The translations under genes and the position numbers were made by a program. Source: Planctomycetota bacterium (lineage in GTDB: Bacteria > Planctomycetota > Phycisphaerae > Phycisphaerales > Phycisphaeraceae). Taken from it: a DNA stretch of 37,385 bases. Location: NCBI GenBank assembly GCA_024276075.1, contig JAJRXX010000009.1:1-37385 (forward strand), read 5' to 3'. The notes under the pieces were generated by a model. It ran no database searches and was not told the origin of the DNA. It saw nothing but the letters and a program-made list of their open reading frames with translations. Every line of letters starts with the position of its first letter. Position 1 is the first letter of the stretch. This document shows, piece by piece, positions 1-37,385 of the stretch.

Positions 1-1296
1 CCGGTCCAGAAGCTCCGTCAGTTCCGGGCTCAACCACGACCTCGCGTGCACGCCGTTCGTCACGTGACCAATAGGCAGCTCCTGCTGGGGCACGCCGGGC
101 CAGATGTTCTGCCACATCGATCGGCTCACCTCGCCGTGCAGCTTGCTCACGCCGTTGGCCCAGTCCGCCGTACGGATCGCCAACACCGCCATCGAGAAAA
201 ACTCTTCCTGAGCAAACACATTCTCTCGACCCAACGCCAGCAAACCCTCCATGTCCAAGCCCAGCGACGGTTGATACTGCTTGAAATATCGCCTAATCAT
301 CTCAGGCGGAAATCGATCAATACCCGCTGGCACAGGCGTGTGCGTCGTGAAAATATTGCTCGCAGCACCGAACTGACGCGCCTCGTCAAAAGACACGCCG
401 TGCCGCTCGATCATCCGCCGGATACGCTCCAACGCCAAAAACGCCGAGTGCCCCTCGTTCATATGAAACACCGTCGGGTGCACCCCGCACGCCTCCAATG
501 CACGCACCCCCCCGATCCCCAGCACGATCTCCTGCTTGATCCGCGTCTCCATATCACCGCCATACAATTGGCCCGTGATACCACGGTCAGCTGGATCGTT
601 CTCGGAAATGTTCGTATCCAACAGATAAAGATCAACACGCCCGATACGCACACGCCACACAGCCGCGTGCACCTCACGACCCGGTAGCTGCACGCTCACC
701 TTCACACGCCCCCCCGAACCGTCTCGCGCCGGAGAGATCGGCAAATTCGCAAAGTCCAGGTCCGGGTAGTACTCCTGCTGCCAACCGTCCGCGTTGAGGT
801 ATTGCTGAAAGTAACCGTGCCGATACATCAGACCCACACCCACCAACGGCAAGCCTAACTCTGCAGCAGACTTCAAATGGTCCCCCGCCAGACATCCCAA
901 CCCGCCCGAATACACCGGCAGGCACTCCGTCAAGCCAAACTCCGCGCAAAAGTACGCGATTGATAGCCCTTCCGTATTCTCCGACAGCGACGTGTGCCAA
1001 GGCGTCCGGTCCATATGACGCTTCAGCTCGTTCAACACCCGTCGCATCGTCGTCAGGTACCCCTCGTCGCGCGCAGCATTGTCCAAAACCTCCTGCGGAC
1101 AATTGCCCAGCATCCGAACGGGATTCTGGTTGTATTTTTGCCATAGGTCGCGATCGAGCCGCACAAACAACTCTACCGCCTCCGGGTGCCAGCACCACCA
1201 GATGTTGTGCGCAAGCTCCATCAACGGCTCAAGCGGTGCGGGCAACGACGGCACAACCTTAAACGCTCGGATCTTCGCCACATCAGGACTGATCAT
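1..1296 (-). CDS. glgP: Alpha-glucan (glycogen/maltodextrin) phosphorylase, GT35 family, 3' part missing
   Basis: The reverse strand is open from the ATG at 1296 to the window edge, giving 432 codons without a stop. The protein begins MISPDVAKIRAFKVVPSLP. It has the N-terminal layout of the short bacterial alpha-glucan phosphorylases: an 'NIWWCWHPEA' segment near residue 31, 'AYFCAEFGL' and 'YSGGLGCLAGDHLKSA' near 115-145, 'HMNEGHSAF' near 280, and 'FTTHTPVPAGIDRF' near 315. GT35 enzymes release glucose-1-phosphate from glycogen or maltodextrin using pyridoxal phosphate. The PLP lysine and C-terminal lobe lie outside the window. An AGGG ribosome-binding site sits about 10 nt upstream of the ATG, between it and the family B repeat at 1322-1423. 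The family call is secure; the exact polymer substrate is not. Confidence 0.93.
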   Translation of the reverse strand, partial: MISPDVAKIRAFKVVPSLPAPLEPLMELAHNIWWCWHPEAVELFVRLDRDLWQKYNQNPVRMLGNCPQEVLDNAARDEGYLTTMRRVLNELKRHMDRTPWHTSLSENTEGLSIAYFCAEFGLTECLPVYSGGLGCLAGDHLKSAAELGLPLVGVGLMYRHGYFQQYLNADGWQQEYYPDLDFANLPISPARDGSGGRVKVSVQLPGREVHAAVWRVRIGRVDLYLLDTNISENDPADRGITGQLYGGDMETRIKQEIVLGIGGVRALEACGVHPTVFHMNEGHSAFLALERIRRMIERHGVSFDEARQFGAASNIFTTHTPVPAGIDRFPPEMIRRYFKQYQPSLGLDMEGLLALGRENVFAQEEFFSMAVLAIRTADWANGVSKLHGEVSRSMWQNIWPGVPQQELPIGHVTNGVHARSWLSPELTELLDR

Positions 1297-1321
1297 CGCT
1301 GTATTCCCTCAATCTGTTGTG

Positions 1322-1423
1322 ATACCAATCACTATAAGTATGGTCCGACTGTCCTTGTACGCTACGATCCGATGCCACAAATACCTATGGGTATACGACG
1401 CGGTAAGCATACGTGAATGCGTA
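1322..1423 (-). repeat. Family B leader repeat, copy 1 (upstream of the phosphorylase gene)
   Basis: A 102-bp copy of a dispersed repeat. Its ATACCAAT end lies 26 nt from the phosphorylase start codon. Its far end carries an imperfect TACG...CGTA hairpin, preceded by the conserved CGACGCGGT block. It is closest to the copies at 6157 and 25228. Strand is given in the sense of the downstream gene; whether it is transcribed is unknown. Confidence 0.85.
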
Positions 1424-1537
1424 CCTAGACCCACTCCGACCCAAAACATGTGGGACAATCAAACTCCTCGCCCCGCGCCCCCCCCGGTCTAGTAAGTATC
1501 GACCAAATCTCGACCAACGATCAATACCACCGACCCG

Positions 1538-2194
1538 CTACTCGGACGTTGATTCCCCCTGACCACTCGAAGCACCACCCTCACCCCCACGGGCAATCCC
1601 AGCCACTACCAGAGACTCGATACGACCCAGCGTACGGTCCAATTGTGCTCGGAAAGCGTTATATGGAAACAAAATTATTATCGCCACCACCAACCCCGCA
1701 GCCGTCGTCAGCAGCGCCTCCGCAATACCCTGGCCCACGTCACGCGGGTCCGTAGCCATCGATGAGTCAGACAAAATCTGAAAACTCGAAATGATCCCCG
1801 ATACCGTACCCAAGATACCCAGCATCGGTGCCGCTGTGATAATCGTCGACAACGTAGGCATAAAACGCTCGAGACCCCCACGGTGCGCCTCCACCACCCC
1901 CACCGCCGAAGCCTCGCTCACCACCGGCTCGTCTAGCAACGCGCTCACCACTCGGCCGTACACCGTATCATCACCCCGCGCAAGCTCCCGCGCCGCCTCG
2001 TGACGCCCACCCCGAAGTAGACGCGCCATTTCCGCCGCGCCTTCAAGACTACGCCGACGATTCGTCTTCGACCAGAACCACACGCGCTCAAACACCAGCG
2101 TCATCGCCACCAGGCTCAACGCCAGCAACGGCCACATCACCACACCCCCGCGGTGCATCAGCAGCCAGAAATTGTCATTTAGATAACCGATCAT
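1538..2194 (-). CDS. MotA/TolQ/ExbB-family proton channel protein, orphan
   Basis: The 218-residue protein starts MIGYLNDNFWLLMHRGGVV. It has the three-helix ExbB/TolQ layout: one membrane segment at about 20-40 (VVMWPLLALSLVAMTLVF), a cytoplasmic stretch, then 'TIITAAPMLGILGTVSGIIS' and 'EALLTTAAGLVVAIIILFP' as the paired C-terminal helices of the MotA_ExbB domain. Such proteins form proton-driven inner-membrane motors with an ExbD/TolR partner. The start at 2194 is chosen because GGGGTG precedes it and because earlier in-frame codons lie inside or next to the transketolase gene. No ExbD/TolR gene is adjacent: transketolase lies 43 bp upstream and a phosphorylase is next downstream. The role (TonB energisation, Tol-Pal or other) cannot be read from this window. 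Confidence 0.88.
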   Translation of the reverse strand: MIGYLNDNFWLLMHRGGVVMWPLLALSLVAMTLVFERVWFWSKTNRRRSLEGAAEMARLLRGGRHEAARELARGDDTVYGRVVSALLDEPVVSEASAVGVVEAHRGGLERFMPTLSTIITAAPMLGILGTVSGIISSFQILSDSSMATDPRDVGQGIAEALLTTAAGLVVAIIILFPYNAFRAQLDRTLGRIESLVVAGIARGGEGGASSGQGESTSE

Positions 2195-2237
2195 CTCACC
2201 CCACACTGTACGAGCACGTGAGGCGAAAGCCAACCGG

Positions 2238-4220
2238 TCACGCAGCCGCGTCCGGCGCCGAAAGCTGAAGCATCTGCATCGCACGCAGCACCACGTGCTT
2301 GGCGCTCAGACCCGTGTAGTTCAGCACATCGTCCGTCGTCCTGCCGCTCTTGGGGATCTTCCGCACATACATCTGGTTGACGGTAAAGCCACCGCCGTCC
2401 AGCGACGCCGCGTCCGCCACCGCGCTACCGATACCACCCGAGTAATTATCCTCAAGCGTCAGGATCATGCCGTTGTTCTTGTTAGCCAAATCAAGAATCG
2501 CGTCCGTATCAAACGGGATCGAGTATAGGTCCACCAGCGTCGCGTCCACACCCTGAGCGTCGAGCTGCTCCAACGCGCGATTCGCCTCATGCACCATGTA
2601 CCCCGACGCCACGATCAGCAGGTCCCTGCCCTGCGACAGCACCTCGTGACCGCCCAGGTTAAACGTGTCGTTTTCACCATACAAAAACTCCACGTCACCA
2701 CGCACCGTACGCATATAGCAAGGCCCGTCGTGACCCGCCATCGCCAGCGTCAACGCATACGCCTGGTACGCATCAGAGGGTTGCAGCAGATAAAAACACG
2801 GTACACCCTTGTGATTCGTCGTATTCGCAAACGACCGGAACCACGCGATGTCAGGCAGGCTCATCTGGCTCGGGCCGTCCGCAGCCAGCGTAATCCCCGC
2901 GTGAGAACCGACAATCTTCAGGTTCGCACCGCTATTGACCGCCATCTCGATCTGGTCGTAGCCACGCGTCACAAACTTCGCAAACGTAGACGCGAACGGC
3001 ACCTTGCCCGCAGCACTCAGACCCGCAGCAACGGAATACATATTCTGCTCCGCGATTCGGCACTCGAAAAAACGCGGGTTCAGTTCTTTATCATTGTAAA
3101 AGTCAATCGCAAACGACGAGTTCTTCACGTCCGCATCCAGCGCCACCACACGCGAGTCCGCGTGACCCAACGCCTGCAACGCCACCCCGTACGCCCGCCG
3201 TGTCGCCATCTTGCCCTTCTCCAAAGCGCTGTCAAAACCATACTTCTTCGCCGCTTCCGGGAAGCTCATCGCCGCCTCTATTTTCGGCGCGTCAGGCTTC
3301 TTCGGGCTCATCAGATCAATCTTAAGCTGCTCGTCAGCCGCAGCACCCACCTGACGACCCGTCTGATCCAGTTCCTCTAACGCCTTCGCCAGATCGTCAC
3401 CCGTCGCGGGCTTGCCATGATGACCATGCCCCTGCGACGACGCGCTGCCCCAGCCCTTCACCGTGTTCGCCACGATCGCCACCGGAGCAGCATCGGGGTC
3501 GTGCATCGTCTGCGCGTGCGTCCGAAACGCCTCTTGAATCTCCGTCGGGTTGTGGCCGTCGATCACCAGGACCTTATATCCCGCCGCTTCGAGCTTCTTC
3601 GTAGTCGTCTGGGCAGTCTGCTGCGGGCTGACCTTGTCCGATTGGGCGTATTCATTGCAATTAAAGATCGGGCACACCGCCGACAGCCCGTGATCCCTTA
3701 AAAAGTCGATCGCCTCCCAGATCTGACCCTCTCGGCTCTCACCGTCACCGATGATGCAGAAAATACGCCGATCGATCTGATCCACCTTCGCTCCCGCCGC
3801 GATACCCGCCGCCACGGACAACCCCTGCCCCAGCGAACCCGTCGCCGCGTCAAAAAACGGGAACCCCTCGATCGGGTTCGGGTGGCCGTCAATCATCGAG
3901 TCGATCGCACGCAGCGTCATCGCGTCGTCACGCGTCATGGGCCTCAAGTTCTGCGGGTCCTTACCGATCATCACGCCCAGATCAGCACAAGCAGCGTAAA
4001 CAATCGGAACCGCGTGACCCTCGCTCAGCACCAACCGGTCACTGCTCGGGTGCGCCGGATTCGAAGGCTCGTACCGCATGTGGCTGTACATCAGCACCGA
4101 AACCAGGTGCGACAGGCTCGCAGCCGTCGTCGGGTGACCCGACCCAGACGCAGCCGTCATCTCGTAGCTGAGTTTTGTTAATTCAATTGCTTTGGCGTGT
4201 ATCGTGGAATCGAAAGACAT
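2238..4220 (-). CDS. tkt: Transketolase
   Basis: A 660-residue thiamine-diphosphate enzyme of the pentose phosphate pathway, transferring two-carbon units between sugar phosphates. The N-terminal domain has 'ASGSGHPTTAASL' near 24, 'GSLGQGLSVAAGIA' near 126, and the ThDP signature GDGE ('CIIGDGESREGQIWEA') followed by 'NCNEYAQSD'. The central pyrimidine-binding domain contains 'FFECRIAEQNM' with the catalytic Glu, and the C-terminal domain follows. Single-chain length fits a full transketolase rather than a split pair. The ATG at 4220 is preceded by AAAAGG with 9-nt spacing, whereas upstream in-frame codons lack a site. The 597-bp upstream gap begins with about 240 bp in which I recognise nothing before the repeat mosaic. 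The downstream ExbB gene may be cotranscribed. Confidence 0.97.
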   Translation of the reverse strand: MSFDSTIHAKAIELTKLSYEMTAASGSGHPTTAASLSHLVSVLMYSHMRYEPSNPAHPSSDRLVLSEGHAVPIVYAACADLGVMIGKDPQNLRPMTRDDAMTLRAIDSMIDGHPNPIEGFPFFDAATGSLGQGLSVAAGIAAGAKVDQIDRRIFCIIGDGESREGQIWEAIDFLRDHGLSAVCPIFNCNEYAQSDKVSPQQTAQTTTKKLEAAGYKVLVIDGHNPTEIQEAFRTHAQTMHDPDAAPVAIVANTVKGWGSASSQGHGHHGKPATGDDLAKALEELDQTGRQVGAAADEQLKIDLMSPKKPDAPKIEAAMSFPEAAKKYGFDSALEKGKMATRRAYGVALQALGHADSRVVALDADVKNSSFAIDFYNDKELNPRFFECRIAEQNMYSVAAGLSAAGKVPFASTFAKFVTRGYDQIEMAVNSGANLKIVGSHAGITLAADGPSQMSLPDIAWFRSFANTTNHKGVPCFYLLQPSDAYQAYALTLAMAGHDGPCYMRTVRGDVEFLYGENDTFNLGGHEVLSQGRDLLIVASGYMVHEANRALEQLDAQGVDATLVDLYSIPFDTDAILDLANKNNGMILTLEDNYSGGIGSAVADAASLDGGGFTVNQMYVRKIPKSGRTTDDVLNYTGLSAKHVVLRAMQMLQLSAPDAAA

Positions 4221-4470
4221 AACAACGCGTCCTTTTGTGTTATCCGGACCCTGGTGCAATTAAAACGATCATCGGCAGCCATTATCACGGAATCGGCCAA
4301 CCTGACAATGCACTGTTATCGACCAACACCTCAGCGGGCCTTGAAGCTCAGCCAATACTTCAGCATATCAATTGAAAATATATGCGCCTTCCAAGACGCC
4401 TATGAGGAACGTACCGGACGATTGCGTCCTGGCTTAAAGCCAAACAATCACCCCAACGACCCACCATCCC

Positions 4471-4585
4471 GTAGATCCGGGCCCGCCCGGACAAACAACG
4501 TTCTCCTCTCCGAAGCCCTCGCATCCCAATGCGTGGGACCACGCCCACCCCAACACTTAGCCCCGGGTGAATACACCCGGGGCAC
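4471..4585 (+). repeat. REP-like mosaic: families F, G and E
   Basis: Three palindromes in a row. At 4471-4494 is GTAG-ATCCGGGC-CC-GCCCGGAC (family F). At 4524-4538 is TCCCA/TGGGA around ATGCG (family G). At 4556-4585 is a TTAG-prefixed hairpin with arms CCCCGGGTG/CACCCGGGG and loop AATA (family E). None has a T-run, so these are not ordinary terminators. The same modules recur in other gaps in the same orientation. Confidence 0.85.
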
Positions 4586-4600
4586 CCCATTCACACCCGC

Positions 4601-4794
4601 GTAAGGTCCGCCGTGCGGACCACTCCGGCTGGGTTTTGCCTTGTGCACAACGTCGGGTGGCACGGGTTGCTTGCAACCCGTGGGTAAGGTCCGCCGTGCA
4701 GACCACTCCGGCTGGGTTTTGCCTTGTGCACAACGTCGGGTGGCACGGGTTGCTTGCAACCCGTGGGTAAGGTCCGCCGTGCGGACCACTCCGG
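4601..4794 (+). repeat. 83-bp tandem direct repeat (families H and D), 2.3 units
   Basis: Two units, at 4601-4683 and 4684-4766, differ at only one position; a third partial unit of 28 bp follows. Each unit carries the H hairpin (GGTCCGC-CGT-GCGGACC), a short TTGTGCACAA palindrome and the D hairpin (CACGGGTTGC-TT-GCAACCCGTG). The single difference changes one H arm to GCAGACC in unit 2. The array ends 23 bp before the stop codon of the cyclase gene. Reading frames through it come from the repeat and are not genes. Confidence 0.93.
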
Positions 4795-4817
4795 TGGTTT
4801 TAGCCCGCACCACCTCG

Positions 4818-6143
4818 CTACAAATCGCCGCACGACGAGTTCCGCCGCACACCCGGACCAAATGTGATCGCGTCCTTGCCTTGCTGCTTTGACTGCAAAG
4901 CCATGCGGTCAGCTCGGTCGAGCAATTCTTCCGCACTCCTGCCATCCCACGGAAAGCTCGCCAGCCCTCCCGAAATCCGTAGCGTACCCGGTGCTTCGTG
5001 ACCCAGTTTCGGGAACCGGTGTGTGCTCACCGCCACTCGGAAACGTTCCGCGACCTTAACCGGGTCGTGCGGGTGGCTGCTGTTGGGCTGCCGGGGTCCT
5101 GCGGGGTCCCAGAAGATCACCGCAAACTCATCGCCTCCGATACGCGCCACCACGTCATGCTCACGCACCAGCGATTGCATCAGCCGTGCCGATTCTCGCA
5201 GAATATCATCTCCCGCCAGATGACCGTACTCGTCGTTGTAACGTTTAAAATCATCGATATCGAATACCAGCAACGACACGTAAAACCGCCTATCCGCAGC
5301 ACGCCCCAGGATCGTATTCAAAAAACGATTGAAATAACGCCGGTTCCACAGACCCGTTAATTCGTCTCGCATCGCCAACTGCGACAGCTCGTGCACATGA
5401 CGCTCCAACCCCAGCCATTTAGCCACCCAACCCGCCCAAGGATGCAACTGAGCCTGCGTCACCGACGACGACGCTGCATGCAAAAAACCTAGCTCCTGAT
5501 CACCGTGACGCAGCAACGCACACACATGATCAGCGGGAACATCCTCACGCCGGGCCGACCACTCCACCGTGCCCAAGCCACTGCGCTTCGATACGCACCG
5601 CAACACCGCCTCACCCACCACTCCACCAGCACCCCCAACTCCCCCCGCACACATCACCTGCTCGATCAGGTCCGCTTCGTCTTCGACAGACACCGCCCCA
5701 CCCGCCACTCCCACCGACACCTCGACAACCGACCCCACCGACGCTGACGCGCCTCTAGCCCCGCCCTGATCCACGCCGGGCTCAGCAGAACCAAACGCAC
5801 CAGCCAACACACGACCCAACGCAGCCGAATCGATCGGCTCGATCAAGTAATCATCAAAACCCGCATCAACCGCACGCACCGCCTGCAACCGATGCTCCGA
5901 TGACGTCGTCAGCAGCAACCGCGACCCCGGCGCCAACGATCGCAGCGCCTCCGCTGCCGGCTCGGGCGGATCGTCCAGGTCCTCCACACGACTAATCAGG
6001 ACCGTAGGCGGATCAGCAGCCATGTGACCAAGAGCCATCAGATAGTCAGGCACCGTGTGCACAGGACCCACCACGCCCACCGTCTCCAACAGACGGCCAA
6101 CCTTCCGCGTATGAGCCGTGTCTCCCACCAAAAGAACGTTCAT
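4818..6143 (-). CDS. GGDEF diguanylate cyclase with degenerate receiver-like N-terminus
   Basis: A 441-residue predicted c-di-GMP synthase. Residues 1-115 look like a response-regulator fold (MNVLLVGDTAHTRKVGRLLE..., later 'PPTVLISR') but lack a clear acidic phosphoacceptor cluster. A G/V/S-rich linker and a poorly conserved middle region, possibly GAF-like, follow. The C-terminal cyclase domain starts at 'LAMRDELTGLWNRRYFNRF' and has an intact GGDEF active site in 'RIGGDEFAVIF'. An RxxD inhibitory site (REHD) lies five residues before it, so product feedback is likely. The start at 6143 has GAGAGG 7 nt upstream. The longer frame to 6212 would translate the adjoining B repeat and is rejected. 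The next gene upstream (6330-6965) has a similar N-terminal pattern and may work with it. Confidence 0.93.
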   Translation of the reverse strand: MNVLLVGDTAHTRKVGRLLETVGVVGPVHTVPDYLMALGHMAADPPTVLISRVEDLDDPPEPAAEALRSLAPGSRLLLTTSSEHRLQAVRAVDAGFDDYLIEPIDSAALGRVLAGAFGSAEPGVDQGGARGASASVGSVVEVSVGVAGGAVSVEDEADLIEQVMCAGGVGGAGGVVGEAVLRCVSKRSGLGTVEWSARREDVPADHVCALLRHGDQELGFLHAASSSVTQAQLHPWAGWVAKWLGLERHVHELSQLAMRDELTGLWNRRYFNRFLNTILGRAADRRFYVSLLVFDIDDFKRYNDEYGHLAGDDILRESARLMQSLVREHDVVARIGGDEFAVIFWDPAGPRQPNSSHPHDPVKVAERFRVAVSTHRFPKLGHEAPGTLRISGGLASFPWDGRSAEELLDRADRMALQSKQQGKDAITFGPGVRRNSSCGDL

Positions 6144-6156
6144 CCTCGATCCTCTC

Positions 6157-6260
6157 ATACCAATCACCATAAGTATTGTCCGACTGTCCTTGTACGCGGG
6201 ATCAAATGTCACAAATACTTATGAATATACGACGCGGTCGAAACATACGCAGATGCGTAT
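6157..6260 (-). repeat. Family B leader repeat, copy 2 (upstream of the GGDEF gene)
   Basis: A 104-bp copy whose ATACC end touches the ribosome-binding site, 14 nt from the start codon. The outer end is a perfect hairpin ATACGCA-GA-TGCGTAT at 6245-6260. Inside, ATAAGTATTGT and ACAAATACTTAT can pair across roughly 30 nt. If transcribed with the gene, it would form most of the 5' leader. Confidence 0.88.
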
Positions 6261-6329
6261 CGCATCGCCCGACCGCCCACCAGCCGTACCTCGAACCCGA
6301 TATATTCTAGGCACCACCAATGGCAATTA

Positions 6330-6965
6330 TCACTGTGAGCAGTTCACATCCGAATCATTTAACTCGTCTTCGTCCCCAAAGCCTCGCCCGATCAGCATCA
6401 TCATTTCCTCTTGACTTAACACCGGCTCAGGCAAAAAACTCTCCGCAGATACAACCGGCCCACCCCCACCCATATCCGCACCTCCGGGAACATTCCCTTT
6501 ATCAACCACCCGATCGCCCCTGGTACGACCATCGCCATTAGAAGGTTCGCTTGCCTGGGAAACCCGCCCTTGATCAACCCCAGCCCCCTGACTCTTGCAT
6601 TGACACGCCCAATCACCGTTGACCCGCGACAACACAGGCCGACCCTCCGGGCCAGACGCGTCATAACGCCAACACTGCACCCGTGGGTAATACCGACGCA
6701 CCGCAGCCAATAGACCTCCCAATTGCTGCACACGATCAGGCTGATCGATTAGCAACACCGCCGTATCCAACCGCCCCAACGCTCCCATCACATACGCCGG
6801 GTGCGACACCACGTGCGGACGCCCTCCTCTACTCTTCAGACCACGCAACAACGACCCCAACGCGTTTCCACGCTGGGTCAGTAAAACCACAGGTTGACCA
6901 CCTTGACGCTCCATTTCCTTACGCAGCAAAGAGTGATGTGACAGTCGCATACCAAACATCTGCAC
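6330..6965 (-). CDS. Hypothetical protein with receiver-like N-terminal half
   Basis: I do not recognise a named family. The protein has up to 211 residues. Residues 20-100 alternate hydrophobic strands and helices in a response-regulator-like way ('PVVLLTQRGNALGSLLRGL', 'TAVLLIDQPDRVQQLGGLL'), similar in pattern to the N-terminus of the neighbouring diguanylate cyclase. I see no phosphoacceptor motif. Residues 125-180 are a low-complexity G/D/S-rich linker with one CQC. The C-terminus ends in an acidic helix, 'EPVLSQEEMMMLIGRGFG'. Start choices are GTG 6965, ATG 6959 or ATG 6950; none has a strong ribosome-binding site. It lies 186 bp upstream of the cyclase gene, separated by B copy 2, and has its own B copy upstream. 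A regulatory link to c-di-GMP signalling is an inference. Confidence 0.65.
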   Translation of the reverse strand: MQMFGMRLSHHSLLRKEMERQGGQPVVLLTQRGNALGSLLRGLKSRGGRPHVVSHPAYVMGALGRLDTAVLLIDQPDRVQQLGGLLAAVRRYYPRVQCWRYDASGPEGRPVLSRVNGDWACQCKSQGAGVDQGRVSQASEPSNGDGRTRGDRVVDKGNVPGGADMGGGGPVVSAESFLPEPVLSQEEMMMLIGRGFGDEDELNDSDVNCSQ

Positions 6966-7018
6966 ATTCTACAGCACCACCGCGTTAGATTCTAAGCCCA
7001 ATCGCTTCAGCAGCGAAA

Positions 7019-7101
7019 ATACCAATTCAACTTGAAATTCGTGCGTATTTATGGACGCCCCGATATGAGAGACAATAGCTTACAACTCCTCCAACACGCT
7101 A
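7019..7101 (-). repeat. Family B leader repeat, copy 6, interrupted by a family A element
   Basis: It begins ATACCAATTC like the other B copies and follows copy 5 (36746) most closely, through the block CTCCAACACGC that corresponds to CTCCGACGCGC there. At the next TA the B sequence stops and a family A left end (TAGAGCAACTGGCG) begins, so the terminal hairpin is absent. It lies 54-69 nt upstream of the hypothetical gene, depending on that gene's start. Confidence 0.75.
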
Positions 7102-7190
7102 GAGCAACTGGCGTCATTAATCTTCATTGACCGGGTGGCACGGCTTGCTTGCAACCCGTGTGGTAGCGGACCACTCCGGTTGGTTGAGTT
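7100..7190 (+). mobile_element. Truncated family A element (type II core) inserted in a B repeat
   Basis: The left terminal repeat TAGAGCAACTGGCGTCATTA is followed by the same core as the 22529 copy, containing a D hairpin at 7139-7160 (here mismatched, CACGGCTTGC/GCAACCCGTG). After the hairpin the sequence runs into H-family sequence (GCGGACCACTCCGG). No right terminal repeat is found, so this copy is decayed or recombined. Confidence 0.72.
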
Positions 7191-7198
7191 TTAGTGCA

Positions 7199-7453
7199 TC
7201 ACGAAGCCCTGAAGAATCGGTTACTCGTACCCCCTGCCCCGACTCGGACCTTCACAGGCCGCCCACAACGGGGACATTGGCCCCGGTAAGCGCTACCGTC
7301 CTGGCTGCGATAGATTCGGCTATACGTCGAGCAGCACTCCCACTGCACACTCAACCAAGGCCGCCCCCTCACCTTAGACGGATTGAGCCGAGGCGCATCA
7401 TCGCCTTGCACTTTAACACCGTTGATATCGATGATGTAGTCAGGCCCAGACAT
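7199..7453 (-). CDS. Small zinc-ribbon-like hypothetical protein
   Basis: An 84-residue protein from the ATG at 7453 (MSGPDYIIDINGVKVQGDD). The second half, 'RPWLSVQWECCSTYSRIYRS' then 'CPRCGRPVKV', has a CC pair and a CxxC that could bind zinc, ending 'GGTSNRFFRAS'. The layout matches small conserved proteins I associate with planctomycetes, but I cannot name a function. A longer form from GTG 7504 would add 17 residues including CTCGVC; neither start has a strong ribosome-binding site. The ordered, cysteine-bearing protein suggests a real gene. DNA- or RNA-binding is possible but not shown. Confidence 0.62.
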   Translation of the reverse strand: MSGPDYIIDINGVKVQGDDAPRLNPSKVRGRPWLSVQWECCSTYSRIYRSQDGSAYRGQCPRCGRPVKVRVGAGGTSNRFFRAS

Positions 7454-7577
7454 CTTGTTCTGTAAATCGGCAAAACACACGCCACAAGTACAGCCTTCAC
7501 CCACCCAAAACGCTCATATCCTCAATAAATCACTACAACCCACAACCGTCAGGAAGCAGACCAATCTTCAACTGAAG

Positions 7578-7645
7578 CCCACGCATTACAATGCGTGGGT
7601 ACTATCCACCTCTACTTAGCCACGGGCGAACACACCCGTGGCATC
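7578..7645 (+). repeat. REP-like pair G-E downstream of recA
   Basis: A perfect hairpin CCCACGCATT-AC-AATGCGTGGG lies at 7578-7599, the longest form of family G here. It is followed by a family E hairpin at 7617-7645 (CCACGGGCG-AACA-CACCCGTGG, one mismatch). The pair sits about 35 bp past the recA stop codon. A transcript-end role is possible, but there is no T-run. Confidence 0.8.
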
Positions 7646-7680
7646 TCGACCCACGATCCTCGTCCACCACCCCCGCCAAA

Positions 7681-8859
7681 TCAATCCCCCTCACCGCTCT
7701 TCGCCGCCTCTTCACCAACCAGCATAGACGGTGTAGTCGGCTCGATGCCCTTCGACTTCAAGATCGCCATTCGAATTTCCTCGAACAACGTCGGGTTATC
7801 CTTCAAAAATTGCTTGGAATTCTCACGGCCCTGCCCCAGACGCACGTCACCGTAATTAAACCAAGACCCCGATTTACTCACCACATCACACTCCACGCCC
7901 AAGTCCAGCACGTCCCCCGATGCGCTGATCCCTTCATTGAACATAATGTCAAACTCTGCCTGGCGAAACGGCGGAGCCACCTTGTTCTTCACCACACGCG
8001 CACGCACACGATTGCCCACCGCTTCGTCCCCGTTCTTGATCGAAGCAGTACGGCGGATATCAATACGCACCGACGTGTAAAATTTCAGCGCTCGACCGCC
8101 AGGCGTCGTCTCAGGGCTACCGAACATCACACCGATTTTCTCTCGGATTTGGTTGATGAACACCACACTGCACTTGCTCCTGCTGATCGCACCCGTCAGT
8201 TTCCGCATCGCCTGACTCATCAGACGAGCCTGCAGACCCATGTGCGAGTCGCCCATCTCACCCTCGATCTCCGCACGAGGGATCAACGCAGCCACCGAGT
8301 CGACCACCACGAGGTCCACCGCATTCGACCGCACCAGCATCTCGCAGATCTCCAGCGCCTGCTCACCGTTGTCGGGTTGGCTAACCAGCAACTCTTCGAG
8401 GTTCACGCCGATCCGTCGCGCCCACGACGGGTCCAGCGCGTGCTCAGCATCGATAAACGCCGCCACACCCCCCACTTTCTTTTGAATGTTGGCGATCAGA
8501 TGCAGCGTTAGCGTCGTCTTGCCCGATGATTCCGGGCCAAACACTTCTATAATCCGCCCATAGGGTAGCCCTCGCCCACCCAACGCCAGGTCTAAGCTCA
8601 CCGACCCCGTCGGAATGCCCGGCACGATCGCATTGGGGTCGTCGTCGAGGCGCATGATCGCCCCCTTGCCAAATGACCGCTCGATCTGCGTGAGTGCTCT
8701 GCCCAGCGCCTCCTGACGAGCCGTCTCCGTAACCGGCACCACCACGGGTTCACGCCGTTTCGTACCTTTTGCCATATCTGTTCCCGCCTTGCTTTTAGAG
8801 CTGATTTTCCGTCCGTTGTTCGTCGATTTACGCTCGGGTGCGGTCGAGGCTGACACCAT
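7681..8859 (-). CDS. recA: Recombinase RecA
   Basis: A 392-residue RecA, the ATP-dependent strand-exchange protein and SOS co-protease. The Walker A motif GPESSGKTT is at about 108-116, Walker B '[12 protein letters not shown]' follows, and '[22 protein letters not shown]' forms the L1 region. The C-terminal domain ends in a short acidic tail. The N-terminus is about 40 residues longer than in E. coli RecA and rich in K/R/S/T. The start at 8859 is favoured by a strong AAGGAG 7 nt upstream; ATG 8775 ([10 protein letters not shown]) is an alternative giving a standard length. A consensus promoter with a palindrome in its spacer precedes the gene, so repression by a LexA-like factor is likely. 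Confidence 0.97.
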
Positions 8860-8898
8860 AACGAAGCTCCTTATACCAGTCAATGTTCGTGTTTTGAT

Positions 8899-8926
8899 AG
8901 GATACCGTTTGTTCGGTATCTGTCAA
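8899..8926 (-). promoter_or_regulatory. recA promoter with palindromic operator in the spacer
   Basis: On the recA strand, TTGACA (8926-8921) is followed by a 16-bp spacer and TATCCT (8904-8899). The inverted repeat GATACCG-N6-CGGTATC (8901-8920, 7-bp perfect arms) fills the spacer and overlaps the -10 box. Its position, about 45 nt before the start codon, is typical of a repressor site. The arms do not match the E. coli or Bacillus LexA boxes, so the identity of the repressor is inference. Confidence 0.72.
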
Positions 8927-8997
8927 GGTGCCCCAAAAGTTATCCACACACCCACATAAATGCACCACCGCCAACGGATGTGGCGTAACCAAAAAGA

Positions 8998-9102
8998 TAG
9001 AGCACCTTGCATAAATAATCGCCATGTCAGTTCTGGAGTAGGGCAGGTCATTGACCTGCCTTCTTCTTGGGGAGATGGAGAATAATTACGCAAGTTGCTC
9101 TA
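8998..9102 (+). mobile_element. Family A MITE-like element, copy 1 (type I core)
   Basis: A 105-bp element. The left end, TAGAGCACCTTGCATAAATA, and the reverse complement of the right end, TAGAGCAACTTGCGTAATTA, form an imperfect terminal inverted repeat of about 28 bp. It is bounded by TA and centred on a perfect palindrome GGCAGGTCA-T-TGACCTGCC (9042-9060). It lies between the shc stop and the recA promoter. There is no coding capacity, so it would depend on a transposase elsewhere. Confidence 0.88.
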
Positions 9103-9137
9103 GAACTATCAGAGTAAAATAGAACGTAACCCAGCGA

Positions 9138-11126
9138 CTAATCGCTCTGCTGCAGTTCTCGCTGGTAACGCCCCAGGCACATCACCGGAAAGTACAGCCG
9201 ATACAGGTGATACCGCAGATAGAACATCCGCGGAAACCCCGTCCCTGTAAACCACTGCTCATCCCACGTCCCCGAAGACTGCTGGTTGTCACACAGCCAA
9301 CGCACGCCAGCCACGACCCCCGGATCACGAGGCCCAAACACCGCCATCAATCCCATCACGCCCCACGACGTTTGGCTAGGCGTCGCCGGGCCTTGACCCT
9401 TCAGGTCCGGGTTCTCGTAGCTATCCGCGGACTCGCCAAAGCTCCCGTCTTCCTTCTGCACACCACGCAGCCACCGACCCGCTTTCTGCACCCATCGCTC
9501 ATTCATATCCACCCCCACCGTGTCCAGCCCGCACAGCACCTGCCACGAGCCATACAGGTAATTCACACCCCATCGGCCAAACCAGCAGCCCTCCTCCTCC
9601 TGCTTCGATTTGAGGAACCCGATCGCCTTCGCCACGGGCGCGTCACTGGGCTTATAACCGTGATACCCCATGCACTCGAGCGTTCGACCCGTGATATCCG
9701 GGCACGACGGGTCCTGGATCGCGTTGTGGTCAGCAAACGGGATGTGCTCCAGGATCGGCCGATGGATCGTACGGTCAAACGCAGCCCAACCCCCGTCGGC
9801 GTTCTGCATCGCCAGCATCCACTTCACACCACGATCAGCCGCCGCCAGCGCCGCATCGCCACCCGCACGGTTCAGCGCCATCGCCACCATCGCCGTGTCG
9901 TCCACGTCCGGGTAGTAAGCATTATTAAACTCAAAGTACCAACCCGAAGGCTCAACGTGATGCGCCACGTTCGCCTTCCAATCACCCTCCGTCTGACACT
10001 CCTTCGCCACCAACCAATCCACTGCCTTCTTCAGATTCGCATCACCCGCGTCGTACCCCGCCTCCGTCAACGCATACGCCGCGAGACCCGTATCCCAGAT
10101 CGGGCTAAAGCAAGGCTGCAACCGGATCGTGTCCCCCTCCTCGATCATCAGCTCATCGAGTTGACGCTCCGCACGCATCAGGTGCTTGTCACGCTTGTCA
10201 TACCCCAAGCACCGTAGCGCAATGATGATGTAAACCATCGGCGGAAATATCGCGCCCAGACCGTCCGAGTGGCGCGTGTGCTTCAATATCCAGTGCTCGA
10301 TCCTGCGCAACGCAGGCCGACGCAGCGGCGTCAAACGCGTGCTGTCCAATACCTTCAGAAGCTTATCAACTGCCAAAAACAAATTCTTCCAGCTCACCAC
10401 CCGCTTATCAAATTCTACAAACGGGCGGTGTGGGTAATCGTGGCCCGCGTACAACTCCATGATCCCCATCGGCTCGGGCAACTGACGGATTGGGCGGTAC
10501 GACGAAATCACCGACAACGGCATGATCATCGTGCGAGACCACGCCGAAACCTTGTCCAAATGAAAATAAAACCACTTCGGCAGCAGCACCATCTCAGGCG
10601 GGATCGTCGGGACCGCGTCGTAGTGCATCTGACCCAACGCAGCCAAGTAAAACTTCGTGTACGTGTTGCACTGCTCCGCGCCACCGAGCGACAAAATCAA
10701 ATCCCTCGCCTTCGCCATGTGCGGCACATCAATCTGATCCCCCATCAGCTTCAACGCAAAATACGCCTTCACCGTCGCGTTCACGTCAGGCTTCGCACCC
10801 GGGTACTGCACCCACGCACCGTCCCCAGCACGCTGCTGCTTCCTTAAATAATTCGCAATCTTCGGAAGCCGCGCATCGTCTTCCTGCTCAATGATAAACT
10901 TCAGCAGGATGTACTCGCTCTGCAAGATCGAGTCGCCCTCAAGCTCGCCACACCAGTGACCCTCCGACGCTTGCTGGCCCTGCAGATTCGCCACCGCATT
11001 CCGCAGCACCCGTTGAACGTCAGGCTCAGACGCACCCACGCCCTGCTTCGCCGCCGACCCACGGACGCGGACAGGCCCTGACGCAGACTTACCATCGGTA
11101 CCCGGTACAAATGTGCCCATACTCAT
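9138..11126 (-). CDS. shc: Squalene-hopene cyclase
   Basis: A 662-residue class II triterpene cyclase converting squalene to hopene/hopanol, a membrane-associated enzyme of hopanoid synthesis. The catalytic DxDD motif (DVDD followed by TA) is at about 407-410. QW-type repeats recur, for example 'NADGGWAAFD', 'EEGCWFGRWGVNYLYGSW', 'KEDGSFGESADSY' and 'SSGTWDEQWFTGTGFP'. The end 'FYLRYHLYRLYFPVMCLGRY' matches the family's C-terminus. Length is normal. The first 35 residues are a low-complexity extension. ATG 11126 or 11120 may be used; the ribosome-binding site is weak. No other hopanoid gene (hpnC-H) is adjacent. Confidence 0.96.
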   Translation of the reverse strand: MSMGTFVPGTDGKSASGPVRVRGSAAKQGVGASEPDVQRVLRNAVANLQGQQASEGHWCGELEGDSILQSEYILLKFIIEQEDDARLPKIANYLRKQQRAGDGAWVQYPGAKPDVNATVKAYFALKLMGDQIDVPHMAKARDLILSLGGAEQCNTYTKFYLAALGQMHYDAVPTIPPEMVLLPKWFYFHLDKVSAWSRTMIMPLSVISSYRPIRQLPEPMGIMELYAGHDYPHRPFVEFDKRVVSWKNLFLAVDKLLKVLDSTRLTPLRRPALRRIEHWILKHTRHSDGLGAIFPPMVYIIIALRCLGYDKRDKHLMRAERQLDELMIEEGDTIRLQPCFSPIWDTGLAAYALTEAGYDAGDANLKKAVDWLVAKECQTEGDWKANVAHHVEPSGWYFEFNNAYYPDVDDTAMVAMALNRAGGDAALAAADRGVKWMLAMQNADGGWAAFDRTIHRPILEHIPFADHNAIQDPSCPDITGRTLECMGYHGYKPSDAPVAKAIGFLKSKQEEEGCWFGRWGVNYLYGSWQVLCGLDTVGVDMNERWVQKAGRWLRGVQKEDGSFGESADSYENPDLKGQGPATPSQTSWGVMGLMAVFGPRDPGVVAGVRWLCDNQQSSGTWDEQWFTGTGFPRMFYLRYHLYRLYFPVMCLGRYQRELQQSD

Positions 11127-11274
11127 GCGGGTTGTCCGTTACTACACCCCAACGCCCTATCCCTCTCTTCTTCTAACTCAATAATTATATCTATCTATCG
11201 CGGCGGGAAGCAGATGAGCCAAAATAGCGAGCCACAATCATTTACACAAACCCCGCTTGACCTCCTCATCCCTA

Positions 11275-11540
11275 TTTAGCCACGGGTGAACACACCCGTG
11301 GCATCCGGCACATCGATTGTGGGCGCCACAACCCGATACGGGTGCCACCTCGGGTGGCACCATGCCGGACACAACATGTAGGGTCCGCTGTGCGGACCAC
11401 TCCGATGGGTCATGCCCAGCGCGTAGGCCCGGCACCATGCCGGGCACAGAACAGCCCATCGACCCGTCATCCCGTAGGTCCGGGCCCGCCCGGACAACTT
11501 CTTCCCCCTCTCCGAAGCCCACACATCCCAATGCGTGGGA
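11275..11540 (+). repeat. REP-like mosaic: E, GGTGCCACC hairpin, H, I, F, G
   Basis: Six palindromes in the 420-bp gap between shc and cdsA. They are E at 11275-11304 (arms CCACGGGTG/CACCCGTGG); GGTGCCACC-TCG-GGTGGCACC at 11341-11361; H at 11379-11398 (GGTCCGC-TGT-GCGGACC); I at 11422-11446 (GCCCGGC-ACCAT-GCCGGGC); F at 11474-11497; and G at 11526-11540. The remaining gap, 11127-11274, is A/T-rich in part and shows nothing else I can identify. Confidence 0.85.
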
Positions 11541-11546
11541 CCACCC

Positions 11547-12422
11547 TCACCCGACCCGAAAAGCCACCATCAGCAGCCAGTACGCCACCGGCGCCACCAG
11601 AATCGGTGAATCAAACACATCCAACAGCCCGCCAAAACCAGGCACCGACGCACCCGCGTCCTTCACTCCCGCGTCTCGCTTCAATAGGCTCACACCCAGA
11701 TCACCCAACTGACCCACCAACGCGATCACCGCACCGCCCACCCCAGCAATCCATAAACCACACGTCGCCTGATAGGAGTTCGCCCCCGCCACCAAGCCCA
11801 CCGCCAGCACCGCCGACCCCGCCACGCCCGCTACTAGCCCCTCCCACGTCTTACCCGGGCTCAACCACGCGATCAGCTTGTGTCGACCAAACGCACGCCC
11901 TCCGAAGTACGCACACACGTCACACGCCTTCGCCACGCCGATCACCCCCGCGATCACCCACGGGCTGTGCAATTGCCGCATCGCCAGGTAACAGCCCGGA
12001 AGCAACCCCAGATATGCAAAGCTAAATACCGTCGCACTCGCCGCTCCCACCGCACCCTGCGTGCGCCCACCACGCGTATGAATGTACATCGAGATGAACA
12101 CCACCGCCGCCAAGACCGTCACCACACCCACCATCGCCACCCCAGCGTCGAGCCCGCCGGGGATCACCCACATCACCACGCACCCCGCCGCCGCTCCAAA
12201 CGCGATCACCGCCCTGCTCACCACCACGCCCTTCGCATCGAACACATCGCACAGCTCACGCGACGCCAACACGATCAACACGACAAACGCCGCCACCATC
12301 AGCACGCCCGCCGGCAACACCACACCAGCAACATCAACCCGCCCAAGCCAATCGTCGCCGTACAGCAGCGCCGCCAACACCGCGCCCATCACCACGCTCG
12401 ATGCCACCCTATGTCTAAGCAT
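11547..12422 (-). CDS. cdsA: Phosphatidate cytidylyltransferase
   Basis: A 291-residue polytopic membrane protein that makes CDP-diacylglycerol from phosphatidic acid and CTP, a central step of phospholipid synthesis. Seven or eight hydrophobic segments span the chain. The C-terminal signature region reads 'GDLGVSLLKRDAGVKDAG' then 'PGFGGLLDVFDS', with the KRxxxxKD core and the DxxD-like end. The usual H of PGHGG is F and the usual DR is DV, which is a variation on the pattern. Upstream, 'GKTWEGLVAG' matches the conserved central motif. The ATG at 12422 has no clear ribosome-binding site. Its usual partners (uppS, dxr) are not adjacent in this window. Confidence 0.93.
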   Translation of the reverse strand: MLRHRVASSVVMGAVLAALLYGDDWLGRVDVAGVVLPAGVLMVAAFVVLIVLASRELCDVFDAKGVVVSRAVIAFGAAAGCVVMWVIPGGLDAGVAMVGVVTVLAAVVFISMYIHTRGGRTQGAVGAASATVFSFAYLGLLPGCYLAMRQLHSPWVIAGVIGVAKACDVCAYFGGRAFGRHKLIAWLSPGKTWEGLVAGVAGSAVLAVGLVAGANSYQATCGLWIAGVGGAVIALVGQLGDLGVSLLKRDAGVKDAGASVPGFGGLLDVFDSPILVAPVAYWLLMVAFRVG

Positions 12423-12490
12423 GACAACATCGTAACACGTTCACGACACCCGCTAACGCGCTGATTGATCTAAAATTGGAAAGTAAACTT

Positions 12491-12598
12491 GTAGGGTCCG
12501 CTGTGCGGACCACTCCGATGGGTTTGGCCTTGTGCGCAACACCGGGTGGCACGGGTTGCTTGCAACCCGTGTGCTCAGTGCTTGGGTGCCACCGCACC
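12491..12598 (+). repeat. REP-like mosaic: H and D plus a GGGTGC hairpin
   Basis: The H hairpin (GGTCCGC-TGT-GCGGACC) at 12491-12512 is followed by the linker ending CGGGTGG, then the D hairpin (CACGGGTTGC-TT-GCAACCCGTG) at 12550-12571 and a small TGGGTGC-CACC-GCACCCA hairpin ending three bases before the protease stop codon. It is essentially one unit of the 83-bp repeat seen at 4601. Confidence 0.85.
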
Positions 12599-12601
12599 CA
12601 C

Positions 12602-14299
12602 TCACACCACCCGCCGCCGCATCAGCATCCCAAACACCGCCACACCCAGCAGCACCCCAACCGAAGGGCCAGGCACCGCCGTCGCCTCCCACGCCAACGC
12701 AAACGTCTCAGCGTTCGCCGTGTCAAACGCACCGTCGCTACCCAAAAAGTCGAACCACTCCTGCCGCCACGCCACCTGCAGGACGTACCTTCCATCGTGA
12801 GGCAGATCAAAATACAGATGCTCCACGCTATCCAAGCCCTGCCCCGGATTGTCCGGGTTTGCCGCGTTCCACCCGCTGATCGACGCCGCGATCTCATTGC
12901 CCACCCGCTGACCGTTCGCGTCGGCCTCGAACAGAAACAGGTCCAAGTCGTCGAAATTCTCATTAAAGAAATTCGTCGTCGCAAACGGATTGCTATCCGT
13001 CGCGCTAAAGCCCGACACCGTCCGATCCATGAACCACACCAGCGTCGCCGTCAGGCGTGTCTGACCCATCAGCGCCGTATCAATCAGGTAATCAACCGAG
13101 TTGTTTTCGCTGACCGTGTTCAGGTCCCAGCCCACGTTCGCCACGCTCAGCGACGTTTGCCCCATACCCGACACGTCGTCCGTCGCAGCCGTGTACTGAT
13201 CGTAAGCCTGCGTCAAATTGATAAACCCCGCACCCTGCGCCGCGTCGAGCGGGTTCGGACTCACCACGGTATCGTTCACCCGACCCCCGCCCGCAGCCCG
13301 CGTCGTCGTACCCGCTTGCGACCAGCCAGTCAGCTTCGTCGCCGAGTTCAATAACACCGCCTTCACCACGCGCGGATCGGTCGACCGCCCCGTTGATTTG
13401 CCCAGATCGATCAGCAAACCCGCGCTCGCCGCCACGATCGGTGCCGCGAAGCTCGTCCCGCTACTACTCGTAAAGCCGCTGCCCAGCGTAGGCATCACAA
13501 TGCTCAACCCCGGCGCCACAATGTCAGGCTTCGTTCGCGTCCCCGACAAGTTAAACGAGCTCACCTTCCCGCCACTCGAAAACGACGTTACCGTCGGCAT
13601 ACCCAGCACGGTATTCGTCGCGCCCACAGCAATCACGTTCCACGAGTTTGCAGGCGTGCCCACCGTGTTGCTGCCCTGACCCGCGTTACCCGAAGACACC
13701 ACCATCGTCACACCCGCGTTGACCGCCAGGTGGTCGTACAGCACGTTGATCACCGAGTTCGCACCCGACGTATCCGTACCCCCCCAGCTCGAGTTAATCA
13801 CATCCACCCTGTCGCCGGGGTTGCCCGTAACCACACCGTTGTCATCCACACCGGATTGGCCCAACACCATCAGCGGGTACAGCAACGAGTTACCCGTAAT
13901 ATTAAAATTACCCCCCAAACCAAAGCTCGTCGCGATCTGACCGCTGCGGAGCTTCGCACCAAACGCAATACCAGCCCCGGTCGTCGCGTTGTTCTCCGCC
14001 ACCATCACCCCACTCACCTGCGTCGAGTGCCTCTGTGGCACCACCCCAAACGACGTAAATGGGTTCGCCTGGTTGAGCACCCGCCCGCTCTGGTCAAGCG
14101 TCGGGTTGCCCGCATCCACATGCCCAGCCTCCACATTCCCCAGCACCACCCCCGTGCCCGTGATACCCGCGTCGTAAAACGTCCTCGCCCCGATCTGGTC
14201 CGCCACCTCCGACAGCGTCACCGCCCACGCCTGGGGGGATACCGCCAAAACAAAAACGCACACCAACCCCAACCGCCTCAACGTCATCTCTACATTCAC
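12602..14299 (-). CDS. S8-like subtilase with PEP-CTERM-type sorting tail
   Basis: A 565-residue secreted protein. A signal peptide (about residues 5-27, 'LGLVCVFVLAVSPQAWA') leads into a subtilisin-like domain. The His motif is 'RHSTQVSGVM', the oxyanion Asn is in 'SSGNAGQGSN', and the Ser motif is GTSFAAP. The expected catalytic Asp segment (V-x-D-T-G) reads 'GTGVVLGNVEAGH', with Glu in the Asp position, so activity is uncertain. A beta-rich C-terminal region follows, then a PEP-CTERM-like end: VPGPS, a hydrophobic helix and RRR. Such proteins are usually cut by an exosortase, but none is in the window. GTG 14299 is chosen because GAGGGAGAG lies 6-8 nt upstream; ATG 14287 is an alternative. 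Confidence 0.88.
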   Translation of the reverse strand: MNVEMTLRRLGLVCVFVLAVSPQAWAVTLSEVADQIGARTFYDAGITGTGVVLGNVEAGHVDAGNPTLDQSGRVLNQANPFTSFGVVPQRHSTQVSGVMVAENNATTGAGIAFGAKLRSGQIATSFGLGGNFNITGNSLLYPLMVLGQSGVDDNGVVTGNPGDRVDVINSSWGGTDTSGANSVINVLYDHLAVNAGVTMVVSSGNAGQGSNTVGTPANSWNVIAVGATNTVLGMPTVTSFSSGGKVSSFNLSGTRTKPDIVAPGLSIVMPTLGSGFTSSSGTSFAAPIVAASAGLLIDLGKSTGRSTDPRVVKAVLLNSATKLTGWSQAGTTTRAAGGGRVNDTVVSPNPLDAAQGAGFINLTQAYDQYTAATDDVSGMGQTSLSVANVGWDLNTVSENNSVDYLIDTALMGQTRLTATLVWFMDRTVSGFSATDSNPFATTNFFNENFDDLDLFLFEADANGQRVGNEIAASISGWNAANPDNPGQGLDSVEHLYFDLPHDGRYVLQVAWRQEWFDFLGSDGAFDTANAETFALAWEATAVPGPSVGVLLGVAVFGMLMRRRVV

Positions 14300-14512
14300 A
14301 GGGGTCTCTCCCTCACCCACAGGTATCTTCGTGCTCCATCTACAAGCCCTAAATTATACCCAATTAATCTCCCGCTGGCTATCCCAATCAACGTAATTTT
14401 AAGTAAATTCCCTGGTCGACCACCCAGACCAACCCGCCGCACTTCAACACATCGCCACGAGCCGCGACCGTCAGGGAGCGAACATTTGTTGTAGGGTTGG
14501 CCATCAGATTAC

Positions 14513-14592
14513 CCCCTCTCCCTTCCAGGGAGAGGGCCGGGGTGAGGGTCGTGTCAACTGCCACGTTTTAATTTGTTAATACCAACCCACCC
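14513..14592 (+). repeat. Family C repeat, copy 1 (holds the empty family A site)
   Basis: A CCCTCTCCC.../...GGGAGAGGG palindrome is followed by GGGGTGAGGGTCGTGTC, a spacer, and the tail AATTTGTTAATACCAACCCA. The tail is the uninterrupted form of the site that carries an A element at 22529-22654. The 14300-14512 stretch between the divergent genes is otherwise A/T-rich, with no feature I can name. Confidence 0.85.
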
Positions 14593-14594
14593 CA

Positions 14595-14624
14595 TTTAGC
14601 CACGGGTGAACACACCCGTGGCAT
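14595..14624 (+). repeat. Family E hairpin
   Basis: TTTAGC then arms CCACGGGTG and CACCCGTGG around AACA, followed by CAT. It is identical in its core to the copy at 11275 and in the same orientation. Confidence 0.85.
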
Positions 14625-14687
14625 CGGACTCCGCACACCCTGTAACCCCGACCCAGGTGCTTGGCCCGTGATTACGGATGCACTATC

Positions 14688-16526
14688 GTGTCACCCGTGA
14701 ACACCACATCACCCCAACCACACACACCTCAGCCCAACCAAACCAGCCACGCTCGCCGCACGACAATACTCTGCTGGACTATCTTCGCCATCACGCTCAT
14801 CACAAACAACGCACTGGCTATGCAGCCGCTCTGGGCCACCGGCGACGGCCAAGACCTCTGGGTCCTGATCGTACAAGACGATCAAAAACACCTATTGGTC
14901 ATGCACCGCAACCACCGCACCGACGAGCCCGATCGTCTGTACCACGCCCACATCAACAAATTCGGACACGCCGTCCCCCTACGTGGGCGCATCGTCCCGG
15001 GCGGACTCGCATGCGCCGATGGAAAACTCTGGCTCGTCTATCAAGGCGCTACACCGAAATCAAGATTCCCCGTCCAATCAATCGCCGTCGATACCAACCA
15101 AAAAATTCGTTCACTGCGATACTCGACCCCCGCATTCGAGCCTTCGCTGCGCCCAGGCCTGATACTCCGGTCATTCACCGCCAACCACGCCGGCCCGTGG
15201 GCACTGGTCCGTGTCGAAGACCTCGATACCCTCAATAATATCGACGCATCCCAAAAAACAACGCCCCTCAAAGCAAACACCTCCCCAACCTCCCTCACCA
15301 CGCAACCCACCGACCACAAACAAACCCCCACCAGCGAGACCTTACAAACCACCCCGCCACCCCAAACACCGCCAACACAAATCGAATCCCAACCCGACCG
15401 ATCCGAAGCTGTCCACGAAGACCGCTTGCTGCGACTCGACCGCAAAAAATGGATCAACGTCGATCTGCCCCAAGACTGGCCTAACCAATCACGCAGTTGG
15501 CTGCTCATGCGCCGCACCGACGACGACTTCCCCTTGCTGGTCACCGCGACACCCGCCGAAGACCGCATCGAGATACGCGTCTACCACCGACAAAATCACG
15601 CGTGGGTTAGCCGCTTGTACGCGCTCGACCCCGATCACCTGCGCTTCGGACACGACAACGCCACCTGGACACCCAAGCGCCTTCGGATCAGCGAAGCCAT
15701 CGCACTGACCGTAAACGGACAACTCCTGGTTGGCTTCATCAGCACCTCACCCCAAGGCGTAGGCCTGGACGTCTCCGTCTTCCGCGACGGAGCGGTCACA
15801 CCCCTGGGCACACTCACCGTTACCGCATCATCCGCAAAAGCATGGGCCGCACTCCCACACGCGTGGAACACAGCCCTCCTGGTCATGGACACCCGAAGTC
15901 AACTCTCTTGGTCACATCTCGACCTACAAGGGCACACCACCGGACCCCAACCCCTGTCCGTCGCCACACCCCGCCCGCTCGGAAACATGTCCAGGTGGCT
16001 CATCCAAATGGCAGTCGTCGTCATCGCCACCATCACCATCCTCGCCATGCAGGACCGCAACCAACCAAAGCTATCCAAAAAAATTCAACTCGCCGACCTT
16101 GCAAAACGCGCCGCAGCAGGCGGATTCGACCTGCTCCCATGCCTCATGCTCGTATCAGGCATCACAGACACGCAGCCCAGCCAGATACTCGCACACTGGC
16201 CCTGGCACGTCACACAGTGGCACGAAATGACCCCAGGATTCGTCGTCATCGCCCTCTTCCTACTTCACACCACCCTATCCGAGATGTTCACCGCAAAAAC
16301 AATTGGCAAATCTCTCATGGGCATCCGCGTTGCAAGCCTCGACGGCTCACCGCCAAACATTTGGCAAGCTCTCACACGCAACATCACCAAAATACTCGAC
16401 CTCATCTCGCCGCCCCTACTGATCATGCCCGTCGTTTGGCCCTTCCGTCAGCGGCTCGGGGACGTCGCCGCACGCACCGTCGTCATCACCGACCCACCCA
16501 AACAAAACGATAGCACCCCCTTTTAA
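14688..16526 (+). CDS. RDD-family membrane protein with large extracytoplasmic N-terminal region
   Basis: About 612 residues. After a short T/P/Q-rich lead, a hydrophobic segment (TTILCWTIFAITLITNNALA) is a signal or anchor. The next ~390 residues have repeated strand-rich segments such as 'GQDLWVLIVQ' and 'ADGKLWLVYQG', suggestive of a beta-propeller, split by a T/P/Q-rich linker. A transmembrane helix follows near 'MAVVVIATITILAM'. The C-terminal RDD domain starts 'LADLAKRAAAGGFDLLPCLM' and includes 'TAKTIGKSLMGIRVASLDG' and 'RQRLGDVAARTVVI'. RDD proteins are multi-pass, mostly of unknown function, with some implicated in ion exchange. The start is uncertain: TTG 14661, GTG 14688 or GTG 14697, none with a good ribosome-binding site. 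queC follows after 57 bp. Confidence 0.82.
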   Translation: MSPVNTTSPQPHTPQPNQTSHARRTTILCWTIFAITLITNNALAMQPLWATGDGQDLWVLIVQDDQKHLLVMHRNHRTDEPDRLYHAHINKFGHAVPLRGRIVPGGLACADGKLWLVYQGATPKSRFPVQSIAVDTNQKIRSLRYSTPAFEPSLRPGLILRSFTANHAGPWALVRVEDLDTLNNIDASQKTTPLKANTSPTSLTTQPTDHKQTPTSETLQTTPPPQTPPTQIESQPDRSEAVHEDRLLRLDRKKWINVDLPQDWPNQSRSWLLMRRTDDDFPLLVTATPAEDRIEIRVYHRQNHAWVSRLYALDPDHLRFGHDNATWTPKRLRISEAIALTVNGQLLVGFISTSPQGVGLDVSVFRDGAVTPLGTLTVTASSAKAWAALPHAWNTALLVMDTRSQLSWSHLDLQGHTTGPQPLSVATPRPLGNMSRWLIQMAVVVIATITILAMQDRNQPKLSKKIQLADLAKRAAAGGFDLLPCLMLVSGITDTQPSQILAHWPWHVTQWHEMTPGFVVIALFLLHTTLSEMFTAKTIGKSLMGIRVASLDGSPPNIWQALTRNITKILDLISPPLLIMPVVWPFRQRLGDVAARTVVITDPPKQNDSTPF

Positions 16527-16583
16527 TCGCAAACCACCACACCCAATCACGAACTCTCAAACCGCTCACTTCAAGTTTCGCCC

Positions 16584-17300
16584 ATGTCCCAAGACCCCCG
16601 CCATCCCAAGCCCGCCGTCGTCCTGCTCTCAGGCGGACTCGACAGCGCCACCACCGCAGCCGCAGCCACCCAGCAAAACTTCGCCTTACACGCCGTCACC
16701 TTCGACTACGGTCAGCGTCACCGCGTCGAGCTCGACGCCGCCGCCCGCATCGCTCAACACCTACACGCCGCGTCGCATCAACTAATCAAAATCGACCTCC
16801 GCGCACTCGGGGCCTCCGCCCTCACCTGCGACACCATCAGCGTGCCCAAAGACAGACCCCCGCCACCCTCAACCACCCCTCAACACACCAACGACATACC
16901 ACCCACCTACGTCCCCGCTCGCAACACCATCTTCCTCTCATACGCTCTAGCCGTCGCCGAGGTCATCGACTCCACCGACATCTTCATAGGCGTCAACGCC
17001 GTCGACTACTCCGGCTACCCCGATTGCAGACCCCAGTACATCCACGCCTTCCAACACCTCGCAAACCTCGCCACAAAAGCCGCCGTCCAAGGCCACCCCA
17101 TCACCATACACACACCCCTGATCGACCTGACAAAACCCCAGATCATCGAAATGGGCCTCGACCTAGGCGTCGACTTCAGCCTCACCCATAGCTGCTACGA
17201 CCCCGACCCCCAAGGCCGCCCTTGCACCCACTGCGACGCTTGTCTCATCCGCATCCGCGCCTTCGACACGCTAGGCATGACCGACCCCGTTATCAGATAA
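16584..17300 (+). CDS. queC: 7-cyano-7-deazaguanine (preQ0) synthase QueC
   Basis: A 238-residue ATP-dependent enzyme that converts 7-carboxy-7-deazaguanine to preQ0 in queuosine synthesis. The PP-loop SGGLDS is near residue 16, 'FDYGQRH' near 38, the family motif '[13 protein letters not shown]' near 112, and '[16 protein letters not shown]' near 138. The C-terminal zinc site has four Cys ('HSCYDP', '[11 protein letters not shown]'). It is full length. No queD, queE or queF is in the window, so the pathway genes are dispersed. A family A element begins four bases after the stop codon. Confidence 0.96.
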
Positions 17301-17304
17301 CCAC

Positions 17305-17409
17305 TAGAGCAATTTGCATGAATAATCTCCATGTCAGTTCTGGAGTAGGGCAGGTCATTGACCTGCCTTCTTCTTGGGGATATGGATAATAATTGCGCAA
17401 AGTGCTCTA
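17305..17409 (+). mobile_element. Family A MITE-like element, copy 2 (type I core)
   Basis: 105 bp, the same length as copy 1 and almost identical through the core, including GGCAGGTCA-T-TGACCTGCC. The ends are TAGAGCAATTTGC and, at the right, GCAAAGTGCTCTA, bounded by TA. It fills most of the 128-bp gap between queC and the acetyltransferase gene and may affect their transcripts. Confidence 0.88.
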
Positions 17410-17428
17410 AACACAGTAAAACCCTCCC

Positions 17429-18250
17429 ATGGAACTACCCATCTCACCCCGCAGCTACCAGACCTCACCCCAAGCACTCGTCCGCGCCGCCAAACGTGCT
17501 CGCGTCATCCTCGCACGCACAATCGCACAGGAGACCACACTCGACACCGCCACCCTCTTTTCAAACCCCGATCGCTCCACCGTCCCCGACGCCAACTGGG
17601 CCGCCGACATACACACCGACGACGAGTCAATCAGCCAATCCACACTCGACGCCATCACCGCGCACTACCACGACCGCAGCCTCACCTGCCACACACTCGA
17701 CCCCGTAGAGACCGAGTGCCCCGCCCACATCACACACCAGTTAACCGAACTCGGGTATCAGCCGATCACCACCCACCTCTACACCCTTGCGCACTACCAA
17801 CCACCCAAACGCACAAACCCTTCGCTACAGATCATCCCCGCCCGCGCCGCATACGCCGAGCTCAACACCTTCTACAACCAAATGGCACGCACCGAACACC
17901 CCGACAACGACGATCAATCGCACCGCGACTACGCACACGCCATGATCGACCGCCTCGACGAGCCGCGCCTCGAACTATTCCTAGGCCGCATCCAAAACCA
18001 AACCGTCGCATCAGTCGGCGTCACCACGCTCGGCCAGATAGGCGTCATCGACCCTGCATACACCCACCCCGCACACCGCGCCCAAAGCATCGCAGCCACG
18101 CTCATCGCTCACGTACTCGATCACTGCGCCCGCGCCCAGATGCAGCACGTCATCCTCGAACGCACCGATCGCTGCCCCTCGATTCCCTTCTACGAATCGC
18201 TAGGCTTCAAGCCCCTCGCCCAATACACAAAATATGTACGATCAACCTAA
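17429..18250 (+). CDS. GNAT-family N-acetyltransferase
   Basis: A 273-residue protein with a C-terminal GNAT fold. The acetyl-CoA-binding region reads 'IDPAYTHPAHRAQSIAATLIAHVLDHC', a variant of the R/Q-x-x-G-x-G/A loop, and is followed by 'VILERTDRCPSIPFYESLGF', the typical motif B ending. The first ~150 residues have scattered similarity to a second, degenerate GNAT half, as in double-domain members, but I cannot confirm it. The substrate is unknown. ATG 17429 begins 19 bp after a family A element; no strong ribosome-binding site is seen. Confidence 0.82.
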   Translation: MELPISPRSYQTSPQALVRAAKRARVILARTIAQETTLDTATLFSNPDRSTVPDANWAADIHTDDESISQSTLDAITAHYHDRSLTCHTLDPVETECPAHITHQLTELGYQPITTHLYTLAHYQPPKRTNPSLQIIPARAAYAELNTFYNQMARTEHPDNDDQSHRDYAHAMIDRLDEPRLELFLGRIQNQTVASVGVTTLGQIGVIDPAYTHPAHRAQSIAATLIAHVLDHCARAQMQHVILERTDRCPSIPFYESLGFKPLAQYTKYVRST

Positions 18251-18268
18251 ACACCCCTCTCCCTCCCC

Positions 18269-18440
18269 GTAGGTCCAGGCCCGCCCGAACACATTGCCTA
18301 TTTTTCACTTTACATTTCCGCGTAGGGGCCGCTACGCGGACCACCCCGGTTAGCATTGCCTAGTGCATAGCGTCGGGGTGGCACGGGTTGCTTGCAACCC
18401 GTGTGCTAAACCGCCCTGTAGGTCCGAGCTCACGTGAATC
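18269..18440 (+). repeat. REP-like mosaic: F, H, D, partial F
   Basis: F at 18269-18292 (imperfect), H at 18322-18344 (arms degenerate), D at 18382-18403 (perfect CACGGGTTGC-TT-GCAACCCGTG), then a partial F at 18418-18438. It lies downstream of the acetyltransferase gene. From 18441 to 18580 I see no feature. Confidence 0.8.
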
Positions 18441-18580
18441 AACACGAGACACGCCTCAACAATAACCCCGCCACCAACGACTCCTCTCCAGGGTGTTAAC
18501 CTAGGAATTCCAGGAATAATAGGCTACCTCAAACACGCTCAACAAAAATTAAAAACCTATCAAAATAAGGGATTTACGTA

Positions 18581-18608
18581 TTGCGTGAGGTTACAAAGTC
18601 AGTATAAT
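18581..18608 (+). promoter_or_regulatory. Promoter of the DNRLRE PEP-CTERM gene
   Basis: TTGCGT (18581-18586), a 16-bp spacer and a perfect TATAAT (18603-18608). A transcript starting near 18615 would have a 5' leader of about 185 nt. Confidence 0.6.
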
Positions 18609-18630
18609 TACCCGTGTTCATAGGGTACGA

Positions 18631-18653
18631 AATGTTAAAATCGCATTAACATT
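18631..18653 (+). promoter_or_regulatory. Palindrome at the start of the PEP-CTERM leader
   Basis: A perfect AATGTTAA-N7-TTAACATT inverted repeat lies about 15 nt past the predicted transcription start. It could be a repressor site or a 5' hairpin. Nothing in the sequence decides between these. Confidence 0.5.
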
Positions 18654-18802
18654 ATTTCTCTTGAATTCACGTCAGCACATCAACCTTTTTCTGACACCAA
18701 TCGGAGCGAGACCTAATTAGAAAAAAAGAAGCTTTCCGGGGTGGATAGATCACACATCGTCCGCAACTCACATCTCGAGCACACGCTTGAAAGGAGACTC
18801 CC

Positions 18803-19587
18803 ATGAAGAGACCTCACTCCCCCCCCCCCCGCTTAGCCGGCTGCTATTCACCACAGCCACAACCATCCTGATAATCGCCACCACCGCTCCCGCCGCGACC
18901 GTCACGTTCCAAGATGGCGTCAACGGCTACAACGGCACGCAAGACACGACGCTCGTCAGTGTTCAGCCAAACAACACCTTTGACCACTTGGACTTTATTC
19001 AGTCCGGCAGATTCACTAACGCGAGTGGTGTTCTTGAAACTGATCAGATCCTCCTGCGGTTCGACAATATCTTCGGGAACGGCCCAGGCCAGATCCCTAT
19101 GGGATCATTCATCCAGTCAGCAACGCTACAACTGACCAGAATAGACTCCAACCCGACTAATTTCACAGCATTATACCTCATGCTCGTGAACTGGGACGCC
19201 GCAACAGCGACCTGGACCGGTTTGGGCAGCGGGGTACAACCAAACAGTTCCGAAGCAACAGGGCAAGTTACCGCAATCCCCAATCCGAATTCTCTGGATG
19301 TCCGCTCCAGTGTCGAGTCGTGGTCAAGAGGCCCCGCGAACCCAGGAGGCACCACGAACTATGGCTGGCTTTTTTCTCCAACAGGGCTCTCTCTCAACCG
19401 TTTTGTTTCATCAGAATCAACTTCGATAAGCCTGAGGCCAAAACTATCGGTCACGTTCACAGCCCCTACACCGCCACCCCCGCCGCCCACCGTCGTCCCG
19501 CTGCCCGCATCCGCGTGGATGGGACTGACACTCCTGGCCGGCATGGGCCTGATCAGCAAAATCAGACAATCCCGACGCGCCGCGTAA
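18803..19587 (+). CDS. DNRLRE/CBM96-like PEP-CTERM protein, start out of frame at a 12-C tract
   Basis: The expected start is ATG 18803, with AAAGGAG 8 nt before it. It reads MKRPHSPPPR... and hits a stop at 18869 because the C run at 18819-18830 has 12 bases. With 10 or 13 C the ATG would join the downstream frame: a signal peptide (LLFTTATTILIIATTAPAA) and a ~190-residue domain. That domain's pattern ('LLRFDNI', 'SFIQSATLQLTRI', 'NWDAATATWTG', 'SVESWSRG', 'SLRPKLSVTF') fits the DNRLRE/CBM96 family of extracellular adhesive or sugar-associated proteins. The tail is PEP-CTERM-like: VPLPASAWM, a hydrophobic helix and a basic end. The only in-frame start in the present sequence is TTG 18787, which has no ribosome-binding site. 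This is either phase variation or a homopolymer sequencing error. Confidence 0.82.
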
Positions 19588-19613
19588 CACTCACCACAAC
19601 CAACCACACAAAC

Positions 19614-19646
19614 AAACAGCCCTCGGCTCAATACCGGGGGCTGTTT
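19614..19646. terminator. Bidirectional terminator between the PEP-CTERM gene and ahcY
   Basis: A 13-bp stem, AAACAGCCCTCGG/CCGGGGGCTGTTT (one T-G pair), with a 7-nt loop. Runs of T follow on both strands (TTTCTTT on plus, TTTGTTTG on minus). It sits between convergent genes, 27 bp from each stop. Confidence 0.85.
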
Positions 19647-19671
19647 CTTTATCAATGATGTTCAAACTACA

Positions 19672-21138
<1,467 letters not shown>

Positions 21139-21201
21139 CTTCGGGATATCTCCATATAGAAAATTCGTGTAAACGTCTGTACCGGGGCAATGACCCCATC
21201 G

Positions 21202-22185
21202 TCACGATCGACCACCCGCCTCCAACCCCACACCCGTCAACTCACCACTCGCCAGCACCAGCGCCGGGCCTTTCACGCCGGGCTCCGAGGGCAACGCACA
21301 ACAACGCGCACCCTCAAACCCCGCCTCGACAAGCATATTGCTCAGCCCAACCGGATCAAACCCCATGCTCTGCTGACCCATCCGCTCCCGGAAATCATCC
21401 CGGTCGTGCCGAAGCAGATCGATCACCACCAGCTTACCGCCACCCCGCAACACCCGACCCGCCTCCGCGATCACCAACGACGGGTTCGCCACATAAGTCA
21501 GCACCAGCAGCACCACCGCCGCGTCGCACGTGTCGTCCTCAATCGGCAGCCGCTCCAGATCACCCCTGCGTAGCTCCACGTTACCCAACCGCTCCGTGCG
21601 CTGACGCGCCGCCTTGAGCATCGCAGGCGACTGGTCCACACCGATCACTCGACGCACACTGCCCGCCAGCTCCGCGCTCACCTCTCCCGTCCCGCACCCC
21701 AGGTCCGCCACCGTCCAACCCGAACCCAGCAACGCACCCATCGCAGCCCGCGTCACACCCCCACCGTACAACTCCGCTCGTAGCTTGTCCCACTGACCCG
21801 CCGCACCCGCAAAAAACGCCTGCGCAGGCGTCCCCCGCTGCTTCAAACACCCCTCTAGCCTTAGCTGATCCTGCTCCACCGTCGCCCAGTTGTCCGTCAC
21901 CTCACGCGCCAACACCCACAGCCGACGCGCCGAGGGGCCCAATCGATCGACCGTGCTGCGATAATAATTCGCCGTCCCCTGACGCCGGCTGTCCGCCCAG
22001 CCCAAGTCGCCCAGCACCTTCAGATGCCTGCTCACCGTCGACTGTGGCATCTGCAGCACATCACAAAGCTCCGCCACACCCAATTCGCTACGCTCCAACA
22101 AACGCAACAACCGTAGCCGCGTCGGGTCCGCCAAGCTCCCCAGCCAGCCCATTAATGCTTCGGGTTGAGCCGCCGATTTAATCAT
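21202..22185 (-). CDS. ArsR-family regulator fused to a SAM-dependent methyltransferase domain (SahR-like)
   Basis: A 327-residue fusion. Residues ~5-85 are an ArsR winged helix ('LADPTRLRLLRLLERSELG', then 'MPQSTVSRHLKVLGDLGW'). Residues ~135-300 are a class I methyltransferase with motif I 'VADLGCGTGEVSAELAG', the acidic residue in 'VIGVDQSP', and 'GGGKLVVIDLLRHDRDDF'. The same architecture is known for SahR regulators of the SAM cycle in proteobacteria, which sense SAH. Placement directly upstream of ahcY supports that role here, by inference. ATG 22185 is chosen; the longer frame to 22230 would start upstream of the predicted transcription start. A palindrome in the promoter spacer suggests autoregulation. 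Confidence 0.9.
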   Translation of the reverse strand: MIKSAAQPEALMGWLGSLADPTRLRLLRLLERSELGVAELCDVLQMPQSTVSRHLKVLGDLGWADSRRQGTANYYRSTVDRLGPSARRLWVLAREVTDNWATVEQDQLRLEGCLKQRGTPAQAFFAGAAGQWDKLRAELYGGGVTRAAMGALLGSGWTVADLGCGTGEVSAELAGSVRRVIGVDQSPAMLKAARQRTERLGNVELRRGDLERLPIEDDTCDAAVVLLVLTYVANPSLVIAEAGRVLRGGGKLVVIDLLRHDRDDFRERMGQQSMGFDPVGLSNMLVEAGFEGARCCALPSEPGVKGPALVLASGELTGVGLEAGGRS

Positions 22186-22202
22186 CACATCATCCGGATC
22201 AA

Positions 22203-22230
22203 AGGATATAATGTGACCCGCACATGTCAA
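22203..22230 (-). promoter_or_regulatory. Promoter and candidate operator of the ArsR-ahcY operon
   Basis: On the gene strand, TTGACA (22230-22225), a 16-bp spacer and TATCCT (22208-22203). The spacer contains the inverted repeat ATGTG-CGGGT-CACAT. The layout is the same as at recA. The leader would be only about 10-15 nt. Confidence 0.7.
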
Positions 22231-22359
22231 CCCACAAACCCCACCACATCTACTTCCCCCTCTCCCTCTCAGCAGGATTATGCGTCATGGTCGTAAACAC
22301 TTGCGTTAAACGCAGTTCGCGTCCACACTTGTCTCACACACGTTCACAAGGAGCAGCCG

Positions 22360-22432
22360 GTAGGCCCGGCATTTTGCCGGGCATTCTTCCTGTCTACACC
22401 CCGTATGTCCGGGCCCGCCCGGACATACGGGG
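22360..22432 (+). repeat. REP-like pair I-F with extended F hairpin
   Basis: I at 22360-22384 (GCCCGGC-ATTTT-GCCGGGC). Then a perfect 16-bp-arm hairpin at 22399-22432, whose core is the F palindrome (TCCGGGC-CC-GCCCGGA) extended outward with CCCCGTATG/CATACGGGG. This is the strongest single hairpin I found in the window. The gap before it (22231-22359) shows nothing else. Confidence 0.85.
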
Positions 22433-22472
22433 TGCAGATCACCGATCTGTCGCCGCTTGATGCATAATGTTG

Positions 22473-22530
22473 CCTCCAGGGGAGAGGACCGGGGTGAGGG
22501 TTGTGTCTTCGGCCACGTTTCAATTTGTTA
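22473..22530 (+). repeat. Family C repeat, copy 2, split by a family A insertion
   Basis: The first palindrome arm is shortened. GGGGTGAGGGTTGTGTC and CACGTTTCAATTTGTTA are present. The tail ATACCAACCCACCCC resumes after the A element, at 22655. Confidence 0.82.
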
Positions 22531-22654
22531 GAGCACTTGGCGTAATTAATCTCCATTGACCGGGTGGCACGGCTTGCTTGCAAGCCGTGAAATACAGATG
22601 TTTGTTACACCTGCGGTCCAATCAAGATGGCGAATATTGACGCCAGTTGCTCTA
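22529..22654 (+). mobile_element. Family A MITE-like element, copy 3 (type II core), inserted in a C repeat
   Basis: 126 bp, bounded by TA. Left end TAGAGCACTTGGCGTAATTA; right end, reversed, TAGAGCAACTGGCGTCAATA. The core differs from copies 1 and 2 and holds a perfect D-type hairpin, CACGGCTTGC-TT-GCAAGCCGTG (22568-22589). The flanks AATTTGT and ATACCAACCCACCCC match the uninterrupted site at 14571-14592, so the insertion point and TA duplication can be read directly. Confidence 0.9.
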
Positions 22655-22689
22655 ATACCAACCCACCCCTCCCCCATCCATTGCCCGAT

Positions 22690-23511
22690 ATGCCTCACTA
22701 CAATCACACCGTGTGGACCCAGCGATATCTCTTGCTTATTGTCCTCCTGACAGCCACGCCCGGATGCACCTACGAGCGTGTCGTGCGTGATGGCTGGGCA
22801 CAAATGCGCCAGCTCAGCAACCAGTCCCGCCCAAACGACAACCACTCCGGATCATCAAACCCATCTCACCGGAACTCCACACTCTGGACCATCGAGTTAC
22901 AAACCTTCGACAACCCCAATCGCCGCGACCACGCACGCAACCTCATCACCCGCTTACAAAACGACGCACACCTCCCCGACCTCTGGGCCGACCACAGCCT
23001 CGACCACACCCGCGTCTACCGTGGCCGATACCAAGACCCCCACTCACCCGCCGCCACCAGCGACCTCCGCCAAACGCGCATGGTCCGCCTCGACGGACAA
23101 CTCCGCTTCGCCGCCGCTCGTCTCGTACCCCTAGGCGACGCCGCACCTCTGCCCACACTCGACGCGCTCGACCTCAAGGGGCGCACAGGCATGTACTCAC
23201 TCCAAATCGGGTTCTACGACAAAACCTTTGGCCCCGAATACCAACAAGCCGCTGCACAAGCCGCCCAAACACTTCGCCAGCAAGGCCACCAGGCCTTCTA
23301 CTACCACGGGCCACACCGGTCCATGGTCACCGTAGGCCTCTTCACCGACGACGACTTCGCCCGCAACGGCGCCGTATGGACCTATGGCCAAAAAATCAGA
23401 AGCCTTCAGGAACAATTCCCCTACAACCTCGCCAACGGCAGAACCATCATCGAAAAAGTCGCATGCAAAAGCATAGGCGAGCAGCCAAGCTCCCTCGTCC
23501 GTGTACCGTAA
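22690..23511 (+). CDS. Putative lipoprotein with two SPOR-like repeats
   Basis: A 273-residue protein from ATG 22690. The N-terminal segment 'RYLLLIVLLTATPGC' is a lipoprotein signal with Cys near residue 26. Two regions have similar layout: 'LWTIELQTFDNPNRRDHARN' (about 65-140) and 'MYSLQIGFYDKTFGPEYQQA' (about 175-250). Each is strand-helix-strand with an aromatic/Gln-rich first strand, like SPOR domains, which bind denuded peptidoglycan glycans at septa. A role at the envelope is plausible. The similarity is by pattern only, so the SPOR call is moderate. There is no clear ribosome-binding site, and a family A element ends 36 bp upstream. Confidence 0.75.
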   Translation: MPHYNHTVWTQRYLLLIVLLTATPGCTYERVVRDGWAQMRQLSNQSRPNDNHSGSSNPSHRNSTLWTIELQTFDNPNRRDHARNLITRLQNDAHLPDLWADHSLDHTRVYRGRYQDPHSPAATSDLRQTRMVRLDGQLRFAAARLVPLGDAAPLPTLDALDLKGRTGMYSLQIGFYDKTFGPEYQQAAAQAAQTLRQQGHQAFYYHGPHRSMVTVGLFTDDDFARNGAVWTYGQKIRSLQEQFPYNLANGRTIIEKVACKSIGEQPSSLVRVP

Positions 23512-23535
23512 TCCCCAACTCCCATCATTTAACTT

Positions 23536-23755
23536 GTAGGTCCAAGCCCGCCCGGACAATCTTCACCCTCTCCCTCTCAGCTTGTAGGGTCTGCGGTGCA
23601 GACCACCCCGACCGGTTTTGCATAATGCACAGCGTCGGGTGCCACTGGCAGCTTGTCTGCCAGTGCTTCTTCACCCTCTCCCTCACAGGGAGAGGGTTGG
23701 GATGAGGGTCGTGTCTCCGGCCACGTTTCAATTTGTTAAATACCAAACCACACCC
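23536..23755 (+). repeat. REP-like mosaic: F, H, J and family C copy 3
   Basis: Fills the convergent gap. F at 23536-23560; H at 23584-23610 with both arms changed (GGTCTGC-GGT-GCAGACC); J at 23643-23665 (CACTGGCAG-CTTGT-CTGCCAGTG); C at 23673-23755 with the intact tail AATTTGTTAAATACCAAACC. A short truncated C start lies at 23564-23580. Confidence 0.86.
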
Positions 23756-23760
23756 ATGCC

Positions 23761-25185
23761 TCACCCACCCGTGACATTCAGCTCCACCTCACCTCCCCGC
23801 AACCATCGCCACGCACACACACCCAGCACCGCATACACAGGCACGTACTCCGCCACCGCCACCCACAGCGGCACTCGCCACAGCGTCATATCACTCAGCA
23901 CCGCGTAGCTCCACATGATCGTCACGCTGTACACCCACACCGCCAAGCCGAACCGCATCGGCACCAACGCCAACGCCCACAGCAGATACCACGGGTACGC
24001 CGTGCTCGACACCAGCAGCGCCGCGAATAGATACACCCCCGCCACACGCCACACGTCGTACCCCCACCACACGCACCACACCAACACCCCCACTAGCAGC
24101 ACCCCCGCCCCCACGCCCGCCGCCGTCGCCGATCCCGTCAGATACGCCGTCAGCCCGTGCATTGAACTATTAAAAGACCACGTACCCACAAACGCCCCGC
24201 CCGTGTCGATCAGACGACCCATTCCATCGCCCCACACCACAAAAGGCACGTACAACAACGCACCACTCAGCACCACTCCACACACCGCCACAACCACACC
24301 CACCCGCGACCCGCGTAGCCTCCAAACCATCGGCAATGCCAGGGGCAACACGATCGGCTTCACCGCCACCGCACCCGCGAACACCACACCGCACGCAATC
24401 ATCCGCAACACCGAACGCACCCGCCCATCGATCAGCAGCAGCGCCCCCAGCAGCAGCGCGATCCCGATCACGTCTTGGTGGCCGCTCCCCGCCACCTCGC
24501 TGATCACCAACGGGTGCCACGCATACAGCACCGCCCACCACACCGACCGCCGCTCAAACCGGAGCCTCGCTACCAATAGCCCCACCACACACAAATCAAT
24601 CAACACAAAACCCACTCGAAACGTATACACACCCAACGGGTCCAACCCCGCCGGACGCGCTAGCCACAGCAGCCCAAACACCACCTGACTCGTAGGCTGA
24701 TAAATCGTCACCAGGTCCGGATGATTAATCTGGTCGAGGATACGATCCTCACCCCGCCCCGCACCCAGCTCATCAGGCGTATGCGCATACGGGTTCACGC
24801 CACTGGCCACCTGACGCCCATCGTGGATGTACCGCCAGATGTCATCGCTAAGCTGCGGCGGCCCAGCGAACACCACCGCCACACGCGCCGCCCCCGCCAC
24901 AAACAAAATCACCACCACTGCCAACCACCCGCCCCGCTCATCAGCGCCATTCCGCCCCTTCTTAATCAACCCCCACGCCACCGCGCTTAGCGCACACCAC
25001 AACCCACCACCCACCAACCAATACCCCCACAGCGACTCTATGTTCCCCGCGCTCGCACCCGGATCGACCCCGTTGATATCAATCTGCCAAACCACCCCCA
25101 CAAACACCGCCGTCAGCACCGCCGCCGCCGCGATCAGACAGCCGAACATCCGCACACCCGTTTGAGCCTTCGCATTCGTCACCAT
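23761..25185 (-). CDS. GT-C polyprenol-phosphate-sugar glycosyltransferase (GT87/DUF2029-like)
   Basis: A 474-residue protein with 11-13 predicted membrane segments. The first extracytoplasmic loop carries the acidic motif 'LSDDIWRYIHDGRQVASGVNPYAH', characteristic of GT-C enzymes that take mannose or a similar sugar from a polyprenyl phosphate. Later motifs 'YQPTSQVVFGLLW' and 'YAWHPLVISEVAGSGHQDVIG' match the same group. It probably acts on envelope glycans or lipids; the acceptor is unknown. The start at 25185 has no convincing ribosome-binding site. B copy 3 ends 43 nt upstream, and a 16-codon overlapping reading frame lies between them. Confidence 0.86.
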   Translation of the reverse strand: MVTNAKAQTGVRMFGCLIAAAAVLTAVFVGVVWQIDINGVDPGASAGNIESLWGYWLVGGGLWCALSAVAWGLIKKGRNGADERGGWLAVVVILFVAGAARVAVVFAGPPQLSDDIWRYIHDGRQVASGVNPYAHTPDELGAGRGEDRILDQINHPDLVTIYQPTSQVVFGLLWLARPAGLDPLGVYTFRVGFVLIDLCVVGLLVARLRFERRSVWWAVLYAWHPLVISEVAGSGHQDVIGIALLLGALLLIDGRVRSVLRMIACGVVFAGAVAVKPIVLPLALPMVWRLRGSRVGVVVAVCGVVLSGALLYVPFVVWGDGMGRLIDTGGAFVGTWSFNSSMHGLTAYLTGSATAAGVGAGVLLVGVLVWCVWWGYDVWRVAGVYLFAALLVSSTAYPWYLLWALALVPMRFGLAVWVYSVTIMWSYAVLSDMTLWRVPLWVAVAEYVPVYAVLGVCAWRWLRGGEVELNVTGG

Positions 25186-25227
25186 GATGTCGTCGCCACG
25201 CCACGCGCCGACCCCACAAGCTCGCCC

Positions 25228-25331
25228 ATACCAATTGCCATTAGCATTTTCCTAATGTTCTTGTACGCGGGAACAGATGTTACAACTACTTATAGATATG
25301 CGACGCGGTCAAAACGCACGCGGATGCGTGC
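25228..25331 (-). repeat. Family B leader repeat, copy 3 (lipB end / upstream of glycosyltransferase)
   Basis: 104 bp. The terminal hairpin is GCACGC-GGAT-GCGTGC (25316-25331), differing from copy 2 by two compensatory pair changes. The repeat supplies the stop codon and about the last 15 codons of lipB and lies 43 nt upstream of the glycosyltransferase start. Confidence 0.86.
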
Positions 25332-26008
25332 AGTTGGCTCCGCATCGAACCCACCAACGCCTCCTTCACCTGCTCCATCGCAGGCACCCGGTCGCCCAGT
25401 ATCTTCGCCAAGCTCGTCACACCACACCCCGCCAGCCCGCAAGGCACAATCAACTCAAAATGCGCCATCTCCGGGCACACGTTCAGCGCTAACCCGTGCA
25501 TCGCCACACCCCGTCGCACCCGCACGCCCAGCGCGCACAGCTTCGCACCGTCACCCGCGCCTCCGTCAACCCCACACGCACCCGCCCACACACCCGTTAG
25601 TCCGTCACGCCGCCACGCCTTCACACCCAATACACCCACCGCATCGATCACCACCGCTTCGAGCAGACGCATGTACCGCCCCACATTCAGACCCAGCCCA
25701 CCCAAACGCAAAATCGGATACGCCACGAGCTGACCAGGCCCGTGATACGTCACGTCGCCCCCCCGATCCGTATCCTGAATATCGACACCAAGCTCCGCTA
25801 ACCGTTCCGCTCCGACCAATACGTGCCTCGCCGCGTCTCGGCGCCGACTGACCGTAACCACAGGGTCGTGCTCCACCAGCAGCAGCGTCTGCGGGCCCGT
25901 CCCGTCCACCACGCGCCCGTGCACCTCTCGCTGCAACGCCGCCGCATCCACATACGACATCCGCCCCACGTCCTCGACCACAAATTCTTCTGCACCCTGC
26001 AACGACAT
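25286..26008 (-). CDS. lipB: Octanoyltransferase LipB
   Basis: A 240-residue enzyme moving octanoate from acyl carrier protein to lipoyl domains of 2-oxoacid dehydrogenases and glycine cleavage H protein. Motifs: 'LLVEHDPVVTVSRR', the family signature 'RGGDVTYHGPGQLVAYPI', the catalytic Lys in 'KLCALGVRVRRG', and the catalytic Cys in 'FELIVPCGLAGCGVTSL'. ATG 26008 (MSLQGAEEF) has GGGAG 5-6 nt upstream; the longer frame would run into the divergent lpxA gene. The C-terminal ~15 residues are encoded by B copy 3, so the natural end may have been altered by the repeat. lipA is not in the window. Confidence 0.95.
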   Translation of the reverse strand: MSLQGAEEFVVEDVGRMSYVDAAALQREVHGRVVDGTGPQTLLLVEHDPVVTVSRRRDAARHVLVGAERLAELGVDIQDTDRGGDVTYHGPGQLVAYPILRLGGLGLNVGRYMRLLEAVVIDAVGVLGVKAWRRDGLTGVWAGACGVDGGAGDGAKLCALGVRVRRGVAMHGLALNVCPEMAHFELIVPCGLAGCGVTSLAKILGDRVPAMEQVKEALVGSMRSQLHASACVLTASHIYK

Positions 26009-26114
26009 TACAACTCCCAACCCACGCACACGCACGCACGCACGCACCGTGGTGGTCACACCTAGATGTCCTATGATAGCCCCCGTCATCCTCCCGTTGA
26101 CAGGAGCACACCCC

Positions 26115-26942
26115 TTGCCCCACGTCCACCCAACCGCCGCCGTCGACCCCCGCGCCGAATTAGCCCACGACGTCCGCGTCGGCCCAGGCTGCGTCATTGA
26201 CGGGCCCGTCAAGATCGGTCCCGGCACCACACTCATAGGCCACGTCTACATCCAAGGCCGCGTCACCCTAGGCTCCCACAACAAAATCTACCCTTTCGTC
26301 TGCATCGGGTTCGAGCCTCAGCACCGCTGCTACGACGGCTCGCCCACCGCTGTCGTCATCGGCGACCATAACACACTTCGTGAGTCCGTCACCATCCACC
26401 GCGCTACCAAAACTGATCAGCCCACCACCCTAGGCCACGACAACTACCTCATGACAAACACACACGTCGGCCACGACGCCACGCTTGCAGACCACTGCAC
26501 ACTCGCGTCCGGTGCACTCGTAGGCGGACACACCCTCATCGAAGACCACGTCTTCCTAGGCGGCAACGCCGCAATCCATCAATTCTGCCAGGTCGGTCGC
26601 CAAAGCTTCGTCGGCGGACTCAGCGCCGTTACAAAAGACGTTCCGCCTTACGTCATCGTCCACGACGTCCAAGGCGTCATAGGCGTCATAGGCGTCAACC
26701 TCGTCGGCCTGCGACGCTCAAACACACCTCGCGCCGCGATCGACGCCCTCAAAACCGCTTTCAAAACGCTCTACCTCTCAGGCCACACAAACCCCGTCGC
26801 CGCCGACCTCATCGAGCAACAGATACCAAACGCGGGACCCGGCGCACCACTACTCACCGAAATGGTCCGTTTCATCCGCGCCAACACACGTGGACTCTGC
26901 GCACACGCCGTCAACAGAACCCGCTCCAAAACCAATCAATAG
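26115..26942 (+). CDS. lpxA: UDP-N-acetylglucosamine acyltransferase LpxA
   Basis: A 275-residue left-handed beta-helix acyltransferase catalysing the first step of lipid A synthesis. Hexapeptide repeats run from 'HPTAAVDPRAELAHDVRVGP' through 'LGGNAAIHQFCQVGRQSFVGG'. Key segments are 'IGDHNTLRESVTIHRAT', 'NTHVGHDATLADHC' with the catalytic His, and the C-terminal helical part beginning 'GLRRSNTPRAAIDALK'. The start is TTG 26115: AGGAG lies 8 nt upstream, and the protein then begins PHVHPTAAVDP as LpxA proteins normally do. The frame opens earlier, at 26049, but that is not needed. The gene diverges from lipB and implies a lipopolysaccharide-type outer membrane. Confidence 0.94.
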   Translation: MPHVHPTAAVDPRAELAHDVRVGPGCVIDGPVKIGPGTTLIGHVYIQGRVTLGSHNKIYPFVCIGFEPQHRCYDGSPTAVVIGDHNTLRESVTIHRATKTDQPTTLGHDNYLMTNTHVGHDATLADHCTLASGALVGGHTLIEDHVFLGGNAAIHQFCQVGRQSFVGGLSAVTKDVPPYVIVHDVQGVIGVIGVNLVGLRRSNTPRAAIDALKTAFKTLYLSGHTNPVAADLIEQQIPNAGPGAPLLTEMVRFIRANTRGLCAHAVNRTRSKTNQ

Positions 26943-27008
26943 GTAACAACTGAAACTGCGTTTAAAACCACGCACCACCGCAACAAACCGCGCACTTCAA
27001 CATCGTCA

Positions 27009-27108
27009 TTTAGCCCCGCGTGACTCACGCGGGGGGGCAACTCATAGGCAGCGCGTAGGCCCGGCATCTTGCCGGGCACCGAGTACCACCGCTTGCTTGC
27101 AAGCCCTG
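27009..27108 (+). repeat. REP-like mosaic: E, I, D remnant
   Basis: E at 27009-27036 (CCCCGCGTG-ACT-CACGCGGGG), I at 27055-27079 (GCCCGGC-ATCTT-GCCGGGC), and a decayed D with a CGCTTGC/GCAAGCC core at 27088-27108. It lies between convergent lpxA and purB. Confidence 0.82.
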
Positions 27109-27122
27109 ATATAGCCGTTCCC

Positions 27123-28562
27123 TCACACCCGCACACCGGGCTCATACCCCAATCGATCCTTGTACCGCTCCCGGATCGGCTTCACCACCTGCTGCACAAA
27201 CGCATCCACCTGCTGCGGCGCCCTGCCCACCAGCTTCGACCCGTCTAGCACACCCCGCAAATCAATACCCGCGAAAACATCCTCACCCGCCAACCGATCC
27301 AATAGATCGTTGTCCGCGCCCTCCAGCTTCACCCTCGCCGCCGCCGTCTGACTGTGACACCGAATCAACTCGTGCACCGCCTGACGATCCGCGCCACGCT
27401 CCACCGCTGCCATCATCAGGTTCTCCGTCGCCATGAACGGCAGCTCCGCATTGAGATGCGCCGCGATCACCTTTTCGTACACCACCAAGCCCCGCGACAC
27501 GTTGATCACCAACTCCAGCACCCCATCAATCGCCAAAAACGGCTCCGGCAGCGTCAGCCGACGCGCGCTCGAGTCGTCGAGTGTCCGCTCAAACCACTGC
27601 TCACCAGCCGTCACAAAAGGCACCCCCGTCATCCCAATCACAAAACGTGACAACCCGCAAATACGCTCGCATCGCATCGGGTTACGCTTGTACGCCATCG
27701 CAGACGACCCCACCTGGTCATTCTCAAATGGCTCCTCCACTTCCTTACGATTCGCTAATAACCTCACGTCCGTCGCAAATTTCTGACATACACCCGCCAC
27801 CGCAGCCAGCGACGACGTCACCAACCCGTCCACCACACGCGGATACGTCTGACCCGTCACCACAAAACGCTTATCCGGGTCCCAACCCATCTTCTGCGTC
27901 ACCAACCGGTCGAGTTGTTCCACCTTCCCGTGATCACCGTCGAACAACGCCAAAAACGACGCCTGCGTACCCGTCGTGCCCTTCACGCCCCGGAACCGCA
28001 GCCTATCGATCCGGTGCTCCACCTCCTCCAAACCGATCGCCATATCGTGCGCCCACAGTGCCGCTCGCTTGCCCACCGTCGTAGGCTGAGCGGGTTGGTA
28101 ATGCGTAAATGCCAGCGTCGGCACATCTCGGTACCGCACCGCAAACGCACCCAACGCGTCGATCGCGTTCGCCAGCTTCACCGCTACCAACCCCAGCGCG
28201 TCACGGATCTGCAGCAGCTCCGTATTGCAGTTCACATATTGGCTCGTCGCGCCCAGATGGATAATCGCCCCCGCCGCAGGCGCAGCCTCGCCAAACGTGT
28301 GCACGTGCGCCATCACATCGTGTCGAAGACGCTTCTCGTGCTCACCCGCCGCGTCCCAGTCGATATCGTCGAGGTGATTGCGCATCTGCGCGAGCTGCTC
28401 GTCCGTGATGCCCAGCCCAAGCTCTTTTTGCGCCTCCGCCAGCGCCAGCCACAGCCGTCGCCACGTCGAGAATTTACGCACAGGCGACCAGATCGCTTGC
28501 ATCTGATCCGATGCATTTCGGCTAGCCAATGGAGAAACGTAGCGGTTCTGATCTTCTGTCAT
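27123..28562 (-). CDS. purB: Adenylosuccinate lyase
   Basis: A 479-residue fumarase/aspartase-superfamily enzyme acting twice in purine synthesis (SAICAR to AICAR, adenylosuccinate to AMP). Motifs: 'RHDVMAHVHTFGEAAPAAG' with the conserved His, 'IIHLGATSQYVNCNTELL', 'AFTHYQPAQPTTVGKRAAL', and the superfamily signature 'GSSAMAYKRNPMRCERI'. The sequence follows the longer, eukaryote-like PurB type. ATG 28562 (MTEDQNRYVSPLASRN) is preferred over 28598, which would add an uncharacteristic lead; the nearest GGGC-type site is loosely spaced. It converges with lpxA across a repeat mosaic. Confidence 0.95.
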   Translation of the reverse strand: MTEDQNRYVSPLASRNASDQMQAIWSPVRKFSTWRRLWLALAEAQKELGLGITDEQLAQMRNHLDDIDWDAAGEHEKRLRHDVMAHVHTFGEAAPAAGAIIHLGATSQYVNCNTELLQIRDALGLVAVKLANAIDALGAFAVRYRDVPTLAFTHYQPAQPTTVGKRAALWAHDMAIGLEEVEHRIDRLRFRGVKGTTGTQASFLALFDGDHGKVEQLDRLVTQKMGWDPDKRFVVTGQTYPRVVDGLVTSSLAAVAGVCQKFATDVRLLANRKEVEEPFENDQVGSSAMAYKRNPMRCERICGLSRFVIGMTGVPFVTAGEQWFERTLDDSSARRLTLPEPFLAIDGVLELVINVSRGLVVYEKVIAAHLNAELPFMATENLMMAAVERGADRQAVHELIRCHSQTAAARVKLEGADNDLLDRLAGEDVFAGIDLRGVLDGSKLVGRAPQQVDAFVQQVVKPIRERYKDRLGYEPGVRV

Positions 28563-28644
28563 GTCTGGGCCGTGCCCTGGTTCAAAATCATACGTCACCG
28601 CGACGAGCCGCGATCCGTCAGCGGACAGGCCTTTTGTTGTATAC

Positions 28645-28700
28645 CCCCTCTCCCTCCCAGGGAGAGGGCTGGGGTGAGGGTTGCGTCAACCCAACCAAAA
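28645..28700 (+). repeat. Family C repeat, copy 4
   Basis: CCCCTCTCCC/GGGAGAGGG palindrome and GGGGTGAGGGTTGCGTC are present; the conserved tail is replaced by CCAACCAAAAC. It is 82 bp upstream of the purB start, in the divergent gap to the sigma factor gene. Confidence 0.82.
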
Positions 28701-28794
28701 CCCCTCCGCAATGCGTGCCACCGGTGACTTGTCCGGTCAGTACGCCGGTGCAGTTGACCCGTCACGAATCGTCGACCATAGTAACAACCTAATC

Positions 28795-28925
28795 AGGATG
28801 CGGGCAACGCCCGGGAAAGCATATCGGGACGCAACCGCGATAAAAGCTTAGGCACCGCAAACCGCCCGATCACCATCGTGCAGCCGCGGGACCAGGTCGC
28901 TCTGCCCACGCGGACGCGCCCTCGC
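28795..28925 (+). promoter_or_regulatory. Structured leader candidate upstream of the sigma factor, possibly c-di-GMP-I-like
   Basis: The stretch has GCGGGCAACGCCC, GGAAAGC, CGGGACGCAACC and, further on, CATCGTGCAGCCG. These resemble, in order, pieces of the c-di-GMP-I (GEMM) riboswitch: GGCAA, a GAAA loop, GGGACGCAA and GCAGCCG. However, the P1b loop is not a clean GNRA, and the second helix is not obvious. A CCGCG...CGCGG stem followed by CCTTTT lies at 28893-28930 and could be an expression platform. I treat this as a structured leader of unproven class. Confidence 0.3.
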
Positions 28926-28986
28926 CTTTTGTAATTAGGTAACACGTCGCCACCAGCCAGACGACGGTGATCCGATAAGAGGGGCC

Positions 28987-29655
28987 ATGACCAACCACGC
29001 CACAGACGATCAACTCACTGCACGAGCAAAACTCGGAGACCGCGCAGCTCTAGGCGACCTGCTGATCCGCAACCAGAAGCGGATATACAACATCGTCCTG
29101 CGCATGGTGGGACACCGCGACGACGCCGCCGAGGTCACCCAGGACGCACTGGCAAAGATCATCGAGCACATCGCCGATTTCAAGGGCCAATCCGCCATCT
29201 CCACCTGGATGATCCGCATCGCCATAAACCTCTCCTACTCACTGCTGCGTCGCCGACGCATCCGCCACACCGCCAGCCTCGACGCAGCCGCCCACGACGA
29301 CCAGATAACACCGCTCAGAAACCAACTCGCCGATACCCGTGAACCTTCGCCCGACTCACGCGTCCAACAATCTGAAGCCGCTACGCACCTGCACACCGCC
29401 CTGCAGTCACTCCAGGACGATCTGCGGGCCGTGCTCGTGTTAAGGGACATCGACGCCATGGATTATCAGCAGATCGCACAGGTCCTCGACGTACCCGTGG
29501 GAACCGTCAAGAGCAGGCTCTTCCGCGCCCGCCTGGCACTGCGGCAAGAGCTCGCAACCCGCTACCCCGCCTATAATGATCCGAACCCCGCACCAACCCC
29601 GCCACGACCCACACCCCAGCCCCAACCCGCGACGCCTCCAAAACGAGCCCAATAA
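28987..29655 (+). CDS. ECF-type RNA polymerase sigma factor
   Basis: A 222-residue sigma-70 family protein with regions 2 and 4 only. Region 2 covers about residues 25-95 ('LLIRNQKRIYNIVLRMVGHR', 'AEVTQDALAKIIEHIADFKG', 'ISTWMIRIAINLSYSLLRRR'). Region 4 covers about 135-190 ('ALQSLQDDLRAVLVLRDIDA', 'DYQQIAQVLDVPVGTVKSRL'). A P/T/Q-rich tail follows. It overlaps the next gene by one base (TAATG), so the two are translationally coupled, as is usual for sigma/anti-sigma pairs. GAGGGG precedes the ATG closely. The stimulus and target promoters are unknown. Confidence 0.94.
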   Translation: MTNHATDDQLTARAKLGDRAALGDLLIRNQKRIYNIVLRMVGHRDDAAEVTQDALAKIIEHIADFKGQSAISTWMIRIAINLSYSLLRRRRIRHTASLDAAAHDDQITPLRNQLADTREPSPDSRVQQSEAATHLHTALQSLQDDLRAVLVLRDIDAMDYQQIAQVLDVPVGTVKSRLFRARLALRQELATRYPAYNDPNPAPTPPRPTPQPQPATPPKRAQ

Positions 29656-31178
29656 TGGATACCCGATACGACGAACACATCTTCCTGAGCTACATCGAAG
29701 GCGACCTGTCGCCCGATGAAAAAGCTCAATTCGAGGACGTGCTCGACCAAGACCCCGATCTGCGCAAGCTCGTCGCACATATCCGCGCCGACCGCGCCCG
29801 CCTACGCGACCTCCCAGCCGAAGACCCACCGCACGAACTCGCCGAACGGATCAACCTCCAACTCGAACGCGATATGCTCCTGGACGCGCCGCCACCCGAC
29901 CTGAACCCCGTCAGCCCCGCCGGTCGATTCCGCATCGGCAGAACCATCGCATACGCCAGCCTCGCTGCCATGATCCTCATGAGCACCGCGCTCGTCGTAA
30001 ACACGCTCGTCGACCGCAAGCTCTACGACTACTTCACACCCACCTCGCAAAGCCCCTTCACCAATGCCTCGACCTCCCCCGACGACCGTTTCGCTCGACA
30101 GTCACAACCCCAGCCCAGCACACTCGCGCTTAGCACGGAATCACACGCCGCCGATCAACTACTACCCCAAGAGCCCGCCGACCAACCGCCCCTCACAGGC
30201 TTCGCGTCCGCGGAACAAAAATCCCCAGACCCTCAACTGCGTTCCGCAAATGCGCTCCGCGAAAACGACATTGACAACGACATCTTCCGCGCACTAGCAG
30301 GCCGAAAACGCTCCGCCGCAAAGCCACCGCCACCCCTCAAAGAGCGCTTCGAAGAATCAAAAAAATTAGCCAAAACAAATGCCCCCGCCATCGACACCTT
30401 CGCACGCCTCACACCAGCCGATACATCAGCCGACGTACCAGCAGAAGCGCTAGCCGAAGTGCCAGCCCCCACAAAATCCGTCGCCCCAGGCAAAGCCCAG
30501 GGACCACTCGCCCAGCGCGTACTCAGACGACTCCAAAACGCTAAAGACGCAGCCGCCCAACCCGCTGAACAGACACCCGCCCTCGCCCAAGCAGACCGTC
30601 GCGACACCGAAGCCGACACCAAATCCGACACGCAAGCCGCCGCCACACCCAGCACACCGACCAAGCTCGTCGTCCACGTCACCACACCCGACGCCGACGC
30701 CACCCAGCAGCAACTGCTCGCATGGGCGCTGGGCAACAGCGTCCACATCGCCTCGCTCACCACCCTCGAACGACGCCAAACACAAACCAAAGCCGAGACC
30801 AGCCAACACCCGACAACAAAAAAACAATTAACACCACCACCCGCCAAGCAGATCGCATTGACCGTCACAGGTCAGCAATTGTTTCAATTGCTAAGCCACC
30901 TTCGGCGGCAGCCCGACCATCACGCCGACATCGTCACCTCACACGCCCAATCAACCGGCAACTCGACCGCCACACCCGATAGCAACGCCAACACCCCAAG
31001 CCTCCTGGGCCAAACACGTCAACTCCCACAACCCCCACCAACCGTCCGATCGATCTCAGAGCTGGATTGGGACCACCTCCTGTCGCTCTACCTGCCCCTC
31101 CAACCCATCACACCGTTCTACGAGCCCGACGCCCAGATCGAACTCACCCTCCAGCTACTCGAAAAACACGACCAATAG
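29655..31178 (+). CDS. Membrane anti-sigma factor with long extracytoplasmic domain
   Basis: A 507-residue protein coupled to the sigma gene. Residues 1-75 form a helical anti-sigma-like domain ('HIFLSYIEGDLSPDEKAQFE', 'DPDLRKLVAHIRADRARL') without the HxxxCxxC zinc site. One membrane helix follows at about 95-117 (TIAYASLAAMILMSTALVV). The remaining ~390 residues, outside the membrane, are rich in A/P/T/Q/K, largely low complexity, with ordered parts near 330-365 ('PTKLVVHVTTPDADATQQQL'), 395-430 and the C-terminal 35 residues. I do not recognise the outer domain. Holding the sigma factor at the membrane until a signal triggers release or proteolysis is the expected role. Confidence 0.85.
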   Translation: MDTRYDEHIFLSYIEGDLSPDEKAQFEDVLDQDPDLRKLVAHIRADRARLRDLPAEDPPHELAERINLQLERDMLLDAPPPDLNPVSPAGRFRIGRTIAYASLAAMILMSTALVVNTLVDRKLYDYFTPTSQSPFTNASTSPDDRFARQSQPQPSTLALSTESHAADQLLPQEPADQPPLTGFASAEQKSPDPQLRSANALRENDIDNDIFRALAGRKRSAAKPPPPLKERFEESKKLAKTNAPAIDTFARLTPADTSADVPAEALAEVPAPTKSVAPGKAQGPLAQRVLRRLQNAKDAAAQPAEQTPALAQADRRDTEADTKSDTQAAATPSTPTKLVVHVTTPDADATQQQLLAWALGNSVHIASLTTLERRQTQTKAETSQHPTTKKQLTPPPAKQIALTVTGQQLFQLLSHLRRQPDHHADIVTSHAQSTGNSTATPDSNANTPSLLGQTRQLPQPPPTVRSISELDWDHLLSLYLPLQPITPFYEPDAQIELTLQLLEKHDQ

Positions 31179-31190
31179 TCGCCAGGTCGT

Positions 31191-31280
31191 GTAGGTCCGC
31201 CCCCCGCCCGGACAATTGATTCCCCCTCTCCCTCGCAGGGAGAGGGCTGGGGTGAGGGTCGAGTCAATTCCAACCAAACA
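31191..31280 (+). repeat. REP-like pair: F and family C copy 5
   Basis: F at 31191-31216 (first arm disturbed: GGTCCGCCCCCCGCCCGGAC), then C at 31222-31280 with GGGGTGAGGGTCGAGTC and a shortened tail. It lies between the convergent anti-sigma and comEC genes, with no other terminator seen. Confidence 0.82.
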
Positions 31281-31294
31281 CACCACCCAACCCA

Positions 31295-33910
31295 CTACCG
31301 CTTCGAATCCAAAAACGTCGTCCAACCCACACTTCCAGCCCGCCCGATCGTCACGCACACCATCCCCGCTTGCGCCGTCACCAGACGTGTCACACCTAAA
31401 CCATCGAGCAAACCCGCCCACTTGTCGCGCATCAGCCGACCCCGCCCACTCGACTGTAAGACCACACCCGCACCCACCGCCTCCAGCCATCTGCCCGACG
31501 CCCCGACAACGCTCCCGTGATGAGGCAAGTCACTCACATCCGCACGCAGATCAACGCCCCCATCCAACATCGCCGTAATACTCGCCTGACCGATGTCCCC
31601 ATTTAGCAGCACCCTTCGCCCCGCCGCTCGGATCGATAGGACCAGCGACGTATCGTTCACGCGTCGCGTCTTCAACCCCTCCGCAGGCCAGAGCACCTCT
31701 AGTTGCCCACCACCCCGCTCTTCTCGCCACCCCCGCCCGATCCCCTCGACCGACAAACCACGACCACGCAATTGTTCAACCAAAAACGCCGCCGCACCCG
31801 ACGACCGCTCCCCCGCACCCGCCTCCAATAGCTGACTCGGCACCAGCACACGACCGATACCCACACGGTCCGCCACCGCCAAGCAACCATTAAAATGGTC
31901 CATATCCGCGTGCGAGATCATTAGCGTGTCGATCCAACCCACGCCCAACTGTTTCAACGCGGGCACGATCCGACGCCTACCCACCTCGCCGTCCGCCTGC
32001 GATCCGCAATCGAACATCAACACATACCCCCGCCCCTCACTCCCCTCGCCCCCCGTGCCGCCCGTGCCCCCCGTGCCGCCACTTAGCCTCACCAAATAAC
32101 ACGACCCGTCACCCACCGCGAACATATTCACACGTACCGCCGCGTCCTCCGACCCCACCCACCGCCGCACCGCTCGCACCATCTGCCCAGGCACGCACAC
32201 CGTCACCACGCAAAGCCCCACCGCCACTGACAACGCCAACCTCCTACCCACAAACCAGCCCCCCATCCACGCCACCGCAACACCCGTCGCCGCGACGCAC
32301 CACCCCGCCGTAGACTGCACCGACAACTCAAACCACGCACCAGGCCAAACCGCCGCAAATCCCACCATCCAAATCATCACGTCCGCAAACCAGCCCAGCA
32401 CACCCGCCAATAACACGCCCACGCTTGGCAGCACCAGCCCCACCACGATCTTTAGATACCCCACACACAACAGCCCCGTCACCACAGGCAGCGCCGCCAC
32501 CGACACCACACCAGCCCAAGGCGTCACCAGTCCAAAGTGGTAAGCCACCATTGGCATCGCAATCAGAAACGCCACCACGCTCACCGACACGTATTGACTC
32601 GCGCCCCGCGCCAACCACACACGCCACGACCTCGAATTCGATTCCGTAGACAACCCACCACTTAACCACTCGCTCATCGAGCCCGTAAACACCAATAGCC
32701 CCGCCACCACACCAAAGCTCAATCCAAACCCCGCGCTAAACAAATCGCCAGGCCGCCAGATCAGCACCACCACCACCGCCAGCGACATCGCGTCCAACGC
32801 ACGCATCGGACGACCCGCCGCGTAGCACACGCCAAACAACCCCGCCATGATCGACGCCCTCACGATCGGCACCCGCGCTTCGGCCGCCATCAGATAAAAC
32901 GCCAACACCACCAGCACAATCACCGCCGACCACCGTGGGTTGCCCACAAACAACCTGCTCCCGTACCACACCAACCCCAACAACACCCCCAGATGCGCAC
33001 CGCTGATCGAAAGCAAGTGTGCCAGCCCCACCCGCCGAAACCCTTCCTCCAATTCATCAATCTTTCCCCCACGCCGACCCAGCAATATCCGATCGAGAAA
33101 CGCCCCCCGCACCGCGTCACGACCCATCCCCACACGCAGCGACGCCACCGCAGCGTCAGCCGCCACCGCACGCCACCGACCGATCGACCCCAACCACCCC
33201 ACCGACCCCCGCTCCATCAGCCACCAGTTCCCCCGCGCCGCAAGCGTCAGCCGACCCACCACGCCCCGATCACTCAAGTACCGCTTGTAGTCAAACTCAC
33301 CCGGATTCGCAGGCCCATCAATTTTCGCCAGCCAGCCCCGCGCACCGATCTCGTCACCCACACGTAGCCGATGGTCCGTCTCGCGCACCCGAACCATCAG
33401 CCGACCACTCGCACGCACACGTTCGCCATCCACCACCACCGTCTCCACGCGCAGCCCGAACACAGTCCCAGGCGACAAATAACTAAACCGACCAAACTCA
33501 CCCCGACGCGGGTCCGTCACATACGGTCGCCCATCGACCCTCCCCGTCACCTCGGCCAGCTGCGATTCGCCGCCCACATACCGCATCACACTGTCATTAG
33601 ACACACGCTGCTCATGCACACCCGTCCATGCCCCCGCCACCACCACGACCCCCACCCACGCCCACCGTCTCGCCGCCACCACCACACGCCCCCGCCACGC
33701 ACACACACCCATCACCACCACAACCACGCACGCTGCACCCAACCACATCACATAATCAATCCCCGTATACCCCAGCCACGTCCCCGCCATCCAGCACAAC
33801 GCCAGTACGTTCAACCCACTCAGCCGCGCACTCACACCGCCGCCACTACAAGATGGTCCCGTCCCCGCCGTCTTTGTCGTGGTCTCGTCGCTGGTCACGC
33901 TAAGCGTCAA
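31295..33910 (-). CDS. comEC: ComEC/Rec2-type DNA-uptake channel with metallo-beta-lactamase domain
   Basis: An 871-residue protein. N-terminal membrane helices and a soluble DUF4131-like part ('GDEIGARGWLAKIDGPANPG') are followed by the multi-helix Competence domain with its hallmark 'LAHLLSISGAHLGVLLGLVW'. The C-terminal metallo-beta-lactamase fold has 'MFDCGSQADG', the metal ligands in 'MISHADMDHFNG', 'LLNGDIGQAS' and 'LPHHGS'. ComEC passes single-stranded DNA across the inner membrane in transformation. A G/T-rich tandem codon stretch gives 'GGTGGTGGTGGEG'. The start is probably TTG 33910, with GGTGG upstream; GTG 33898 is possible. No other competence gene is nearby. Confidence 0.94.
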   Translation of the reverse strand: MTLSVTSDETTTKTAGTGPSCSGGGVSARLSGLNVLALCWMAGTWLGYTGIDYVMWLGAACVVVVVMGVCAWRGRVVVAARRWAWVGVVVVAGAWTGVHEQRVSNDSVMRYVGGESQLAEVTGRVDGRPYVTDPRRGEFGRFSYLSPGTVFGLRVETVVVDGERVRASGRLMVRVRETDHRLRVGDEIGARGWLAKIDGPANPGEFDYKRYLSDRGVVGRLTLAARGNWWLMERGSVGWLGSIGRWRAVAADAAVASLRVGMGRDAVRGAFLDRILLGRRGGKIDELEEGFRRVGLAHLLSISGAHLGVLLGLVWYGSRLFVGNPRWSAVIVLVVLAFYLMAAEARVPIVRASIMAGLFGVCYAAGRPMRALDAMSLAVVVVLIWRPGDLFSAGFGLSFGVVAGLLVFTGSMSEWLSGGLSTESNSRSWRVWLARGASQYVSVSVVAFLIAMPMVAYHFGLVTPWAGVVSVAALPVVTGLLCVGYLKIVVGLVLPSVGVLLAGVLGWFADVMIWMVGFAAVWPGAWFELSVQSTAGWCVAATGVAVAWMGGWFVGRRLALSVAVGLCVVTVCVPGQMVRAVRRWVGSEDAAVRVNMFAVGDGSCYLVRLSGGTGGTGGTGGEGSEGRGYVLMFDCGSQADGEVGRRRIVPALKQLGVGWIDTLMISHADMDHFNGCLAVADRVGIGRVLVPSQLLEAGAGERSSGAAAFLVEQLRGRGLSVEGIGRGWREERGGGQLEVLWPAEGLKTRRVNDTSLVLSIRAAGRRVLLNGDIGQASITAMLDGGVDLRADVSDLPHHGSVVGASGRWLEAVGAGVVLQSSGRGRLMRDKWAGLLDGLGVTRLVTAQAGMVCVTIGRAGSVGWTTFLDSKR

Positions 33911-33993
33911 TCATACCCACCCGCCGCAACAACCAAACACGCCTTTCTCGGGACAACTCGTTCTCTGAACACTGCCAAACGACCCACCCACTT

Positions 33994-34097
33994 ATACCAA
34001 TTCAAATTAATACTTGTGCGGTGTCTACGAACACGAAAACAGGGCAGACAATAACTTACATCACTTACGACGCGATAGAATTATACGCAATGCGTAT
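33994..34097 (-). repeat. Family B leader repeat, copy 4 (upstream of comEC)
   Basis: 104 bp. The terminal hairpin ATACGCA-A-TGCGTAT is perfect (34083-34097). It belongs with copies 5 and 6 in its middle part. The near end is 84 nt from the TTG start of comEC, the longest distance of the set. Confidence 0.83.
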
Positions 34098-34143
34098 TAG
34101 AAAATTTTAGGACCCACCCCAAAACCTCGATGAGAGTTAAATC

Positions 34144-34173
34144 GAGTGCCGCTGGCTGCTTGTCAGCCAGTGT
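34144..34173 (+). repeat. Family J hairpin
   Basis: CTGGCTG-CTTGT-CAGCCAG, the same fold as the J copy at 23643 (CTGGCAG-CTTGT-CTGCCAG) with one pair exchanged in both arms. Just before it, CTCGAT-N9-ATCGAG (34126-34146) forms another small inverted repeat. Confidence 0.75.
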
Positions 34174-34253
34174 AAACGACAAAGATTTAAACCGGTGAAT
34201 CAGTTGTCGGTGGTCTATTGTTTGGGTTTTGGGATGGGTTCTAATAAAAATCT

Positions 34254-34281
34254 TTGCGCCACCCGTCATTGGCTGTACAAT
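34254..34281 (+). promoter_or_regulatory. Promoter of the third PEP-CTERM gene
   Basis: TTGCGC (34254-34259), a 16-bp spacer and TACAAT (34276-34281). It resembles the promoter at 18581-18608 in both boxes and spacing. The leader would be about 80 nt. Confidence 0.6.
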
Positions 34282-34367
34282 AAAATGCGTGGCCCCCCAG
34301 CGTGTCGACGCAAGCTAATTGCAATAGCCACCCGTGCCAGCCACCCGCAAAGGAGAAGAGCAAGCCC

Positions 34368-35324
34368 ATGAAAACCTTATCACACCACGCAGCCCTCACG
34401 CTATTCACCCTCACACTGCTCACCATCGCCACCCAAGCCAACGCCGAAGTCAGGGTCGACATCCTCAGCACCATCGAGTTCCCTTTCCTCGATCAGACAC
34501 TCATAAACCCCACCTTCGCCCAGCTAGGCCCGATCACCTCATCCTTTTCATCCGACACAGGACAGGTACACGCACAAGCCGCATTAAGCGCAGGCTCACT
34601 TCTAAAAACCCGAGCCTCCGCAATCATCAACGGCTCAAACGTGAACACCACCCTGGCCAACGCCTCTTGGCAAGACGTCCTGCTCGCGTCGGGGTCTACC
34701 CCGCCAAGCAGCGTCCGTTTCAACTTCACAATCCATGGCCAATTCACCATCACCCGCGTCACAGGAGGATCAATCAGCAGCCCAAAAGTCTCACGCGCCG
34801 TGGCAAACATCACCACACGCAACTTCCTCGGGTTCACGCCCTCCGGCATAAACTCTGGTACCAAAACCTCCCAAGTCTCCCCCGACAACCTGATGGTCCG
34901 CGTCGAATCCATCGACCAAGGATCGTTCGGCTCGTCGTTCGATGCGCAAGCTCTCGCCGGATCGTCTCAAGCCTGGCTAACTGAATCCCTCGTCGAAACC
35001 AGCCCCGGAATATTCGACTTCACAGGCTCATTCGCCATCACATCACCGTTCACCAGCGCAGCTGCAATAGGTTTTGGCGCCACAAGCGACGGCTACCCCC
35101 TCAGCCTCGGCATCACCACCCTCGCCGGCGGCAGAGACTCCATCAGCGCCACCGATTTTTTCAATACCATACAGCTATCCTCCATCACCCAAACAGACGG
35201 CTCACCACTACCATCGACCCTAAACCTCATCTTCGAATCCGGGCTAACCATCCCCGAGCCCACCACATTCACCCTGTTCGCTCTGGCATGCCCCCTGCTA
35301 ATCCGACGCCGCCACCCGCGATAA
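34368..35324 (+). CDS. PEP-CTERM sorting-domain protein of unknown function
   Basis: A 318-residue secreted protein. A signal peptide (MKTLSHHAALTLFTLTLLTI, cut after 'ATQANA') precedes a ~260-residue S/T/N-rich region of predicted strands that I cannot assign to a family. The C-terminus is a textbook PEP-CTERM signal: 'IPEPTTFTLFALACPLLIRR', that is PEP, a short hydrophobic helix and an Arg cluster. Exosortase would cleave after the PEP motif, and the product would go to the surface or matrix. The ATG at 34368 has AAAGGAGAAG upstream; an earlier in-frame start at 34302 is not supported. It diverges from comEC. Confidence 0.9.
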   Translation: MKTLSHHAALTLFTLTLLTIATQANAEVRVDILSTIEFPFLDQTLINPTFAQLGPITSSFSSDTGQVHAQAALSAGSLLKTRASAIINGSNVNTTLANASWQDVLLASGSTPPSSVRFNFTIHGQFTITRVTGGSISSPKVSRAVANITTRNFLGFTPSGINSGTKTSQVSPDNLMVRVESIDQGSFGSSFDAQALAGSSQAWLTESLVETSPGIFDFTGSFAITSPFTSAAAIGFGATSDGYPLSLGITTLAGGRDSISATDFFNTIQLSSITQTDGSPLPSTLNLIFESGLTIPEPTTFTLFALACPLLIRRRHPR

Positions 35325-35359
35325 TCCCGCGCCCTTATTCAAAAACAACCCACGACCAC

Positions 35360-36727
35360 TTAACTAGCACCCTTCCGCGCCGTGACGACCAACCCCTCTA
35401 CAGGCTGGCCCGATTCCTTTCGCAATACATCAACCGTCACCGAAATCACCTCAAGACCCGCACCCATCAGCGTCCTTTCCACGTACCCCCTCGTGTGGCT
35501 ATACCGACCGTGGTGGTTCAGCCGAAATCCTTCAACCGCCTCGCCCTCCCCCACCTGCTCCACCGTAAACACCAATAGTCCACCATCACGCAGCGCACCC
35601 GCGCCCCCAGCGAGCACCGTACGCAGATCACCGAAGTACACCAGCGTATCCGCCGACACGATCAGGTCGTATTCCCCCACCACTCCGCTCATAAACGCCG
35701 TCAGTTCCGCGACGATCAGATCGTCATAGACCCGTCGATTCTTCGCCATCTCAACCATCCTCGGCGAGAGGTCCACACCCACCAGCCGTGCCGCATAAGG
35801 CCCAAGCAAAGGCCCGCACAAACCCGTGCCACAACCCGCGTCCAACACACACATCCCCCGCACAGCCTCGCCCAACTGCGCAGCTATCGCACCACCAACA
35901 AGCTCGGGCGCCCGATACCCCAGCCGTTCGAGGTTCTGGTCAAACGAACCAGCAAACGCATCGAATAGCTTCTGCACAAACCCGTCCGAAGCACGCCCAG
36001 GCACCGACTCGCCTGTATTCGCCGCTAACATATGTCGAGCAGTCGGGTCGTCAGGACTCCGCTCCAGCCAATGACGATACACCTCCGCAGCCTCGTCACG
36101 CTTACCCAAACGATACAACTCAATGCCCAAGTTCTTGTGGCCCGCGATGTGATCGGGGTCCAGCTCGATCGCCCTGCGATATTCAACAATCGCATCCTCA
36201 AACTGATGCGCGTCTCGAAACGTATTGCCGAGATTATAATGCTGGTCCGCATCGTTGGGCTTCAACTCAATCGCCCTGCGATAAGCATCCGCAGACTCAT
36301 CAAGCCTGTCCTGTGCACGCAACACCACACCCAGATTGTTGTACGCGTTCCCATACTCTGGGTTAATCGAGACTACCTCCCGATAGCAAGCCTCCGCCTG
36401 TTCGTACTCGCCCCCGTCACGCAACACGTTCCCCAGATTATTGTGAGCGTCGATGTAATCGGGGCTCGCTGTGATCGCCCTACGGATCAGATCGACCGCC
36501 GCGTCGCTCTCACCCTCCTGATGCTTCAGCACGCCCAGATAATGAAGCGCATCAGGCTGGCTCGGCTGGGCCCGTAGCACCCGCTTGTAAATCCGCTTCG
36601 CTTGGGTGGCGTCACCCTCCCGGTGTAGCCGGATCGCCATAGGCAACGCCCGATCAGGATTCAGCGCAACCCCGCTCTTCTTTTTCTTCTTTCGCTTCGC
36701 GCCCCTTGTGCGTCGGCTTCTACTCAT
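35360..36727 (-). CDS. TPR-repeat protein with C-terminal SAM-dependent methyltransferase domain
   Basis: 455 residues. A basic N-terminus (KRKKKKK near 11-17) is followed by six consecutive 34-residue TPR units at about 24-227, for example 'AYNNLGVVLRAQDRLDESAD'. A class I methyltransferase domain follows from ~240, with motif I 'VLDAGCGTGLCG' near 293-304, 'LVGVDLSPRMVEMA', and 'YDLIVSADTLVYFGDL'. This matches the group described as predicted methyltransferases with TPR repeats. The TPR array probably recruits a protein substrate or complex; the methyl acceptor is unknown. ATG 36727 is 19 nt from B copy 5. It converges with the PEP-CTERM gene with a 35-bp gap. Confidence 0.9.
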   Translation of the reverse strand: MSRSRRTRGAKRKKKKKSGVALNPDRALPMAIRLHREGDATQAKRIYKRVLRAQPSQPDALHYLGVLKHQEGESDAAVDLIRRAITASPDYIDAHNNLGNVLRDGGEYEQAEACYREVVSINPEYGNAYNNLGVVLRAQDRLDESADAYRRAIELKPNDADQHYNLGNTFRDAHQFEDAIVEYRRAIELDPDHIAGHKNLGIELYRLGKRDEAAEVYRHWLERSPDDPTARHMLAANTGESVPGRASDGFVQKLFDAFAGSFDQNLERLGYRAPELVGGAIAAQLGEAVRGMCVLDAGCGTGLCGPLLGPYAARLVGVDLSPRMVEMAKNRRVYDDLIVAELTAFMSGVVGEYDLIVSADTLVYFGDLRTVLAGGAGALRDGGLLVFTVEQVGEGEAVEGFRLNHHGRYSHTRGYVERTLMGAGLEVISVTVDVLRKESGQPVEGLVVTARKGAS

Positions 36728-36745
36728 ACAATACCGCCATCACTC

Positions 36746-36849
36746 ATACCCATCCCACTTGAAACTCGTGCGTGTTTACGAACGCGGGATGGTGACAAAT
36801 AATTAACTCTCGACACCTCCGACGCGCTAAAAGCATACGCAACGCATAT
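36746..36849 (-). repeat. Family B leader repeat, copy 5 (upstream of the TPR-methyltransferase)
   Basis: 104 bp, ATACC end 19 nt from the start codon. The terminal hairpin at 36835-36849 has one mismatch (ATACGC/GCATAT). The CGACGCGCTAAAAGC block is the intact version of the site broken by an A element in copy 6. Confidence 0.83.
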
Positions 36850-36922
36850 CAAATCTCACACAACAACCACACCCTACGCCATGATTATAGAACCGTACGT
36901 TACCACCACGAAAACCCCACCT

Positions 36923-37133
36923 ACTTAGCCGCAGATGATCACACCCCTGACACCCGGTCCCTGTAGGCCCAAGCCCGCCCGGACAATCTTCTCCCTCTCC
37001 CTCACAGGAAGAGGGTTGGGGTGAGGGTCGAGTTTCCGACCACGTTCATTTTATGAAATACCGAACACGCATCCCAACGCATGGGACCACACCAACCGAT
37101 CCATTTAGCCCCGCGTGAATACACGCGGGGCAC
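36923..37133 (+). repeat. REP-like mosaic: decayed E, F, family C copy 6, G, E
   Basis: A decayed E at 36923-36953; F at 36963-36987; C at 36992-37068 with a diverged tail; G at 37072-37086 (TCCCA-ACGCA-TGGGA); E at 37104-37133 (CCCCGCGTG-AATA-CACGCGGGG). It leads directly into the 58-bp array. Confidence 0.85.
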
Positions 37134-37385
37134 CCCATCCATCGGGTGACACGGGTTGCTTGTCTGCCAGGGGCACCCCATCCGTCGGGTGACACGGGTT
37201 GCTTGCAACCCGTGTGCTTGTCTGCCAGGGGCACCCCATCCGTCGGGTGACACGGGTTGCTTGCAACCCGTGTGCTTGGGTGCCAGGGGCACCCCATCCG
37301 TCGGGTGACACGGGTTGCTTGCAACCCGTGTGCTTGTCTGCCAGGGGCACCCCATCCGTCGGGTGACACGGGTTGCTTGCAACCC
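37131..37385 (+). repeat. 58-bp tandem array built on the D hairpin, runs off the window
   Basis: CACCCCATCC recurs at 37131, 37174, 37232, 37290 and 37348. Three periods are exactly 58 bp. The first is 43 bp and lacks the right half of its hairpin. Each full unit has the D palindrome CACGGGTTGC-TT-GCAACCCGTG and a conserved spacer with CCATCCGTCGGGTGA. Unit 3 has GGGTGCCAG where the others have GTCTGCCAG. Reading frames across it are repeat translations, not genes. Confidence 0.93.

Follow-up and report, generated by a model that had tools for sequence, protein, structure and literature searches.

A 102-104-bp repeat family in a Planctomycetota genome is very probably a MITE mobilized by IS630-related transposases

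What kind of element recurs, at almost constant length, in front of unrelated genes of a planctomycete genome? The window, the whole 37,385-nt stretch of DNA analyzed here, carries such a repeat at positions 6157-6260 and related copies elsewhere (Table 1). A sequence-only reading proposed that it is a cis-regulatory RNA or a promoter-carrying repeat that spreads a regulon. Our analysis indicates that it is very probably a non-autonomous MITE of ~102-104 bp, moved in trans by IS630-related (Tc1/mariner-like DDE) transposases. The proposed spreading thus holds, being that of a transposable element, but a regulon for the whole family does not.

The six copies in the window lie where that reading had placed them, all on the minus strand, except that the copy starting at 1322 extends to 1424, one nucleotide past the stated end of 1423. 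They are also the only window copies among the matches listed by the covariance-model genome searches. The five full-length copies measure 103-104 nt (102-104 nt had been claimed) and show the described layout of a tip hairpin (ATACGCAT..GCGTAT), a CGCGTCG box, a TTGT block and a GGTAT end; copy 36746 has TTATTTG in place of the TTGT block. Pfam bears out the labels given to the neighboring genes (phosphorylase, GGDEF, GT87, Competence/ComEC, TPR plus methyltransferase), with no Pfam match for the presumed companion of the cyclase at 6330-6965. The claimed spacing of 14-84 nt to the next start depends on the choice of start codon: our own gene caller puts the three copies of subfamily B1 at 13, 25 and 42 nt, and for copy 33994 the spacing is 83 nt with a TTG start and 203 nt with the caller. 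The window closes with a 58-bp tandem array of the GGGTGACACGGGTTGCTTGCAACCCGTG palindrome (37099-37385) that reaches the contig end.

Table 1. Repeat copies and an adjoining feature in the window, followed by genomic copies with a clear paralogous empty site.
Feature	Position	Strand	Remarks
MITE copy B1, full length	6157..6260	-	13 nt from called start of GGDEF gene 4818-6143; flanks CGA/TGA
MITE copy B1	1322..1424	-	25 nt from called phosphorylase gene start
MITE copy B1	25228..25331	-	tip hairpin pairing kept by compensatory changes (GCACGC..GCGTGC)
MITE copy B2	33994..34097	-	TAA/TAA target duplication, upstream of comEC
MITE copy B2b	36746..36849	-	TGA/TGA target duplication, upstream of TPR-methyltransferase gene
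Truncated MITE copy B2b	7019..7101	-	5' end lost where family A repeat end abuts
Family A terminal repeat (another MITE, TA duplication)	7099..7127	+	abuts truncated copy 7019..7101
Copy with clear empty site	C40:37686		8 matches, best identical over 94 nt
Copy with clear empty site	C74:38121
Copy with clear empty site	C24:57536
Copy with clear empty site	C41:8938
Copy with clear empty site	C40:32771
Copy with clear empty site	C24:12277
Copy with clear empty site	C65:48654
Copy with clear empty site	C55:51043
Copy with clear empty site	C7:67165
Copy with clear empty site	C49:31652
Copy with clear empty site	C55:62479
Copy with clear empty site	C4:30873

The repeat is abundant in its own genome, a 95.8% complete MAG of 2.88 Mb on 77 contigs. 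BLAST with one copy gave 60 candidate places, 40 of which were scored. A covariance model built from 31 copies (R1) listed the best 150 of 714 candidates and a model of a second subfamily (R2) at least 148, many of them common to both. Their union comprises at least 191 places, including at least 174 of 96-112 nt and at least 98 of exactly 104 nt; it excludes about eight low-scoring or edge R2 fragments and merges two fragments at C17:12614-12842. There are 97 occurrences of the right-end pattern GATTGGTATNA and a single one of its reversed form, a recurrence far beyond chance. Subfamily B1 (46 full copies examined) has the tip ATACGCATCCGCGTAT and the box TTTTGACCGCGTCG, B2 has the tip ATACGCATTGCGTAT and the box AGCGCGTTG, and B2b is a relative of B2. 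Seven consensus sequences of the family share only 47-75% pairwise identity, yet every one is 102-104 nt long.

The family was met in three planctomycete MAGs only: its own, Dive100_bin2.50 (G016) and NORP295 (G415, labelled Phycisphaeraceae). A search of 40 relatives with R1 under stricter filters matched Dive100_bin2.50 alone. Across 397 class-level genomes, an exact pattern occurred 64 times in the own genome, 25 times in Dive100_bin2.50 and once in each of four others, where the single matches have no hairpin; the reversed control gave 0. An exact pattern scan of contigs from 84,980 species, which may omit records close to the window's own genome, returned 11 stretches, all from Dive100_bin2.50 and NORP295, and the tip pattern occurs 59 and 36 times in these two MAGs (control 0). 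There were 0 matches to the family in viral contigs and none to phages for one B2 copy, and the B4 consensus gave a single chance match of 21 nt to plasmids.

Several lines of evidence identify the copies as products of transposition. Their ends are exact and their flanks unrelated. Each terminus has an imperfect inverted repeat of ~27-32 nt, comprising a tip (TACGCAT.. left, TACCAAT.. right) and an inner box near nt 20-28. Among the 135 copies with a length of 98 nt or more, 98 have a T-N-A with the same N on both sides, where 38.8 are expected and the maximum in 20,000 shuffles is 60. By subfamily, the N is identical in 64/76 copies of B2 (22.7 expected), 9/12 of B2b (3.4) and 24/46 of B1 (12.0). 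This excess over the shuffles means that the target is TNA and that it is duplicated upon insertion, giving TNA/TACGC...GGTA/TNA. IS200/IS605-like and REP-type mobility were rejected because of this duplication.

Empty sites were sought by joining the flanks of each copy and searching for the joined sequence. Junction-spanning matches were found for 24 copies and judged by reading; at least 12 of these are clear paralogous empty sites (Table 1), and the remainder are partial, doubtful or artefacts. Nesting occurs both ways, with other MITEs inside copies and copies inside other MITEs. Family A elements sit at the same TATTA spot of the B2 right end in four copies (C25:53323, C39:16484, C63:9552 and C57:27622), and this spot is a hot spot for nested insertion of family A. 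Within the window, family A repeats lie at 8998-9102, 17305-17409 and 22528-22654, with ends TAGAGCA..TTGCG.AATTATT and a TA duplication. Their end, TAGAGCAGATTGCGTGAATAATTGCCC, is also found at a resident IS630 transposase (C45:76151-76579 and flanks, locus L270), which makes family A a second IS630-type MITE family whose likely partner is present.

The inner boxes change together at both ends in several groups, as judged by eye (GCGCG/CGCGC, CCCG/CGGG, TTGTCC/GGACAA and TTGACCG/CGGTCAA), with a poorer fit in B1, B2b and B5. We infer from this pairing that the inner boxes are putative transposase binding sites; the enzyme would bind there and cut at the tip. Insertion takes place at TNA and duplicates these three bases.

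Which enzyme might act in trans is suggested by elements with similar ends. Matches to Pfam DDE_3 (PF13358) led to an IS630-type element of 1,257 bp in the own genome (C74:1240-2496), with the left end ATACGCATTCATCTTAGTTCCAGCGCG, the reversed right end ATACGCATTCACCTTAATAACAGCGCT and TTA on both sides. Its own two ends are alike at 24/32 positions. The left ends of B2 and of this element agree at 25/32 and the right ends at 19/32, a fit equalled by none of 2,000 shuffles. The element is broken: its frame is interrupted and a family A MITE has inserted into it. The own genome, a 95.8% complete MAG, showed no intact copy. A second IS630-type element, of 1,194 bp and flanked by TGA at one end and by TAA at the other, occurs in NORP295 (L272); its ends agree with the B3 and B6 right ends at 23-24/32 (0/2000 shuffles as good). 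The protein pieces of the two elements are ~40-67% identical over the pieces. They match the NCBIfam IS630 model (NF033545) at 5e-23, 1e-11 and 3e-22; as fragments, all stay under the curated cut-off for full-length proteins. In the genome search both loci exceed the PF13358 cut-off.

The end matches exceed nearly all shuffles for B2, B2b, B3 and B6. For B1 they are weak: its ends agree poorly with both elements (11-15/32), and an autonomous element with B1-type ends was not found. The own genome has 33 unmatched right-end hits, of which 10 are R2 matches and 23 are further, nested or remnant copies or chance, with no autonomous element among them. Tips without a nearby right end at loci L224, L232 and L242 were rejected as partners, being isolated tips or parts of truncated copies, and L246 proved to be a full copy carrying a low-complexity insert. 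On C68, a Cas9-like ORF (L275:481-1626; Pfam Cas9_a, 8e-9) lies beside a truncated IS630-type transposase end at the contig edge.

A transposase of the IS5/IS1031 type would be another possible mover, since IS1031 members are described as targeting TNA and making 3-bp repeats (PMC12016507). The own genome has a single such gene, an IS5-like transposase at C6:5-514 (L183; DDE_Tnp_1, and also the one DDE_Tnp_4 match), which is cut by the contig start and perhaps represents a multi-copy element lost in assembly. It was rejected as a partner since it lacks the family ends. PF01609 matches once in the own genome, 16 times in Dive100_bin2.50 and 8 times in NORP295; in the own genome, PF13359 matches once and PF13340 and PF13586 have 0 matches. 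The insertion sequences whose ends do match are of the IS630 type. This match largely refutes mobilization by an IS5/IS1031-type enzyme, which we consider extremely unlikely.

Mobilization in trans by an IS630-type enzyme thus appears the best account of the family, with one atypical trait. Published descriptions of IS630-linked MITEs give a TA duplication (PMC2229807, PMC6267812), so a TNA duplication is unusual for such an enzyme. Here TNA is duplicated in B1, B2, B2b, B3 and B6, and TA in B4/B7. Among the 24 distinct TACCC-tipped copies of Dive100_bin2.50 and NORP295, 18 have T before and A after, and none has an identical N, indicating a TA duplication; the TACGC-tipped copies of the same MAGs have an identical N in 13/19 cases, one of the 19 (L180) being a chance match. 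Two copies with a TACGC tip and the interior of the TA group (L134, L238) show t..a, suggesting that the type of duplication goes with the interior rather than with the tip. Two other copies, L243 with a TACCC tip and a B6-like interior and the B3-like L261, also show t..a and do not fit that rule, which is only a lead with two cases for it and two misfits. By title, a literature search on IS630 with TNA found no work on the subject. In this IS630-related family one group duplicates TNA and a sister group with the same 103-nt layout TA, which offers a natural case for studying how the cut spacing of a DDE transposase can change.

The choice of target also shapes where copies come to lie relative to genes. 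TAA and TGA are themselves TNA sites, and by position an insertion into a stop codon restores the stop. There were 101 copies flanked on both sides by TNA and by a gene; 96 of them were usable, and 23 of these are inserted exactly in the stop of a neighboring called gene. Even use of the TNA sites of each gap predicts 8.6 (sd 2.2; 0/20,000 simulations as high). A looser rule yields 30 genes of 124-839 aa, with the ATACG end at the stop in 15/30. The targeting of TNA thus lets insertions reuse TAA and TGA stops without harm.

None of 147 full copies lies inside a called gene, although 71% of TNA sites are coding; genes were called by our own scripts and not taken from an annotation. This is a weak test because an insertion would itself split the ORF. 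When the junctions were healed, 0/147 copies had in-frame called genes on both sides and 7/147, including 25228-25331, on one side only; these seven may be located in the terminal part of a gene. The ORF upstream of that copy (25286-26089) has its last ~14-15 codons and stop inside the repeat, and with the junction healed its frame would continue for 49 codons. The lack of copies between in-frame halves suggests that gene-splitting copies are removed by purifying selection. Since copies are confined to short intergenic gaps, their placement beside gene starts is mostly a by-product.

For the regulatory proposal, the gap types of 160 of the at least 191 places were examined: 86 are codirectional, 35 divergent, 29 convergent and 10 at edges with no gene on one side. 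The sequence-only reading had noted an absence from convergent gaps; among the 150 classifiable family copies, 29 are convergent. It also had the GGTAT end facing a gene start. Compared with random TNA sites and random orientation within the same gaps, this end faces a start in 78 of 137 copies (72.2 +- 4.4 expected), so there is no overall bias, and a start lies within 100 nt in 34 (30.8 +- 4.0), like random placement. In codirectional gaps the GGTAT end points towards the start in 49/86. No Rfam family matches at the gathering threshold. The long stem of B1 (CATAAGTATT/AATACTTATG) shows no covariation, with 375/460 paired cells against 371.8 in shuffles, and singletons in the conserved motifs of B1 and B2 are not clearly depleted relative to the linkers. 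The tip hairpin has compensatory changes in 3/6 pairs, a pairing that transposition would also conserve. A regulon or leader RNA for the family as a whole was rejected, given the convergent copies and the lack of orientation bias, of covariation in the long B1 stem and of clear singleton depletion.

The location upstream of genes is a different matter when subfamilies are separated: it holds for the old subfamily B1, with 0/55 cases in convergent gaps, and fails for the family, as B2 is convergent in 28/81. B2b is convergent in 1/14, and B1 differs from B2 at a Fisher probability of 1e-7. The 55 B1 cases count fragments of one copy separately (full copies alone, 0/46), and the split was noticed after the fact. 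With stricter gene sets, 1-2 B1 and 27-31 B2 copies are convergent (Fisher 2e-6 to 9e-8). Of eight other repeat sets, seven have 27-60% of their copies in convergent gaps, for example A105 (12/20), A168 (9/21) and GGGTGGCAC (15/38), and the eighth, a small set, is 0/5. Dive100_bin2.50 and NORP295 together have 5/29 distinct copies in convergent gaps, too few to gauge the B1 pattern.

This absence, robust to gene-calling thresholds (0-2 copies), speaks for a cis-regulatory RNA or promoter repeat that forms a regulon by acting in one orientation on the downstream gene. Two trends go the same way and are non-significant: codirectional B1 copies are on the strand of the genes in 27/42 cases (p 0.09), and in B1 as a whole the GGTAT end faces a start in 32 against 27.0 +- 2.9 expected (6% of simulations as high). 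B1 nevertheless occurs in both orientations, no orientation bias appears overall or by distance, and transposition accounts for the family. Together with the stem, singleton and Rfam results, this makes a one-orientation regulon highly unlikely.

Confinement to non-coding DNA does not explain the absence of B1 from convergent gaps, which may stem either from a preference at insertion or from the selective retention of copies close to gene starts. B1 is the older subfamily, with a perfect TNA duplication in 15/46 copies against 60/76 in B2 and a nearest-neighbor divergence of 13.8% against 5.8%. An older MITE that is missing from convergent gaps could be one whose copies were kept only where useful near a gene start, by piecemeal exaptation, and lost elsewhere with age. 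Within B2, however, no age-dependent loss was seen: the oldest third is convergent about as often (8/25) as the youngest (10/25), which argues that age alone does not remove convergent copies, and B1 shows no sign of constraint after insertion. We regard retention of this kind as possible, if rather unlikely.

We speculate, with better but still tentative grounds, that B1 was moved by a different transposase that favors promoter-side gaps, that of B2 having no preference or favoring 3' gaps. The gap types of the two subfamilies differ sharply, as do their inner boxes (TTGACC / GGACAA in B1, GCGCG / CGCGC in B2), and the B1 ends do not match the insertion sequence that matches B2. Against this, both subfamilies duplicate TNA, no autonomous element of the B1 type was found, and the positions of B1 within its gaps resemble those of random TNA sites. 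It is doubtful, though conceivable, that B1 is, originally or by later change, a 5'-region element whose copies, in whichever orientation, are retained or placed solely upstream of genes and act there, with B2 filling stops and convergent gaps. If true, a mini-transposon would have seeded a control layer linked to gene starts. The contrast between B1 and B2 in one genome is a clean and testable case for separating targeting from selective retention.

As a MITE family, the repeat can be set beside several published systems. The IS1031 subgroup of IS5 has the TNA target and 3-bp duplication in common with it, but the transposase family and the ends differ (PMC12016507). SMR-A of Haloquadratum walsbyi likewise has ~110-bp elements in many copies and in families without sequence similarity; as described, it makes no target duplication, inserts in palindromes of other elements and has a mobilization called enigmatic (PMC3119063). 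MITEAba12 (113 bp) resembles the family in its constant length, ends in common with a resident insertion sequence and no coding capacity, but it is attributed to ISAba12 and makes 9-bp duplications (PMC6382973). MITEPlu5 / MITEEc1 (ERIC) of enterobacteria, with which the likeness is judged by the published description, is non-coding, forms a strong hairpin and has hundreds of copies of near-constant 123 bp; its ends are related to IS630-type transposons, with CCC near the tip and a TA duplication (PMC6267812). The B4/B7 copies of the two other MAGs are similar in their TACCC tips and TA duplication, whereas B1, B2, B2b, B3 and B6 differ in duplicating TNA, as does the family in its length of ~102-104 nt and its occurrence, restricted here to three planctomycete MAGs. 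RUP of Streptococcus pneumoniae (107 bp) has a TA target, and no sister subfamilies with a different duplication are described in the account cited. Like the family described here, it has ~100 intergenic copies of ~105 bp with short inverted repeats common to a resident IS630-type element, and IS630-Spn1 is its proposed mover (PMC2229807).
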